Part shown: positions 1 to 64,000 of the stretch, one piece after another
Layout of the letters: the number at the start of each line of letters is the position of its first letter
Position numbering within the stretch: the stretch's first letter is position 1
Assembly: GCF_001579845.1 (NCBI RefSeq)
Contig: NZ_CP007440.1
Coordinates: 6,408,029 to 6,472,028 of the forward strand
Reading direction: 5' to 3'
Length of the DNA: 64,000 nt
DNA from: Rhodoplanes sp. Z2-YC6860
GTDB taxonomy: Bacteria > Pseudomonadota > Alphaproteobacteria > Rhizobiales > Xanthobacteraceae
Translations under genes and position numbers: made by a program
Notes under the pieces: model-generated
Database searches by the model: none
Seen by the model: the letters and a program-made list of their open reading frames with translations, nothing else
What the model was told of the DNA's origin: nothing

Positions 1-729
1 CCTGCGCTGCGGGCCGTCGATCTTTCGATCCGCGAGGGCGAATTCGTCTCCATCGTCGGCCCGTCGGGCTGCGGCAAGAGCACGCTGCTCTACGTGGTCG
101 GCGGATTCCTGTCGTCCGAAGGCGAGGTGCTGGTCGGTGGCAGCCGCATCACCGGCCCCGGCACCGACCGCGGCGTGGTGTTCCAGGAATACGCGCTGTT
201 TCCCTGGCTCACGGTGCGAAAGAACATCCTGTTCGGCCTTGAGCGCACCAGCGTTCCTGTGGCCGAACGCGACAAGACGGTCGAGCGGCTGATCAACGTC
301 ATCGGCTTGAAGGGCTTCGAGGAGCGCTACCCGCGTGAACTGTCGGGCGGCATGAAGCAGCGCGTCGCCATCGCCCGCACCATGGCCTGCGACCCCGCGA
401 TCCTGCTGCTCGACGAACCGTTCGGCGCGCTCGACGCCCAGACCCGCGAGGTGATGCAGGACGAGCTTCTTCGCCTGTGGCTCGATATGCGCAAGACTGT
501 GCTGATGATCACGCACGACGTGAGCGAGGCGGTGTATCTCTCCAACCGCATCTGCGTGATGTCGGCACGGCCGGGCCAGATCGTCGAGGAGTTCGTCATC
601 GATCTCGACCGCACCGTGCCGCGCGAGACGCTGTTTCTCTCCGACGCGTTCAACCGCATCCGCAACGAGGTGTGGCTCGCGGTGCGAAGGCAATCGCTGC
701 CGGCAGGACACTCCGATGGCAAAGCGTAG
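1..729 (+). CDS. NitT/TauT-type ABC transporter ATPase (5' end missing)
   Basis: This is the ATP-hydrolysing subunit of a nitrate/sulfonate/taurine-type importer, acting on the inner face of the cytoplasmic membrane. The frame is open from base 1, so the start lies outside the window. Visible motifs are Walker A GPSGCGKST near the left edge, Q-loop VFQEYALFPWL, signature LSGGMKQRVAIAR, Walker B ILLLDEPFGALD and the switch histidine in MITHDVSEAV. The end overlaps the next permease by 14 bp, so the three genes to 2280 are one operon. The binding protein is not in view, and the substrate cannot be read from the ATPase. Confidence 0.93.
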   Translation, partial: PALRAVDLSIREGEFVSIVGPSGCGKSTLLYVVGGFLSSEGEVLVGGSRITGPGTDRGVVFQEYALFPWLTVRKNILFGLERTSVPVAERDKTVERLINVIGLKGFEERYPRELSGGMKQRVAIARTMACDPAILLLDEPFGALDAQTREVMQDELLRLWLDMRKTVLMITHDVSEAVYLSNRICVMSARPGQIVEEFVIDLDRTVPRETLFLSDAFNRIRNEVWLAVRRQSLPAGHSDGKA

Positions 730-1507
730 CCGCCTGCCCCGCCCGCTGCTCTGGCTCTGGAACGCGACGCCACTCGTGCTGTTCGGCCTGCTTTGGCAAG
801 GCGTCAGCGCATCAGGACTGGTCGATCCGGCATTCCTGCCGCCGCCACGGACCGTGGGCCTGGCGCTGCTCGATCTGCTCGGCGGTCCGCAGATCAGGGA
901 CAACCTGCTGGTGACGCTCTATCGCTCCATCGCCGGTCTCGCGCTGGGCGCGGCGGCCGGCGTCCTCATCGGGCTGCTGATGGCGCGATCCGCACGCTTC
1001 AACGCCTACGTCGCCCCGATCGTCGGCGGCACCTATTCGCTGCCGAAATCGGCGCTGATCCCGCTTCTCATTCTCTGGTTCGGCGTGGGGTCGGCGACCG
1101 CGATCTGCGCGGTGTTCCTCGCCTGTCTGCTGCCAATGATCGTGCAGACCTTCCATGGCGTCGCCACCACGCCCAACGTGCTGGTGTGGAGTGCCGAGGC
1201 GATGGGCTATACGCCGCGGCAGCTGCTCACCCGCGTCTATCTGCGCCACGCGCTGCCGGACATCATGACCGGGCTGCGCATCGCGCTCGGTTTTTCGTTC
1301 GTGCTCGCGATCTCGTCGGAGATGATCGCGGCCAACAGCGGCATCGGCAAGCTGATCTTCATGTACGGCGAGAATGGCGCCTACGATTACATGTTCGCCG
1401 CCATCGCCTGCGTGGTCGCGGTCGCATATCTCGCCGACCGCGCCCTGCTCTGGGCGACGCGGCTGAGCCTGCACTGGCACGAGTCGGCCGTCGAGGCCGC
1501 CGCATGA
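716..1507 (+). CDS. ABC transporter permease, SsuC/TauC type
   Basis: This is an inner-membrane permease of 263 residues, the usual size for the NitT/TauT family. It has several hydrophobic segments and a cytoplasmic coupling (EAA-like) loop around EAMGYTPRQLLTRVYLRHALP, where the ATPase docks. The start ATG overlaps the end of the ATPase gene by 14 bp and the stop overlaps the next permease by 4 bp (ATGA), so translation is probably coupled. It is one of two unlike permeases, which suggests a heterodimeric channel. Substrate unknown. Confidence 0.92.
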   Translation: MAKRSRLPRPLLWLWNATPLVLFGLLWQGVSASGLVDPAFLPPPRTVGLALLDLLGGPQIRDNLLVTLYRSIAGLALGAAAGVLIGLLMARSARFNAYVAPIVGGTYSLPKSALIPLLILWFGVGSATAICAVFLACLLPMIVQTFHGVATTPNVLVWSAEAMGYTPRQLLTRVYLRHALPDIMTGLRIALGFSFVLAISSEMIAANSGIGKLIFMYGENGAYDYMFAAIACVVAVAYLADRALLWATRLSLHWHESAVEAAA

Positions 1508-2280
1508 CGGATCGCCCTGCGCCCAGCAAGCTCGGCCTTTACGCCCGCTCCGCCGTCTCGGTGCTGATCGTCATCATGGCGTGGGAAATCGCAGCGCGGA
1601 TGCAGTTCGTCTCCGCGCTGTTCCTGCCGCCCTTCAGCGCCGTGATGCTGCAGCTCTGGAGCACGATCGCCGACGGCACGCTGTTCACCGATCTTGGCGT
1701 CAGCCTCGGCCGCACCTTCGGCGGCCTCGCGATTGCGGCCGTGGGAGGCATCCTGCTCGGCGTCGCCATGGCGCGCGTCCGTGCGCTCGACTGGCTGCTC
1801 GATCCGCTGGTGGCGCTGGCCTTTCCCGCGCCCAAGATCGCGTTTCTGCCGGTGTTCATTCTTTGGTTCGGCATCGATCATCTCTCCAAGATCCTGCTGG
1901 TGGCGTTCACCTGCGTGTTTCCGGTGATGATCGGCGCCTACAGCGCGGCGCGCTCCGTCAACCGCGTGCTGATCTGGTCGGCATGGTCGCTTGGTACCGG
2001 CCGCACGGCGCTGCTCACCCACGTGATCCTGCCGGCCTGCGGTCCGCGCATCTTTGCGACCTTGCGTGTCGCCGTGCCGGTGGCGCTGGTCACAACCTTC
2101 ACGGCCGAGATGGTCGCGGGCGGCGGCGGCATGGGCGCGACGCTGATGTATTCCCAGCGCTTTTTCGAAAGCTCGACGGTCTTCGCCTATATCGTCGTGA
2201 TGCTCACGGTCGGCCTCGCCATCGACGCTGCGATGCAAGAGGTCCAGAGCCGCGTGCCGGCCACGGCCAACGTCCCGTAG
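1504..2280 (+). CDS. ABC transporter permease, second SsuC/TauC-type subunit
   Basis: This is an integral membrane permease of 258 residues, homologous to the gene before it. The start is the ATG at 1504 that overlaps the upstream stop by 4 bp; the frame is open further upstream but that stretch reads as shadow of the previous gene. The coupling loop is visible as WSAWSLGTGRTALLTHVILP. Two permeases with one ATPase is a less common layout for this family, where one permease usually forms a homodimer. Confidence 0.9.
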   Translation: MTDRPAPSKLGLYARSAVSVLIVIMAWEIAARMQFVSALFLPPFSAVMLQLWSTIADGTLFTDLGVSLGRTFGGLAIAAVGGILLGVAMARVRALDWLLDPLVALAFPAPKIAFLPVFILWFGIDHLSKILLVAFTCVFPVMIGAYSAARSVNRVLIWSAWSLGTGRTALLTHVILPACGPRIFATLRVAVPVALVTTFTAEMVAGGGGMGATLMYSQRFFESSTVFAYIVVMLTVGLAIDAAMQEVQSRVPATANVP

Positions 2281-2341
2281 CGGATAGCCTCGATTGTCGC
2301 AGAAACGGCCGCTTGCGCGGTCTTTCCAAGCCCGCTAGAGT

Positions 2342-2357
2342 TTGTTTGTATACATAT
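2342..2357 (+). promoter_or_regulatory. Putative operator, 16-bp site shared with 16666-16681
   Basis: The sequence fits TTGTTTGTAYACATAY and contains the perfect palindrome TGTATACA. It lies about 26 bp before the hydrolase start at 2383. A 14/16 copy lies about 67 bp before the start of the molybdenum hydroxylase operon. TGTA-TACA cores are typical of FadR-subgroup GntR regulators, but no GntR gene is in the window, so the regulator is a guess. Confidence 0.45.
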
Positions 2358-2382
2358 GATCTGCCGGCTGCGAGATCAGCGA

Positions 2383-3243
2383 ATGCCCCGTGCGACCACC
2401 AGGGACGGCATCCAACTGTATTACGAAGAGGCCGGCTCCGGCCCTGCGGTCGTGTTCGTTCACGAATACGCAGCCGACTACCGGACCTGGGAGCCGCAGA
2501 TGCGGCACTTCGCGCGCTCCCACCGCTGCATCACCTTCAGCCAGCGCGGCTATCCGCCCTCCGACATTCCGAACGACCCCGACGCCTATCTGCAGGACAG
2601 ATTCCGCGATGACGTGATCGCGGTCATGGACGCGCTGAAGATCGAGAAGGCCCACATCGTCGGCCATTCGATGGGCGCTGCCACCGCACTCCACGTCGGC
2701 ATCCGCTATCCGGAGCGCTGCATCTCGGTGATCGCCGCGGGCTGCGGCTATGGTTCGAGCGCCGACGCCGCCAAGGTCGAAGAGGCCCGCGCGGCGTCCC
2801 GCGAGATCGGCAAGATGTTCGCCGAAACCTCGATGGAAGAGAGCGCGCGGCGCTACGCCGACGGCGTGGTGCGGCAGGCGCATAAGAACAAGGACCCGCG
2901 CGGCTACGCGCACTTCGTCAAGCTCTTGAGCGAGCATTCGCCGCTCGGCCATTCGCTCACCATGCTGAACCTGCAGGCCAAGCGCCCGTCGCTCTGGGAG
3001 ATGGAAGCCGAGCTGAAGGCGTTCAAGCCGCCGCTCTTCATCATCGTCGGCGACGAGGACGACTGGTGCGTCGACGGCAGCATCTATCTGCGACGCACCG
3101 TGCCGACCGCGGGTCTCTATGTGGTGCCGCGCACCGGCCATACGCTGACCAGCGAAGAGCCCGAGAAATTCAATGCGGCGTTGGAGGAATTCTTCGCCGA
3201 AACCGAGCGCGGGCGCTGGCTCGCGCACAAGCCAAAGAAGTAA
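2383..3243 (+). CDS. Alpha/beta hydrolase (paralogue of 23459-24337)
   Basis: This is a cytoplasmic serine hydrolase of 286 residues with the alpha/beta fold. The nucleophile elbow is GHSMGA, the acid is in VGDEDDWC and the histidine is in RTGHTL. The oxyanion-hole region reads FVHEYAAD, where many relatives have HG. I chose the ATG at 2383 (MPRATT) because it matches the start of the paralogue at 23459; an in-frame ATG at 2356 would add nine residues. It is followed by an SDR and a Liv-type importer, so it may open a lactone, enol-lactone or ester of the imported compound. Substrate unknown. Confidence 0.85.
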   Translation: MPRATTRDGIQLYYEEAGSGPAVVFVHEYAADYRTWEPQMRHFARSHRCITFSQRGYPPSDIPNDPDAYLQDRFRDDVIAVMDALKIEKAHIVGHSMGAATALHVGIRYPERCISVIAAGCGYGSSADAAKVEEARAASREIGKMFAETSMEESARRYADGVVRQAHKNKDPRGYAHFVKLLSEHSPLGHSLTMLNLQAKRPSLWEMEAELKAFKPPLFIIVGDEDDWCVDGSIYLRRTVPTAGLYVVPRTGHTLTSEEPEKFNAALEEFFAETERGRWLAHKPKK

Positions 3244-3269
3244 TCGATCCAAATATCAGGAGGTGCCCC

Positions 3270-4088
3270 ATGGATCTCAAGCTCAAAGGCAAAACCGCGC
3301 TGGTGACCGGCGGCAGCGAGGGCATCGGCAAGGGCATTGCGATCGCCTTGGCCAACGAAGGCGTCGATGTCGCGATCTGCTCCCGCAGCAAGGATAAGCT
3401 CGAAGCCACCGCGGCGGAGATCGCGAAGGCAACCGGCCGCAAGATCGTGCCGATCCCGGCCGATCTGCGCCAGGACAAGGACGCCAAGAACTTCATCGAG
3501 CAGGCGCACAAGGCGCTCGGCCGCTGCGACATCATGATCAACAACGCCGGCTCGGCGGCGGGCGGCGTGATCGAGCATCTCACCGAGGACGACTGGGAAG
3601 CCGGCCTGCAGCTCAAGTTCATGGGCTACGTGCGCTGCCTGCGCTACGTCCTGCCCATCATGGTCAAGCAGGGCGGCGGCCGCGTCGTGAACCTGATCGG
3701 CAACGACGGCGTGAAGCCGTCCTACTGGGAGATCTGCCCAGGTGCGGCCAACGCGGCAGGTCAGAACCTCACCGTGTCGCTCGCCGGCCAGTACGGCAAG
3801 CACGGCATCAGCTTCTGCGCCGTGAACCCCGGCCCGGTGCGCACAGAGCGCTGGGCGGGCCTGGTCAAGGCCATGTCGCGCGACATGAAGATTTCCTACG
3901 AGGAGGCCGACACGCTGGCGCCCTCCTCGATCCCGCTTGGCCGCATCGCCGAGGTCGACGAAGTCGCCAATCTCGTCGTGATGCTCGCCTCCCCGATGAT
4001 GCAGATGGTCAACGGCACCATGATCGAGATCGACGGCGGTCAGGACAAGCCGTTGATGGATCGCTTCCGCGACAAGAACCGGAGTTGA
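3270..4088 (+). CDS. SDR family protein with atypical active site
   Basis: This is a Rossmann-fold short-chain dehydrogenase/reductase-type protein of 272 residues. The nucleotide-binding TGGSEGIGKG and the structural INNAG motif are clear. The start at 3270 has a good ribosome site (CAGGAGG). The usual catalytic YxxxK is missing: the aligned stretch reads EICPGAANAA, and the catalytic-serine region reads NLIGND. The paralogue at 22647 keeps the tyrosine but also lacks the lysine. It probably binds NAD(P), but its reaction may differ from an ordinary SDR. It is co-directional with the hydrolase before it (26-bp gap). Confidence 0.82.
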   Translation: MDLKLKGKTALVTGGSEGIGKGIAIALANEGVDVAICSRSKDKLEATAAEIAKATGRKIVPIPADLRQDKDAKNFIEQAHKALGRCDIMINNAGSAAGGVIEHLTEDDWEAGLQLKFMGYVRCLRYVLPIMVKQGGGRVVNLIGNDGVKPSYWEICPGAANAAGQNLTVSLAGQYGKHGISFCAVNPGPVRTERWAGLVKAMSRDMKISYEEADTLAPSSIPLGRIAEVDEVANLVVMLASPMMQMVNGTMIEIDGGQDKPLMDRFRDKNRS

Positions 4089-4153
4089 CTCCGGCAAAGC
4101 GCGAGCCCGACAATTGATGAAATGCCGGACACACCCACGCAGGAGTCTCTCCC

Positions 4154-5380
4154 ATGGTCACCAGGATGATCACCAAGCGTAACGTGTTCTTGCTCGCATT
4201 CACAGCCGCGGCCGCCTTGGGCTTTACAGCCCAAGGCTCTGCTCAAGAAACCATCAAGATCGGCGAACTCAACAGCTACAAGACCCAGTCGGCCTTCCTC
4301 GATCCCTACAAGAAGGGCATGGAGCTCGCACTCGAAGAGGTCAACGGCAAGGGCGGCGTGCTCGGCAAGAAGCTCGAGCTGATCTCGCGCGACGACGGCA
4401 CCAATCCGGGCGAAGCGGTCCGCGTTGCCGAGGAATTGATCACCCGCGAAGGCGTGTCGATGATCGCGGGCACGTTCCTCTCGCACATCGGTCTCGCGGT
4501 GACCAACTTCGCCGGCCAGAAGAAGGTGTTTTTCCTCGCCGCCGAGCCGCTCACCGACAAAATCACCTGGCAGAACGGCAACAAGTACACCTATCGGCTG
4601 CGCGCCACGACCTACATGCAGACCGCGATGCTGCTGCCGGCCGCACTCGAGGCCAAGAAGAAGCGCTGGGCGCTGGTCTATCCGGACTTCGAGTACGGCC
4701 AGTCGGCGGTCGAGAACTTCAAGGCGCTGATGAAGAAATCGCAGCCCGACATCGAGTTCGTCACCGAACAGGCAACGCCGCTCGGCAAGGTCGACGCCGG
4801 CGCAGTGGCGCAGGCGATCGACGACGCCAAGCCCGACGCGATCTTCAACGTGCTGTTCGGACCGGACCTCGCGAAGTTCGTCCGCGAGGGCAACACCCGC
4901 GGCGTGTTCAAGAACCGCGTCGTGGTGAGCCTGCTCTCCGGCGAGCCGGAATATCTCGATCCGCTGAAGGACGAGGCCCCGGTCGGCTGGACCGTCACAG
5001 GTTATCCCTGGGACAAGGTCAAGACGCCGGAGCACATGGCGTTCGTCGCCGCCTATCAGAAAAAGTTCAATGACTATCCGCGGCTCGGGTCGATCGTCGG
5101 CTACTCGACGATCAAATCGATCGCTGCCGGCATCGCCAAGGCGGGCTCGACCGATACGGAGAAGATGGTCGCGGCCTTCGCCGGCCTGAAGGTCGACAGT
5201 CCGTTCGGGCCGTTCGAGTACCGCGCCAGCGACCATCAGGCCACCATGGGCGCCTATGTCGGCAAGATCGCGCTGGAGAACGGCAAGGGCACCATGAGCG
5301 ACTTCAAGTATATCGATGGCGCAACCGTTCTGCCGTCCGACGCCGAGGTGAAGAAGCTCCGGCCCGCGGAGGCGAACTGA
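4154..5380 (+). CDS. Liv-type ABC transporter substrate-binding protein
   Basis: This is a periplasmic binding protein of 408 residues, type I fold (LivK / branched-chain amino acid family). A signal peptide with a long hydrophobic run ends near QGSAQE, followed by IKIGELNSYKTQSAF, typical of the mature start. An AGGAG lies before the ATG. It heads the permease and two ATPase genes to 8855. Members of this family in catabolic islands often bind aromatic acids, amides or other carboxylates rather than leucine, and the neighbouring hydrolase and SDR favour such a role. Confidence 0.92.
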   Translation: MVTRMITKRNVFLLAFTAAAALGFTAQGSAQETIKIGELNSYKTQSAFLDPYKKGMELALEEVNGKGGVLGKKLELISRDDGTNPGEAVRVAEELITREGVSMIAGTFLSHIGLAVTNFAGQKKVFFLAAEPLTDKITWQNGNKYTYRLRATTYMQTAMLLPAALEAKKKRWALVYPDFEYGQSAVENFKALMKKSQPDIEFVTEQATPLGKVDAGAVAQAIDDAKPDAIFNVLFGPDLAKFVREGNTRGVFKNRVVVSLLSGEPEYLDPLKDEAPVGWTVTGYPWDKVKTPEHMAFVAAYQKKFNDYPRLGSIVGYSTIKSIAAGIAKAGSTDTEKMVAAFAGLKVDSPFGPFEYRASDHQATMGAYVGKIALENGKGTMSDFKYIDGATVLPSDAEVKKLRPAEAN

Positions 5381-5404
5381 CCGGACCGGCTGCGACTGGC
5401 TTGC

Positions 5405-5437
5405 GCCCTCTTCTCGCGGAACATGCGAGGAGAGGGC
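5405..5437. terminator. Hairpin between binding-protein and permease genes
   Basis: Arms at 5405-5417 and 5425-5437 pair over 13 bp with one mismatch, around a 7-nt loop (GGAACAT). There is no T-run, so it is more likely an mRNA-stabilising or attenuating hairpin that keeps the binding-protein message more abundant than the permease message. It could also be a short member of a dispersed CCTCTC/GAGAGG repeat family. Confidence 0.55.
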
Positions 5438-5470
5438 CGCCAGCCTGAGCCGCCAACTCCTTGAGCCGCG

Positions 5471-7357
5471 ATGTCGCTCAACGCATTCCTGTTCCAGGCG
5501 GTCAACGGTCTTTCCACCGCCTCCGGACTCTTTCTCGTCGCCGCCGGCCTCTCGCTGATTTTCGGCGTCTCGCGCATCGTCAACATCGCGCACGGGTCCC
5601 TCTATATGCTCGGGACCTACATCGCCTACACGTTTGCCACGAGGCTCGGCGGCGGCTTCGGATTCTGGGGTGGCATCGTCGCCACCGCGCTCATTGTCGG
5701 CGCGATCGGGGCTGCGATCGAGTTTGTGCTGCTGCGGCAGATCTACCGCGCGCCCGAACTGTTCCAGCTGCTCGCGACCTTCGCGCTGGTGCTCGTCATC
5801 AACGACGCAACGCTCTATCTCTGGGGCCCGGAAGACCTGCTCGGCCCGCGCGCACCGGGGCTGCGCGACGCCGTCGAATTCCTGGGACGGAGATTGCCGA
5901 GCTACGACGTGTTCCTGATCGTCGTCGGCCCGCTCGTTCTTCTGGCGATGCATCTGCTCCTGGCGAAGACGCGCTTCGGCCGTCTCATTCGCGCCGCGAC
6001 GCAAGACCGCGAGATGGTCGGCGCGCTCGGCGTCAACCAGTCGATGCTGTTCACCGCGGTGTTTGCGCTGGGCTCGCTGCTCGCAGGCCTCGGAGGCGCG
6101 CTTCAAGTCGCCCGCGAGCCGGCCAACCTCACGACCGACCTCAACGCCATCAGCGACGCCTTCGTCGTCGTGGTCGTCGGCGGCATGGGCTCGATCCCGG
6201 GTGCGTATCTCGCCGCCGTGATCATCGCCGAGGTGAAAGCTCTGTGCATCGGACTCGGCGTGGTCGACTTCGGCTTCATCAAGATCAACTTCACCAAGTT
6301 CACGCTGGTCGCCGAATTCATCGTCATGGCCGTGGTGCTGATCGCGCGGCCCTACGGCCTCCTCGGCCGGCCGCAAGGCACGGTGCGTTCCATCGCCGAG
6401 CCGGAGGAACCGATTCGCCCGGCGACGCCGATTGTCAAAACGCTCGGCGTTGCAGCGCTCGTGCTGCTGCTGGCGCTGCCGTTCCTCGCACAGTCCTCGC
6501 CGTATCTCCTGGTCCTCGGCATCGACGTGCTGATCGCGGTGCTGTTTGCCACCAGCCTGCACTTCATCATGGGCCCCGGCGGCATGCACTCGTTCGGGCA
6601 TGCCGCCTACTTCGGCCTCGGCGCCTATGGCGCGGCGCTGTCGCTGAAATTCCTCGCGGCCTCGATGGGCCTCGCGCTGATGATCGCGCCGATCGCGGCG
6701 CTGCTCGGCGCCTTGCTGTTCGGCTGGTTCGCGGTGCGGCTCTCCGGCGTGTACCTCGCAATGCTTACGCTCGCCTTCGCTCAGATCGTCTGGGCCGCGG
6801 TGTTCCAATGGGAGCCGTTCACCGGCGGTTCGAACGGCGTGGTCGGCGTCTGGCCGAAGCCGCCGTTCGACAAGAGCTCGGCCTACTTCCTCCTGGCGCT
6901 GGCGCTCACGGTGCCGGCCGTGCTGCTGCTGCGCCGCTTCCTGTTCTCGCCCTTCGGCTATGCGATGCGCGCCGGCCGCGACTCGCCGCTGCGCGCCGAG
7001 GCCATCGGCATCGACGTGAAACGCGTGCACTGGCTGGCGTTCGCGGTCGCGGGCGGCGCCTGCGGCATCGCCGGCGGGCTGTTCGCCTTCGCCAAGGGCT
7101 CGATCTCGCCGGAAACCATCCACGTCGGCCGCTCGATCGATGGCCTTGTGATGGTGCTGCTCGGCGGCCTGCAGACGCTGACCGGACCTATCGTGGGCGC
7201 CTCGGTCTTCGCCGTGCTGCAGGATACCATCATGCGCTCGACCGAATACTGGCGCGCGCTTCTTGGCGGCGTGATCCTGCTGCTGGTTCTGGTGTTTCCG
7301 TCGGGCATCGTCGGCGGCATCATCAACCTCGCGCGCCGCGGGAAGCCCGCGTCATGA
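5471..7357 (+). CDS. Fused LivH-LivM-type ABC transporter permease
   Basis: This is an inner-membrane protein of 628 residues that carries both permease halves of a Liv-type importer. Residues 1 to about 295 match LivH (start SLNAFLFQAVNG, IVNIAHGSLYMLGTY). After a short linker with IAEPEEPIRPATP, residues about 315 to 628 match LivM (MGPGGMHSFGHAAYFGLGAYGAALS, GVYLAMLTLAFAQI). LivH and LivM are separate proteins in the classical E. coli system. The stop overlaps the LivG start by 4 bp. Confidence 0.92.
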   Translation: MSLNAFLFQAVNGLSTASGLFLVAAGLSLIFGVSRIVNIAHGSLYMLGTYIAYTFATRLGGGFGFWGGIVATALIVGAIGAAIEFVLLRQIYRAPELFQLLATFALVLVINDATLYLWGPEDLLGPRAPGLRDAVEFLGRRLPSYDVFLIVVGPLVLLAMHLLLAKTRFGRLIRAATQDREMVGALGVNQSMLFTAVFALGSLLAGLGGALQVAREPANLTTDLNAISDAFVVVVVGGMGSIPGAYLAAVIIAEVKALCIGLGVVDFGFIKINFTKFTLVAEFIVMAVVLIARPYGLLGRPQGTVRSIAEPEEPIRPATPIVKTLGVAALVLLLALPFLAQSSPYLLVLGIDVLIAVLFATSLHFIMGPGGMHSFGHAAYFGLGAYGAALSLKFLAASMGLALMIAPIAALLGALLFGWFAVRLSGVYLAMLTLAFAQIVWAAVFQWEPFTGGSNGVVGVWPKPPFDKSSAYFLLALALTVPAVLLLRRFLFSPFGYAMRAGRDSPLRAEAIGIDVKRVHWLAFAVAGGACGIAGGLFAFAKGSISPETIHVGRSIDGLVMVLLGGLQTLTGPIVGASVFAVLQDTIMRSTEYWRALLGGVILLLVLVFPSGIVGGIINLARRGKPAS

Positions 7358-8121
7358 GCGAGCTCGCGATCAGCAACCTCTCGAAAGCCTTCGGCGGCGT
7401 TCACGCCGTGCGCGACGTCAGCTTCACGATCGGCAAGGGCGAGTTCCTGGCGCTGATCGGGCCGAACGGCGCCGGCAAATCGACCTGCTTCAATATGATC
7501 AACGGCCAGCTCCGGCCGGATTCCGGCGAGATCCGGTTCGGCGGCCGCAACATCGCAGGGCTCGCGCCGCGCGACATCTGGAAGCTCGGCGTCGGCCGCA
7601 CCTTCCAGGTCGCGGCGACCTTCGGCTCGATGACGGTCGCCGAGAACGTGCAGATGGCGCTGATCTCGCACGCCGGCGAGATCTACCGGTTCTGGAAGCC
7701 CGCGGCGCAGCGGCACAAGGAGCGCGCGCTGGCATTGCTCGATCAGGTCGGCATGAAGGCCGCCGCCGACCGGCCCAGTCGCGAGTTGGCTTACGGCGAT
7801 GTCAAACGCGTCGAACTCGCCATTGCCCTGGCCAACGATCCTCACCTCCTTCTCATGGACGAGCCGACTGCCGGCATGGCGCCGCGCGAACGGAACGAAC
7901 TGATCGCCCTGGTGAAGCGCCTCGTGCTGGAGCGCGGCATCTCCGTGCTGTTCACCGAACATTCGATGGACGTGGTGTTCACGCATGCAGACCGCATCAT
8001 CGTTCTGTCGCGCGGCCGGCTGATCGCCGACGGAAACGCCCAATCGATCCGCGATGACGAGAAGGTCCGCGAAGTCTATTTCGGCACCGGCAAGACTTTT
8101 GTGAAGGCGCACGCGCCATGA
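7354..8121 (+). CDS. livG: ABC transporter ATPase, LivG type
   Basis: This is one of two ATPases of the Liv-type importer, 255 residues. Walker A is GPNGAGKST, Walker B is LLLMDEPTAGM and the switch histidine is in FTEHSMDVVF. The signature stretch reads LAYGDVKRVELAIAL, the degenerate form usual for LivG. The start at 7354 overlaps the permease stop; the frame runs open far upstream through the permease gene, which is shadow. It overlaps LivF by 4 bp. Confidence 0.93.
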   Translation: MSELAISNLSKAFGGVHAVRDVSFTIGKGEFLALIGPNGAGKSTCFNMINGQLRPDSGEIRFGGRNIAGLAPRDIWKLGVGRTFQVAATFGSMTVAENVQMALISHAGEIYRFWKPAAQRHKERALALLDQVGMKAAADRPSRELAYGDVKRVELAIALANDPHLLLMDEPTAGMAPRERNELIALVKRLVLERGISVLFTEHSMDVVFTHADRIIVLSRGRLIADGNAQSIRDDEKVREVYFGTGKTFVKAHAP

Positions 8122-8855
8122 ACGCGAGCAAGAGCGAGACCATCCTTTCGGTCGAGAAGCTCGCGGCGTCTTACGGCGCGGCGCAGATCCTCTACGACCT
8201 GTCGCTCGAGGTTGGCCGCGGCGAGGTCGTGGCATTGATGGGGAGAAACGGCGCCGGCAAGTCGACCACCATGAAGGCCATCATGGGCCTGATGGCGCGC
8301 AAGGGTCAGGTGACCTTCAACGGCGTCGACATCTCGCGCGCAAAACCGCACGAGATCGCGCGCCTCGGACTCGGTTTCACACCGGAAGACCGTAGGATTT
8401 TTGCCGATCTCACCGTGATGGAGAATCTCGACATCGGCCGCCAGCCGCCGCGAAGCTTTGCCGATGGCACGGCTGCGCCGGAGTGGAGTCCGGAGCGGCT
8501 GTTCAAGCTGTTTCCGAACCTCGGTGAGATGCCCGACCGCCCCGGGGGCCGCATGAGCGGCGGCGAGCAGCAGATGCTCACCGTGGCGCGCACGCTGATG
8601 GGTAACCCGCTGCTGGTGCTGCTCGACGAACCGTCGGAAGGCGTCGCGCCGCTGATCGTCGAGCAGATGGCCAACACGATTCTCGAGTTGAAGAAGGAGG
8701 GCCTGTCGATCCTCCTGTCGGAACAGAACATGGTGTTCGCTGAGCTTGTATCGGATCGCGCCTATGTTCTGGAAAAGGGCGAGATCCGCTGGCATGGCAC
8801 CATGGCGGCGCTCGCGGTTGATTCGGCGGTGCAACGCAGCTATCTCACGCTTTAG
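8118..8855 (+). CDS. livF: ABC transporter ATPase, LivF type
   Basis: This is the second ATPase of the Liv-type importer, 245 residues. Walker A is GRNGAGKST, the signature is MSGGEQQMLTVARTLM, Walker B is LVLLDEPSEGVAP, and LLSEQNMVFA marks the switch region in the form usual for LivF. It completes a binding protein - HM fusion - G - F set. The MarR gene follows 25 bp later. Confidence 0.93.
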   Translation: MNASKSETILSVEKLAASYGAAQILYDLSLEVGRGEVVALMGRNGAGKSTTMKAIMGLMARKGQVTFNGVDISRAKPHEIARLGLGFTPEDRRIFADLTVMENLDIGRQPPRSFADGTAAPEWSPERLFKLFPNLGEMPDRPGGRMSGGEQQMLTVARTLMGNPLLVLLDEPSEGVAPLIVEQMANTILELKKEGLSILLSEQNMVFAELVSDRAYVLEKGEIRWHGTMAALAVDSAVQRSYLTL

Positions 8856-8880
8856 TTTTTTAAATCGAGAATTGCCGATC

Positions 8881-9339
8881 ATGGCACGTCGCCCCAAGCT
8901 CAAAGCGCTGCCCGAAGCCTCGGCGGCAAACGGCTATCTGCTCGACGATCAGATCGGCTTCCTGCTGCGCGTCGCGATGCAGCGGCACACCTCGATCTTC
9001 ATGTCACAGATGGTCGGCGACCTGACGCAGCCGCAGTTTGCGGCCATGGCCAAGCTCCTCGAGGTCGGCCCCTGTTCGCAGAACCATCTCGGCCGGCTGA
9101 TCTATCTCGATGCCTCGACGATCAAGGGCATCGTCGACCGGCTGCAGCTTCGCGGCCTGGTCGCGACCTGCGACGATGCGACCGACAAGCGCCGCCGCGC
9201 CGTGACCTTGACCGACAAGGGCCGCCGCGCCACCGAGGCGGCGACGTCGGTTGCGAGCAAGATCACCAAGAAGACGCTCGCGCCGCTGACCGGCGAGGAG
9301 CAGAAGGCCGTGCTGAAGCTGCTGCGCAAGCTGACGTAG
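8881..9339 (+). CDS. MarR family transcriptional regulator
   Basis: This is a winged-helix DNA-binding protein of 152 residues. The region from LTQPQFAAMAKLLEVG through ASTIKGIVDRLQLRGLV and the wing at DDATDKRRRAVTLTDKG is diagnostic of MarR proteins. I chose the ATG at 8881, which begins MARRPKLKALPE; the frame is open upstream into LivF. As the last gene after an import operon it probably senses the imported aromatic or its CoA ester and represses the operon. That is inference from position. Confidence 0.9.
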   Translation: MARRPKLKALPEASAANGYLLDDQIGFLLRVAMQRHTSIFMSQMVGDLTQPQFAAMAKLLEVGPCSQNHLGRLIYLDASTIKGIVDRLQLRGLVATCDDATDKRRRAVTLTDKGRRATEAATSVASKITKKTLAPLTGEEQKAVLKLLRKLT

Positions 9340-9377
9340 AGCGCAGTTGTCTTTGAAGCAACACGGGTGATCTATCA

Positions 9378-9481
9378 CCGTCACCCTGAGGTGCGAGAGA
9401 GCGAAGCGAGCGAGCCTCGAAGGGCGACGGCCCGGAATTCCGGGGCCGCATCCTTCGAGGCGAGCTACGCTCGCACCTCAG
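9378..9481. repeat. Palindromic dispersed repeat, interrupted by an IS element
   Basis: The left arm has CCGTCACCCTGAGG, GTGCGAG and CCTCGAAGG. The right arm has CCTTCGAGG and CGCTCGCACCTCA. The arms pair around a GGAATTCC-containing centre. The last bases of the right arm are missing here and reappear as GATGACGG at 10609-10616, beyond the IS element. This repeat type is common between genes in Bradyrhizobium-like genomes. Confidence 0.8.
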
Positions 9482-9496
9482 CGACTGTGTCTCCCG

Positions 9497-10648
<1,152 letters not shown>

Positions 10649-10655
10649 TCAGAGC

Positions 10656-12932
10656 CTAACCGGCAGCTCTCAAAATCGCCTTCATCCTCTGCGGCGTAAC
10701 CGGCAATTGCTTCACCGAGCCCGGCTTGCCGATCGCGTCGTCGATCGCGGCCGCGATCGCGGCGCCGACCGCGTTGACACCGGCCTCGCCTGCGCCCTTC
10801 AGACCGAGAGAATTGAGCGGGCTCGGGGCGTCCTCGGCGATGATCACGTCCATCGGCGGCGTCTCGCGCACGGTCGGCATCAGATAGTCGGCAAAGGTCA
10901 CCGACAGCGGCTCACCGCTTTCGTCATAGAGAAACTCCTCGAGCAGCGCGCCGCCGAGACCCTGCGCGATGCCGCCGGTGATCTGGCCTTCGATCAGCAT
11001 CGGGTTGACGGCGCGGCCGATGTCATAGGCGACAAGATAGCGCTCGATCTTGATGTGACCGGTCTGGCGATCGACCGCGACCTGCGCAACGTGCACGCCA
11101 TAGGGATAGACCATGTGGCTCGACTCGAACGACGCCTCGGCGAAAGCCCGCTCGCCGGCCCTCGCCATTGCGGCGACGACGTCGGCGACCGCCATCGTCG
11201 CGCCCGTGCCCGAGGCGTGCCGGACGACGCCGTCCTTGAGCACCAGTTGCTCGGATGTCGCCTGCATCAGTCCTGCCGCCGCGCGCAGGATCTGGTCGCG
11301 CACGATGAGCGAGGCGCGGCGTGTCGCCTCGCCGGTCATCACTGTCACGCGCGATGCGAAAGCGCCAAGCCCGCGCTCGATGCGATCGGTCTGGCCGTGG
11401 ATGACGCGCACCGAGGTGTAATCGATGCCGAGCGTTTCGGCGCAGACTTGCGCCATCGCGGTTTCGACGCCCTGCCCCACGGACGCGGCGCCCGTCACAA
11501 GTTCAACCGAACCGTTCGCGTGCATTTCCAGAGCGACATCGTCGAACGGCCCGAGCCCGCTTTTCTCCACGAACATCGCGAGGCCCACGCCGGCGAGTTC
11601 GCCCTTGCCGCGCCGAAGCCGCACGGCGTCGCGGATTTCCTTCCAGCCCGTCGCAGACAGCGCTTTGCCGAGCAGGCCCGCGTAGTCCCCGGAGTCGTAA
11701 ATGACCTTGGTGCCGAGCGTGTCGAGGCGCAGGTCGTAGGGCATGTCGGCCTTTGCCAGGAGATTGCGCTCGCGTGCCTCGACCGGGGAGATGCCAACTT
11801 TGGCGGCGATCGCATCAATGAGCCGCTCGCGCACGAAGGTGCTTTCGTAGCGGCCTGGCGCCCGATAGGTCCCGCCGGGAGTCTTGTTGGTCAGGCGGAT
11901 GTGGCCGATCGCCCGATACGCCGGCACGCGGTACGGCCCGGGAAGCATCGCGCATGCGAGGTCCGGCACGGTCGCGCCGTGGGTGCGCACGTAAGCGCCC
12001 TGGTCGTGGAAGAACTCGTTCTCGATACCAAGGATGCGGCCGTCGCGATCGATCGCCGCTTTGACGCGGTGGGTCTGCTGTCGCGAGTGATTGCAGGCGA
12101 TCAGGTTCTCGCGGCGGTCTTCGATCCACTTGACCGGCCGCTTGAAGCGCAGCGCCGCTTCGCAGACCAGCACGTCCTCGGGATAAAGCTCACCGCGCAC
12201 GCCGAAGCCGCCGCCGACATGGCCTTCGTAAAGATTCACCGACTTGCGGTCGCGTCCGAGCATCTTCGCGATCTGATCGCGGTTCCAGTGCGGCACTTTC
12301 GCCGCGCCATGCATTTCCAGCATGTCGTTCGCGATGTCGTAGCGGGCGATCGCGCCGCGGGTCTCCATGGGCACGCCCGAGTGGCGGCCGACCGCAAGTT
12401 CAAGCACCAGCGTATGCGCCGCGTTGCGGAACGCCGCGTCGATATCGCCGTATTCCTTGCGGATGGCCAGCGGTTCGGTTTGCAGCCCGGGCGCAAATTC
12501 ACCGAGCGGATCGGTTGCGTTGACGATCGGCGTCAGCTGATCGAGATCCAGGGCCACCAGATCGGCGGCGTCCTCGGCCACATAGGCGTCGGACGCGAAC
12601 ACCACGGCCACCGGTTCGCCGACATAGCGCACGCGATCGTGCGCCAGCACATGTTGCCGGTAGGGACCGAGGCCTTCGACCTTGGTCAGCCGCACATCGA
12701 TGGGCGGCAGCGCCTTGACGTCCTCGAAGGTCCACACCGCGAACACGCCGGGCAGCGCCTTCGCCTCCGATGCATCAATGGAGCGGATGATCGCGTTCGG
12801 GCTCGGCGAGCGCACCACGCGCATCGTGAGCTGATCGGGAAACTTGATATCGGACGCGAAGCGACCCTGGCCGGTCAGCAACAACCGGTCTTCCAGCCGG
12901 GGAACCGATTTGCCGATGAAGCCATCCGCCAT
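10656..12932 (-). CDS. Molybdenum hydroxylase large subunit, second copy (xanthine dehydrogenase / CODH-like)
   Basis: This is a molybdopterin-binding catalytic subunit of 758 residues. It begins MADGFIGKSVPRLEDRLLLTGQGRF, the usual start of the CoxL/XdhB-like family. It has GHVGGGFGVRG for cofactor contact, GGTYRAPGRYE where CO dehydrogenases carry AYxCSFR, and KGAGEAGVNAVG with the active-site glutamate near the C-terminus. It is not a true CO dehydrogenase. The start overlaps the 2Fe-2S gene stop by 1 bp. It is a divergent second copy next to the 777-residue large subunit, so the operon may make two enzymes sharing small subunits, or a mixed one. Substrate unknown. Confidence 0.88.
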   Translation of the reverse strand: MADGFIGKSVPRLEDRLLLTGQGRFASDIKFPDQLTMRVVRSPSPNAIIRSIDASEAKALPGVFAVWTFEDVKALPPIDVRLTKVEGLGPYRQHVLAHDRVRYVGEPVAVVFASDAYVAEDAADLVALDLDQLTPIVNATDPLGEFAPGLQTEPLAIRKEYGDIDAAFRNAAHTLVLELAVGRHSGVPMETRGAIARYDIANDMLEMHGAAKVPHWNRDQIAKMLGRDRKSVNLYEGHVGGGFGVRGELYPEDVLVCEAALRFKRPVKWIEDRRENLIACNHSRQQTHRVKAAIDRDGRILGIENEFFHDQGAYVRTHGATVPDLACAMLPGPYRVPAYRAIGHIRLTNKTPGGTYRAPGRYESTFVRERLIDAIAAKVGISPVEARERNLLAKADMPYDLRLDTLGTKVIYDSGDYAGLLGKALSATGWKEIRDAVRLRRGKGELAGVGLAMFVEKSGLGPFDDVALEMHANGSVELVTGAASVGQGVETAMAQVCAETLGIDYTSVRVIHGQTDRIERGLGAFASRVTVMTGEATRRASLIVRDQILRAAAGLMQATSEQLVLKDGVVRHASGTGATMAVADVVAAMARAGERAFAEASFESSHMVYPYGVHVAQVAVDRQTGHIKIERYLVAYDIGRAVNPMLIEGQITGGIAQGLGGALLEEFLYDESGEPLSVTFADYLMPTVRETPPMDVIIAEDAPSPLNSLGLKGAGEAGVNAVGAAIAAAIDDAIGKPGSVKQLPVTPQRMKAILRAAG

Positions 12933-13414
12933 CACTTCGATCCGCGCATCTCGGCCGCTGCGGCCCGCACCGCCTTGATGATGTTCTGATAGCCCGTACA
13001 GCGGCAGAGGTTCGACGACAGCACATCGAGCAGCTCGTCGTCGCCGATGTCGGGCTCTCGCTCCAGCACGCCGACTGCGAGCATCAGGAAGCCCGGCGTG
13101 CAGAAGCCGCATTGCAGGCCGTGGTGCTCCATGAAGGCGCGCTGCATCGGATGCAATTCGTCGCCACGCGCCAAGCCTTCGACCGTGCGGATTTTCTTGC
13201 CATCGGCCTGGGCTGCGAACATCAGGCAGGAGCGCACCGGCTCGCCGTTGACGATCACCGTGCAAGCGCCGCAAACGCCGTGCTCGCAGCCGATATGCGT
13301 TCCGGTCTGCCCGCAATCCTCGCGGATCGCATCGGCCAACGTTCGTCGCGGCTCGACCTGGATCGAAAAGTTGCGTCCGTTGATATTCAGCGTGACGGAG
13401 GTTTTCTCGCTCAT
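12932..13414 (-). CDS. Molybdenum hydroxylase small subunit, 2Fe-2S protein
   Basis: This is the iron-sulfur electron-transfer subunit, 160 residues. The plant-ferredoxin-type cluster is HIGCEHGVCGACTV followed by a cysteine in RSCLM. The second cluster is LQCGFCTPGF with LCRCTGYQNI. It would pass electrons from the molybdenum site to FAD. It sits between the two large-subunit genes and abuts the first. Confidence 0.95.
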   Translation of the reverse strand: MSEKTSVTLNINGRNFSIQVEPRRTLADAIREDCGQTGTHIGCEHGVCGACTVIVNGEPVRSCLMFAAQADGKKIRTVEGLARGDELHPMQRAFMEHHGLQCGFCTPGFLMLAVGVLEREPDIGDDELLDVLSSNLCRCTGYQNIIKAVRAAAAEMRGSK

Positions 13415-15748
13415 TCAAGCACGCTCCTTGGCGCGCAGCGCCGCGCGGATGCGCTGCGGCGTTGCCGGCATCTCGTCGATCTGGACACCGAACGGTGCCA
13501 GCGCGTCGTTGACCGCATTGATCACGGCCGCGGGCGAGCCGATGGCGCCGCCCTCGCCGAGCCCCTTGGCCTTGGTGTTCGTCGCGCTGGTGTGAGTTTC
13601 GAGGTGATGCAGCTCGATCACCGGAATCTCGTGGGCGGTCGGCGGCAGATAATCGGCCAGCGTCGAGGTGAGAATGTTGCCGCTCTCGTCGTAGACGATC
13701 TCCTCGAGCAGCGCATTGCCGATGCCCTGTGCGATGCCGCCGTGCACCTGGCCGTCCGCGATCATCGGGTTGATCAGCCGGCCGGCATCCTCGGCGGCGA
13801 CGAAGCGCTCGACCGTCACCTTGCCGGTCTTCACGTCGACCTCGACGATCGCGACGTGGCAGGCATTGGAGAAGGTCCCCGGCGGATCGTAAGAGCCCTT
13901 CTCGGTCATGCCGGGCTCGATCGCGCCCTTGAAGCGGTGGGTCTGGTGATAGGCCTCACGCGCCATCTCGGCGATCGGCACCGAGCGGTCCGTGCCGGCA
14001 ACCTTCGCCATGCCGTCTTCCAGCACGATGTCGCCGCCTTCGGCTTCGAGCATGTGGCTCGCCATCTTGATCAGCTTCGCCCGCATGTTCTGCGCCGCGA
14101 TCAGCGTGGCGCCACCGCAGATCACCAGCGAGCGGCTGGCGAAGGTGCCCCAGCCATAGGGCGTGCGGTCGGTATCGCCGTGGATCACCTTGATGCGCGA
14201 AGGCTCGATGCCGATCTCGTCGGCGATGATCTGGGCAAGCGTGGTGCGCAACCCCTGGCCGTGTGGCGAGGAGCCGATGCGCAGCTCGACATAGCCTGAC
14301 GGATCGATGGTGAGTTCGACATTCTCCCAGCCCGGCGTGATCGCCATGCCGCGCGCCGCAAATGCCGGACTGCCATAGCCGCCGCGCTCCGAGAACGTCG
14401 CAAAGCCCAGGCCGAGATATTTTCCTTTGGCGCGGGCTTCCTGCTGCCGCTTGCGGAACGCCGGCACGTCGATGTGCTCCACCGCAAGCTCGAGCGTTTC
14501 CTTGTAGCTCGCCTCGTCGAACACCAGCCCCATCGCCGAGGTGTAAGGGAACTTGTCGATCAGGTTGCGCCTGCGGATGTCGATCGGATCGATGCCGAAC
14601 GCAGCCGCGGCCTTGTCCATCAGCCGTTCCAGCGTGAACGTGATCACCGGCCGCGACACGCCGCGATACGGCGCCATCGGGCAGGTGTTGGTGACGACGC
14701 CACGCGAACGGCATTGGTATTGCCGCACGTCGTAAGGCCCAGGCATTTCGGCCATCGCCATCAACGGCTCGACGCCGCAGGTGGTCGGATAGCAGGAATA
14801 GGCGCCGATGTTGGAGAGGATATCGGCGTTGAGAGCCAGGAGTTTGCCGTTCTGGTCGAACGCAGCCTTCAGCGAGACGTGCTGGTCGCGGCTGTGGAAG
14901 CTCGCGATCAGGTTCTCGCGGCGGTCTTCGGTCCAGGCGAACGAGCTGCGGTGTTTGCGCGCGAGCCAGACCAGCAGCACGTATTCGGGCGCAAGCGACA
15001 TCTTCTGCCCGAAGCCTCCGCCGACATCCGGCGCGACCACGCGCAGATCGCTCTCCGGGAATCCCAGAACGTCGGCAATCGCGGTGCGCGTCAGATGCGG
15101 CATCTGCGTCGCACAGGTCAGCGTCACGCGGCCGGTCGACATCTCGTATGCGGCGTGCCCGCCGCGCGGCTCCATCGGCGTGGCGTTCTGCCGGCGCGAG
15201 CGCGCCGTGATTTCGACGATCTTGTGCGCGCCGTTCCAGACCGCGTCGAAGCCTTCGGTCTTCACCAGGCCCTGAACGATCACATTGTCCGGGGATTCCG
15301 GATGCAGCTTCGGCGCGCCGCTTGCGATCGCATCGCGGCTGTCGATCAGGGGTTTGCGCTCGTCGATCGCGATTTCGATGCGGTCGACGATGTCCTCGGC
15401 TTCCTCCTCGGTCGGCGCAACCGCGGCGGCGAAGCATTCGCCGGCGAAGCGCACCACGCCGTCGGCCAGCACCGGATAGCCGATCGGCCGGTACTCGAAC
15501 TTATGCAGCATCGGCCGGATCGGCTTCACGTCCTTGAGGTCAGCCGCGGTGATCACCATGGCGCCGTCCGGCGCCGAAATGCTCTTGATCGCGCCCGAGG
15601 CCATGGCGCTCCGCGCAAAGCGCACCCAATTCGCGGCGGGCAGGTCCGCCGTGAAGCGTCCCTGCCCTATCACGAGCGCGGGGTCTTCGAGCCGCCGGAT
15701 CGAGCGGCCCACCCAGTTGCTGCCGGAGCCTTTGGTCGGGGCGCTCAT
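13415..15748 (-). CDS. Molybdenum hydroxylase large subunit, first copy
   Basis: This is the molybdopterin catalytic subunit of an aerobic CODH-like hydroxylase, 777 residues, close to the family norm. Visible are WVGRSIRRLEDPALVIGQGRF at the N-terminus, VAPDVGGGFGQKM for cofactor binding, MAPYRGVSRP in place of the CO-specific AYxCSFR or AYRGAGR loop, and KGLGEGGAIGSPAA with the active-site glutamate. The start overlaps the FAD subunit stop (ATGA at 15745-15748). Likely chemistry is hydroxylation of an N-heterocycle or aldehyde; the substrate is not readable. Confidence 0.9.
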   Translation of the reverse strand: MSAPTKGSGSNWVGRSIRRLEDPALVIGQGRFTADLPAANWVRFARSAMASGAIKSISAPDGAMVITAADLKDVKPIRPMLHKFEYRPIGYPVLADGVVRFAGECFAAAVAPTEEEAEDIVDRIEIAIDERKPLIDSRDAIASGAPKLHPESPDNVIVQGLVKTEGFDAVWNGAHKIVEITARSRRQNATPMEPRGGHAAYEMSTGRVTLTCATQMPHLTRTAIADVLGFPESDLRVVAPDVGGGFGQKMSLAPEYVLLVWLARKHRSSFAWTEDRRENLIASFHSRDQHVSLKAAFDQNGKLLALNADILSNIGAYSCYPTTCGVEPLMAMAEMPGPYDVRQYQCRSRGVVTNTCPMAPYRGVSRPVITFTLERLMDKAAAAFGIDPIDIRRRNLIDKFPYTSAMGLVFDEASYKETLELAVEHIDVPAFRKRQQEARAKGKYLGLGFATFSERGGYGSPAFAARGMAITPGWENVELTIDPSGYVELRIGSSPHGQGLRTTLAQIIADEIGIEPSRIKVIHGDTDRTPYGWGTFASRSLVICGGATLIAAQNMRAKLIKMASHMLEAEGGDIVLEDGMAKVAGTDRSVPIAEMAREAYHQTHRFKGAIEPGMTEKGSYDPPGTFSNACHVAIVEVDVKTGKVTVERFVAAEDAGRLINPMIADGQVHGGIAQGIGNALLEEIVYDESGNILTSTLADYLPPTAHEIPVIELHHLETHTSATNTKAKGLGEGGAIGSPAAVINAVNDALAPFGVQIDEMPATPQRIRAALRAKERA

Positions 15749-16599
15749 GCGGCAGACTGCAAAGCGCGCTGGACCATGGCCTGCACCAGCTCGCGCCGGT
15801 ATTCCGGCGGGATCTGCGCATCGTCCAGCGGATCGATGGCTGAGGCGGCGGCATCGGCCGCGGCCGTGAACACGGCCTCGCCAGGTTTCTTGCCGTTGAG
15901 CGCTGCTTCGGCTTCCGCGATGCGCCGCGGGCCCGCTTCCGCACCGCCAACGCCGACCCGCGCCTCGGCGACCGTGCCGTCCTTGAGCCGGTACGTGACC
16001 AGCGAGGCCGCCATGGCGAAATCGCCGGCGCGGCGGCTGAATTCCACGAACCCGAACCTGGTGTCATCCGGCAAAACCGGAAAGCGCACCTCGGCCAGCA
16101 GTTCATCCTCGCCGAGCGCCGTCGTCATGATGCCCTGGAAGAATTCACGGGCCGGGATCACCCGCTCGCCAGCTTTGCTCCGCGCAACCAGCTCGGCATC
16201 GAGGGTTGCGGCGGTCAGGCACCATTCGGAGGCCGGATCGGCATGCGCCAGACTGCCGCACATGGTGCCACGCATGCGGATCGGATAATGCGCGATGTTG
16301 CGCACCACGGCGGCAAGGAGCCGCCCGAGCGGCCCTGGCACCGCCGGCTTGTGAAACGCCGCGTGCCGGACACGCGCCCCGACCACGAGCCGCCCGCCCT
16401 CGACCTTGAGCTTGTCGAGGCCCGCGACCTCGTTGATGTCGATGAGATGCGCCGGCCGCGCCATCCGGAACGCCATGATCGGCACGAGGCTCTGGCCGCC
16501 GGCCAGCACCCGGCCGTCCTGCGGCGCGAGGTCAGCCAGCAGCGCCACGGCCTCTTCGACCGTCTTGGGGACGTGCCGGACAAAGGACGAAGCTTTCAT
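15745..16599 (-). CDS. Molybdenum hydroxylase medium subunit, FAD-binding
   Basis: This is the FAD subunit (CoxM type), 284 residues. FAD-binding motifs are VLAGGQSLVPIMAFRMARP and TMCGSLAHADPASE. I chose the start at 16599 (MKASSFVRHVPKTVEEA), which is the usual N-terminus; the frame is open upstream but that part has no family match. It is the first gene of the four-gene operon, and a candidate operator lies at 16666-16681. Confidence 0.93.
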   Translation of the reverse strand: MKASSFVRHVPKTVEEAVALLADLAPQDGRVLAGGQSLVPIMAFRMARPAHLIDINEVAGLDKLKVEGGRLVVGARVRHAAFHKPAVPGPLGRLLAAVVRNIAHYPIRMRGTMCGSLAHADPASEWCLTAATLDAELVARSKAGERVIPAREFFQGIMTTALGEDELLAEVRFPVLPDDTRFGFVEFSRRAGDFAMAASLVTYRLKDGTVAEARVGVGGAEAGPRRIAEAEAALNGKKPGEAVFTAAADAAASAIDPLDDAQIPPEYRRELVQAMVQRALQSAA

Positions 16600-16665
16600 C
16601 GCCGCCTCACCAGAAGGAACCACCCTGCGGAGGGAATGATAGCCCCTCCACAGGCTCTGGCAAGA

Positions 16666-16681
16666 TTGTTTGTACACATAC
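16666..16681 (-). promoter_or_regulatory. Putative operator, 16-bp site shared with 2342-2357
   Basis: The plus strand reads TTGTTTGTACACATAC, 14 of 16 identical to the site before the hydrolase at 2383. It lies about 67 bp before the FAD-subunit start, in the expected operon promoter region. The core TGTACACA is a one-mismatch version of the TGTATACA palindrome at the other site. Confidence 0.45.
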
Positions 16682-16759
16682 AGTTTTTGCGCGCGAAGCA
16701 GCCTGGCCGGCTCGTTTCCGCGCGCGTTTGAGGCGTTTCTGGCGGCCGGTCGGGAGGCG

Positions 16760-17824
16760 CTAAATCCGCATGCCGCACAAGGCGCAAACGATTGCCGTGG
16801 CAATCAGCGCGGCGCCGATCAGGCCCGCCGACCAGACCCGATTGGCGGTCGTGACCTCCGTGCCGTGCGCGATCATGACGCCGCGCAGTCCGGACGCGAG
16901 ATGCGCCAGGATGAAAAAGACCCCCAGCGCGTAATGCGGCAGCAGGCGGATGTTCCAGGCGCCGTGAATGAGCCCGTCCGGCATGCCGGCAGCCCAGGCC
17001 CAGTCGGTCTCGATCTTGTAGACGTGACGCGCGGCGATCAGCCCCGAATTCAGATGCGCCAGCAGGAAGGCCGCGAGATAGGCGCCGGAGCCGATCTGGA
17101 AAATGCGATAGGCGTCGGTGCGAAGGCTGCTCCAATGCCAGGCGAGCCGCACGCCGCTTGCCGCCTGGAACAGCAGCGCCAGCACCAGCACGGTTTCGCT
17201 CAGCGGCGCGCGATAAACCGCACGGCCGGCCTTCATGATCGCCGCATGGGTCTCGGGACCGATGAGCCCCGACAGATGATTGCTGAGATGAAACAGCACA
17301 TAGAAGGTGATCAAGACAGCGGAGACGCCATGCGCCACCCGCAACGTCCCGGTCGTGCGCGTCGTTCGCTCCAGCGCCGGCTGATCGCCACCGGACCAGA
17401 CAGCAGCGCCCGCCAGAAGCCAGATCGCGATCCAGACGACGATATCGGAGACCGGAAGGCCCAGCAGGTTCACCGCGTAACCGCGCAGCACACCGACGAA
17501 GACGAACAGCGGCGGCACGGCGATGGCGGCATAAGCGAGCCGTCGCGCCCTCAGATCCGATTGCGACGGTTGCGTGGCCGCCGTCCACCAAACGGCTGAC
17601 ACCAACCCCGACAATGGCGCCGCAAACGCCAGCGCGAGCAGGATCGCGGCGCCTGCGATGCGCACGCCGGACAACGAACCGCCGGATGGCGATACCGCGG
17701 CATGGAAGGCTTGCAGCAGGAACGGATAGCCGATCGCGGCCGCTGCCGGGCAGAGGCCGATGAGCTTGCGCCGCAGCGCATCGAACGGATCATGCGTGAT
17801 GGAAACTGTGGTCGCCGGCGGCAT
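16760..17824 (-). CDS. Polytopic membrane protein, possibly cytochrome b-like
   Basis: This is an integral membrane protein of 354 residues with about eight hydrophobic segments. Histidines fall inside or at the edge of several segments (LRVAHGVSAV, LFHLSNHLSG, LLAHLNSGL, LLPHYALGVFFILAHLASG), which recalls succinate dehydrogenase/fumarate reductase cytochrome b subunits; I cannot confirm the family. An ATG at 17860 would add 12 residues. Neither start has a clear ribosome site. It follows the direction of the hydroxylase operon but lies 160 bp upstream of it, so it could be an electron acceptor or be unrelated. Confidence 0.65.
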   Translation of the reverse strand: MPPATTVSITHDPFDALRRKLIGLCPAAAAIGYPFLLQAFHAAVSPSGGSLSGVRIAGAAILLALAFAAPLSGLVSAVWWTAATQPSQSDLRARRLAYAAIAVPPLFVFVGVLRGYAVNLLGLPVSDIVVWIAIWLLAGAAVWSGGDQPALERTTRTTGTLRVAHGVSAVLITFYVLFHLSNHLSGLIGPETHAAIMKAGRAVYRAPLSETVLVLALLFQAASGVRLAWHWSSLRTDAYRIFQIGSGAYLAAFLLAHLNSGLIAARHVYKIETDWAWAAGMPDGLIHGAWNIRLLPHYALGVFFILAHLASGLRGVMIAHGTEVTTANRVWSAGLIGAALIATAIVCALCGMRI

Positions 17825-17838
17825 GTGATCTGGATCAC
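17825..17838 (-). promoter_or_regulatory. FNR/FixK/CRP-like palindrome GTGATCTGGATCAC
   Basis: The arms GTGATC and GATCAC pair exactly around two bases. It resembles the TTGAT-N4-ATCAA box of FNR/FixK-type regulators. It touches the ATG at 17824, so it would block rather than activate that start, or it could be coding if translation begins at 17860. A chance match is possible. Confidence 0.3.
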
Positions 17839-17953
17839 GCCGCGCCTCGCAATATTCCATCAGGCTGCGTTGAAATTCTGTTCCCCAGGTCAGGCCATCT
17901 CACATCGGGAACATTCTACCGCCGAGGGATTCGAATAGGTAAAGGAGCCTTCC

Positions 17954-18190
17954 GTGACGAAACGAACAACCTTGGTTCTCATCGCTGCCGCGGGCATGAT
18001 CTTCTCCCTCACGGCAGCGGATGCCGCGCAACTGCGGCACCGTCATCATCACGACGGTTACCGGGCGCACGCTCACTATGCCCGCGCGTATCCGCGACCG
18101 ATCTACAACGGCCAGGACTATCTCGGAAACGACCCCGATCCGAACATCCGGTTCCAGATCAGGCGGGATCTCCAGACGCACTATCGGTAG
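17954..18190 (+). CDS. Small exported His-rich protein, unknown function
   Basis: This is a 78-residue protein with a signal peptide (TLVLIAAAGMIFSLTAADAA) after a strong ribosome site (GGTAAAGGAG). The mature part is short and basic, with RHRHHHDGYRAHAHYARAY and then NDPDPNIRFQIRRD. Small exported proteins ending in NDPDP-like motifs are common and uncharacterised in Hyphomicrobiales. The histidine cluster could bind a metal, but no function is established. Confidence 0.7.
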   Translation: MTKRTTLVLIAAAGMIFSLTAADAAQLRHRHHHDGYRAHAHYARAYPRPIYNGQDYLGNDPDPNIRFQIRRDLQTHYR

Positions 18191-18209
18191 CTGCCGCGGA
18201 AGCCGGAGA

Positions 18210-18611
18210 CTACTTCGCCCAGTCGTAAAGCGGTTTGTCGCGGTCGACCACGTAAACCGAGAACGCCTTCAACGACGTGTCGCCAACGACCTTGAAGCCG
18301 CCGTGCACGACGTCGGGCATGTTCGAGAGCAGAGAGCCGGTGGCAAACATCGTCGGCTCTTTGCCCGGCTGCTGCACCATCGCGCCCTGAATGACATAGC
18401 CCTGCTCGATGCCTGGATGGGAATGACGGTCCAGCCCATCGCCCGGCTTGAACTCGTTGAGTTCGACGACGATCTGCTTGTTGGGCGCACCGGGTACATC
18501 GAGCCGGCGGATTTCGTGCCGCCCGGGTGGGTCCTGCGCGAAGACGGCGGTCGGCGCCAGAGCGGTGCAGAAGGCGGCCACAAGGGCCGCGGTGCATTGA
18601 AGGGCTCTCAT
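18210..18611 (-). CDS. Exported cupin-domain protein
   Basis: This is a 133-residue protein with a signal peptide ending near TAVFAQD and one small beta-barrel cupin domain. The metal-site motif is visible as GLDRHSHPGIEQGYVIQGAM, with later LSNMPDVVHGG supplying the last histidine. Single-domain exported cupins of this kind have no fixed function. The downstream neighbour 18190 is convergent, and the MetE-like gene lies 36 bp upstream on the same strand, so the two may be co-transcribed. Confidence 0.85.
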   Translation of the reverse strand: MRALQCTAALVAAFCTALAPTAVFAQDPPGRHEIRRLDVPGAPNKQIVVELNEFKPGDGLDRHSHPGIEQGYVIQGAMVQQPGKEPTMFATGSLLSNMPDVVHGGFKVVGDTSLKAFSVYVVDRDKPLYDWAK

Positions 18612-18647
18612 TGGACGTCTCCTCTCGTTCTGTTTTTTGATCGAGCG

Positions 18648-19841
18648 CTAGGCGTGCCCCCAGACCGCCTCGGCGGTGCGCAGCAGAACCTCGAATTTCT
18701 TCCACTCAACCGCTTCCGGCAGTTGCGGCATGCCGACGCCGCTGGAAAAGCCGCATTGCGGGCTGACGGCCAGTTGCTCGACGGGCAGATACTTGGAAGC
18801 GGCTTCGACGCGGCGCTGCATCGCGTCGACGGATTCGATCTCTTCCGACTTGGTCGTCACCACGCCCAGCACAACGATGGTGCCCTTTCGCACGAAGCGA
18901 AGCGGCTCGAACGTGCCGGCCCGATCGGTGTCGTATTCCAACAGCAACCGATGGTGCTTCAGTCCGCTGAAAAGCCTTTCGGCGATGCTGTCGTAGCGGC
19001 CTTCGCGATGCCATTGCGCCTGCACCTTGCCTTGCGCGTCGACACCGCGCGGATTGCCCCGGCACACATGCAGCCCGAACGTGACGCCGGGAAAGCCCTC
19101 GATCACTGCGTTTTCGGCAGCAATCGCGCGATCGAGATTCTTGTCCGGATCCTCGCCACGCGCGCGCATGCGCTCGAGCGAAACCTTGTCGACGTAGGCC
19201 GTGAAGCCAGGCGCATCGATGTGCACATAGCGGCAGCCCGCCTCCACCAGTTCGCGGATCATCTGGCGCTGGATCGCCACCACATCCGACACGAATTCGT
19301 CGATGTCCTTGTAGACGGCCTGTGACTTTTCCCAGGCGAAACGCTGCGCGATGCGGTCGGGTCCGATCAGCGACACCTTGACCGGCCGCTGCGCCATGGC
19401 CGCGGCGGCCTTGTACTCTTCGAGCACGACGTTCTTCTTCAACTTCAAGCGTTCGACCGCGGCACGCCGGGTGGTGATCGCGGGCCCCGAGGCTTCGTAG
19501 TTGGGCTCGGTGCGATGGCCGGGATTGTTGGGATCGCGCCACTCCTTCGAATCGCGGAAGTCCTTGCCGGTGACAGGCGGCGTGTCATAGCCCGAGACCG
19601 CGGTGCCGAAACTGTCCTGGAAGTTGCGTCGCCGGAATTCGCCGTCGGTCACGATCGGCATGCCGATCTGCTCTTGCTTGCGGATGACGTCCGCGATCGC
19701 CTTGTCCTCGATCGCGCGAAGCTCGCCCGCCGACAGTTTTCCGCGGAGGTGAAGCTCCGATGATTCCACCACGCTCGCCGGCACGACCAGGCTGCCGACC
19801 TGGTCAACGCGAAGTGCATTCAGATCTGTCGATATGGACAT
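18648..19841 (-). CDS. MetE C-terminal-like zinc methyltransferase family protein
   Basis: This is a cytoplasmic protein of 397 residues from the UROD/MetE-like superfamily, matching the C-terminal catalytic barrel of cobalamin-independent methionine synthase without its N-terminal domain. Zinc ligands fit FGLHVCRGN (His and Cys) and SPQCGFSSG (Cys). RVDQVGSLVVP and IVTDGEFRRRNF are the family's opening motifs. Short homologues include thiol methyl- or alkyl-transferases and CoM-dependent enzymes. No methionine pathway gene is near, so the substrate is open. Confidence 0.85.
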   Translation of the reverse strand: MSISTDLNALRVDQVGSLVVPASVVESSELHLRGKLSAGELRAIEDKAIADVIRKQEQIGMPIVTDGEFRRRNFQDSFGTAVSGYDTPPVTGKDFRDSKEWRDPNNPGHRTEPNYEASGPAITTRRAAVERLKLKKNVVLEEYKAAAAMAQRPVKVSLIGPDRIAQRFAWEKSQAVYKDIDEFVSDVVAIQRQMIRELVEAGCRYVHIDAPGFTAYVDKVSLERMRARGEDPDKNLDRAIAAENAVIEGFPGVTFGLHVCRGNPRGVDAQGKVQAQWHREGRYDSIAERLFSGLKHHRLLLEYDTDRAGTFEPLRFVRKGTIVVLGVVTTKSEEIESVDAMQRRVEAASKYLPVEQLAVSPQCGFSSGVGMPQLPEAVEWKKFEVLLRTAEAVWGHA

Positions 19842-20135
19842 GACAAACGAACCTCGATTTCACGCATGCCGCGGCTTGCATTCCGGGACGAATGTCCAGA
19901 CCCAGGCGACATCGGCTCAAGATTCTAGTGTCATTCAAGCCCGGCGAAATTGCGTCAATCCGGGATTCGCTCTTCGTCTGCCCACCCGGGCGCGGGCCGG
20001 ACGGAGCGCCACTTCGAGCCGAGGCCGATTTCGAGTCTTCAGAAAGCAGCCTGCCGCACTTGAGGAAGGCGCGGCCTTGCTTGGCCCCTTCGCAGTCAGC
20101 TAGTTGTTGAACTTATCGATGGTTCAGTCGCGCTG
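19842..20135. other. Divergent intergenic region, 294 bp
   Basis: It separates the MetE-like gene (leftward) from the amidase operon (rightward) and must hold both promoters. I see no tRNA, no strong hairpin and no convincing coding sequence. Frames open across it lack ribosome sites and look like chance. Confidence 0.6.
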
Positions 20136-21449
20136 ATGCACCGATTTAAAGACTGGTTTGATCTCGACGACGACGCCCGGCAACACTGGCATGCTGCGTC
20201 CCGCGAGTGGGCACGCGCGATCAACCTCAGGCTCAACGCCTTTTTGCAGATCGAGCCGCCAGCCGGCGTTCACACGGGGCCCCTTCGCGGTCTGCCCTAC
20301 GCAATCAAGGACATGTTTCGCACCGCGGATCGCCGTCCAACCGGTGGGCTCGCCGACGGCGGCGGACTCGCGATCACCGGCACGAGCGCGCTCACAGCCC
20401 AGTTCGACCAGGCCGGTGCGAGCCTCGTGGGCTTCACAGGCATGACCGAACTGGCCAGCGAGCCGTCCGGCCTCAATGCCGTGCACGGACGGGTCAAGAA
20501 CCCCTGGAACCTGGACTACATCTCGGGCGGATCGTCGTCCGGCTCGGCCGCGGCCGTCGCGAGCGGCGCCGTCGCGGTTGCGGTCGGCTCCGACACCGGC
20601 GGCTCGCTCCGCATCCCGGCCTGTTGTTGTGGCGTGACCGCGTGGAAACCGACCTATGGTCTGGTGCCGACGGCAGGTGCCATGCCGCTCGCGCCGACGC
20701 TCGACACCATCGGGCTGCTTGCGCGAGGCGCAGCCGAACTCCTGCCCGCGGCACGAGCCATGACCTCGCTCCCGCAAACATCCCCGATCCGGCGCGTGGC
20801 CTTGTTGCGCGATGCGTTCGAGGAATGCGCGTCGGCCGTTCGTCAGGGCGCGGCCGATTTCGGCTATCTGCTATCGGGCCGCGGGTGCTCGCTGGGCCAT
20901 GTCGATGCCCTGCCGGCCATCGAGACCATCGACAAGGTCACGCTGACGATCCTGTTCGCCGAAAGCGCCCGCGCCCATCGACACTATATCGATGATGAAA
21001 GCATCGAGCCGAACTTGCGCCGGCGGCTCGCCAAGGGCCTCGAGATCAGCGACGAGGCGCTGGCCGAACATGTCGCCCGCCGGGCATCGTTAATCGACGC
21101 GTTCGAGAGTCAGGTGATGGCCGGCTTCGACGCCGTGATCGCACCGGTCATGGCCATCGCCACGCCGACCGCCGACCAGTGCGATCCGAAGAGCGAAAGC
21201 TTCTCAGGCCGGATTCTTTACGCGCTGAGCCGCTTCACCCGCTTCGTCAATCTGCTCGGCTTCCCTTCCGTCGCGATGCCGGTCGGCTTCGATCCGCAGG
21301 GCATGCCGGTCGGCATCCAGGTCATCGGCCGACGCAATGCAGATTTCGCGCTTCTTGAATTGACTCAAGACATGCAGAACCACAGCGATTGGCATGGCCG
21401 CGTGCCGGCCGCGGTCGCCGACCTGTACCCTGCACGGGAGTTGAGCTGA
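20136..21449 (+). CDS. Amidase signature family hydrolase
   Basis: This is a 437-residue amidase of the AS family, which cleaves amides with a Lys-cisSer-Ser triad. The lysine is K58 in PYAIKDMF, the cis-serine lies in SGGSSSGSAAAVASGAV and the nucleophile in GSDTGGSLRIPA. It is the first gene of a four-gene operon and overlaps the CoA-transferase by 1 bp. A carboxylate released here could be the acid that the next gene activates. Allophanate-hydrolase and Glu-tRNA amidotransferase relatives are less likely, given the neighbours. Confidence 0.92.
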   Translation: MHRFKDWFDLDDDARQHWHAASREWARAINLRLNAFLQIEPPAGVHTGPLRGLPYAIKDMFRTADRRPTGGLADGGGLAITGTSALTAQFDQAGASLVGFTGMTELASEPSGLNAVHGRVKNPWNLDYISGGSSSGSAAAVASGAVAVAVGSDTGGSLRIPACCCGVTAWKPTYGLVPTAGAMPLAPTLDTIGLLARGAAELLPAARAMTSLPQTSPIRRVALLRDAFEECASAVRQGAADFGYLLSGRGCSLGHVDALPAIETIDKVTLTILFAESARAHRHYIDDESIEPNLRRRLAKGLEISDEALAEHVARRASLIDAFESQVMAGFDAVIAPVMAIATPTADQCDPKSESFSGRILYALSRFTRFVNLLGFPSVAMPVGFDPQGMPVGIQVIGRRNADFALLELTQDMQNHSDWHGRVPAAVADLYPARELS

Positions 21450-22639
21450 TGAAAATCACAGCAAGCACGGCGCTCGATCATTTGCGCGTCCTGGATCTGA
21501 CGCGGGTGCGCGCCGGCCCCACGTGCTGCCGCATTCTCGCGGACTTCGGCGCCGATGTGATCAAGATCGACGCCCCTCCGGGGCTCGATCCCAATGAAGG
21601 GATCAGCGGCGCGCGGCACGGCTATGACATGGTCAACCTGCACCGCAACAAGCGCTCCATCACCTTGAACCTGAAGGCGCCTGAAGGCCGCGAGGTGTTC
21701 ATGCGGATGCTGGCGACGTCCGACGTGGTCGTCGAGAATTTCCGGCCCGACGTGAAAGACCGGATGGGGCTGGACTACGAGTCGCTGAAGGCGGTCAATC
21801 CGCGGATCATCCTGGCGTCGATCTCCGGCTTCGGCCAGACCGGTCCCTACAAGACGCGCCCAGGCTTCGACCAGATCGCGCAGGGCATGGGCGGCCTGAT
21901 GGGCGTGACCGGAGAACCGGGCACGCCGCCGATGCGCGCAGGCATTGCCGTTGCCGATTCCACATCCGGAATTTTCGCGGCCACCGGTATCCTGATCGCG
22001 CTCGCGGAGCGCGAGAAGTCCGGCATGGGGCAATGGGTGCAGACTTCGCTGCTGCAATCGCAAATCGCGATGATGGATTTCCAGGCCGCGCGCTTCCTGG
22101 TCGATCATCAGGTCCCGCCGCAGGCCGGCAACGACCATCCGACCACCGTGCCGATGGGCGTCGTGACCACGGCCGATGGCTACATCAACATTGGCGTCGG
22201 CGGCGACAGTCAGTGGCGCTCATTCTGCCAGAGCATCGAACGGCCCGATCTCATCGAGGTCGCCAAGTATGCCAAGGGCACGGACCGGACGCGCCACAAG
22301 GACGAGATCAAGGCCCTGCTCGAGCCGATCTTCAAGACGCGCACGTCGGCGGACTGGCTCGCCCGCTTCGAGGCGGCGGCCGTTCCGGCCGGTCCGATCT
22401 ATAAAGTGGACCAGGTGTTCTCGGACCCGCAGGTCGAGCATCTCGGCGTCGCGGTGCCGCTCAAGGACCGCGAGCGCGGCGATGTCCGGGTGGTCGGACA
22501 GCCCATCGTGATGTCACGAACGCCCGCGAGCGTCGTTTCCAGCGTGCCGGACGCCGGCGAGCACAACGTCGAAATCCTGAACGAATTCGGCTATTCCACC
22601 GACTACATCGCGCGCCTGCGCGAACGCAAAATCATCTGA
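21449..22639 (+). CDS. Type III CoA-transferase (CaiB/BaiF family)
   Basis: This is a 396-residue enzyme that moves CoA between carboxylic acids. The start ATG overlaps the amidase stop (TGATG). Family features are LRVLDLTRVRAGPTCCRILADFGADVIKID, VVENFRPDVKDRMGLDYE and FDQIAQGMGGLMGVTG. The catalytic aspartate is probably that in AGIAVADSTSG. Its place after an amidase suggests activation of the freed acid to a CoA ester. Confidence 0.93.
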   Translation: MKITASTALDHLRVLDLTRVRAGPTCCRILADFGADVIKIDAPPGLDPNEGISGARHGYDMVNLHRNKRSITLNLKAPEGREVFMRMLATSDVVVENFRPDVKDRMGLDYESLKAVNPRIILASISGFGQTGPYKTRPGFDQIAQGMGGLMGVTGEPGTPPMRAGIAVADSTSGIFAATGILIALAEREKSGMGQWVQTSLLQSQIAMMDFQAARFLVDHQVPPQAGNDHPTTVPMGVVTTADGYINIGVGGDSQWRSFCQSIERPDLIEVAKYAKGTDRTRHKDEIKALLEPIFKTRTSADWLARFEAAAVPAGPIYKVDQVFSDPQVEHLGVAVPLKDRERGDVRVVGQPIVMSRTPASVVSSVPDAGEHNVEILNEFGYSTDYIARLRERKII

Positions 22640-22646
22640 GGATGTG

Positions 22647-23426
22647 ATGGAACTGGAACTCAAGGGCAAGACAGCGCTGATCACCGGCGGCTCTCGCGGC
22701 ATCGGGCGGGCTGTCGCCCAGGCGCTGGCCGCTGAAGGCTGCAACGTCGTTTTGACGTCGCGCAATGCCGACGAGCTTGCCAAGGCAAAAGCGGACATTG
22801 GCAATCAGGCCGGCATTACGGTTCGCACGGTCGCCGCCGATCTTACCGACAGCGCGACGGTCGGCCGCTTGTCCAAGGACTTCCCCGAGATCGATATCCT
22901 CGTCAACAACGCCGGGGCCATTCCGGGCGGCGCGCTGAACGATGTCGATGAAGCGAAGTGGCGTACGGCCTGGGACCTGAAGGTGTTCGGCACCATCAAC
23001 ATGACGCGGGCATTCTACGCGTCGATGAAGGCCCGCGGCGGCGGCGTCATCGCCAACGTGATCGGCAACGGCGCGCAGACGCGCGATCCCGATTACATCT
23101 GCGGAGTCACGGCCAATGCGGGCCTGACCGCATTCACCGAGTCACTCGGCAGCCGCAGCCTGCGGGACGGCATCCGCGTCGTCGGCGTCAGCCCCGGCCC
23201 GGTCGCGACCGGCCGGCTGATCGGCCTTGTCGAGAAGCGGGCTCAGGAAAAATTCGGCGACGCTGCGCGCTGGCCGGAGCTTTTTGCCAATGTGCCGGGC
23301 GGCCGCGTCGGCAAGCCCGAGGAGATCGCCGCCATGGTGGCGTTTCTCGTCTCGCCGCGCTCCAGCTACACCAGCGGCGCCGTGATCACGCTCGATGCCG
23401 GCGTGTCATCGCGCGCCGGCCTCTGA
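22647..23426 (+). CDS. SDR family protein lacking the YxxxK lysine
   Basis: This is a 259-residue Rossmann-fold protein. Cofactor binding shows in TGGSRGIGRA and LVNNAGAIPGG. The catalytic region reads IGNGAQTRDPDYICGVTANAGL: the tyrosine is present but the lysine four residues on is a valine. It is a paralogue of 3270-4088. I used the ATG at 22647; a GTG directly before it would add one residue. It lies 7 bp after the CoA-transferase. Confidence 0.85.
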   Translation: MELELKGKTALITGGSRGIGRAVAQALAAEGCNVVLTSRNADELAKAKADIGNQAGITVRTVAADLTDSATVGRLSKDFPEIDILVNNAGAIPGGALNDVDEAKWRTAWDLKVFGTINMTRAFYASMKARGGGVIANVIGNGAQTRDPDYICGVTANAGLTAFTESLGSRSLRDGIRVVGVSPGPVATGRLIGLVEKRAQEKFGDAARWPELFANVPGGRVGKPEEIAAMVAFLVSPRSSYTSGAVITLDAGVSSRAGL

Positions 23427-23458
23427 CGCTCAAACTCAGACTTTGTGGAGAAAAACGG

Positions 23459-24337
23459 ATGCCTTTCCTGACCACCGACGACGGCGTGAAACTGCACTAT
23501 GAGGACGTCGGCTCGGGCACCCCGATCGTGTTCGTTCACGAATACGCCGGCGACAGCCGGTCGTGGGAGCAGCAGATCCGCTACTTCTGCCGGCGCTATC
23601 GCTGCATCGCTTTCAACGCGCGCGGCTACACGCCGTCCGACGTTCCCGACGACGTCAAGAAATACTCCCAGGAGCGGGCCCGCGATGACATCAAGGCGGT
23701 GCTGGACGCGCTCAAGTTCGACAAGGCCCACATCGTCGGACTGTCAATGGGCGGCTTCGCCACGCTGCACTTCGGCTTCACTTACCCCGAACGGGTGCTC
23801 TCGCTCGTGATCGCAGGCTGCGGATACGGTGCCTCGCCCGACAAGCGCGCCCAGTTTGCCGCCGAGATCGAGGAAACCGTCAAGCGCATCGAGCAGGTCG
23901 GCATGGACAAGGCTGCCGAAGGCTACGCGTCGGCGCCGTCCCGCGTTCAATTCCAGAACAAGGATCCCCGCGGCTGGCGCGAATTTGCCGATCAGCTCGC
24001 GACCAACTCGACGCGCGGGTCGGCACTGACCATGCGCGGCGTGCAGGCGCAGCGCCCGTCCCTGTTCGAACTCGTGGAGCAGATGAAAACGATCACCGCT
24101 CCGACGCTGATCGTGACCGGCGACGAGGACTGGCCGTGCCTCGAGCCGGGCATTCTGATGAAGCGGACAATCCCAACGTCAGCGCTGGTGGTGATGCCGA
24201 ACACCGGACACACGATGAATCTGGAAGAGCCCGCCGCCTTCAATCAGCACGTCTCGGATTTCCTGCATTCCGTGGACGCCGGCCGCTGGCCCAAGCGCGA
24301 CCCGCGCGCGATGGCGACGGCCATCCTCGGAAAATAG
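23459..24337 (+). CDS. Alpha/beta hydrolase (paralogue of 2383-3243)
   Basis: This is a 292-residue serine hydrolase. The nucleophile is in GLSMGGFA, the acid in TGDEDWPC and the histidine in NTGHTMNLEEP. It shares FVHEYAGD, CIAFNARGYTPSDVPDD and IAGCGYGAS with the hydrolase at 2383, so the two are clear paralogues. The start ATG at 23459 follows GTGGAGAAAAACGG. It is the last gene of the amidase operon and could release the CoA or open a ring. Confidence 0.88.
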   Translation: MPFLTTDDGVKLHYEDVGSGTPIVFVHEYAGDSRSWEQQIRYFCRRYRCIAFNARGYTPSDVPDDVKKYSQERARDDIKAVLDALKFDKAHIVGLSMGGFATLHFGFTYPERVLSLVIAGCGYGASPDKRAQFAAEIEETVKRIEQVGMDKAAEGYASAPSRVQFQNKDPRGWREFADQLATNSTRGSALTMRGVQAQRPSLFELVEQMKTITAPTLIVTGDEDWPCLEPGILMKRTIPTSALVVMPNTGHTMNLEEPAAFNQHVSDFLHSVDAGRWPKRDPRAMATAILGK

Positions 24338-24349
24338 CCCCGCATAAAA

Positions 24350-24379
24350 AAGCGCAGGCGGCAACAGCCGCCTGCGCTT
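24350..24379 (-). terminator. Strong intrinsic terminator
   Basis: A perfect 13-bp stem (AAGCGCAGGCGGC with GCCGCCTGCGCTT) encloses a 4-nt loop. Read on the minus strand it is followed by a T-run, so it ends the leftward operon whose last gene stops at 24391. It also lies 12 bp after the rightward hydrolase and may serve both directions. Confidence 0.9.
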
Positions 24380-24390
24380 CCGGTTTACCT

Positions 24391-25392
24391 CTATTGCGCC
24401 TGCTTCAGATCGGCCGCCTTGATGGCCAGATCGAATTGCGGTTGCTCACGCGCAATCTGCGCCGCGATCTCGGCCGGAGTCGTGCCGTTCGCTTCGACAC
24501 CGAGCTTGTGCAGCTTGTCGACGACTGCCGGGTCCTTCGCTGCGGCAATAGCGTACTTGGCGAGCTTGTCCACGATGGCTTTCGGCGTCTTGGACGACAC
24601 CAGGAATCCATTCCACGACGACAGGGAAAAGTCGGGATAGGTCTCGCTCACAGTCGGCACGTCGGGAAGCTGGCTCATGCGCTTGTCGGCAGCCACCGCG
24701 ATGATGCGGGCCTTGCCGCTGTCGACGAACGGGATGATGTCCGCGGCATTGCCGAAGTACATGTCGACCTGGCCGCCGAGCAGCGCCGTCATCGCCGGCG
24801 CGCCGCCTTTATAGGGGATGTGGGCGCAGTCGATCCCCGAACGTGCGACAAACAATGCGCCCGACAAATGGCTGACGCTGCCGGTGCCGCCGGAGGCGTA
24901 GTTGAGCTTTTTGCCTTTGGCGGACGCCACGAACTCCGCAACAGTCTTGGCTGGATTCTCGCTGCTGATGGCCAGAATGAACGGGCCGGTACCGAAGGCA
25001 CTGACCGGCGTGAAGTCCTTGATCGGATCGTAATTCACCTTCTGCACATGGGGCAGAACTGCGATCTGAGGCGCGGCCGCAAAGAATATCGTGTAGCCGT
25101 CGGGCGCAGCCTGCAGCACGTAGTTGGCGGCGATCGCGCCACCCGCGCCGGCGCGGTTCTCGACAACGAACGGCTGCTTCAAATCCTCGGCGAGCTTCTG
25201 GCTCGCGACGCGTGCCATGATGTCGGTGTTGCCGCCGGCAGCGAACGGAACCACGACGGTGACAGTGCGTGTCGGCCAGTCGGTCTCCTGGGCCTTGGCG
25301 GGAATGGTCGTCGCCAACAGCGCGAAGGCCACACCGGCGAGCGCGGCGCTACGCAGCGGCGTCATCGTGAAAGTCTGGATCTCAGTCAGCAT
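24391..25392 (-). CDS. Bug/TctC-family periplasmic binding protein
   Basis: This is a 333-residue tripartite tricarboxylate transporter-type receptor. A signal peptide ends near TTIPAKAQE; the mature start WPTRTVTVVVPFAAGGNTDIMAR is diagnostic. Later motifs include KKLNYASGGTGSVSHL and HIPYKGGAPAMTALLGGQVDM. The start at 25392 has a GGAG eight bases upstream. No TctA or TctB membrane gene is near, which is common for Bug proteins. The substrate is probably a carboxylate. Confidence 0.92.
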   Translation of the reverse strand: MLTEIQTFTMTPLRSAALAGVAFALLATTIPAKAQETDWPTRTVTVVVPFAAGGNTDIMARVASQKLAEDLKQPFVVENRAGAGGAIAANYVLQAAPDGYTIFFAAAPQIAVLPHVQKVNYDPIKDFTPVSAFGTGPFILAISSENPAKTVAEFVASAKGKKLNYASGGTGSVSHLSGALFVARSGIDCAHIPYKGGAPAMTALLGGQVDMYFGNAADIIPFVDSGKARIIAVAADKRMSQLPDVPTVSETYPDFSLSSWNGFLVSSKTPKAIVDKLAKYAIAAAKDPAVVDKLHKLGVEANGTTPAEIAAQIAREQPQFDLAIKAADLKQAQ

Positions 25393-25470
25393 CAAAACTC
25401 CATCCTGTGAGGCGTGCCCGCCCATGCGCGCTGGAAAGCAAAATCAGCGCCAACTTGCTCGCGGTGTTGC

Positions 25471-26337
25471 TCAAAGAAGCTCGCGCCGGACGAATGTGGC
25501 GAAATCATTCGGCGATCGACCGAGCAGCCAACGCAGCACATTCGAATTTCCCATCAGGCCATGCCCGTCGTAGTGAGCGTTCATCGCCAGCATGGTCTGG
25601 ATGCGCTCGGCGGGAACCTTCGCGGCTTCAGCTTCAGCACGCATCTGCTGCGGCGGCTTTGCTTCCGCCCGGATCGGCTTGCCGACCAGCCCGGACAGGA
25701 TGCGCGCCATGTCGTCCTGGCTCAACGCATCCGGGCCGGCCAGTTGATAGGTCGCGTGTTCATGCCCCGGCTCCAGCATGACTCGCGCGCACACATCGGC
25801 GAGATCGGCGAGGTCTACCACGCTGAACCGCGCCGTGGTGCTGAACGGCATGTTGTGCACGCCGGTGGCCAGCACCGATTTCCAGATCGGCACGAGATGC
25901 TGCATATAGCGGCCCGGCTGCAGGATCGTGTAGGTCACGCCGGAATCGACCAGATGGCGCTCCGCGCAAAGCTTCCGGTCGTGATGCGGCACGTCCGACA
26001 GCAGCGGATGCAGCACGGAATAAAGCACGAAGCGGCCCGTCCCCATCCCGGCGCACAGATCGATCATCGTGGCCGCGATGGTGTCCTCTTGCGGATGCAT
26101 CGGCGGACAGATGTGCAGCACCTGCTCCGCCCCCTCCAGCGCGCGCTTGAGCGAGTCGGTGTTCGTGAGGTCGCCCATTGCAACGTCGGCTGCTCCGGCC
26201 TGACGCAACTCCGCTTCCGCTTCGGGCCGGCGGACGAAGGCGCGCACCACGCCGCCCTTCTTCGCCAGCGCCGCGACTACCCGGCGCCCGGTCTTGCCGG
26301 ACGCGCCCGTCACCAAAATCGGCTTCTTGAAGTCCAT
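25471..26337 (-). CDS. NmrA-like NAD(P)-binding protein
   Basis: This is a 288-residue atypical SDR (NmrA / NAD(P)H-azoreductase-like, extended fold). The Rossmann motif is ILVTGASGKTGRRVVAAL. It then has VRAFVRRPEAEAEL, TYTILQPGRYMQHL and YQLAGPDALSQDDMARILS, all typical of the family. I chose MDFKKPILVTGAS at 26337. It could be a redox sensor or a small reductase. It is in line with RraA (44-bp gap) and the Bug gene. Confidence 0.85.
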   Translation of the reverse strand: MDFKKPILVTGASGKTGRRVVAALAKKGGVVRAFVRRPEAEAELRQAGAADVAMGDLTNTDSLKRALEGAEQVLHICPPMHPQEDTIAATMIDLCAGMGTGRFVLYSVLHPLLSDVPHHDRKLCAERHLVDSGVTYTILQPGRYMQHLVPIWKSVLATGVHNMPFSTTARFSVVDLADLADVCARVMLEPGHEHATYQLAGPDALSQDDMARILSGLVGKPIRAEAKPPQQMRAEAEAAKVPAERIQTMLAMNAHYDGHGLMGNSNVLRWLLGRSPNDFATFVRRELL

Positions 26338-26381
26338 TCTCAGTCCCTGCACTTGTTGCGCCGACAACGGCCTCGGCCCGT

Positions 26382-26996
26382 TCAGCCTATCTTCAGAACA
26401 TCCAGCAGCGGATCGCCGCGCAGCAGCCTGCGCTCGCGTTCGTATTCGTCTTCGCGCCGGGCCAGCGCGCGTTCCGCCACAGCCTCCCATTCGGACACCG
26501 GAACCACGACCACGCCGTCCTGATCTCCGACCACGAGATCGCCGGGATTCACGACGGCCTCGCCGATGCTGATCGGAATGTTGAGCCAGCCGGAATGTCC
26601 GCGCAGTCCAGCGACCAGGCTGCTGCCGATCGCAAAGACCGGGAACTTGTGCTCCAGAACCTCCGACAGGTCGCGGACCGTACCGTTGCTCACAACACCA
26701 TTGATGCCCTTGCGGCGCGCCTCGAAGGTGACGGTGCCTCCCCACGTCGCGCCGCGCTCCGCGGCGCCGGCGTCGATGACGATCACGCTGCCGGGCGGAG
26801 CCTCGTTGACCGCGCGGACCACGGCGAAGGTCTCGCCCGGAAACATCTTCACCGTGAAAGCGGGGCCCGCGACCCGCGCCTCAGGGAACAGCGGCTTGAT
26901 GCGCGGCGAGAGATCGCCGCGCTTGCCGGCAGCTTCCCAGAGCGTGGCGGCCGGCATGGATTTGAGGACGGTCAGCGCGTCAGGCCGTTCGACCAT
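26382..26996 (-). CDS. RraA-like protein (4-hydroxy-4-methyl-2-oxoglutarate aldolase family)
   Basis: This is a 204-residue RraA/HMG-aldolase family protein. NGVVSNGTVRD and GDLVVGDQDGVVVVP match the metal- and pyruvate-binding motifs. Enzymes of this fold cleave 4-carboxy-4-hydroxy-2-oxoadipate or oxaloacetate and are frequent in aromatic catabolic clusters; others act as RNase E inhibitors. The catabolic setting and the Arg-Asp in TVRD favour an aldolase or decarboxylase role. Confidence 0.87.
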   Translation of the reverse strand: MVERPDALTVLKSMPAATLWEAAGKRGDLSPRIKPLFPEARVAGPAFTVKMFPGETFAVVRAVNEAPPGSVIVIDAGAAERGATWGGTVTFEARRKGINGVVSNGTVRDLSEVLEHKFPVFAIGSSLVAGLRGHSGWLNIPISIGEAVVNPGDLVVGDQDGVVVVPVSEWEAVAERALARREDEYERERRLLRGDPLLDVLKIG

Positions 26997-27032
26997 AAAT
27001 CCTGCTCCTTTGAATCTGCGGCGCGCCCGGCG

Positions 27033-28142
27033 TCATTCGGTCAGCGCGACCACACTCTGCGGTGGTATCGCCAGAGATACGTTGTCGCCCACGGAGACCG
27101 GCGAGAACTCTGGCGCCTCTCGAAGATCGGCCGTGACGACCGCACCGTTTGTCAGCTCGACGGCAAGCCGGATGGACTGCCCGAGATAGATCCGCTCGAC
27201 GACGCGGCCGCTGGCAAACACGTTCGGATCGGCGGCCGGGGCCACCTTGAGCCGCTCGTAGCGGAACGCCGCTGTCACCGGCTGGCCGACGGTCAAAGCT
27301 CCGTGAGATTTCGCCATCAGGCCCACACCCTTGCAATCGATCCGCACGAAAGCTTCGTCGCCGATGGACGTCACCACACCATCGAGCATGTTTGTGTGAC
27401 CGATGAAGGAAGCAACAAAACGGGTCCGAGGCCTGTTGTAGATGTCCTCCGGAGTACCGACCTGCTGCAACCTGCCGCCATGCATTACGCCAATGCGATC
27501 CGACATGCTCATGGCTTCGCCTTGATCGTGCGTCACGTAGATGAAGGTACGGCCGGTCGACTTATGGAGACGCCGGAGTTCCTCCTGCATCTGGATTCGG
27601 AGTTGAAGGTCCAGCGCTGCCAGTGGCTCGTCGAGCAACAGCACTGACGGCTCATTGACCATGGCGCGCGCCATGGCAACCCGCTGGCGCTGGCCGCCGC
27701 TCAACTGATCCGGCATGCGTTCGCCGTAATCGGCTAGCCGCACCAGCGCCAACGCGCCGCGGACGCGATCGGCAATCTCGTTGTTGGGCATCTTCTTGCG
27801 GCGAAGGCCGAAAGCGATGTTCTCGAACACCGTCATGTGAGGAAACAGCGCCAGATGCTGGAAGATCATGTTGGTGCTGCGCGCGTACGGCGCCGTGTCG
27901 CCGACATCGACTCCGTCGATCATCACGCGGCCGGATGTCGACTGCTCAAATCCGCCGATGATCCGCAGCAACGACGTTTTGCCGCAGCCGCTTGGTCCGA
28001 GCAGCGAGAAGAACTCTCCCTGGAATATGGTCAACGACACGTCGCTCAGCGCCGCGACGCCTCCCCGGTCATAGACCTTGGAGACGCCCGCGATGCTGAC
28101 GGCGACATTCGTTCCAGTTTCGGCGGTGCGTTCAACGTTCAT
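27033..28142 (-). CDS. ABC transporter ATPase, PotA/FbpC type
   Basis: This is a 369-residue ATPase with a C-terminal TOBE-like region, from the spermidine/putrescine/iron importer group. Walker A is GPSGCGKTS, the signature LSGGQRQRVAMARAM, Walker B VLLLDEPLAALD and the switch YVTHDQGEAM. It stands after the binding protein gene (6-bp gap) and two permeases, so the importer is complete in order B-C-D-A. Confidence 0.93.
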   Translation of the reverse strand: MNVERTAETGTNVAVSIAGVSKVYDRGGVAALSDVSLTIFQGEFFSLLGPSGCGKTSLLRIIGGFEQSTSGRVMIDGVDVGDTAPYARSTNMIFQHLALFPHMTVFENIAFGLRRKKMPNNEIADRVRGALALVRLADYGERMPDQLSGGQRQRVAMARAMVNEPSVLLLDEPLAALDLQLRIQMQEELRRLHKSTGRTFIYVTHDQGEAMSMSDRIGVMHGGRLQQVGTPEDIYNRPRTRFVASFIGHTNMLDGVVTSIGDEAFVRIDCKGVGLMAKSHGALTVGQPVTAAFRYERLKVAPAADPNVFASGRVVERIYLGQSIRLAVELTNGAVVTADLREAPEFSPVSVGDNVSLAIPPQSVVALTE

Positions 28143-28148
28143 TTCGCA

Positions 28149-29237
28149 TCAAGCCGACTTGAAGCCCGCCCACGCCTCGATCCAGGCGTTCATGTCATTG
28201 GGGAAATTGGCGGTGAAGCGCGCGGTGTCCGGCCCGGTCACGTCGAGCCCGAAAAGCTTCTTTTCGTCGTCGTTGAACGTGGCCAATGCCTTGGCGGACA
28301 TCGGACCATAGTTCGAGGATCGCGTCAGCGCGATGCCGTACTCCTCCGACAGCATCGCGTTGGTGATCGCATGGGCAAGCTCGGCCTTCTGCGTATCCTT
28401 CGGGATGAACGCCGCATGATTCCAGAACAGGATGCCCTCTTTCGGACGGGCGTTGAGCGTCGGGATTCCCTCGCGGACCAGCGCGGCGCGCATCGGCATC
28501 CAGCCGTGCATGGTCCAGACCTCTCCGCTCGACATCAGGTTCACGGCCTCGCCGAACTTGGACCACAGCGCGCGGATGTTGCGCTTTTTCGAGATCAGGA
28601 ATTTCTGCACCTCGCGAAGATCGGACACCGGCATGGTCGGCGGGTCCTTGTGACCCAGCGCCAGCGCCGCCACCAGCAGCGCCTGATAGGCGTCGTCGCG
28701 CAGCGCAGTGTGGCCCGCGAATCTGTCGTCGAACAGGATGCCCCACGACTTCGTCGCCGGATCATCCGCCGGAATCTTGTCGGTCCGAAATAGCGGCGAA
28801 TCGTAGCCCCAGAACACAGGCACCATGTAGGCGTTGCCGTTGCGGCTCTGGATTTCCGGCTTGAACAGCTCGACCATTCCGGCGGCGTTCGGGATCTTCG
28901 ACATGTCGAACGGGCGGATCTTCTCGTCGCCGGCCTTTGCGCCCATCAGCGGCGCCCGGACGAAGTACATGTTCGTCGCCATGAAGTCGTACCGCGCGGT
29001 GCCGCCCGGGGCGAACAGCTTGGCGACCGAATCCGTCGGCGACAGATACGGCACCTGCTCCATCCGGATGCCGGTCTGCGCTTCGAGGATCTTCCTGGCA
29101 TCATCGGGAATGGCGACGCCAGGCATCACCGCGATGACCGAACGGTCCTGTGCGCGCAGCAGGCTGGTTCCGGCGAGAGCCGCCCCCGCCCCCAGCACCA
29201 TCCGCCGCGTCCACCTGCCTTGCCGATCAAAAGTCAT
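28149..29237 (-). CDS. PotD-like periplasmic binding protein
   Basis: This is a 362-residue extracellular binding protein of family 1/8. The N-terminus has RQGRWTRRMVLGAGAALAG, which looks like a Tat signal, ending near LLRAQD. SPTDSVAKLFAPGG and AFIPKDTQKAELAHAI recur in the paralogue at 37145-38260, with about two thirds identity by eye. It lies between permease and ATPase genes. The ligand may be a polyamine-like cation or a metal complex; the sequence does not say. Confidence 0.92.
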   Translation of the reverse strand: MTFDRQGRWTRRMVLGAGAALAGTSLLRAQDRSVIAVMPGVAIPDDARKILEAQTGIRMEQVPYLSPTDSVAKLFAPGGTARYDFMATNMYFVRAPLMGAKAGDEKIRPFDMSKIPNAAGMVELFKPEIQSRNGNAYMVPVFWGYDSPLFRTDKIPADDPATKSWGILFDDRFAGHTALRDDAYQALLVAALALGHKDPPTMPVSDLREVQKFLISKKRNIRALWSKFGEAVNLMSSGEVWTMHGWMPMRAALVREGIPTLNARPKEGILFWNHAAFIPKDTQKAELAHAITNAMLSEEYGIALTRSSNYGPMSAKALATFNDDEKKLFGLDVTGPDTARFTANFPNDMNAWIEAWAGFKSA

Positions 29238-29257
29238 GGGATTGTCTCCGTGAAGTG

Positions 29258-30079
29258 TCAGCCGGCTGTCGTCTGAGGCGCCTGGCGGGTGCGACTTGCC
29301 GCAACAGCCCCGACCATCGCCACGGTTGCCGAAATCAGGATAATCAGCACTGCCATCGCCGGCAGTTCTGGTACGAGTTCGTCCATCACCAGCGTCCAGA
29401 ACATGACCGGGACTGTACGCTGCGATCCGGTCACGAACAGCGTGCGGATGAATTCGTCGAACGACAGGCTGAACGAGAACAGCGCTGTCGCCACAATCGA
29501 CGGGCGAATGATCGGAAACATCACATAGCGCAGCACCTCGAAACGCGTCGCGCCGAGGTCCATCGCCGCCTCCTCCAGCGCGACGTCAAAGCCGTGGATG
29601 CGCGGGTACAACGTCAGGAAGGCGAACGGCAGAACCCAGTTGACGTGAGCGACCACCACCGAGGTCCACAGCGAGAAGCCCAGGTTCAGGTAGCCGAAGA
29701 ACATGAGCAGCACGATGCCACCGACAATTCCCGGCATGACGATCGGCATCAGAACCAGATTGAAGACGACGCCCTTCAGCGGAAAATCGCGGCGGAACGC
29801 CAGCGCCAATGTCAGCGCCAGCGCGGTCGCGATGACCGCCGCGACGAGGCCGACGCCGATGCTGTTGAGCAGCGCCGACAGGAATTGCCGGCTTTCCAGC
29901 ACTTTCAGGTACCACTCGCCCGTGAAACCGCGGAACGGAAAGCCGATGATCCGGGAGGCGTTGAATGACAGCACGCCAATCATCACGATCGGCCCGTAGA
30001 GAAAGACGTAGAGCGCCGCCGCATAGACCGACAGCACGATCCGCGACGTCCTCGACAGGGCATGAGCCGATCGCGCCAT
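29258..30079 (-). CDS. ABC transporter permease, PotC type
   Basis: This is a 273-residue inner-membrane permease. Six hydrophobic segments are visible, with the coupling loop EEAAMDLGATRFEVLRYVMFP. I chose MARSAHALSRTSR at 30079, 2 bp after the PotB-type stop. The long open frame upstream is shadow of the PotB-type gene. Confidence 0.92.
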   Translation of the reverse strand: MARSAHALSRTSRIVLSVYAAALYVFLYGPIVMIGVLSFNASRIIGFPFRGFTGEWYLKVLESRQFLSALLNSIGVGLVAAVIATALALTLALAFRRDFPLKGVVFNLVLMPIVMPGIVGGIVLLMFFGYLNLGFSLWTSVVVAHVNWVLPFAFLTLYPRIHGFDVALEEAAMDLGATRFEVLRYVMFPIIRPSIVATALFSFSLSFDEFIRTLFVTGSQRTVPVMFWTLVMDELVPELPAMAVLIILISATVAMVGAVAASRTRQAPQTTAG

Positions 30080-30081
30080 GA

Positions 30082-30945
30082 CTATCCGCGCCCCGCCGTG
30101 AAAATCTGACGGATGCCGACCCAGCGGCCGGCCACGATCAGAATCGCGAACGTGATCGCCGACAGCACCAGCGCCAGCGTGGCGCCCAACGCCCAGTTGT
30201 TGTTGGCCTGAAATTGCGCGGCAATCATGCCGCTCACCATGATGCCGGAAGGCCCGCCCAGCATTTGCGGCGTGACGTATGAGCTCATCGCCAGCAGGAA
30301 CACCATGACGCAACCGGACACGACGCCCGGCCAGCTCAGCGGCAGCACGATGCGAAGAAAGACCCAGAACGGCTTGGCGCCGAGGTCGGCGGCCGCTTCG
30401 AGCAGCCGGGGATCGATCTTCTCGATGGCGAGATAGATCGGCAGCGTCATGAACAGCGTGTACACGTAAACCAGGCCGACATAGATCGCGCCCTCGTTGT
30501 ACAGCATGCCGCCGATCGGCTGATCGATGATGCCGGTGGCAAGCAGAATGCGATTGATCGCACCGTTGGTGCCGAGAATCGGAAGCCAGATGAACGAGCG
30601 GACCACGTAGCTCGTCCAGAACGGCAGGAACAGGAGCAGCGTCAGCACGATCTTGGCCCGCCCCGACGCGAACGCGAGGAAGTAGGCGATCGGATAGGAA
30701 ATCGCGAGCGACAGGAGCGTCGCCACCAGCGCAACGCGCAGCGTCTTCAGGATCAGCGTCGCGTAGAGCGGGTTGCCGAGGATCAGCGCGTAGTTGCCGA
30801 ACTGGAAGTCCGGCTTCAGGCCGAACATCCCCGACGTCCAAAATGACATCACGCCCGCGAAGCCGAAGGGGATGACCACGAAGGCGAACAGCCACAGCAA
30901 CCCCGGCAGCAGAAGAAGCAGCAGTGAGATTTTGTCGGAGCGCAT
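30082..30945 (-). CDS. ABC transporter permease, PotB type
   Basis: This is a 287-residue inner-membrane permease and the first gene of the leftward Region 5 operon. The coupling loop is LLEAAADLGAKPFWVFLRIVLP, and LPFWTSYVVRSFIW is typical of PotB. I chose MRSDKISLLLLLLPG at 30945; an upstream open extension of 164 residues has no hydrophobic or family character. The promoter should lie in the divergent region to its right. Confidence 0.92.
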   Translation of the reverse strand: MRSDKISLLLLLLPGLLWLFAFVVIPFGFAGVMSFWTSGMFGLKPDFQFGNYALILGNPLYATLILKTLRVALVATLLSLAISYPIAYFLAFASGRAKIVLTLLLFLPFWTSYVVRSFIWLPILGTNGAINRILLATGIIDQPIGGMLYNEGAIYVGLVYVYTLFMTLPIYLAIEKIDPRLLEAAADLGAKPFWVFLRIVLPLSWPGVVSGCVMVFLLAMSSYVTPQMLGGPSGIMVSGMIAAQFQANNNWALGATLALVLSAITFAILIVAGRWVGIRQIFTAGRG

Positions 30946-31369
30946 CGTCAATTTCAAAGCCGCCGGCACAGGGTCGGCAAACCTGCCGCAGAGAATTCGC
31001 CGCATCGCAAGGCGGCTGTTCACCGTGCAAGAAGCCGGCCAATGCATCCAGCTTTGGCAGTCCCCGCACGCAAAAACAACGCCCGCATCTGGCAATATCT
31101 CAGCGCGCAACGTCGCGCACCAAGCCGAAACCTCAGAAATTCGATTTCGATATATTCGAAACCTGCCTAGAAAAGATTGCAATGGCCGTATTGCCGCAGC
31201 CGCATGGCATTTGCGCAAGTTGGCGCGTTTATTGCTATTTTTTCGACCGCTACACTGATCGACACCCGCCCGCGCCGGCAGGCAGCCGTTTCGCATAGAG
31301 AGAAGGCCCATCCATGACCCGACGCTTTCCGATCCAGCTTCGAGCACCTTTTGGGGGGCTGTGCTTACC
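30946..31369. other. Divergent intergenic region with a TTTCGA-N5-TCGAAA palindrome
   Basis: These 424 bp separate the PotB-type gene (leftward) from LysR (rightward). They are more AT-rich than the genes. A 17-bp palindrome stands at 31145-31161 (TTTCGA, TATAT, TCGAAA), about 200 bp from each start, and is a candidate LysR-type site. I see no RNA gene and no credible coding sequence. Confidence 0.5.
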
Positions 31370-32278
31370 ATGCTGTCGCATGATCTCCAGAGCCTGAGGA
31401 TTTTCCTTGCCGCATGCGAGTTGCGCAGCCTCAGCAAGGCGGCGGAGCAGCATCACATCGCGGTATCGGCCGCCAGCCGGCGGATCCAGCTTCTGGAACA
31501 TGAGGCCGGAAGCCCGCTCGTCGTGCGGCGGCCGCACGGCATCGAGCCGACGGCCGCAGGCTTGACGATGATGCGGTACGCCCGCGACGTGCTCAGGCTG
31601 GGCGACAAGCTTTCGGTCAGCATGGAAGAGCATCGGGGCGGCACCCGCGGCTACGTGCGCGTCTGCGCATCGAGTTCGGTTCTGGTCCAATGCCTGGCCG
31701 ACGACCTTTCGACATTTGCGAAAGGAAATCCCGACATCAAGATCGACCTGGAAGAGCGGCCAACCACATCGACCATCGAAGCGGTGCGCCACAAACAGGC
31801 CGATCTTGGATTGATCGTCCGTGGAGTCGAGACGGCCGGACTGATGCTGATCGACTATAACGGCGATGAGCTCGTGGTGGCCTTGCCAAAAAAACACCCA
31901 TTGACGAAGCGCCGGGAACTGACGTTCGAAGATCTGGTCGGCGAGGATTTCGTTTCGCTGGAAAATGGCACGGCGGTTCACCGGCTGGTGTCCGATCGTG
32001 CGCGTGAACGCGGCCACCTGATGCGGCTGCGCATGCAGGTGCGTTCGTTCGAGGTCATGTCGCTGCTGATCGGGCAAGGCCTCGGGGTCGGCATCATGCC
32101 GAGCAAGGCAGCCAGGCCCATGACCGAGGGCTTCGGGCTCAAGCTCGTCAAGCTCGCCGAGCCGTGGGCCCAACGGCAGTTCGCGATCTGTTACCGCATG
32201 GGAGAGATTCTCGATGCGCCGTGCCGCCGCCTGATCGATCACCTGACGGCGAGCACCGTGGGGGCAAGCCAGGGCTGA
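31370..32278 (+). CDS. LysR family transcriptional regulator
   Basis: This is a 302-residue regulator. The N-terminal helix-turn-helix runs from SLRIFLAACELRSLSKAAEQHHIAVSAASRRIQLLE. The effector domain has YVRVCASSSVLVQCLADDL and VGIMPSKAARPM. The ATG at 31370 is preferred; a GTG at 31361 sits too close to the G-rich ribosome site. It probably controls the acyl-CoA dehydrogenase and importer to its right, the Pot-type operon to its left, or both. Confidence 0.93.
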   Translation: MLSHDLQSLRIFLAACELRSLSKAAEQHHIAVSAASRRIQLLEHEAGSPLVVRRPHGIEPTAAGLTMMRYARDVLRLGDKLSVSMEEHRGGTRGYVRVCASSSVLVQCLADDLSTFAKGNPDIKIDLEERPTTSTIEAVRHKQADLGLIVRGVETAGLMLIDYNGDELVVALPKKHPLTKRRELTFEDLVGEDFVSLENGTAVHRLVSDRARERGHLMRLRMQVRSFEVMSLLIGQGLGVGIMPSKAARPMTEGFGLKLVKLAEPWAQRQFAICYRMGEILDAPCRRLIDHLTASTVGASQG

Positions 32279-32329
32279 GACGGGCCGTCTGCCCCCATTG
32301 CCCCCATTCCAGATTTCGCATTTTTGGAT

Positions 32330-32358
32330 ATCGGAATCGAAGTTATTGGAATTCCGAT
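32330..32358 (+). promoter_or_regulatory. Inverted repeat ATCGGAAT-N13-ATTCCGAT
   Basis: Perfect 8-bp arms at 32330-32337 and 32351-32358 lie 28 bp before the preferred dehydrogenase start (32387). Position and spacing fit a LysR-type or other dimeric regulator site. It overlaps the region that would be coding if an upstream start were used. Confidence 0.45.
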
Positions 32359-32386
32359 GCTTCGCTGCGCCGCCGTAGTGTGGCTC

Positions 32387-33553
32387 ATGCAAAGCCCATC
32401 CAGAGTCGACGACCATCAAGACCTCCGCGACGCCGTCTCCGACTTGTGTTCGCGTTTTCCGAACGAATATTGGCGGCGGATCGACGAAAAGCGCGGCTAC
32501 CCCGAAGACTTCGTGAATGCGCTCACGGCGGCCGGCTGGCTCGCCGCATTGATCCCGACCGAGTACGGCGGCTCGGGCCTCGGGCTCGTCGAAGCCTCGG
32601 TCATCATGGAGGAGATCAACCGCTCCGGCGGCAATTCCGGCGCCTGTCACGGCCAGATGTACAACATGTCGACACTGCTGCGGGCGGGCTCGGAAGAGCA
32701 GAAGCAACGCTATCTGCCCAAGATCGCCACCGGCGAACTGCGCATGCAGTCAATGGCGGTGACGGAGCCCACGACCGGATCCGACACCACCAGACTGAAA
32801 ACGACCGCCGTCCGGCGTGGGGACCGTTATGTCGTCAACGGCCAGAAGGTCTGGACCTCGCGGCTGCAGCATTCAGATCTGATGATCCTGCTGGCGCGGA
32901 CCACGCCGGCCGACCAGGTCAGCAAAAAGGTCGATGGGCTGTCGGTGTTCGTCGTCGAAGTCGCTGCGGCGATGAAGGCCGGCATGGTCGTCAAGCCGAT
33001 CTCGAACATGGTGAACCACGAGACCAACGAGGTTTTCTTCGACAACCTGGAAATCCCGGCGGAGAACCTGATCGGCGAAGAGGGCCGCGGTTTTCGCTAC
33101 ATCCTCGAAGGTCTCAACGCCGAACGGACATTGATCGCGGCGGAGTGCATTGGCGACGGCTACTGGTTCACGGACCGGGCGGTCCGCTACTCCGGAAGCC
33201 GTACGGTGTTCGACAGGCCGATCGGCCAGAACCAGGGAATTCAGTTCCCGATCGCCCAGGCCTTTATCAATGTCGAAGCGGCGAGCCTCATGCGCTTCAA
33301 GGCGGCACAGCTTCACGACGCCGGGAAGCCCTGCGGGGCCGAAGCCAACATGGCCAAGCTGCTCGCGGCGGACGCCTCGTGGCAGGCGGCCAATGCGTGC
33401 CTTCAGACACACGGCGGCTTCGGCTTCGCCGCCGAATACGACATCGAACGGAAATTCCGCGAGACCCGGCTCTACCAGGTCGCGCCCATCTCGACCAATC
33501 TGATCCTCGCTTATGTCGGCGAGCATGTCCTCGGAATGCCTCGCTCGTATTGA
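32387..33553 (+). CDS. Acyl-CoA dehydrogenase
   Basis: This is a 388-residue FAD enzyme that makes an alpha,beta double bond in acyl-CoAs. Signature regions are MAVTEPTTGSDTTRL (flavin contact), FGFAAEYDIERKFRETR (catalytic glutamate in AEYDIER) and QTHGGFGFA. Starts at 32324 or 32357 are possible, but the inverted repeat at 32330-32358 and family alignment favour 32387. It sits between LysR and a NitT/TauT importer, so it may process the imported acid after CoA activation. Confidence 0.92.
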   Translation: MQSPSRVDDHQDLRDAVSDLCSRFPNEYWRRIDEKRGYPEDFVNALTAAGWLAALIPTEYGGSGLGLVEASVIMEEINRSGGNSGACHGQMYNMSTLLRAGSEEQKQRYLPKIATGELRMQSMAVTEPTTGSDTTRLKTTAVRRGDRYVVNGQKVWTSRLQHSDLMILLARTTPADQVSKKVDGLSVFVVEVAAAMKAGMVVKPISNMVNHETNEVFFDNLEIPAENLIGEEGRGFRYILEGLNAERTLIAAECIGDGYWFTDRAVRYSGSRTVFDRPIGQNQGIQFPIAQAFINVEAASLMRFKAAQLHDAGKPCGAEANMAKLLAADASWQAANACLQTHGGFGFAAEYDIERKFRETRLYQVAPISTNLILAYVGEHVLGMPRSY

Positions 33554-33643
33554 TGCGCGCGCACGCCCTGGGAATGCTATCGTCGGAGCAAGACGCTGCG
33601 GCCTTTGAATTGCATCGAAACACCCTTGCGAAGGAGAACGCGT

Positions 33644-34627
33644 ATGAGACTTGCTAGGATTACTCTCGCGCTTGCTGCTGCTGTCGCAATGCTGCCGGGC
33701 CATGCTTTTGCGGTCGGCCCCGAGCCCGCGCCCATCTCCCCGCCCGTGCAGATCACGGTTGGGTATCAGAAGGTCGGGCATCTTGCGCCCATGGTGCAGG
33801 TGACCGAGCAACTGAAAAAACTCGGCGTCGAAGCCAAGATGGTCGAGTTCGTCCGCTACGCCGACGCACGCACCGCTCTTCTCGCCGGCTCGCTCGATGT
33901 GGCATCGATCGGACCGGCCGATCTCGCCATCGCTCTGTCCCAAGGCTCGACCAGCGCCATAGGCCTGATGGGCGTCGGCTCGTCGCCCAAGTATGTGATC
34001 GGACGCAACGGCGTAAAACTCGACTCGTGGGACGATATCAAGGGAAAGAAGATCGCCATCGCGCCAGGATCCGCGGTCTGGTTCCAGTTCGCGGCCACGC
34101 TGGTCGAGAAGAACATTCCCTACAACAGCTTCCAGGCGGTCAACATCCAGGGCGGCGGCGCGAACTTCGATCAGGCGCTGAAGAAGGGCGACGTTGACGC
34201 CATCGTCACCTGGGAACCGTTCGAGTCGACGCCCGTTTTGGAAGGCTACGGTTTCTTCGCGAAAAACCTGGAGTACGGGCAGTCCAAAGCGGTCGGCGCC
34301 GAGCTTGGCATCATCGCCGCATCCAAGGATGCCCTGGAGAAAAAGCGCGGCGCGATTGAGCGTTTCGTCTGGGCCTATCTGAGCGCCCAGGAGGACATGA
34401 GCAAGAACCCCGAGAAGTTCACCAAATCCTATGCCGAGTTCACCGGCATCGAACCGAAGCTCTCGGCCGAGGCCACCAAGGTGATCAAGCTCGGCGAGGT
34501 CGTGTCCGTCGATCAGATCAAGCGGCAAGCCAAGGCCTTCGCCGATCTCGGCGTGATCCCCAACGATGTGTCCGGGCAGATCGCCAACTATTGGGACGGC
34601 TCGTTGGTCACTCAGGCCATGAAGTAA
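33644..34627 (+). CDS. NitT/TauT-type ABC substrate-binding protein
   Basis: This is a 327-residue periplasmic protein. The signal peptide RLARITLALAAAVAMLPGHAFA follows a clear AAGGAG ribosome site. The mature domain has TVGYQKVGHLAPM, EFVRYADARTALLAGSLDVASIGPADLAIAL and DAIVTWEPFEST, all typical of SsuA/TauA. It forms an importer with the next two genes. The ligand is probably an organic anion; sulfonate is not shown. Confidence 0.93.
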   Translation: MRLARITLALAAAVAMLPGHAFAVGPEPAPISPPVQITVGYQKVGHLAPMVQVTEQLKKLGVEAKMVEFVRYADARTALLAGSLDVASIGPADLAIALSQGSTSAIGLMGVGSSPKYVIGRNGVKLDSWDDIKGKKIAIAPGSAVWFQFAATLVEKNIPYNSFQAVNIQGGGANFDQALKKGDVDAIVTWEPFESTPVLEGYGFFAKNLEYGQSKAVGAELGIIAASKDALEKKRGAIERFVWAYLSAQEDMSKNPEKFTKSYAEFTGIEPKLSAEATKVIKLGEVVSVDQIKRQAKAFADLGVIPNDVSGQIANYWDGSLVTQAMK

Positions 34628-34657
34628 TCGCGTTCCACTCATCGGGAAGCACGCCGC

Positions 34658-35539
34658 ATGAGCGTCGTTCCTGCGCACAACCGGGCCGTCAACCCGCAGC
34701 GGCCCGCACCGGCCGAGCGATCCATCGTTCCGTCGATATGGCGCGGCGTGCGCACCGCTTTGCTTGCGATTGGGCTTCCGGTTGCCGTGATCGCGCTGTG
34801 GCAATGTGCCGGCAGCGGTGGATCGCTTTTTGGCGGCGTGCTCCCGACCCCGGATCGGGTCTGGACGGCCTGGTACAAATGGGCGTTTGGCCAATCCGGT
34901 CTTGGCCTCAACCCCTACAGCGGAACGTGGGTCTCGAATGTCCTGTTTTCCGCTCAGCGCGTCGCGCAAGGATTTGCCGTCGCCATCGTGGTCGGCATTC
35001 CGGTCGGGATTCTGATCGGCTGGAACAGGCTTGCGGCCGGCGCCCTTGACCCCACGGTGCAGGTGCTGCGGCCGATCCCGATCACCGCGTGGCTGCCGTT
35101 CTCGATCGCTCTGTTCGGAATCCAGGACATCGGCTCGGTCTTCCTCATCGCGCTCGGCGCGTTCTATCCGATCGTCGTGAATGCCAGCCAGGGCGCGCGC
35201 GACGTCGAGCGAAACCTTGTTCGCGCCGCTTTGATGATGGGAGCGCGGCGCATGACCGTGCTGCGCCGCGTCGTGCTGCCCGCGTCGCTGCCCTCGATCT
35301 TCACCGGGCTGCGCGTCGGCTTGGGCATCGGTTGGACCGCCGTGATCGTATCGGAGATGGTCGCGGTCAAATCCGGACTCGGCTACGTGCTCTGGGACGC
35401 CTACTACGTCGGGCGCATGGACGTCGTGATCGCCGACATGGTGTCGATCGGCGCGCTCGGATTCCTGAGCGACCGTCTGATCCTTGCGCTGGAAAGCTGG
35501 GTTCTCGGCTGGCGCCGGCTTCAATCCTTTCAGAACTGA
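34658..35539 (+). CDS. ABC transporter permease, SsuC/TauC type
   Basis: This is a 293-residue inner-membrane permease. PIPITAWLPFSIALFG and the coupling loop RAALMMGARRMTVLRRVVLPASLPSIFTGLR mark the family. It has a soluble N-terminal tail of about 30 residues. It lies 30 bp after the binding protein and 8 bp before the ATPase. Confidence 0.93.
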   Translation: MSVVPAHNRAVNPQRPAPAERSIVPSIWRGVRTALLAIGLPVAVIALWQCAGSGGSLFGGVLPTPDRVWTAWYKWAFGQSGLGLNPYSGTWVSNVLFSAQRVAQGFAVAIVVGIPVGILIGWNRLAAGALDPTVQVLRPIPITAWLPFSIALFGIQDIGSVFLIALGAFYPIVVNASQGARDVERNLVRAALMMGARRMTVLRRVVLPASLPSIFTGLRVGLGIGWTAVIVSEMVAVKSGLGYVLWDAYYVGRMDVVIADMVSIGALGFLSDRLILALESWVLGWRRLQSFQN

Positions 35540-35547
35540 CGCACACG

Positions 35548-36330
35548 ATGGCCAAGGTCAGCTTCGATCATGTCGGCAAGACGTTTCGCGGCACTCGCAT
35601 CGTCGATGCATTGCAGGACGTCACGTTCACGGTGAACGAGGGCGAGTTCGTCGCGCTGCTCGGCCCTTCGGGCTGCGGCAAGTCGACGGTGCTCAACATC
35701 CTGGCCGGGTTCGAACGGCCGAGCGAGGGCACCGTGACGATCGACGGAGCGCCCGTCACCAGTCCCGGTCCCGACCGCGGCGTCGTGTTTCAGGAGGCGG
35801 CGCTGTTTCCATGGCTCAGCGTCTGGAAGAACGCGATATTCGGGCCTGAAGCACAGGGAATACCGCGCTCGACGTTCGAGCCGCGCGCCCGCGAGATGTT
35901 GCGGCTGGTCGGCCTCGATTCCTTCTCGGACTCCCTGCCGGTGCAGCTTTCCGGGGGCATGCGGCAGCGCGTCGGCCTGGCGCGCGTTCTGGTCATGCAG
36001 CCGCGTGCATTGCTGATGGATGAGCCATTCGGCGCGCTCGATGCCCAGACCCGGCTGCAGATGCAGCAGTTGCTCCTCGATGTCTGGCAATCGCAGCGCG
36101 TCTCTGTCCTGTTCGTGACGCACGATATCGACGAGGCGATCCTGCTGGCCGATCGCATCCTCATCATGTCGGCGCGGCCGGGCCGCATTGCCAAAACCAT
36201 CCCGATCTCGCTGGATCGGCCGCGCTCGATCGAGAGCCTGACCGGCCCGCAGTTCATGTCGTACAAGGCGCAGATCATGGAAGAGATGAACGTCAAAGGG
36301 ACGGCCGCTCCACCGACGGCTCCGCGCTGA
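35548..36330 (+). CDS. NitT/TauT-type ABC transporter ATPase
   Basis: This is a 260-residue ATPase. Walker A is GPSGCGKST, the Q-loop VFQEAALFPWL, the signature [15 protein letters not shown], Walker B LLMDEPFGALD and the switch FVTHDIDEAI. I chose MAKVSFDHVGK at 35548; the frame is open upstream through the permease gene. It is similar to the ATPase at the left edge of the window. Confidence 0.94.
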   Translation: MAKVSFDHVGKTFRGTRIVDALQDVTFTVNEGEFVALLGPSGCGKSTVLNILAGFERPSEGTVTIDGAPVTSPGPDRGVVFQEAALFPWLSVWKNAIFGPEAQGIPRSTFEPRAREMLRLVGLDSFSDSLPVQLSGGMRQRVGLARVLVMQPRALLMDEPFGALDAQTRLQMQQLLLDVWQSQRVSVLFVTHDIDEAILLADRILIMSARPGRIAKTIPISLDRPRSIESLTGPQFMSYKAQIMEEMNVKGTAAPPTAPR

Positions 36331-36392
36331 CACGCCGCCAGACAAGAACAACCGCGCCTCTTTTCATTCGTAGCAACAGCAGGAGACCCGTC

Positions 36393-37130
36393 TTGGACAT
36401 TCTCGGCAACCGTAAGAAAATCGGCATCATCGTGCCGAGCACAAACACCATCGTTCAGCCGGAATGCGAGATGCTGAAGCCGCGCGGCGTGACCAATCAC
36501 GTCGGCCGGTCGACCCTGAAGACCACGACGATTTCGGAAAAAGGCTTCGCCGAGCATCTGCGCGCGATGCAGGCGGGCATGGACGATGCCATCGAGCAGC
36601 TCATGACCTGCCGCCCGGACCATCTCATTTTCGGCATCGCCATCGAGGCATTCCAGGGCGGCGTCAAAGGCGCCGAGGAATTCCAAAAGACCCTGGCCGG
36701 CAAGGCCGGCGTCAGTGCAACCATCGGCTCGACGGCGGCCGTGGCTGCGCTGAAGTCTTTCGGCGCCAAGAGGATTTCCGTGCTGACGCCGCATCAGCCT
36801 TCGGGCGACGAGATCGTGCGGACTTATCTGACTGAGGCAGGCTTTGAAGTCGTCAAGCTCGTCGGCCTCAAATGCGCGAGTCCGTGGGCCATTGCCGAAG
36901 TGCCTCCAGAGACCGCGCGCACCCACCTGCAGGATTTGAATGGCGACAATGTCGACGCGATCCTGCAGGTCGGCACGAATCTCGCCAATGCGACCACCGC
37001 GGCCGAAGCCGAGCGATGGTTCGGAAAGCCGGTTCTGTGTCTCAACGTGGTGTCGTACTGGCGAGCGCTCCGCACGTGCGGTGTTCAGGACCGCGTGTTC
37101 GGCTACGGCCGCATCCTCGAGGAATTCTAG
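36393..37130 (+). CDS. Asp/Glu racemase-superfamily protein (maleate isomerase / arylmalonate decarboxylase-like)
   Basis: This is a 245-residue protein that opens with GIIVPSTNTIVQPEC, the hallmark of the maleate isomerase / arylmalonate decarboxylase branch. Translation appears to start at a TTG, seven bases after AGGAG. The two usual catalytic cysteine positions read FGIAIEAF and QVGTNLA, so both cysteines seem absent, as in a little-studied subgroup. It ends the LysR-importer cluster. Function unknown; a decarboxylase or isomerase of the imported diacid is one possibility. Confidence 0.8.
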   Translation: MDILGNRKKIGIIVPSTNTIVQPECEMLKPRGVTNHVGRSTLKTTTISEKGFAEHLRAMQAGMDDAIEQLMTCRPDHLIFGIAIEAFQGGVKGAEEFQKTLAGKAGVSATIGSTAAVAALKSFGAKRISVLTPHQPSGDEIVRTYLTEAGFEVVKLVGLKCASPWAIAEVPPETARTHLQDLNGDNVDAILQVGTNLANATTAAEAERWFGKPVLCLNVVSYWRALRTCGVQDRVFGYGRILEEF

Positions 37131-37144
37131 CGGATACCGTCTCG

Positions 37145-38260
37145 TCAGGCCGACTTGAAGGCGGCCCAGGCCTCGATCCAGGCGCTCATCTCGTCCGGCC
37201 AGAACTCCGGCAGCAGAGCCGTCTTGCCGTCGGTCACGTCAAGGCCGAGGCGCTTTTGGTCTGCGGGCGAATACGAAGCCATGGCCTTGGACGAGATCGG
37301 GCCGTAGTTGGAGGCATTCGTCAAAGCCACGCTGTATTCCTCGGACAGCATCGTGTTGGCGACCTCCATCGCGAGAGCCGCCTTGCTCGAGTCCTTCGGA
37401 ATGAATGCTGCGTGAGTCCAGAACAGCAGGCCTTCCTTGGGCCGCGCGCTTGCCACCGGAATGCCCTCCCGCAGCAGCGCCGCACGCATCGGCATCCAGC
37501 CATACATCAGCGCGACTTCGCCGCTCGATATCAGGTTGACGGCTTCGCCGAATTTGGTCCAAAGCGCGCGGAAGTTCTTTTTCTTCGAAATGAGGAACTT
37601 CTTGACCTCGTTCAGGTCCGACAACGGCATCGTGGTCGGTTCCTTGTGACCCAGCGCGAGCGCCGCCGTCATGATGCACTGGTAGGCATCGTCGCGCAAC
37701 GCCACCCGGCCCGCGTAGCGATCGTCATACAGTATCGCCCACGACTTGGTTGCCGGATCGTCCTCCGGAATCTTGTCTGTGCGGAAGATCGCCGTGTCAT
37801 AGCCCCAATACACCGGGACCATGAACGTCTTTCCATCGCGCATCTGCCCCTGCATCTGCGTCTTGAAGAGATCGATCATGTCGCCCACGTTCGTCATCTT
37901 CGACATGTCGAAGGGGCGCATCCTCTCGTCGCCGGATTTGGCGCCCATCAACGGCACCTGGACGAAGTACATGTTGGTGATCATGAAATCGAACCGGGAC
38001 GTTCCGCCCGGCGCGAACAGCTTGGCGACCGAGTCGGTCGGCGACACGTAGGGGATCTGTTCGATTCTGATCCCTGTTTTGCGCTCAAGCAGTGCCTTGG
38101 CCGGGTCCGGCATCGCCACGCCGGGCGTGACCGCGACCAGCGAGCGGTCCTGCGCCCGCGACGCGCCGACCCGGTTGAGCAGCATGGCGCCAGCGCCGGA
38201 TTGCAACAGCGTGCGGCGCGACAGGCCGCGACGTGTGGAGAACTCGTGCTCGTCCGACAT
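37145..38260 (-). CDS. Orphan PotD-like periplasmic binding protein
   Basis: This is a 371-residue binding protein, paralogous to 28149-29237. The N-terminus carries a twin-arginine signal (GLSRRTLLQSGAGAM). SPTDSVAKLFAPGG, DPATKSWAILYDDRYAG and MYGWMPMRAALLREGIP match the paralogue closely. No permease or ATPase is next to it, so it may feed the importer at 27033-30945 or have become a sensor. Confidence 0.9.
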   Translation of the reverse strand: MSDEHEFSTRRGLSRRTLLQSGAGAMLLNRVGASRAQDRSLVAVTPGVAMPDPAKALLERKTGIRIEQIPYVSPTDSVAKLFAPGGTSRFDFMITNMYFVQVPLMGAKSGDERMRPFDMSKMTNVGDMIDLFKTQMQGQMRDGKTFMVPVYWGYDTAIFRTDKIPEDDPATKSWAILYDDRYAGRVALRDDAYQCIMTAALALGHKEPTTMPLSDLNEVKKFLISKKKNFRALWTKFGEAVNLISSGEVALMYGWMPMRAALLREGIPVASARPKEGLLFWTHAAFIPKDSSKAALAMEVANTMLSEEYSVALTNASNYGPISSKAMASYSPADQKRLGLDVTDGKTALLPEFWPDEMSAWIEAWAAFKSA

Positions 38261-38275
38261 TGCAAATCCCCCTTT

Positions 38276-39045
38276 TTACCGCCCACGCCAGACCGGCTTG
38301 CGCTTCTCGCGAAACGCCAGCGGCCCCTCGATCGCGTCTTCGCTCTGATACACAGGCTCGAAATCCGATCCGCGTTGCGGATGGCTTCCGAATTGCCGAC
38401 CTCGGTCGACATCGCCACCATCTCCTTGACGGCCCGCATGAAGAGCGGCGAGCCCGCCAGAATGTCGTTGGCCAGCGCTCGCGCCTTGGCCATGACGTCG
38501 CCCGGCGCAACGACGTGATTGACGAAACCGAGTTCATAGCCGCGCTGTGCCGAAATCGGGTTGGCGGTCATCAGCAGCTCGACCATGACCCTTTGCGGAA
38601 TCATGTGAATGAGCGGCGCCGCCCACGGCACCCCGCGCCCCACCCTCGCCTCGGTGATGGCGAACCGCGCGGTCTCGCTCGCGACGCACAGGTCGCACAT
38701 CTGCACCAGCCGCCAGCCGCCGGCATATGCCCCGCCGTTGACGGCGGCGATCACGGGCTTGCTCACCTTGATGTTCTGACCGATCACCGGGAGGAAATTC
38801 GGCGGCGGCACACCGAGTTTGGTTTCGGTGAACTCGATCAGATCGATGCCGGCGCAGAACGCCTTGTCGCCGGCGCCGGTGAGGATCGCGACGCGCAAAC
38901 GCGGATCGCTCTCGAAATTGCGCCAGGCCTCCCAGAGCCCTTCCCGCATCGCGGCGTTGAGAGCGTTGCGCTTGTCCGGGCGGTTCAACGTGATGACGAC
39001 GATCTCGCCTTCGATCTCGTAGAGCACCTCGTTTGCCATCGCCAT
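38276..39045 (-). pseudogene. Enoyl-CoA hydratase gene with a 1-base frameshift near its 3' end
   Basis: The reading frame is normal from MAMANEVLYEIEGE through KAFCAGIDLIEF, GGAYAGGWRLVQMCD and EARVGRGVPWAAP to NADRI. At 38361-38363 (AAA on the plus strand) one A is missing relative to the expected frame. Adding it restores a normal crotonase C-terminus (EGPLAFREKRKPVWRGR) ending at a TAA at 38276-38278. Without it the frame runs on about 100 residues through the next gene. This is either a recent inactivating deletion or a base-calling error in a homopolymer. Confidence 0.85.
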
Positions 39046-39071
39046 CACCACTTCCCAGGTTCTCGACGCGA

Positions 39072-40691
39072 TCAGGTGTCCAGCCAGACCTTGTCCATCT
39101 GCATGTTCACATAGATGTCGGGCTGCGCCACCCAGCCTTTCACCGCGCTCCAGAACGCCGCGCCGTAGCCGACCCAGGCCAGGTTGACGTGATAGTAGGT
39201 GCGCAGGAACGTCATCTGGAATTCTCGGATCGTCGCCGCCCGCTTCTTCGGATCGGATTCCCGGGACTGCTGCCGGTAAAGGCCGTCGATCGCATCGTCC
39301 TTCCAGTGGCCATAGTTCCGGCCACCGAAGCTCGTATAGCCTTCACCGAGGATCTGATCCGGTAAGGTTCCGCTCAGGCCGAGCGAGTGGATCAGCAGTT
39401 GGAAATCACCTTTGCTCTCTTGGGCGAAGAATGCGCCGGCGTCGCGAATGTCGACATTCACGTCGAGCCCGATGGTCTTGAGCTGGGCCGCGACATTGAT
39501 CGAAGCGTCACGGAATGCCGGCACGTCGCTGCGCGCCGGCATCACGATCTTGAAGCCCTTGGGCACCCCGGCCTGCTCCAGCAACGCCATCGCCTTCCGG
39601 CGATTGGCCGCGATATCTCCGCCAAGACCGGGCAGCGTGTCGTAACCGCCGAAGGTCTTCATATCCTCCGGGGAGAGGCTGTAGACGCTGTCGGGCGGCA
39701 TCAGACCCAGGCTGTGAAACGACGCACCGGCCAACGGGCCGACCGTCTTGATGAAGGCCTGGCGATCGATCGCCAAAGACAACGCCTCGCGCACACGAAC
39801 ATCATCGAAGGGTTTGACCTGAATGTTCGGAATGAGATTGATCGATGTCGGCGTCGGCCGCCGCAGCTCCGCCATTCCAGGAACACGACGTAGCGTTGCC
39901 GATACGGATTCGCTTGGAAGGAAATAGCAGGCGTCGATGCGCTTTCCCTGTAAGGCCACGCCGCGCTCGATCTCGCCCTTGATCGGAAAGAATTGGATCT
40001 TGTCGAGATAGGCCTTCGCGCCAAAATATTGATCGAACCGCGACAACTCATAGATCTGGCCGTCGATCGCCTGCGTCAAACGGAAAGGACCCGTGCCGAC
40101 GATCTGCCGTTTCATCCCGGTCCCTTGGACATCGAGAGGTTCGGCAACCTTCCTGCAATAAATGACGTTGAACGGATTGCTGACCAGGAACGGAAAATCG
40201 GCCTGCGGCTCCGTCAGGCGAATGACGACGGTGTGGGCATCCGGCGTCTCAATGTCGGCGATGTTGCCAAGCTGGCCTTTGCGCGGGCTGATGATGCCGC
40301 TTGGCGGCTTGCGGATGCGATTGAGGCTGTAGACCACATCGTCCGCCGTCATCGGCATCCCGTTGTGGAAGACCACACCGCGGCGAAGCCGGAAGGTGAC
40401 GATCTTGCCATCGGCCGAGACGTCCCATGTCTCGGCAAGGTCGGGCTGCAGCCGGTTGTAGTCCTGGCTGTCGATCCGCAACAGCGTCGAATAGCACGGC
40501 GCGCCGACGAATTGCGTGAGATACGTGACGGTCTGATGGACATCGAGGTCCGGCGGATCGCCGCCGTTGCTGACACGCAGCGTGCCGCCGCGTTTCGGCG
40601 TCTGCGCCTGGCCAACGCCTGGCGCCATCATGGTGGCTGTCAACGCGCCGCCGGCTTTGAGGACCGCACGCCTGTTCAGATGACTCGTCAT
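39072..40691 (-). CDS. Opp/Dpp-type substrate-binding protein, orphan
   Basis: This is a 539-residue periplasmic binding protein of family 5. The Tat signal LNRRAVLKAGGALTATMMAPGVGQAQ precedes the mature TPKRGGTLRVSNGGDPPDLDVHQ. ATG at 40691 is preferred over an upstream TTG because a GGAG lies at the right distance. It is very like 52348-53991 (about three quarters identical by eye) but has no permease genes beside it. It may share the permease of the other system. Confidence 0.92.
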   Translation of the reverse strand: MTSHLNRRAVLKAGGALTATMMAPGVGQAQTPKRGGTLRVSNGGDPPDLDVHQTVTYLTQFVGAPCYSTLLRIDSQDYNRLQPDLAETWDVSADGKIVTFRLRRGVVFHNGMPMTADDVVYSLNRIRKPPSGIISPRKGQLGNIADIETPDAHTVVIRLTEPQADFPFLVSNPFNVIYCRKVAEPLDVQGTGMKRQIVGTGPFRLTQAIDGQIYELSRFDQYFGAKAYLDKIQFFPIKGEIERGVALQGKRIDACYFLPSESVSATLRRVPGMAELRRPTPTSINLIPNIQVKPFDDVRVREALSLAIDRQAFIKTVGPLAGASFHSLGLMPPDSVYSLSPEDMKTFGGYDTLPGLGGDIAANRRKAMALLEQAGVPKGFKIVMPARSDVPAFRDASINVAAQLKTIGLDVNVDIRDAGAFFAQESKGDFQLLIHSLGLSGTLPDQILGEGYTSFGGRNYGHWKDDAIDGLYRQQSRESDPKKRAATIREFQMTFLRTYYHVNLAWVGYGAAFWSAVKGWVAQPDIYVNMQMDKVWLDT

Positions 40692-40774
40692 TGTCTGCAA
40701 TCTCCGCTGTGGATTGCCGCCATCATTCTGCTAGATCATGTGTCGAAACCCATGGCACCGAAACACCAAGCCAC

Positions 40775-41818
40775 ATGCCCAACACCATGAAAGCCATTGT
40801 GACCGAGGGGCACGGCGCTCCCGACGTTCTGGTCTATCGCGATATCGACGCGCCTCCCGCGCCAAAGGGGCATCAGGTTCTGGTTCGTGTGCGCGCCTGC
40901 GGCGTGTGCCGGCGTGACATTCTCGTCAGGCAAGGACCAGGCCACCGCGGCCTCGCGAGCCCGCTGGTGCTGGGTCACGAGATTGCAGGCGAGGTTGTGG
41001 CGCTTGGTCCTGAAGCGCGAGGCCTGCAAGTCGGACAGCGCGTGTGCTCCACGCAGCGTGAATTCGTGTGCGGCTGCTGCTCGATGTGCCGGACCGACCG
41101 CGAGACGCTGTGTCCGGACTTGCGCTTTCTCGGCCAGGAGGCTTCCGGCGGCTACGCCGAATACGTCCTGATCAACGACGACAACCTCGCTCGCTTGCCC
41201 GACAATGTTGACTTCGCTCATGGCGCAATCGTCGGCTGCCCAGTCGGAACGGCGTTCAATGCGGTGTGCGATACCGGCAAGGTGCAGCCGGGCGAACGCG
41301 TGCTCATCACCGGGGCCGGCGGACTCGGTATGCATGCCGTGCAGATTGCGCGCGCCGTCGGCGCCACCGTAATTGCCTCGACGCGGTCGCAGTCCAAGGT
41401 GCGCGCGCTCGAAGAGGCCGGCGCCCATACCGTCGTTGTCGCAGTTGACGGCAATTTTGCCAAAGGCGTGCGCGCCGCGACGGGCGGTCGCGGCGTCGAT
41501 GTCACGGTCGATACGGTTGGCGGTGCCGTTTTTCACGAGGTGCGGCGTTCGGTGGTCCCCGGCGGTCGCATCATCCTGGTCGGAGAAGTCACCGGAACGG
41601 CGGTCGAGTTGGACATGGCGCAGATTTACCGGCGCGGCCTCGAAATCCGCAGCGCGGTCAGCACATCGCGCCGGCAGCTCGAGATGGCGTTGCGGCTGGT
41701 GGCCTCCGGCGCGGTCCGCCCGCTGGTCGAGCGCACGATGCCGCTCGCCGAGGCCGCCGCTGCACACCGCCTGGTGGAGGACAACGCCGTTGTCGGCCGT
41801 GTTGTGCTGGTTCCGTAA
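40775..41818 (+). CDS. Zinc-dependent alcohol dehydrogenase (MDR family)
   Basis: This is a 347-residue medium-chain dehydrogenase. The catalytic zinc site is visible as RACGVCRRDIL and GHEIAGEV. The structural zinc loop reads CGCCSMCRTDRETLC. The NAD(P) site is TGAGGLGMHAVQIA. An ATG at 40787 (MKAIVTEGHG) is an equally good start. It is divergent from the binding protein with 83 bp between, and its stop is 2 bp from the convergent MaoC stop. Substrate unknown; an acyl- or aryl-alcohol is likely. Confidence 0.9.
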   Translation: MPNTMKAIVTEGHGAPDVLVYRDIDAPPAPKGHQVLVRVRACGVCRRDILVRQGPGHRGLASPLVLGHEIAGEVVALGPEARGLQVGQRVCSTQREFVCGCCSMCRTDRETLCPDLRFLGQEASGGYAEYVLINDDNLARLPDNVDFAHGAIVGCPVGTAFNAVCDTGKVQPGERVLITGAGGLGMHAVQIARAVGATVIASTRSQSKVRALEEAGAHTVVVAVDGNFAKGVRAATGGRGVDVTVDTVGGAVFHEVRRSVVPGGRIILVGEVTGTAVELDMAQIYRRGLEIRSAVSTSRRQLEMALRLVASGAVRPLVERTMPLAEAAAAHRLVEDNAVVGRVVLVP

Positions 41819-41820
41819 CC

Positions 41821-42261
41821 TCACGATCGGCACCCCAGCTCGATTGTCGCGGCTGCGCCGCGCACGACCTCGGTGCCGTCCGCCTTGCTGACCGAAAGCG
41901 TGCAGGTCACCAGTGCGCGATTGTTTTCGTTGGTCTTTCCCGACACGGCGCCGCGAAAAACGATGCTGTCGCCTGCGTAAACCGTGCCCCGCTGCCGGTA
42001 GCTGAGCTTCCGCACAAAGGCGTCACCGCCGCCCCATTGCATGAGTTGGCGCGCCATCAAGGCGCCGACCATCTGCCCGTCCATGAACGGCGCCGGCATT
42101 CCGAGCTTCGCCACGAATGCCGGATCGTAATGATAGCGATGGAAATCCCAGGTCGCGCCGGCATACATCACCAGCGACGTCAGCGTGACGTCGAAATCCA
42201 GCGGCGGCAGCGCTTCGCCAACCGCCACATCCTCATAACGTCGTGAGCGGAACGCGGTCAT
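41821..42261 (-). CDS. MaoC-like hydratase/dehydratase, subunit 2
   Basis: This is a 146-residue hotdog-fold protein. GATWDFHRYHYDPAFVAKLGMPAPFMDGQMVGALMARQ is the active-site stretch, with the Asp-His pair expected of the FAS1-like dehydratase / acyl hydratase group. It is the last gene of the long Region 8 operon and overlaps its partner by 4 bp. Two half-size MaoC proteins encoded together often form one heteromeric enoyl-CoA hydratase. Confidence 0.88.
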   Translation of the reverse strand: MTAFRSRRYEDVAVGEALPPLDFDVTLTSLVMYAGATWDFHRYHYDPAFVAKLGMPAPFMDGQMVGALMARQLMQWGGGDAFVRKLSYRQRGTVYAGDSIVFRGAVSGKTNENNRALVTCTLSVSKADGTEVVRGAAATIELGCRS

Positions 42262-42746
42262 GGCTTATGGATGTTGGTTTCGCGGTTCACGGCGAGCAAC
42301 TCGCCGCGCTGGTTGGTGTACCGCGCCTCGGACACGACGAAGATCATCGTGCCGGCGCTGCTGGTCTGCCGTTCGTATATATCCGCGAGACGCCACGTCA
42401 TCGTGATGCGATCGTCGGCGCGCACCGGCTGGTGAAATTCGTATTCGTTGCCGCCGCGAATGAACCGGCTGCTCGGCAGCGGCAGCGGCCAGTGATGGCC
42501 GATGTAGCCGTTTTCATCGGGCGGATTGCGGAAAAACTGGTTGGTTTCGCACACCAAGGTCGGCGGCGCGATGGTCGCGCCGTGGCTGGTGGTTCGCGCA
42601 TAGGCTCCGTCATGGAACAGCGGATTTTCGTCGCCAATCGCGAGGGCAAAGTAACGGATCGAGGCGGCGCCCAGCTCTTCGGGCGCGGTGTAGGACACCT
42701 CCCGTCCGATCCAGCTCTTGAGTTCGTCGGTCATGTACGAGCTCAT
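42258..42746 (-). CDS. MaoC-like hydratase/dehydratase, subunit 1
   Basis: This is a 162-residue hotdog-fold protein. FALAIGDENPLFHDGAYAR is the classic hydratase motif with Asp, Asn and His. HGATIAPPTLVCETNQFF follows, as in N-terminal halves of two-domain dehydratases. It overlaps the tandem RidA gene by 4 bp and the other MaoC gene by 4 bp. Enoyl-CoA hydration after the dehydrogenases is the likely step. Confidence 0.88.
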   Translation of the reverse strand: MSSYMTDELKSWIGREVSYTAPEELGAASIRYFALAIGDENPLFHDGAYARTTSHGATIAPPTLVCETNQFFRNPPDENGYIGHHWPLPLPSSRFIRGGNEYEFHQPVRADDRITMTWRLADIYERQTSSAGTMIFVVSEARYTNQRGELLAVNRETNIHKP

Positions 42747-43708
42747 GGCGACCTGACCGCGACAGCTTCAACGGCGATCAGAGCCCCGGCCGCCGGCAGC
42801 GCCTCGCAGACGACACCGGTCGCAGCCGGATACGGTGCCGCGAACACGTCGCGCCGGACGGCGGCTGTCTCGCGGTAGGCGCCGAGACCCTCGGGCGTGA
42901 CAAATTCGGTCGTCTTGACGACCGCGTCGAGATCGGCGCCCTTTGCGCTCAATTGGTCGCCGAGCCTGCCATAGATGTCGCGGCACTGAGCCGCGATGTC
43001 GCCCGCACGCGGGTCGCCCACGGCGCTCACGAACAGAACATCGGCGTGTTGATCGGACGCGGCACTCAGCTCGATCTGGACACCGCAACCGTCGTCGACG
43101 ACGCGCGGCATCGTGACCTGAATGATGGTGCCTCTCGCGTCATTGCCATCGGCCGCCACCGTGGGCGCCATCAACTCGATCGCTCGCAACACGTCCTGTC
43201 GCCGCAGACCGCGACGGATCAAAACATGGTCAGCACGCGACCACGCGCGCGGCGCATCGGACGCACTCACGGTCGGGAGATACTCGACCTTCGAACGACC
43301 ATCGCGGCTCGCGACCGCTTCGATCTCGATCAGCGCCTCGGGCCGCAGCAGGCTCTTGACGACAATGACACTGATGGCCGGCGCAACGCCCTTCACCAGA
43401 TCGGCGACAAGAGCCTTGAGTCGCGGCAGGTCCGGAATGGCGCGCGGCGTGACGTACTGAACGATGCGAACGATGTCGCGCAGGCCAAGTCCGCCGGCTT
43501 CCAGCGTCAGTCGCATCTTCTCGAAGATGACGCGTGCCTGGTCGACAAGATCGCCCTCGACGACCATGGCCTTACGGGCCGCATCGAAGCGTACCGCCGT
43601 GCTTCCCGACAGCCACACGCCATTGGCCGCGGCAATGCCCAGCGAGAACGTGAATCGCCGGTAATCGAAAAACGGATAATGTTCGGGCTCAAGCGCCACG
43701 CGCGACAT
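42743..43708 (-). CDS. Tandem RidA/YjgF-domain protein
   Basis: This is a 321-residue protein with two RidA-type domains, roughly residues 20-130 and 215-320. Domain 1 has VWLSGSTAVRFD, LEAGGLGLRDIVRIVQYVT and PAISVIVVKSLLRPEALIEIEAVA. Domain 2 has DVLFVSAVGDPRAGDIAAQ, KGADLDAVVKTTEFVTPEG and PAAGALIAVEAVAV. RidA proteins are usually single-domain trimers that hydrolyse enamines or act in ring-cleavage pathways. Its place among CoA enzymes suggests hydrolysis of a nitrogenous intermediate. Confidence 0.85.
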   Translation of the reverse strand: MSRVALEPEHYPFFDYRRFTFSLGIAAANGVWLSGSTAVRFDAARKAMVVEGDLVDQARVIFEKMRLTLEAGGLGLRDIVRIVQYVTPRAIPDLPRLKALVADLVKGVAPAISVIVVKSLLRPEALIEIEAVASRDGRSKVEYLPTVSASDAPRAWSRADHVLIRRGLRRQDVLRAIELMAPTVAADGNDARGTIIQVTMPRVVDDGCGVQIELSAASDQHADVLFVSAVGDPRAGDIAAQCRDIYGRLGDQLSAKGADLDAVVKTTEFVTPEGLGAYRETAAVRRDVFAAPYPAATGVVCEALPAAGALIAVEAVAVRSP

Positions 43709-43711
43709 CGG

Positions 43712-44527
43712 CTAGCGGCCCTCCCACTTCGGCGGTCGCTTCTCGGCGTAGGCCTTGAGGGCCTCGCCGTGGTCCTTGGTCGAACGCACCACCCGCTGCG
43801 CCCGCTCGGTGAAGCGGAGCGCCGTGTCGAGCTCCTGATAGAGCGACTCGGCCAGCGCCAGTTTGAACGCCTGCACGGTGATGGGCGGGCAATTGTCGAT
43901 GATCTCCCGCGCCAGTTCGCGACAGCGCGGCATGAGCTGGTCCGGCTCGACCACTTCACTGACGAAACCGATCTTTAGCGCGCCCTCGGCGTCGATGGTG
44001 CGTCCGGTCACGCCCCACTCGAAAGCCCGCGCGTAACCGATGATCTGCGGCATCAGCGCGAGGCTCGCGTCGTCCGGCACGATGCCGCGGCGGACGAACA
44101 CCCAGCCAAACCGCGAGGCCTTCGATGCAATCCGCATGTCGCAGCCGGCCGCGATGCCGAGACCCGAGCCGACCGCTGGACCGTTGATGGCCGCGATCGC
44201 GGGCTTCGACATGCGGCGAAGCCCTGTCACCACGCGGCGGATGTCCGCCTCTTGCGGGTAAAGCTCCTCGCGCAACGTCGGATCGGGCGGTTCGAGCGAG
44301 CGGCCTTGCGCCGTCATTCGTTTGATGTTGCCGCCCGAGCAGAATATCCGGCCCGAGCCGGTCAGGATCAGAACGCGCGCCTTCATGTCGACGTCGATCC
44401 GATCGAACTCGGCGATGAGTTCCTGATTCATGACCCAATTGACCGCGTTCTTCGCGTCCGGGTCATTGATGGTAACGACGACGATGCCGTCGTCGCCTTG
44501 TTCAGACGTAATGAACTGGTAGCTCAT
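43712..44527 (-). CDS. Enoyl-CoA hydratase/isomerase (crotonase) family protein
   Basis: This is a 271-residue crotonase-fold protein. The oxyanion-hole segments are IFCSGGNIKRM and NGPAVGSGLGIAAGCD. The two catalytic glutamates of classical hydratases are not seen: the second site reads WVFVRRGIVPDDASL. It may act as an isomerase, hydrolase or C-C lyase. The start at 44527 overlaps the dehydrogenase gene by 26 bp. It ends in EKRPPKWEGR, a common tail of the family. Confidence 0.88.
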   Translation of the reverse strand: MSYQFITSEQGDDGIVVVTINDPDAKNAVNWVMNQELIAEFDRIDVDMKARVLILTGSGRIFCSGGNIKRMTAQGRSLEPPDPTLREELYPQEADIRRVVTGLRRMSKPAIAAINGPAVGSGLGIAAGCDMRIASKASRFGWVFVRRGIVPDDASLALMPQIIGYARAFEWGVTGRTIDAEGALKIGFVSEVVEPDQLMPRCRELAREIIDNCPPITVQAFKLALAESLYQELDTALRFTERAQRVVRSTKDHGEALKAYAEKRPPKWEGR

Positions 44528-45680
44528 GGGAGCTTTCCCCTCGGAAACGGCCAAGATTTTCGCGAAGCATCCGCGCCAGCGCGCGCCGGTGATGACCGGC
44601 ATCGCCATAGGCCGCCGCGGCCGCGATCGCACGGTGGTAGTAGAGTTCGAGCGGATAATCGCGATAGAAGCCGATGGCACCGTGGATCTGGTGCGCGGTG
44701 CGCGTCACGGCCTGTATCGCCTCGCTGGTTTTGGCTTTGGCGATGAAGGTTTCGCGGTCGCCCGCCATCCCGTCACCGAGCGCTGCCGCGGCCTGCCAGG
44801 CCAGCAGGCGGCTGACCTCAAGGTCGCGATACATCTCGGCACAATGATGGTGCACGCCCTGGAAGCTGCCGATCGGCCGATCGAACTGCACGCGGGTCTT
44901 GGCATAGTTCAATGTGAGATCGAGCGAGGCCTGACCGATCCCGACAAGCTCGGCCGACTTCATCGCCGCGCCGCGCAGCAACAGCCGCGCGACGTGCGAC
45001 CACGCGCCACCCACCTCGCCGACGACAGCGTCGGCATCGACATTGACGTCGTCAAAAACGACCTCCCACAGCGCCTCGCCGCCCGCCGCCTGCAGGCGAC
45101 GGATTTTCAAGCCCGGGGTGTCGCGCGGCACCACCAGCAAGGTGAGGTCAGTTTCGTTGTCGCCGGTCCGGCCCAGGCAGATGATGGCTTCGGCCGCGCC
45201 GGCGTCGCGGACGAACAGTTTGGTGCCATTGATCGTGAAACCATTTCCGGCCGGCGTGATGCGGGTGCGGATGCCGGCGGGCGAAAGACCGCCGCTCGGC
45301 TCGGCGATCGCCGTTGTGAGAATGGCTTCGCCCGACGCGATGCGGGGAAGATAGCTGTCGCGTTGCGCCGGCGATCCGGCGTCGAGTAGCAGTAAGCCCG
45401 CCTCGACCACCGTGGAATAGATCGGACTCGGCACTGCGCCTTGACCCAGCGCCTCGACGATCAGCGCAAGCTCCAGCAATCCGGTTCCGGCACCGCCGTA
45501 TTCCTCCGGAAAGACGGCGCCGGCCCAGCCCATCTCCGCCATCTTCCGCCACACCTTGGCATCAAAGCCGTGCTCGCTGCCTTCGAGCGCACGGATGGCA
45601 TCCGCCGTCATGGCCTCTTGCGCGAAAGCCATCGCGGTCTCGCGCAGCATCTTCTGATCGTCGTCGATCGTGATGTCCAT
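44502..45680 (-). CDS. Acyl-CoA dehydrogenase, subunit/copy 2
   Basis: This is a 392-residue acyl-CoA dehydrogenase family protein. It has AIAEPSGGLSPAGIRT in the flavin region and AHQIHGAIGFYRDYPLELYYHRA near the C-terminus. The residue aligned with the usual catalytic glutamate is aspartate (RDYPLE). I chose MDITIDDDQKMLRETA at 45680. The paired dehydrogenase lies 13 bp upstream. Such pairs form heterotetramers in steroid side-chain degradation. Confidence 0.9.
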   Translation of the reverse strand: MDITIDDDQKMLRETAMAFAQEAMTADAIRALEGSEHGFDAKVWRKMAEMGWAGAVFPEEYGGAGTGLLELALIVEALGQGAVPSPIYSTVVEAGLLLLDAGSPAQRDSYLPRIASGEAILTTAIAEPSGGLSPAGIRTRITPAGNGFTINGTKLFVRDAGAAEAIICLGRTGDNETDLTLLVVPRDTPGLKIRRLQAAGGEALWEVVFDDVNVDADAVVGEVGGAWSHVARLLLRGAAMKSAELVGIGQASLDLTLNYAKTRVQFDRPIGSFQGVHHHCAEMYRDLEVSRLLAWQAAAALGDGMAGDRETFIAKAKTSEAIQAVTRTAHQIHGAIGFYRDYPLELYYHRAIAAAAAYGDAGHHRRALARMLRENLGRFRGESSHELPVHYV

Positions 45681-45693
45681 GCCGATCCCCGCC

Positions 45694-46866
45694 CTAGCGT
45701 GGCAAACCGAGGCCGCGCGTGGCGACGACGTTGCGGGTGATGTCGAAGCCACCGGCCGCGAACTGGAAATAGAGATGGTCCCGGTATTCGACCTCCACCT
45801 CGCCTTCGAGCGGCGCCCATGGCGATCCGTGGCGAAGCGGCGCAAACGGCCCGAGCAGTTCCAGCCCGGACACGTCGAGCCGCCGCGCCGTCTCGCGCTT
45901 CACCAGCAGGGCGAGCGACGTCTCGTGCTGCGGCCGCAGGCCCTTGGCATGGAGGCAGGCCAGCCAATAGCTCATGACCTTGGCGCCTTCGGCCTCGATC
46001 GCAAGCCGCACCAGCTCGTCCTGCACCAGCGGATCGTCGATCAGCCGCCCGCCCTCGCGCTCCTTCGTGCACCAGGCCAGCAGACGGTCGAACTGATAGC
46101 TGACCAGTCCCGGGCTTGAGAGCGCAGCGCGCTCGAAGTCGATCGCCCCCATCACGGTCTTCCAGCCTTGATGGACCTCGCCGACCAGCATCGAACGCGG
46201 CACCCGCACCTGATCGAAATGCACCGCATGGTGAGTCCACCCGGCGAGCGTCGGATATTTGGTGATGGTGATGCCCGGGCTCTTCATGTCGATGATGAAC
46301 ATGGAAAGCCCGCGATGCTTCGACGAGGCCGAGTCGCTACGCGTCAGCACCCAGCCGTAGTCGGCCATGTGCGCGTCGCTGGAAAACGCTTTCTGCCCCG
46401 TGACGACGAAATGGTCGCCGTCTTCGACCGCACGCACCTTGACGTTGGCGAGATCGGACCCTGCCTCGGGCTCGCTGTAACCGACGAACCAGGACAGCTC
46501 GCCGCGGATGATCCGCGGCAGGAACTCGGCCTTCTGCGCCTCGGAGCCAAGCGCCATAAGCGCGTTCGGAATGTAGGTGATCGCGCGGTCGAGACCCGGC
46601 GCGCGGTGATACTCCATCTCGTCCCAGAAGATCGCCTGATAGACACGGCTGCGGCCGCCACCACCGTATTCCTTCGGCCAGCCCATGCCGATATAGCCGG
46701 CTGCGCCGAGCTTGCGGCGGAACGCCTTGGTGAACTCGGCGGTCCACATGCCCTGCTCGGCGAGATCGCGATGGGCCTCCCACACCGCCGGCGTGATCTC
46801 GCGCCGAAGGAATGCGCGCACCTCGTCGCGAAACGCCGCCTCTTCCGCCGTGAATTTCAAATCCAT
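45694..46866 (-). CDS. Acyl-CoA dehydrogenase, subunit/copy 1
   Basis: This is a 390-residue acyl-CoA dehydrogenase family protein with the typical start DLKFTAEEAAFRDEVRAFLR. GYSEPEAGSDLANVKVRA contacts the flavin, and FDITRNVVATRGLGLPR is the C-terminal helix. It is unlike its neighbour at 44502 in sequence, so the two look like distinct subunits rather than a recent duplication. Confidence 0.92.
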   Translation of the reverse strand: MDLKFTAEEAAFRDEVRAFLRREITPAVWEAHRDLAEQGMWTAEFTKAFRRKLGAAGYIGMGWPKEYGGGGRSRVYQAIFWDEMEYHRAPGLDRAITYIPNALMALGSEAQKAEFLPRIIRGELSWFVGYSEPEAGSDLANVKVRAVEDGDHFVVTGQKAFSSDAHMADYGWVLTRSDSASSKHRGLSMFIIDMKSPGITITKYPTLAGWTHHAVHFDQVRVPRSMLVGEVHQGWKTVMGAIDFERAALSSPGLVSYQFDRLLAWCTKEREGGRLIDDPLVQDELVRLAIEAEGAKVMSYWLACLHAKGLRPQHETSLALLVKRETARRLDVSGLELLGPFAPLRHGSPWAPLEGEVEVEYRDHLYFQFAAGGFDITRNVVATRGLGLPR

Positions 46867-46883
46867 CGGGTGTCTCGTTCGCT

Positions 46884-48107
46884 CTAGGACAGGACGCCGC
46901 CGGCTTCGAGGCGCTGATACTCGGCTTCGTCAATACCGAGCAGTCCGGTGAGAATGTCGTGGGTGTGTTCGCCGAGCAGCGGCGCGTGGTTGTATTGCAC
47001 GCCGAGACTGTCCATCTGCCACGGCAGACCGAGCTGCCGGTGCGGACCGGCGGTCGGATGATCGATCGTGATCACGCTGCCATGGGCTTGAAGCTGCGGA
47101 TCGTCGATCAGCTGATCGCAGCGCAGCACCGGCCCTGCCGGCACGCCGGCCGCCTGGAGCTTGTCCACTGCCTCGTTCACGCCGATCTGCCGCGTCCAGC
47201 TTTCGACGGCCGCGTCGAGAATGCCGACATGCGTCACACGGCCTTCCGCGCTGGCGAACCGCGGGTCGCCGAGCCATTCGGCATGTCCCGACGCACGACA
47301 CAACAAACGCCATTCCTCGTCGTTGTCGACGCTGATTGCGATCCAGGTGTCTGCATCGCGGCACGGATAGATGCCGTAGGGCGCCTTGAGCTTGTCACGG
47401 TTGCCCATCCGTTTCGGGTCGGCGTCGTTCAAGGTGACGTCGATGACGGCCTCAGGGATCAGCGTCATCATCGCCTCGTACATTGCCAGATCGATGAACT
47501 GGCCCTGCCCTGTCTGGTTGCGGTGATGCAGCGCCGCCATGATAGCGAACATGCCGTAAGTGCCGCTCAGCGGATCGGGCAGCACGCCGCCGAGGATCCT
47601 CGGCTCGCCATCGAGATAACCCGTCACATCGGCAACGCCGCTGAACAGATTCACCGCGCTGTGCAGGCCTCTGGCATGCTTCATCGGGCCGGAACGGCCG
47701 AACGCTCCGCACGACACCATGACGATGCCGGGATTGAGCTTGCCGATGACGTCGTAGCCGAGGCCGAGCTTCTCCAGGACGCCGGTCGAGAAATTGTCGA
47801 CCATCACGTCGACCTTGCCGGCCAGACGCCGAACGATATCGCGGCCGGCCGCGGTGGTCATATCGAGCGTGCAGCTCTTCTTCGCGGCGCAAATCTGGTT
47901 GAAGTAGCCGCTGCCATCCGGATTGCCCTCGAGACCTGGCTTGAACGGCGGGGCCGTGCGCGACGTCATCCGCCGGCGCGACTCCACGACGATCACCTCA
48001 GCGCCCAGCCAGGCGAGCCACAGCGCGCAGAACGGCATGGCGATGAACTGCCCGAGATCGAGCACGCGAACGCCGTCGAGCGGCATCGGCCGGGACGTTG
48101 CACTCAT
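46884..48107 (-). CDS. Type III CoA-transferase, subunit A
   Basis: This is a 407-residue CaiB/BaiF-family protein. LDGVRVLDLGQFIAMPFCALWLAWLGAEVIVVES opens the fold, and VDVMVDNFSTGVLEKLGLGYD and GAFGRSGPMK follow. The aspartate at the expected active site is visible in GGVLPDPLSGTYG. It overlaps the second CoA-transferase by 4 bp. It probably activates the imported acid together with that partner. Confidence 0.92.
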   Translation of the reverse strand: MSATSRPMPLDGVRVLDLGQFIAMPFCALWLAWLGAEVIVVESRRRMTSRTAPPFKPGLEGNPDGSGYFNQICAAKKSCTLDMTTAAGRDIVRRLAGKVDVMVDNFSTGVLEKLGLGYDVIGKLNPGIVMVSCGAFGRSGPMKHARGLHSAVNLFSGVADVTGYLDGEPRILGGVLPDPLSGTYGMFAIMAALHHRNQTGQGQFIDLAMYEAMMTLIPEAVIDVTLNDADPKRMGNRDKLKAPYGIYPCRDADTWIAISVDNDEEWRLLCRASGHAEWLGDPRFASAEGRVTHVGILDAAVESWTRQIGVNEAVDKLQAAGVPAGPVLRCDQLIDDPQLQAHGSVITIDHPTAGPHRQLGLPWQMDSLGVQYNHAPLLGEHTHDILTGLLGIDEAEYQRLEAGGVLS

Positions 48108-49315
48108 GACACGGCCCTCTCCGGCTCATCGAGCAGCATGGCGTTATGCTCGCCCAATCGCGGCGCGGGGAGCCGCATCGTCCACGGCGTCGCCCGCATG
48201 GTGAACGGCGCGCCGGGCATCTTGGCGCGACGATGGCCGATTTCGATATCGACCACGCTGTTGCGCGCCGCGACCTGATCGCACTGGACGAGCTTTCGCA
48301 CCGGATAGAATTGGAAGATCGGAAGCTGGGTCTGGTTGGCGAGGCCGTAAAGTTCCTCGCCCGACAGCGTCATCGTCCAGTCGATCAACCGCATGCGCAG
48401 CTCGATCCAGTTTTCCGTGCGCGCCGGGCTGGTGGCGAACTGCGGCGTGCCGGCCCACGCCGGACTGCCCATGGCCTCGACCAGACGCTCCCAATGCACG
48501 TCCATCGGAGCCGGGATCGTGACGTAGCCGTCCTTGCACGGCAGATAGAAGTTCGGCATGCGGCCGATCGTTGTCGGATTGAGCAGGCGATTGTACGTGC
48601 CGCCCCAATAGGAATACGTGGTGACGTCGCGATGCTGCATGGACGCTACCGCGGCCTGCTGGCTCACATCCAGATGACATCCCTGCTGTGTCTTGGCACG
48701 CCCGAGAAGCGCCGTCAGGCTCGCGAGGCCGGCGCACAGACCAGCGATGGTCTCGGCGGTGAAGGATGATGGATGCAGCGGCGGCTCGTGCTCAAGATCG
48801 TTCGCGGCGTCGGGCATCCCGGGCGTGCTGTAGGCAATGCCGCCCATTGCATAGGTCACCAGTTCGTCGCCGCGCCGGTTGGCCCAAGGCCCTTTCATTC
48901 CAAACGGTGTGATCGTGGTGACGATCAATCGCGGATATCGGGCCCGGAGTTCCGCCGGCATGAGGCCGGCCGCGCGCAGGCGCTCGATCGGAAGATTGGT
49001 GACGAAGATGTCGGCCGGCGCCAGAAGACGGTCCAGCGCCTTTCGTCCATCAGCGCTCGCGCAATCGAGGACGACACCCCGCTTGTTGATGTTGAGATAG
49101 AGAAACAGCCCGCTTGCCTCGGGATCGGGCCGGCCATCGGGGAACGGTCCGCGACGCCGGCTGGAATCGCCGTCAGGTCCCTCCACCTTGATGACCTCGG
49201 CGCCGAAGTCGCCAAGCAGCTTGGCAGCGTACGGTCCCGCCGTGCCGTCGCCGAGCTCGACGACAGAAAGCCCGGCAAGCGGCCCGACAGCGGGAATTTG
49301 CGATGCAACGTTCAT
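48104..49315 (-). CDS. Type III CoA-transferase, subunit B
   Basis: This is a 403-residue CaiB/BaiF-family protein: LAGLSVVELGDGTAGPYAAKLLGDFGAEVIKVEG, then DIFVTNLPIERLRAAG and TPFGMKGPWANR. By eye the active-site aspartate position reads SFTAETIAG, that is glutamate. The pair at 46884-49315 therefore looks like one catalytic and one supporting subunit, as in benzylsuccinate CoA-transferase BbsEF. Confidence 0.9.
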   Translation of the reverse strand: MNVASQIPAVGPLAGLSVVELGDGTAGPYAAKLLGDFGAEVIKVEGPDGDSSRRRGPFPDGRPDPEASGLFLYLNINKRGVVLDCASADGRKALDRLLAPADIFVTNLPIERLRAAGLMPAELRARYPRLIVTTITPFGMKGPWANRRGDELVTYAMGGIAYSTPGMPDAANDLEHEPPLHPSSFTAETIAGLCAGLASLTALLGRAKTQQGCHLDVSQQAAVASMQHRDVTTYSYWGGTYNRLLNPTTIGRMPNFYLPCKDGYVTIPAPMDVHWERLVEAMGSPAWAGTPQFATSPARTENWIELRMRLIDWTMTLSGEELYGLANQTQLPIFQFYPVRKLVQCDQVAARNSVVDIEIGHRRAKMPGAPFTMRATPWTMRLPAPRLGEHNAMLLDEPERAVS

Positions 49316-49318
49316 GAA

Positions 49319-50431
49319 CTAGCTCCGCATCGCGGCCAGGCGATCCAGCCCCGCTTCGGCTTCCGTCACCATCGACATCAGAATGTCGCGCGCCGGACGC
49401 TTGCGCGTGAGCATGCCGGCAATCTGTCCGGCGGGATTGTTGATCAGTTCATGACGGCCGGCAGCCTCTGCTGCCGCGATGAGGTCATCCATCAACACGC
49501 CCTGGAGCGGCATCGGCAGCGATCGCAGACCCGATTCATCCCAGGCCTTGATGACGTCGTTGCGGTAGTCGCGCGCCGTCTTGCCCGTGTAGGCGCGCGT
49601 GATGACGAAGTCCTCGGTGCTGCCGCAGATGATCTCCTGCTGGTGCGCCGGATAGAGGTGAGATTCCTCGGCGAGCAGGAATGCCGTGCCGACCCAGGCG
49701 CCCACCGCTCCGAGCGCCAGCGCCGCGAGAAGCGTGCGGCCGTCTGCGATCGCGCCGGCAGCGATGACCGGCACAGGGCTGACGGCGTCAACGACCATTG
49801 GGATGAGCGGAAAATTCGCGACGGTCCCGGTGTGACCGCCGGCCTCGTAACCCTGCGCGATCACATAATCCACGCCGGCGGCCACCTGCCGCTTGGCGTT
49901 GCGGACGTTGCCGACCAGGCCCAGCACCTTCATGCCGGCCTGATGCGCCAGCGGCACCACCCAGGCCGGATCGCCGAGGCCCGCGGCGAACACCGCGATC
50001 CGCTCCTCCAGACAGACGTCGACCTGACGACGGATGAAGTCCGCCGACATCACGCCGGCCGACGGCATGACCGGCTTGAGCCCGAACTTCTCGACCAGCG
50101 AACGAGAGAAAGCCATGTGCTGAGGATGATCGCGCTCGATCCGCGCTCGCATTTCGGCACGGTCCGGCGTCGCCGCCGCCATGCTGGCCGGGAGCAGCAA
50201 ATCCACGCCGAACGGCCGACCGGTGAGATTGCGGACCTTGCGGATGCGGCGGCGGACCTCATCGCCGTCGAGCCAGGAGCAACCGAGAATTCCCATGCCG
50301 CCGGCTTCACACACCGCCGCCACGAGTTCGGGCGGCGTGGCATGTCCTTTGACGCCCATGCCGGCGAGAAAGATCGGATACTCGATCTTCAGATCGTCAC
50401 AGAGACTTGTATGCAGCACGCTTTTGCTCAT
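49319..50431 (-). CDS. Nitronate monooxygenase-like FMN protein
   Basis: This is a 370-residue TIM-barrel flavoprotein of the 2-nitropropane dioxygenase family. YPIFLAGMGVKGHATPPELVAAVCEAGGMGILG and the FMN/active-site YEAGGHTGTVANF with its histidine are clear, and PVPVIAAGAIADGRTL contacts the phosphate. Family members oxidise nitronates or act as enoyl-reductase or dehydrogenase-like enzymes. Its position directly after the permeases suggests early processing of the imported compound. Confidence 0.9.
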   Translation of the reverse strand: MSKSVLHTSLCDDLKIEYPIFLAGMGVKGHATPPELVAAVCEAGGMGILGCSWLDGDEVRRRIRKVRNLTGRPFGVDLLLPASMAAATPDRAEMRARIERDHPQHMAFSRSLVEKFGLKPVMPSAGVMSADFIRRQVDVCLEERIAVFAAGLGDPAWVVPLAHQAGMKVLGLVGNVRNAKRQVAAGVDYVIAQGYEAGGHTGTVANFPLIPMVVDAVSPVPVIAAGAIADGRTLLAALALGAVGAWVGTAFLLAEESHLYPAHQQEIICGSTEDFVITRAYTGKTARDYRNDVIKAWDESGLRSLPMPLQGVLMDDLIAAAEAAGRHELINNPAGQIAGMLTRKRPARDILMSMVTEAEAGLDRLAAMRS

Positions 50432-50446
50432 TTGCCGTCTCGACGT

Positions 50447-51364
50447 TCACGGAAAGTCGCGTTGCAGTTTGGGATCGAGCAGATCGCGAATGGCGTCACC
50501 GAGCAGGTTCGACGCCAGAACCATCAGGAAGATCGCAAGCCCCGGGAAAATAACGATCCAGGGCGCGACCAGCGCCAACGATGTGGCGGAACCGGACATC
50601 ATCAAGCCCCACGAGGCTTCCGGCTCTTGGATGCCGGCGCCGAGATAATCGAGCGCCGCCTCCTGCACGACCGCCAGACCGAGATAGGCCGTGGCGATGA
50701 TCAGCAACGGCGCCATGGTGTTCGGCAGGATGTGGCGGAGCATGATGCGCGTGCTGCTGCACCCGGTGGCGCGGGCTGCCTCGATGAACATGGTGGCCTT
50801 GAGCACGAGCACACTGGAGCGCGCGATGCGCGAGGCGCGAGGAATGATCGGCATCGCCAGTGCGATGATCACATTGTGCAACGCCGGCCCGAGCACCGCC
50901 GCCATCGCCAGCGCGAGCAGCAACATGGGGAATGCCAGCATCGCATCCATGACGCGTTGCGCCACGGCGTCGGTCCAGCCGCCGCGATAGCCCGCGACGA
51001 TGCCGATGGCAGCGCCGACCACGACACCGAGCAGGCTGGCGCCGAGCCCAACCAGCAGCGATACGCGGGCTCCGTAAATCAAGCGGGACAGGATATCGCG
51101 GCCGAATGCGTCGGTGCCGAGCCAGTAGGTCGAACTCGGCGGGCTGTAGAGCGCCGCCGTGTCGCCATCGACCGGATCGTACGGCGCGAGGTACGGCGCG
51201 CCCACGGCCAGCACGACGATCACGATCAGCACCACGGCGCCGAACACACCGAGCGGATGCCGCCGGCTGATGCGACCCAACGTCAGCAGCCGGCTCTCGT
51301 GCCGCAGCTCCGCCGGGATTGCGCGAGCGCCTTCCATGAGTTGTGGGGAGCTCACCGCACTCAT
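50447..51364 (-). CDS. ABC transporter permease, DppC/OppC type
   Basis: This is a 305-residue inner-membrane permease. YWLGTDAFGRDILSRLIYGARVSLLVG is diagnostic, with the coupling loop EAARATGCSSTRIMLRHILPNTMAPLL. The start at 51364 overlaps the DppB-type stop (ATGA). The end LGDAIRDLLDPKLQRDFP is the usual C-terminus. Confidence 0.94.
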   Translation of the reverse strand: MSAVSSPQLMEGARAIPAELRHESRLLTLGRISRRHPLGVFGAVVLIVIVVLAVGAPYLAPYDPVDGDTAALYSPPSSTYWLGTDAFGRDILSRLIYGARVSLLVGLGASLLGVVVGAAIGIVAGYRGGWTDAVAQRVMDAMLAFPMLLLALAMAAVLGPALHNVIIALAMPIIPRASRIARSSVLVLKATMFIEAARATGCSSTRIMLRHILPNTMAPLLIIATAYLGLAVVQEAALDYLGAGIQEPEASWGLMMSGSATSLALVAPWIVIFPGLAIFLMVLASNLLGDAIRDLLDPKLQRDFP

Positions 51365-52323
51365 TGTGCCACCCGCACCCGGGTGCGCGGATCGAGCCAC
51401 CCGTAAATCAGGTCGACGGTGAGATTGCCGAGCACGACGATCCCGGCCAGGACAAGCACGATGCCTTGGGCTGCCGGATAGTCGCGGTTGAGGATCGACG
51501 CCACCACGTACTGGCCGAGGCCCGGCACGCTGAACACCGCTTCGGTGATGATCAAACCGCCGAACAACGCCGAGAATTCAAAACCGATCAGCGTGACGAC
51601 CGGCAGAAGCCCATTGCTCAGCCCATGACGGACCACGACATTCCATTCGGACAGGCCCTTGGCGCGCGCGGTCCGGATATAATCCTCGCCCAGCACTTCG
51701 AGCATGATCGATCGCGTCATGCGCGCGACCAGCGCCAGTTGACGCAACCCCACCGCCAGCGCCGGCCAGAACAGTTGCGCCAGACTCTTGCCGGGGCTGA
51801 CCCAGAACGGTTCCCAGAACAGCGGCGCGCTCCACTGAAAGAGCGCAACGAGCCCCAGGATCAGGATCAGTCCGATCCAGAACGACGGCGCCGCAAGACC
51901 GCCGATGCTCACGGCCTGCAACGTGCGATCAATCCAGGTCCCCGCATAACGGGCCGACAGCACGCCGGCCGGAATGCCGAGGCACACCGCGATCAGGGTT
52001 GCCATCACGACGATCTGCGCCGTGTACGGAAACCGTCGCGCGATATCCTGCGCAACCGGATTGCCGGTCCGCAGCGACGTTCCAAGATCGAACGTGGCGA
52101 CGTGGCCGGCCCAGTCGCCGAACTGGACGACCAGCGGCCGGTCGAGGCCCATCTTGCTGCGGACCTGGGCGAGTTCTTCCTCCGACACCACGCCGGCGCC
52201 GGCACCGCTCAGCATCACGGCGGCATCGCCCGGGATCACGCGCATGATAACGAACACCATCACTGCGACCCCGAACAGGGTCACGACACCGGTCGCCAGG
52301 CGCTGGACGACAAAACTAAACAT
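51361..52323 (-). CDS. ABC transporter permease, DppB/OppB type
   Basis: This is a 320-residue inner-membrane permease. VQRLATGVVTLFGVAVMVFVIMRVIPGD opens it, and MTRSIMLEVLGEDYIRTARAKGLSEWNVVVRHGLSNGLLP is the coupling loop. It has LGQYVVASILNRDYPAAQG near the end. It lies 24 bp after the binding protein gene and needs the OppD/OppF-type ATPases at 54891-56878. Confidence 0.94.
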   Translation of the reverse strand: MFSFVVQRLATGVVTLFGVAVMVFVIMRVIPGDAAVMLSGAGAGVVSEEELAQVRSKMGLDRPLVVQFGDWAGHVATFDLGTSLRTGNPVAQDIARRFPYTAQIVVMATLIAVCLGIPAGVLSARYAGTWIDRTLQAVSIGGLAAPSFWIGLILILGLVALFQWSAPLFWEPFWVSPGKSLAQLFWPALAVGLRQLALVARMTRSIMLEVLGEDYIRTARAKGLSEWNVVVRHGLSNGLLPVVTLIGFEFSALFGGLIITEAVFSVPGLGQYVVASILNRDYPAAQGIVLVLAGIVVLGNLTVDLIYGWLDPRTRVRVAQ

Positions 52324-52347
52324 TCACCCTCTTGCGCGTCGCGCCGC

Positions 52348-53991
52348 TCAGGCGTCGAGCCAGACCTTGTCCATCTGCATGTTGGCGTAGATATCGGGTA
52401 GCGCGATCCAGCCTTTGACGGAATTGGAATAGGCCGCGCCGTAGCCGACCCAGGCCAGGTTGACCTGGTAGTAGGTTTTCAGGAATTCGAGCTGGAACTT
52501 CTTGATCAGGGCGGCGCGCTTCTGCGGATCTGGCTCCCGGGACTGCTCACGGAAAAGATTGTCGAGCGCGTCGTCTTTCCAGTTGCCGTAGTTGCGGCCG
52601 CCGTAGCTGGTGTAGCCCTCGCCGAAGATCTGGTCCGGCACCGAGCCGCCCATCGCGACCGAATGCGCCACGAGTTGGAAGTCGCCCTTGGTTTCCATCG
52701 AGTAGAACGATCCGGTGTCGCGGACGTCCACCGTGGCGTCGAGTCCGACGGTCTTGAGTTGAGCGGCGACATTGATGGCGGAATCGCGGAATGCCGGAAG
52801 ATCGCCGCGTGTGATGATGACGATCTTGAAGCCCCTGGGCACGCCGGCCTGCTCCAGCAACGCCATCGCCTTTTGCCGGTTGGCCGCGACATTGCCGCCG
52901 AGGCCCGGCAATGTATCGTAACCGCCGAACTTCTTGATCTCGTCTACGCTCAAACTGTACGGGCTGTTTGGCGGCATCAGGCCAATGCTGTGGTAGAACG
53001 CGCCGGTGAGCGGCCCGACGGTCTTGATGAAGGCGTCGCGGTCCATCGCCAGCGACAGCGCCTCGCGGACCCGGATGTCATCGAACGGCTTGCGCTGCAC
53101 GTTCGGGATCAGATTGACGAATGTCGGCGTCGGTCTGCGCAATTCGGTGATGCCGGGAACCTTGCGCAGCGTCGCCAGCACCGACTCGTTCGGAAAGAAG
53201 AAACCAGCATCGAGCCGCTTGCCTTGCAACGCCGCGCCGCGTTCGACCTCGCCCTTGATCGGGAAGAACTGGATCTTGTCGAGGTAGGCCGGCTCGCCGA
53301 AATATTTATCGAACCGCGTCAGCTCGTAGATCTGCCCGTCGATCGCCTGCGACAGACGGAACGGCCCGGTGCCCACGATCTGCCGCTTCATCCCCACGCC
53401 TTGCGCATCGAGCGGTTCGCAGACCTTCCGCGGCACGATCACGTTGTAGGGATTGCTCACCATGAACAGGAAATCGGGCTGCGGCTCCGAAAGGTGAATC
53501 ACCACCGTCGCCGGATCGCTCGCTTCCATCGAAGCGATGTTGCCGAGCAGTCCCTTGCGCGGGCTGATGATGCCGCGCGGCGGCTTGCGGATGCGATCGA
53601 GGCTGAAGATGACGTCGTCGGCCGTCAGCGGCGTTCCATCGTGGAATACGACGTTGCGGTGGAGATGGAAGGTGACCGTCTTGCCGTCGGCCGAGATGTC
53701 CCATTTCTCGGCGAGGTCCGCGACGAGACGGTTGTAGTCGTGCGGATCGGCGCGCAGCAGCGTCGAGTAACACGGCGAGCCTACGAACTGGGTCAAGTAT
53801 GTCGCCGACTGATGGACGTCGAAATCGGGAGGATCGCCGCCGTTGCTGACGCGGAGTGTGCCGCCGCGTTTTGGCGTTTGCGCCGCAGCCCAGCGGGGTG
53901 TCGCCGCGAGAGCGGCAACTGCTCCTCCCGCCGTCTTGAGGGCGTCACGCCGGCTGATGGCACCGCATTCCAAAGGACGCCGTATCCGCAT
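52348..53991 (-). CDS. Opp/Dpp-type substrate-binding protein
   Basis: This is a 547-residue periplasmic protein of family 5. The Tat signal ISRRDALKTAGGAVAALAA is followed by the mature TPKRGGTLRVSNGGDPPDFDVHQ. GGGGAG six bases before the ATG at 53991 supports that start over an upstream TTG. It follows the TetR gene after 28 bp and leads the catabolic operon. In this family many ligands are not peptides; a nitrogenous or bulky acid would fit the enzymes downstream. Confidence 0.94.
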   Translation of the reverse strand: MRIRRPLECGAISRRDALKTAGGAVAALAATPRWAAAQTPKRGGTLRVSNGGDPPDFDVHQSATYLTQFVGSPCYSTLLRADPHDYNRLVADLAEKWDISADGKTVTFHLHRNVVFHDGTPLTADDVIFSLDRIRKPPRGIISPRKGLLGNIASMEASDPATVVIHLSEPQPDFLFMVSNPYNVIVPRKVCEPLDAQGVGMKRQIVGTGPFRLSQAIDGQIYELTRFDKYFGEPAYLDKIQFFPIKGEVERGAALQGKRLDAGFFFPNESVLATLRKVPGITELRRPTPTFVNLIPNVQRKPFDDIRVREALSLAMDRDAFIKTVGPLTGAFYHSIGLMPPNSPYSLSVDEIKKFGGYDTLPGLGGNVAANRQKAMALLEQAGVPRGFKIVIITRGDLPAFRDSAINVAAQLKTVGLDATVDVRDTGSFYSMETKGDFQLVAHSVAMGGSVPDQIFGEGYTSYGGRNYGNWKDDALDNLFREQSREPDPQKRAALIKKFQLEFLKTYYQVNLAWVGYGAAYSNSVKGWIALPDIYANMQMDKVWLDA

Positions 53992-54019
53992 CGCCAACTC
54001 CCCTCAGTCGCGAGGTCCC

Positions 54020-54760
54020 CTAGGTTATGAGCATCCGATGATCGTTGTTCGTGCCGTTGTGACGTCGCCCGCGACGGAGCGGTGCGGCCCGCGCAGCGCC
54101 GTCACGGCGCAGCCCTCGCAAGAAGTATTCCACCATGTCGTCCGCGATCTCGTCGGCGTGAAGCGGACCGTTCGGCCGATACCACTTCGGGATCCAGTTG
54201 ATCGCACCGAGGATGGCGAAGCCGGCCAGCTTGACGTTGTCGCACTCGAACTCGCCCGCCCGGACGCCCTCCTCGATCAAGCCGCGCACGCCGCGCTCCA
54301 GCTGGTCGCGCTTGGCGACGTACTGCTTCCGCTGCTCGGGCCAGAAGCTTTCCAGATCGGTCTGCAGGATGCTGCCGAAGCCGTCATCCAGCACGCCGTG
54401 AATGTGACCGGTGAGCAGGATTCGCAGCCGCCCGGCTGGCGTGCCTCCGGCATTCGCCGCCTGCTTCAAGGCGCGCAGGCTGACGTCCACGCAACGCATG
54501 TGGCACTGGTACAAAATGTCCTGCTTGTCCTTGAAGTAGTAATACAAATTGCCCTTGGTCATCCCAAGTTCGTTGGCGATGTCCTGAATGGTCAGCGACG
54601 ACAATCCTGAATTCCGCAACACGTTGCCGACGCTCCGCAGGATCGCTTCCCGGCGCTGTCCCTTCAGTCCGGGCGCGCCGTTCCAGCGCACCGGCTTCTT
54701 TTTGGCCCCGCGCCCCGAACCGCCTTTCGCCCTGGAAGGTCGAGCCTTGCCCTGTGCCAT
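54020..54760 (-). CDS. TetR family transcriptional regulator
   Basis: This is a 246-residue repressor. The N-terminus is a basic, probably flexible tail of about 30 residues. The helix-turn-helix is LTIQDIANELGMTKGNLYYYFKDKQDIL. The ligand domain ends with a second basic tail. It is the first gene of the leftward unit, 27 bp behind the site at 54782-54807. Acyl-CoA-responsive TetR proteins commonly control such operons, so a CoA ester is the likely inducer. Confidence 0.92.
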   Translation of the reverse strand: MAQGKARPSRAKGGSGRGAKKKPVRWNGAPGLKGQRREAILRSVGNVLRNSGLSSLTIQDIANELGMTKGNLYYYFKDKQDILYQCHMRCVDVSLRALKQAANAGGTPAGRLRILLTGHIHGVLDDGFGSILQTDLESFWPEQRKQYVAKRDQLERGVRGLIEEGVRAGEFECDNVKLAGFAILGAINWIPKWYRPNGPLHADEIADDMVEYFLRGLRRDGAARAAPLRRGRRHNGTNNDHRMLIT

Positions 54761-54781
54761 GCGGGATTTGAACCGGTGTTT

Positions 54782-54807
54782 AAAATTTTGACCGAGTGTT
54801 CAATTCT
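54782..54807 (-). promoter_or_regulatory. Predicted TetR operator, copy 1
   Basis: The core TTTGACCGAGTGTTCAA (54787-54803) is an imperfect palindrome with TTGACC and GTTCAA arms. A 26-bp window matches 57073-57098 at 22 positions and the 17-bp core at 16. It lies just before the TetR start, the classic place for self-repression and control of the operon. Confidence 0.7.
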
Positions 54808-54890
54808 CACTTCGCCGTAAGACGCTGTCAACGCCGTTTGGCGTATTTTGCTCGGACGCGATGTCGCGATCCTGCGAACTGCAGCCTCGG

Positions 54891-55892
54891 TCAGACGGCC
54901 GGTCCCGCCGCGCCGGTCCGCACCTGGCAAGCGACCCAATGGCCTGGCGATACTTCGGTCAGCACCTGCTCGTTTCGCGCGCAGGACGGCTGCCGCAACG
55001 GGCACCGCGTATGGAAACGGCAGCCGCTCGGCGGGGTCACCGGGCTCGGAACATCGCCGTCCAGGATGATCCGCTTCCGCTCGACCGTCGGGTCCGGCAC
55101 CGGAACCGCTGACAGCAGGGCCTCGGAATAGGGATGCTTGGGGTTGCCATAGAGCTCTTTGGCAGGCGCGAGCTCGACGATCCTGCCCAGATACATCACC
55201 GCCACCCGCGTCGAGATGTGCTCGACCACCGAGAGATCATGGGCGACGAACAGATAGGTCAGCCCGAGCTTCTTCTGCAGATCCTCCAGCAGATTGATGA
55301 CCTGCGCCTGCACCGACACATCGAGCGCGGACACCGCCTCGTCGCACACGATCATGATCGGGTTGACGGCAAGCGCCCGCGCGATGCCGATACGCTGGCG
55401 CTGCCCGCCCGAGAACTCGTGGGGGTAGCGATGCAGATGCTCCGCCGACAATCCGACGGTCTCCAGCAGTTCGACCACCCGGTCATCGCGCGCCTTGCGG
55501 CTCGGAGCTAGCCCGTGGACCAGCAGAGCCTCTCCGATGGTGGCGCTCACCGTCATTCGCGGATTGAGCGACGAGTACGGATCCTGGAAAACCATCTGCA
55601 TCTCCTTGCGGAGACGCCGCATCGGGCGATCGGTGAGATTCGTGATGTTCTGCTCCCGGAACCAGATTTCCCCGGAGGTGGGCTCGAGCAGCCGCAGGAT
55701 CACGCGGGCGATGGTCGACTTGCCGCAACCCGATTCACCGACCAGGCCCAACGTTTCGCCTGCCGCGATGTCGAAGCTGACGTCGTCGACCGCATGGACC
55801 TGGGCTCTTTCGCGCGAGAGCACCCCGCCCCGGATCGGGAAGTATTTCTTGAGGTTGCGGACTCGCAGCAGGGATTGCGCCATGGCGTTCAT
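54891..55892 (-). CDS. ABC transporter ATPase, OppF/DppF type
   Basis: This is a 333-residue ATPase. Walker A is GESGCGKST, the signature [15 protein letters not shown], Walker [13 protein letters not shown] and the switch [11 protein letters not shown]. The C-terminal oligopeptide region has [15 protein letters not shown] with cysteines for an iron-sulfur site. It overlaps OppD-type by 4 bp using the ATG at 55892. With OppD it should power the DppB/DppC-type permease at 50447-52323. Confidence 0.94.
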
Positions 55893-56878
55893 CGCAGAAA
55901 ACACGCGACTTTGTGCCCCGGCTCCACTTCGTGCAGCGGCGGCGTTTCCTCGAAATGCCTGGGCTCAGCGAATTGGCAGCGCGGCGCGAATCGGCACCCC
56001 GGCTTGATGTCGCCCCGCAGCGTCGGCACCGAGCCCGGAATTTGCTCGAGCCGTCGCCGCTCGGTGGCGGCGCGATCGATGCGCGGAATGGAGCGCAGCA
56101 GACCCTGCGTGTAGGGATGCCGCGGATTTCCGAACAGTTCTTTCACCGGAGCCTCTTCCACCACCTGGGCGCCATACATCACGGCGACGCGCTGCGCGGT
56201 TTCGGCGATGACCCCCATGTCGTGGGTGATCAGCATCACGGCCATTCTGAACCGGGCCTTGAGCTCGTTCAGCAAGTCCAGGATCTGGGCCTGAATGGTC
56301 ACATCGAGCGCGGTGGTGGGTTCGTCGGCGATCAGGAGCTTCGGATTGCAGGACAGCGCCATCGCGATCATGACGCGCTGCCGCATGCCGCCGGACATCA
56401 GGTGGGGATACTCCTTCACGCGGCGTTCGGGGTTCGGAATGCGAACGATGCGGAGCATCTCGATGCTTTTGTCCGCGGCGTCGCGCCGGCTGAGCTGTTC
56501 GTGCTCCCGGATCGATTCCGCGATCTGCTCGCCAATGGTGAAAACCGGATTGAGCGATGTCATCGGCTCCTGGAAGATCATTGCGATCTCCTTGCCGCGG
56601 ATGGCCCTTATCTTTTCGGCTGAGAGGTCGAGCAGGTTGACGCCGTTGTAACGGATCTCGCCTCCCGCGATGCGGCCCGGCTGCCGGATCAGCCGCATGA
56701 TGCTGAGCGCGGTCACGCTCTTGCCGCTGCCGGACTCGCCGACCACGCCGAGCGTTTCGCCCGCGTTGATCTGCAGGCTCACGCCATCGACGGCATTCAC
56801 GACACCTCGATCGGTCACAAACTGCGTCTCAAGCTTACGGACGTCCAGGAGCGGCGCATCGACGGACGGTTCGGTCAT
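55889..56878 (-). CDS. ABC transporter ATPase, OppD/DppD type
   Basis: This is a 329-residue ATPase. Walker A is GESGSGKSV, the signature [15 protein letters not shown], Walker [13 protein letters not shown] and the switch [11 protein letters not shown]. The C-terminal cysteine motif is [15 protein letters not shown] chose [13 protein letters not shown] at 56878. Its promoter region carries the second predicted TetR site. Confidence 0.94.
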
Positions 56879-57072
56879 GGATTCCCTGCTCCGGCGTGCG
56901 CGACCAGGCTGCATCGTCCTGACCGCATGCCCGTTAGCAGAAATCGTGCCACGGCTGCGAAGAACGTCAATCTCGATATGCGGTCTGCGGCCTATGCGCG
57001 ACAGTTCGTCCTATGTCCCGGGCTTCACGCGAAGAGCACCTGACTGAATTCAGGGATTTGATTGCGGGTTTG

Positions 57073-57098
57073 AAATATTTGACCGATTGTTCAAATCT
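57073..57098 (-). promoter_or_regulatory. Predicted TetR operator, copy 2
   Basis: The core TTTGACCGATTGTTCAA (57078-57094) differs from copy 1 at one base. It lies about 200 bp before the OppD-type start (56878), in the 275-bp gap after the FAD-oxidase gene, so it marks the promoter of the oppD-oppF unit. The rest of the gap shows no gene or RNA. Confidence 0.7.
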
Positions 57099-57153
57099 TT
57101 CAATCGCCTACCGTCGGACATGACGTGGATCATCGAGCGCACGCGGCGCAAGG

Positions 57154-58704
57154 TCATTTCGCGTTGGACTTGTCGTCCACAGGCAGACCGAGAACGCCCG
57201 GATTGATGCCGTGCTTCGGGTCGAGCGCGGCTTTCAATCGCGGCATCAGGTTCTCAGGGATGCCTTGACCTCCCAAACGATAGAATCGGCCGATCTGGCT
57301 GTGGACCGCGCCATGCCGGTCCATGATGTCGCGCATGCCGCTTCGCATCGTGAGCACCAGCTCTCGCCCCGCCGGATTGGGAGGGAAGCTGCCGAAGCGC
57401 TCCCTGTTGCGCGCGGAGAGATACTGCATGTGCAGCGGATCGAGCTGGTCGGCCCAGTACATCATCGGCTCGATGACGATGTAGAAGCCGGCAGACGAGA
57501 TCAAATAGGACGTGCTGACACCGAGCTCCTGCATCTGGGATGCGTGGCTCGCGACAAATGCCTGCAGGTCAGCCATCGCAGCGCGAACGCGAGAGAGCGC
57601 AAAGATGCCATGCACCGGCGCCCATCGCTCACCGACCGGCCCGATAAAGCCCCGGACCGAATACGGCTTGGCCCGCATGGCGCGCGGAAAGACGTCGTCG
57701 CCGCGTTGTCCGTGAACCTGACAGATGCCGCAGGCGCGTTCGAGCTGCGCGTCCGCGCCGGCCTTGGTCGGGGATTCGATGGTGAGATGCAGCGACCACG
57801 GCTTTTCATCCGGGCCGGTGGCGGCGAAGCGCAACAGCTTCGCGGCGTCCTTGGCCGATTGCATCAATGTTTCCGAACGGCGAATCACGGACGCCGCGGT
57901 CCGCACCGCTTCGCCGATGCCGACCTTGGCGGCGTCGGCCGACTTGACGCGATCCATTGCAAAGGCGCGCGTGACGATCCTGTCACCCATGCAGGTCATC
58001 AGCGACTGCAAAAGCTCATCGACGTCGTTGAAGCCAAAAGAGGCAAACGTCGCTGGCTGTTCCGGCGCAATCCGCAGCACGACTTCGGTCTTGATGCCGA
58101 ACGCGCCGCAGTCGCCGAGAAAGAGACCCGTCACGTCCGCTCCGGCATAACGGTGGAAATGCGCCGGTGCCCCGGTCTGCACGACGGACCCATCGGCCAG
58201 CACCACCGTGACGCCGAGAATGCCATCGGGCCCGGCCGGAATGCCCTGAGAGGCCAGTCCGCCGACGGTCGCAAAGGCGCCGGAGATCGGGCTGATCTGG
58301 GTCGCCGCCATTCCCAGCGGCCTGAGCACATCCGCCACCTGAGCCCACGAGGCACCAGCACCGGCGACGGCGTAGCGATCCGCGACATTCGCCTGCACCG
58401 CGTTCATGCGCGACATGTCGATGATCACCACCGGCCGGTCGATGGCGAACGACCCGGTGTAGGACAGCCCGGCGCCGCGCGCGATCACCGGTACACCGTG
58501 TTCGCCGAGCAGCCGAACCACGGCGGATGTTTCATCCGTCGATTTCGGGGCGACCACCATCAAGGCCGGCGTCTGGCGGTTGCGCGAAAACACGTCGGAC
58601 GTCGCCAGATCGCACCGGCTCGGATCGTCCGTGGCATGATCGTCGCCGACGATGGCGCGGATTTGGTTCAGCAATGACGGATCGATTTGCGTTTGCTGTG
58701 TCAT
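57154..58704 (-). CDS. FAD-linked oxidase (vanillyl-alcohol oxidase / glycolate oxidase GlcD-like)
   Basis: This is a 516-residue flavoprotein with an N-terminal PCMH FAD domain. VIARGAGLSYTGSFAIDRPVVIIDMSRMN and GGLASQGIPAGPDGILGVTVVLADGSVVQTG bind FAD. The C-terminal half has the 4-cresol/vanillyl-alcohol-oxidase-type cap, and the end PKHGINPGVLG matches the family. It oxidises an alcohol, hydroxy-acid or phenol; the substrate is not readable. It lies 18 bp after the amidase-type gene and is probably co-transcribed. Confidence 0.88.
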   Translation of the reverse strand: MTQQTQIDPSLLNQIRAIVGDDHATDDPSRCDLATSDVFSRNRQTPALMVVAPKSTDETSAVVRLLGEHGVPVIARGAGLSYTGSFAIDRPVVIIDMSRMNAVQANVADRYAVAGAGASWAQVADVLRPLGMAATQISPISGAFATVGGLASQGIPAGPDGILGVTVVLADGSVVQTGAPAHFHRYAGADVTGLFLGDCGAFGIKTEVVLRIAPEQPATFASFGFNDVDELLQSLMTCMGDRIVTRAFAMDRVKSADAAKVGIGEAVRTAASVIRRSETLMQSAKDAAKLLRFAATGPDEKPWSLHLTIESPTKAGADAQLERACGICQVHGQRGDDVFPRAMRAKPYSVRGFIGPVGERWAPVHGIFALSRVRAAMADLQAFVASHASQMQELGVSTSYLISSAGFYIVIEPMMYWADQLDPLHMQYLSARNRERFGSFPPNPAGRELVLTMRSGMRDIMDRHGAVHSQIGRFYRLGGQGIPENLMPRLKAALDPKHGINPGVLGLPVDDKSNAK

Positions 58705-58722
58705 TCGCGCGTGGTTTACCCG

Positions 58723-59451
58723 TCAGCCGGACGCGGCGGCCAGCGTCGGAGCGCCGACTTCGGATTTCGACGCGGCGCTGAGTGAGCCCAGCGCCTCAAG
58801 GCACTGATCGGTCGTCATCACGTCCGCGTATTTTTCGGCCATGTCGAACAGGTTGACGCAATGCGATACATGACTGCGGTCATAGACGGCGTCGTGGCAG
58901 ACCGCGACGCGGAAGTTGAACGCGAAGGCGTCGACCACGGAGCCGCGGACACATCCGCTGGTGGTGCAGCCTGTGACGATGATGGAATCCACGCTCTTGT
59001 CGATCAGATAGCTCGCCAACGGCGTGCCGAAGAACGCGCTCGGATGCTTCTTCGGCACCAGCGTGTCGCCCGGCTTCGGCGCGACCTCGGCCACGAACTC
59101 GTATCCCTTGGCCGGAACGCCCATTAGGGCCGGCACCTTGTCGGCCAGGCGGCCGGCATCGAACTGCTCCTTGGGCGCGACATACGGATAGAGCACAGGC
59201 CAGCCGTTGGCGCGAAACACCTTGAGCAGCCGCTCGATGTGCGTGACGGCCTTCCAGCCGACCTCGCCGCACGACGTCGGGAATTCCTTGATCGCGTCCC
59301 AGAAGGGCATCGGCCGCGTGCCGACCGTCCGATACTGCACGTCGATGATCAGCAGGCCCGGGCGCCTGCCGAAGCCCGTCGGCTTGCCAAAACCCGCCGC
59401 ACGATAGGCCCGCTGCTCCTCCTCGGGAATGATTCCGTCCCACGGTTTCAT
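58723..59451 (-). CDS. Isochorismatase-family hydrolase (N-carbamoylsarcosine amidase / maleamate amidase-like)
   Basis: This is a 242-residue cysteine hydrolase. The triad fits Asp in LLIIDVQYRT, Lys in VPKKHPSAFFGT and Cys in VTGCTTSGCVRGSVVDA. A strong ribosome site (AAAGGAGA) supports the start at 59451. The VTGCTTSGCVR form is that of carbamoyl-amide and maleamate hydrolases. It follows the cyclic-amidohydrolase gene by 11 bp, so it may cleave that enzyme's ring-opened product. Confidence 0.92.
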   Translation of the reverse strand: MKPWDGIIPEEEQRAYRAAGFGKPTGFGRRPGLLIIDVQYRTVGTRPMPFWDAIKEFPTSCGEVGWKAVTHIERLLKVFRANGWPVLYPYVAPKEQFDAGRLADKVPALMGVPAKGYEFVAEVAPKPGDTLVPKKHPSAFFGTPLASYLIDKSVDSIIVTGCTTSGCVRGSVVDAFAFNFRVAVCHDAVYDRSHVSHCVNLFDMAEKYADVMTTDQCLEALGSLSAASKSEVGAPTLAAASG

Positions 59452-59462
59452 GCGATCTCCTT

Positions 59463-60851
59463 TCACTGCAATCGGCGGTGCAGGTAGCGGCCGCGTCCGA
59501 CCGCGGCATCCACTAACGAGCCATTCTCGAAAACCGGCTCGCCGCGAAGGAGGGTGTGAACGACCTTCCCCGTCAACGACCAGCCATCGTAGATCGAATA
59601 GCCGGCGCTCGAGATGACGTCGGCGTTGGCGACTTTGGTCGTGGCATTGAGGTCGACGATCGCGAGATCGGCGTCGTAGCCCGGCGCAATCATGCCCTTG
59701 CGATTGCCCAAACCCATGATCCGCGCCGGCCGTTCGGACAGCAATTCGACCAGCCGACGGATCGGAACGCCGCGCTTGTGGAAGCCTTCCGACAGCATGA
59801 TCGGCAGCAGCGTTTCGAGGCCGGGGCATCCCGGCGAAGCCGCCCAGATATCGCCCGCTTTCGACGACATGTCGCGATGCACGTGATCGGTCGCGACAGT
59901 GTCGATCAGACCCGAGCCGATGCCTTGCCACAGGGCCTCGCGGTCCGAAGCCTCGCGCAGCGGCGGATTGATCTTACCGATCTCGCGGCCGCTCCAACCG
60001 ACATCGTGCGTCAGATAATGCGGGCACGTCTCGATGTAGATCTGCGTGCCCATCTCGCGCGCGATCCGTGCGGCATCGAGCGCCTGTGCCGACGAGGTGT
60101 GCACGATGTAGAGCGGCGAGCCGGTGTTGCGCGCGAACAGTCCCGCGCGCTGCACGGCATCGGCTTCCACGAAGGGCGGGCGCGTGGCGTTCCAGCTCGC
60201 CAGTCCGCCGGCGCCTTTCGGATCGGCCTCCATCACGGTCTTGCGAAGCTGCCAGGCGACTTCGATGTTTTCCGGATGCGGACACACCATGCCGCCGTTG
60301 CGCGCAGACAACTGGCACAGGCGAAACAGGAATCCGTCGTCGATATCGGGCAGGCCGAGCCGCTTCCCTTCGCCGCCACGGTTGTTCATGAAGATCTTGA
60401 ACGACGGCGCACCGTAATCCGACGCATAGGCCGGCACGCCCGCGAGCTGCTGCTCGGTCGAGATGATGAAGTGGTAGCCGAAATCGATGCGCGCGCCGGC
60501 TTCGGTGACCGCGCGCACATCCTCGAAAATCTCTTCGAACGGCTCGGTCGCCATCAGGTACGGAATGAAGGTCGTGACGCCGCCCACGGCCGCAGCCGCG
60601 GTTTCCGTTGCCGCGTCGGCCTTCTCGCGCGGGCGGGCGATGTCCTTGCCGTGTCCCAGATGAAGGTGGACGTCGAGCACGCCCGGCAGGACCAGCAGCC
60701 CGGAAACATCGAACGTCCGCTTGGCTTCGACGGCTTCGGCCGGCGACAGCAGCGCCGCGACCTTGCCGTCGTTGATCGCGACGGTCATGCGCTGGGGATC
60801 GCGTCCCGGAAGCGCAACATCACCGCCGACGATGACCAAATCGAACATCAT
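59463..60851 (-). CDS. Dihydroorotase/hydantoinase-like cyclic amidohydrolase
   Basis: This is a 462-residue metal-dependent hydrolase. VLDVHLHLGHG gives two metal histidines, SFKIFMNN the carboxylated lysine, YIVHTSSAQA a histidine and VATDHVHRD the aspartate. It belongs with D-hydantoinase, allantoinase and dihydropyrimidinase, which open cyclic amide, imide or ureide rings. Which ring is not shown. The downstream isochorismatase-type gene would hydrolyse the carbamoyl or half-amide product. Confidence 0.92.
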   Translation of the reverse strand: MMFDLVIVGGDVALPGRDPQRMTVAINDGKVAALLSPAEAVEAKRTFDVSGLLVLPGVLDVHLHLGHGKDIARPREKADAATETAAAAVGGVTTFIPYLMATEPFEEIFEDVRAVTEAGARIDFGYHFIISTEQQLAGVPAYASDYGAPSFKIFMNNRGGEGKRLGLPDIDDGFLFRLCQLSARNGGMVCPHPENIEVAWQLRKTVMEADPKGAGGLASWNATRPPFVEADAVQRAGLFARNTGSPLYIVHTSSAQALDAARIAREMGTQIYIETCPHYLTHDVGWSGREIGKINPPLREASDREALWQGIGSGLIDTVATDHVHRDMSSKAGDIWAASPGCPGLETLLPIMLSEGFHKRGVPIRRLVELLSERPARIMGLGNRKGMIAPGYDADLAIVDLNATTKVANADVISSAGYSIYDGWSLTGKVVHTLLRGEPVFENGSLVDAAVGRGRYLHRRLQ

Positions 60852-60882
60852 GACTCAACGCAAGGCGGCGGCCCGCCCTTCC

Positions 60883-61746
60883 CTAACTGTACCTGATCTC
60901 CAGCGCATCGAACTTGTCCTTGGCGACGGCTCGCTGGCGCTCCTCGAAGCTCGCGAGCCGTCCGCCGACTTCTTGCAGCGAGCCATGATCCCGCAGGCTG
61001 CCGAGAACCTCCGTGACGGCGCGAAGCGCAGCCTGAAGTGCAGCATTGGCGTAAAGCGCGGTTGCGAAACCCATCTCCGCGAGCTTCGCGCGCGGCAGCG
61101 GCGGTGTCTTGCCGCCGTGAACGACATTGACGATCTGCGGAACCGGCAGCTCCCGAGCAATCCTCGTCATCTGCTCGGCGTTCACCGGCGCTTCGACGAA
61201 GGTCACGTCAGCGCCGGCTTCGATGAAGGCATGAGCGCGATCGAGAGCGGCCTCGAAGCCCTCGACCGCAATGGCGTCGGTGCGTGCCACGATCTGAAAA
61301 TTGCCGTCGACGCGCGCATCCACCGCGGCGCGTATCTTGTGCACCATTTCGCTCAGCGGGATGACGCCCTTGCCCGAGAAGTGGCCGCACTTCTTGGGAA
61401 ACACCTGATCTTCGAGTTGCAGCCCCGCACCGCCGGCACGCTCGATGATGCGCACGGTGCGCGCCGTATTGATGGGATTGCCAAACCCGGTATCGCCGTC
61501 GACGAGCAGCGGAACATTCACGGCTTCGGCCATGGCCTGCACGTGATCGGCGAGTTCGCTCAATGTCACGAGGCCGATGTCCGGCACGCCAAGGTGCATG
61601 TTGGCGATGCCGGCGCCGGTCACGTACGCGCTTTCGAAGCCGAGATCTTCCGCAACACGAGCAAACAACGCATTGGGCGCCCCTGGCATGACCGCAGCAT
61701 CACGCCGGGCGAACAATGCCTTCAACCGTTCGCACCTCGTCGTCAT
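60883..61746 (-). CDS. Isocitrate lyase / PEP mutase family enzyme
   Basis: This is a 287-residue TIM-barrel enzyme. LVDGDTGFGNPINTARTV binds metal and LEDQVFPKKCGHF carries the KKCGH catalytic signature. Family members include oxaloacetate decarboxylase, methylisocitrate lyase, 2,3-dimethylmalate lyase and carboxyPEP mutase. A lyase or decarboxylase on a dicarboxylate from the upstream ring-opening steps is the simplest idea. Confidence 0.92.
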   Translation of the reverse strand: MTTRCERLKALFARRDAAVMPGAPNALFARVAEDLGFESAYVTGAGIANMHLGVPDIGLVTLSELADHVQAMAEAVNVPLLVDGDTGFGNPINTARTVRIIERAGGAGLQLEDQVFPKKCGHFSGKGVIPLSEMVHKIRAAVDARVDGNFQIVARTDAIAVEGFEAALDRAHAFIEAGADVTFVEAPVNAEQMTRIARELPVPQIVNVVHGGKTPPLPRAKLAEMGFATALYANAALQAALRAVTEVLGSLRDHGSLQEVGGRLASFEERQRAVAKDKFDALEIRYS

Positions 61747-61816
61747 GCGGGAACACCTCCGGCGCGGCCGATGTCGGAAAGCCTGACGTCACGGGTAATT
61801 GCCGGCATGTTGACTG

Positions 61817-63895
61817 TCAACAGTTCGCAGTTTTGCCTGGAATGGTCGAAGGATAGTGGCAGGCGCTCAAGTGCCCGGCGCCGGTGCGCTCGCTCAAGGC
61901 AGGCTCGACCTGTGCGCACTGTTCGGTGGCCTTGAAGCAACGGGTGCGGAACGCGCATCCGGATGGCGGCAGCAGCGGGTTCGGGATATCGCCGGACAGC
62001 ACGATCCTCGTATCGGCGCGCGTGCCGGTCGGATCTGGCACCGGAATGGCCGAGAGGAGAGCCTGTGTGTAGGGATGCGCCGGGCTGCGAAACACCTGAT
62101 CGCGGCTGCCGACCTCGACGAGCTTGCCGAGATACATCACCGCGACGTCGTCGGAGATGTGATGCACCACCGAAAGATCGTGCGAGATGAAAAGATATGA
62201 AAGCTCGAGCCTGTGCTGCAGGTCCTTGAGCAGATTGATCACCTGCGCCTGGATCGAGACATCCAGCGCCGACACCGCTTCATCCAGGATCATCACATCG
62301 GGTTCGAGCGCAAGCGCGCGAGCAATTGCAATGCGCTGGCGCTGGCCGCCGGAAAATTCCGGAGGGCGACGCTGCGCCGCCTCGACGGGCATGCCAACTG
62401 CAGCGAGCAACTCGCCGATTTTGTTGGGATTGTAGCGGCCATTGATGCGCAGCGGCTCGGCGATCACCTCGTGAACCGTCATGCGGGGATCGAGCGAAGC
62501 ATAAGGATCCTGGAACACCACCTGAAGTTCGCGGCGCTTGGGCCGAAGCCGCGCCGGCCGCATGGTGGTGATGTCGTCGTTCTGAAGCCGGATCGTGCCG
62601 CCACTCGGATTGATCAGGCGCAAGATCAGACGGCCCAGCGTTGACTTGCCGCAGCCGGATTCACCGACGAGTCCGAGCGTCCGCCCCGCGGTCAGCGAGA
62701 ACGAAACGTCGCGCACGGCACTCAGAGTGTCGCTCCCCCATCCCTTGCGCCGGCGCATGTGGAAGTCTTTGCGGAGCGCAACGACTTCGAGCACACGAGA
62801 CGTTGCAGGCGGTCGCGGCGACTCGGGATCGGCCTTCACGTCGGAGGGCGCTTCGATGGCCTGTGACCACTGCACCGTCTCTTCCGCGAAATGGCATGCG
62901 ACGCGGTGATCTTCGCCGATCTCGCGGAATGCCGGAGCGCGTTCACGGCAATCCGCCCGGTCGTTCGCAAGACCGCATCGCGGATGGAAGACGCAACCCG
63001 AGGGCCGCCTCGCCAGGTCGGGCACCTGCCCGGGGATCGAATAAAGCTTGGCGACGCTGCGGTCGAGCCGCGGCAGGCTGGAGATCAATCCGACCGTGTA
63101 AGGATGGCGCGGCTGTGCGAACGCGGCGCCAACGGATGCGCGCTCCATCATGCGCCCGCCATACATCACCGCGACCCGATCCGCCGATTCCGCCATCAGG
63201 CCGAGGTCGTGGGTGATCAGCACCATCGCGGCGCCCGTCCTGGCCCGGACGCGCGCCAGTACGTCCAGCACCTGCGCCTGAATTGTCACATCGAGCGCCG
63301 TGGTCGGCTCGTCGGCGATCAGCAGGTCCGGGTCATTGGCCATGGCGATGGCGATCATGACGCGCTGGCGCATGCCACCGGAGAATTCGTTGGGATATTG
63401 CTGGAGCCGCCGCTCGGGATCGGGAATGCCAACAAGGTTGAGCAATTCCACGGCGCGTGAACGGACCTGGATTTTCGACAAAGACGAATTGTGCAGGCGG
63501 ATCGCCTCGGCAATCTGCGCGCCCACCCGTAGCACGGGGTTGAGCGATGTCATCGGATCCTGAAAGATCATCGACATCGTCTTGCCGCGAAGCTTGCGCA
63601 TGTCCTCGAATGAGAGCCTGGTCAGCTCACGCCCTCTGAGGATCACTTCGCCCGACGTCATCCGCACGGGATCGGGCAGCAGCCCCATCACGGCAAGCAT
63701 GGTCATGCTCTTGCCAGAACCGGACTCGCCCGCGATGCCGAACACCTCGTGCGGAAAGACGTCGAACGACGCGCCGTCCACCAAGCGAGTGAGCCCAGTT
63801 TTTCCGGGCACCTCGATGACGAGGTCGCGCACCGACAGCACCGGGCTGTGATCCGGAGCAGGCCGCGCCACACTGGCCGTCATCGCGTCTGCCAT
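61817..63895 (-). CDS. Fused OppD-OppF-type dual ATPase
   Basis: This is a 692-residue protein with two full ATPase domains. The D-half (about 1-340) has [24 protein letters not shown] and [12 protein letters not shown]. The F-half (about 365-692) has [24 protein letters not shown] and [12 protein letters not shown]. Each half ends in a cysteine-containing oligopeptide region ([13 protein letters not shown] and [13 protein letters not shown]). It serves another Opp-type importer whose other genes continue past the window edge. Confidence 0.94.
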
Positions 63896-63897
63896 CG

Positions 63898-64000
63898 CTA
63901 TGCTTTCACGATCTCCGCCGACATATCGTTCTCGGCGGTGAAAGACTGCGACAGGATCTGCACGCCAGCGACCAGCATGAACAATGCAATGCTCGGCAAT
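63898..64000 (-). CDS. C-terminal end of a gene, probably an ABC transporter permease (partial)
   Basis: Only 34 codons are in the window, read to the TAG at 63898-63900. The visible end has a hydrophobic stretch, LPSIALFMLVAGVQIL, then SQSFTAENDMSAEIVKA. Its place 2 bp before the fused ATPase and the hydrophobic stretch suggest the permease of the same importer. Too little is present to be certain. Confidence 0.5.
   Translation of the reverse strand, partial: LPSIALFMLVAGVQILSQSFTAENDMSAEIVKA

Follow-up and report, generated by a model that had tools for sequence, protein, structure and literature searches.

PMC12007338 deals with frameshift pseudogenes and with indels that fragment genes in bacterial assemblies. 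It reports that long-read errors are predominantly short indels, that most indel errors in one bacterial assembly tested were false deletions, and that deletion errors were seen chiefly behind long runs and, at small incidence, at bases that are not repeated. The locus described here lies in a 64,000-nucleotide stretch of DNA from Rhodoplanes sp. Z2-YC6860 (the window); it resembles these cases in that a single-base deletion interrupts an otherwise conserved gene, and differs from them in its short run of three bases. The gene belongs to the crotonase family, for which PMC13126182 names Glu144 and Glu164 as the catalytic residues of rat ECH. Compared with solved hydratases, the gene product keeps the counterpart of Glu164 (E132) and has an arginine at the position taken as that of Glu144; its as-read form carries other residues in place of the native C-terminal end.

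An ECH_1 (crotonase) protein is encoded on the minus strand of the window, starting with the ATG at 39045 and running in frame to about 38364. The as-read protein scored 155.7 bits (E 1.8e-45) with the Pfam ECH_1 profile (PF00378), whose cut-off is 27, and the match covered residues 11-242 as read and most of the profile. The in-frame part of the gene (38364 to 39045, residues 1 to about 227) is 84% identical to the relatives L037/L084 and 81% to L085. As read, the ORF ends at 37981 and gives 354 aa, or 356 aa when the upstream alternative start GTG at 39051 is used. The native-frame stop codon at 38278-38276 lies out of frame, together with the C-terminal tail (38276 to 38360, minus strand), which in the native frame reads EPVYQSEDAIEGPLAFREKRKPVWRGR. 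This tail still spells the crotonase family C-terminus, which is EKRKP-x-W-x-G in close relatives and varied in more distant ones; by eye, its last 22 residues are those of L085. The site of the lesion, AAA at 38361-38363 on the plus strand and TTT on the coding strand, is located 28 codons ahead of the native stop. In the as-read product 126 foreign residues (37981 to 38360, minus strand) stand in place of 28 native ones, and the length is 354 instead of 256 residues, a net gain of 98.

Comparison with relatives placed the missing base more precisely. A scan of genome contigs yielded 26 loci, of which 13 were translated together with three loci from a genus search; these 16 include the same gene twice in two cases, since L010 and L037 are apparently one gene and likewise L012 and L031. 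A single frame ran through to a family-like C-terminus in 15 of the 16, and the remaining one (L038) ended with its contig. Among 391 genomes of the family, six matched at 1e-60, including that of the window itself; the gene was intact in four of the other five (L084, L085, L086, and L088) and cut by the contig end in L087, where the match covers bases 3-473 of the contig. In DNA alignments with L084, L085, L086, L088, L039, and L040 the window alone was gapped, by one base, between GAT and TTCGAG of the coding strand (38361-38364), and this was its sole gap. All six aligned relatives carry one extra base at the site and have one open frame of 245-256 aa. The genes of L037, a metagenome-assembled genome of Rhodoplanes piscinae, and of L085, from the same family, are intact orthologues with one base more and a single frame of about 255 aa. 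A second strain of the species was searched for and none was found.

The site was also visible to a three-periodic coding model trained, without homology, on ORFs of this genome (the window plus 20 stretches). The model changed frame between 38354 and 38370. The as-read frame scored +23.1, +9.8, and +14.3 in successive segments down to 38364 (the last being 38364-38579), where it was the only frame with a positive score, and dropped past the site to -11.1 (38276-38360) and -78.5 (37981-38275). The frame of the native tail scored +4.2 past the site and then +13.5, the latter mostly owed to the downstream gene. The drop of the as-read score is thus the stronger sign, and the +4.2 of the short tail is weak by itself. 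The DNA alignments and the frame change in the coding statistics together bear out the first-pass annotation, which had described a single-base frameshift at AAA 38361-38363. Its further statements, namely that the gene is otherwise intact, that the native frame ends in REKRKPVWRGR with a stop at 38276, and that about 100 foreign residues are gained, agree with the relatives and coding scores, the native-frame translation and the lengths given above, respectively. It had proposed a comparison with close strains as a check; the comparison made here, with relatives, gave one more base in 6/6 of those aligned.

Frameshifts were surveyed in 464 kb, composed of the window and twenty 20-kb stretches spaced evenly over the genome (400 kb). 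The first detector, which recovered 22 of 60 simulated deletions, flagged one of 94 same-strand frame changes, and this was the lesion site. The second detector, which picked up 179 of 300 simulated indels, listed three candidates and did not list the lesion site, presumably because the short tail scores below its threshold. All three candidates were rejected as frameshifts, each being an overlap of two genes from different Pfam families: GSDH followed by SGL at position 17733 of L073, a DyP peroxidase gene followed by an encapsulin gene at position 17218 of L074, and an acyl-CoA dehydrogenase gene followed by an ECH_1 gene at 44543 of the window. The DyP-type peroxidase gene overlapping the encapsulin gene (L074, 16383-18339) is a known kind of gene pair. 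With these two detectors of limited sensitivity the 464 kb yielded no further frameshift. Frameshifts thus do not seem frequent in the assembly, while a low error rate would still be compatible with this result.

The identity of the lost base is less clear than its place. The first-pass annotation had assigned the loss to an A of the AAA run, and this was not established. Slips favour runs, and the window has a run of three bases here and no run of at least four A or T anywhere within 38276-39045. The codon of the relatives at the site is ATA (L037/L084), ATC (L012/L086 and L088) or CTG (L085, L039, and L040). In 213 coding ORFs of the genome sample isoleucine was encoded 4269 times by ATC, 512 times by ATT and 58 times by ATA (4269/4839 for ATC). 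Since the relatives vary at this codon and the genome prefers ATC, the lost base need not be a member of the run and, judged from codon usage, may well lie outside it. An account of the lesion as a slip in the run was therefore not established by the sequence alone.

The first-pass annotation had named the product an enoyl-CoA hydratase, of which the family assignment (ECH_1) stands and the hydratase function does not follow. The position of the second catalytic glutamate is occupied by E132 in the window and is invariant in 11/11 alignment rows. The position of the first is R112 in the window and is glutamate in none of the 11 rows: three rows (window, L037, L012) have arginine, and the other eight have leucine, threonine or valine. 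The correspondence of this position to Glu144 was drawn through 3trr and 3rsi, both of which have glutamate there, rat ECH itself lying outside the alignment. The chain 3trr_A was the best solved chain by sequence when the L037 orthologue was the query. Among the best 25 of 69 NCBIfam equivalog matches of the as-read protein none exceeded its cut-off, and the best, EchA19, reached 186 bits against 400. On these residues, the crotonase group to which the gene belongs may not be a hydratase. For the as-read protein, a fold predicted from an 11-row alignment (mean pLDDT 66.9, pTM 0.61) had a confident core, with pLDDT below 50 at residues 1-3 and 247-353.

The crotonase gene is followed by a solute-binding-protein gene on the same strand (37145 to 38260, Pfam SBP_bac_8, E 4.6e-17), which starts 15 nt past the native stop. 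The as-read frame crosses this start at 38260, so that the foreign extension overlaps the beginning of the next gene in a different frame. Directly upstream of the crotonase gene lies an SBP_bac_5 gene (39072 to 40700, minus strand, E 2.8e-71), and by eye L085 resembles the window in having an SBP_bac_5-like ORF at the same place. Along 231 bases close to the 3' ends, the DNA of this gene is 78% identical to that of another SBP_bac_5 gene (52348-53997). Both belong to a catabolic and uptake cluster at 37145-54760, which contains two class III CoA-transferases, two acyl-CoA dehydrogenases, two ECH_1 genes (the second at 43712-44680), a MaoC/FAS1_DH pair, a nitronate monooxygenase-like gene, two permeases, the two SBP_bac_5 genes and a TetR gene. 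The MaoC/FAS1_DH pair, the alcohol dehydrogenase and the crotonase genes are also found together in L037. The genome, a single contig of 8,193,889 bases, gave 462 first-look candidates in a search for TctC (PF03401), at least 150 of them above the cut-off, in keeping with the 434 TctC genes that PMC5994714 describes for the 8.2-Mb genome of Rhodoplanes sp. Z2-YC6860. No close paralogue that might make the lesion tolerable was found: at E 1e-60 the only match in the genome was the gene itself, and three other loci of this genome (L004, L005, and L006) showed a protein identity of 28.6-30.5%.

Selection was compared before and after the site. Measured against L037, the 226 codons of the head gave a dN/dS of 0.085 and the 26 codons of the tail, taken in the native frame, one of 0.075, both below the values of the three neighbouring genes shared with L037, which were 0.230 for MaoC, 0.139 for FAS1_DH, and 0.126 for the alcohol dehydrogenase. 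Because these are simple Nei-Gojobori estimates at high dS (0.7-1.3) and the tail is short, only the comparison of head, tail and neighbours counts. Amino-acid changes found only in the window and only in L037 numbered 13 and 9, respectively, with L012 as outgroup, and 10 and 13 with L039, so that there is no clear excess on the branch of the window. A sign of relaxed selection after the lesion was looked for in these dN/dS values and not seen, and a very recent lesion would look alike. Equal purifying selection on head and tail indicates that the lesion is either very young or not present in the living cell.

The gene is an ordinary member of the crotonase superfamily in a soil alphaproteobacterium. 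We lean slightly towards a very recent one-base deletion that is real in the organism, a reading which we consider somewhat probable. That the consensus dropped a base, the gene being intact in the organism, is a serious possibility that falls short of being probable: selection shows no relaxation on either side of the site, the gene is intact in the relatives examined, and everything observed is equally expected from an assembly or sequencing error. What speaks against such an error is that the run at the site has only three bases, compared with the long runs described in PMC12007338, and that neither the 400 kb sampled evenly nor the rest of the window contained a further frameshift.

Two readings in which the shifted gene is functional fared much worse. 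A programmed ribosomal frameshift or transcriptional slippage, yielding the full native protein, would account for a native tail that is conserved one base out of frame. The rule for slippery heptamers is X XXY YYZ, and the zero-frame heptamer here, inspected by eye, is G ATT TCG; three consecutive T make a short run for polymerase slippage. Since the six aligned relatives have one open frame, without any conserved shift site, and no slippery heptamer is seen at the site, this reading is highly unlikely. An extended protein under selection as a functional new form is just as improbable, although its 126 codons stay open. When coding ORFs of this genome were shifted 28 codons before their ends, 10.5% of 5000 draws stayed open for at least 126 codons, so that an extension of such length is unremarkable; moreover, the extension scores strongly negative as coding sequence, is predicted to be mostly disordered, and sits over the start of another gene. 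The locus is to be read as an ordinary recent gene defect or a sequencing error and not as a new mechanism.

If the recent deletion is present in the organism, one base would have been lost 28 codons before the native stop. The protein, if made, would have the core fold, lack the native C-terminal end and carry about 126 residues predicted to be mostly disordered, and its activity would probably be lost or much reduced. Ribosomes would miss the stop that lies 15 nt ahead of the solute-binding-protein gene and would run across its start, which may lower translation of that gene. It is conceivable, if rather unlikely, that a real lesion has become fixed and that removal of the stop uncoupled or repressed this downstream gene, in which case two steps of the uptake and breakdown of CoA esters would be silenced by one base. 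For the biology of the organism the significance is little, as the C-terminus of one gene has been lost or wrongly recorded; in metabolic models of Rhodoplanes sp. Z2-YC6860 this gene should be checked before it is counted as intact.
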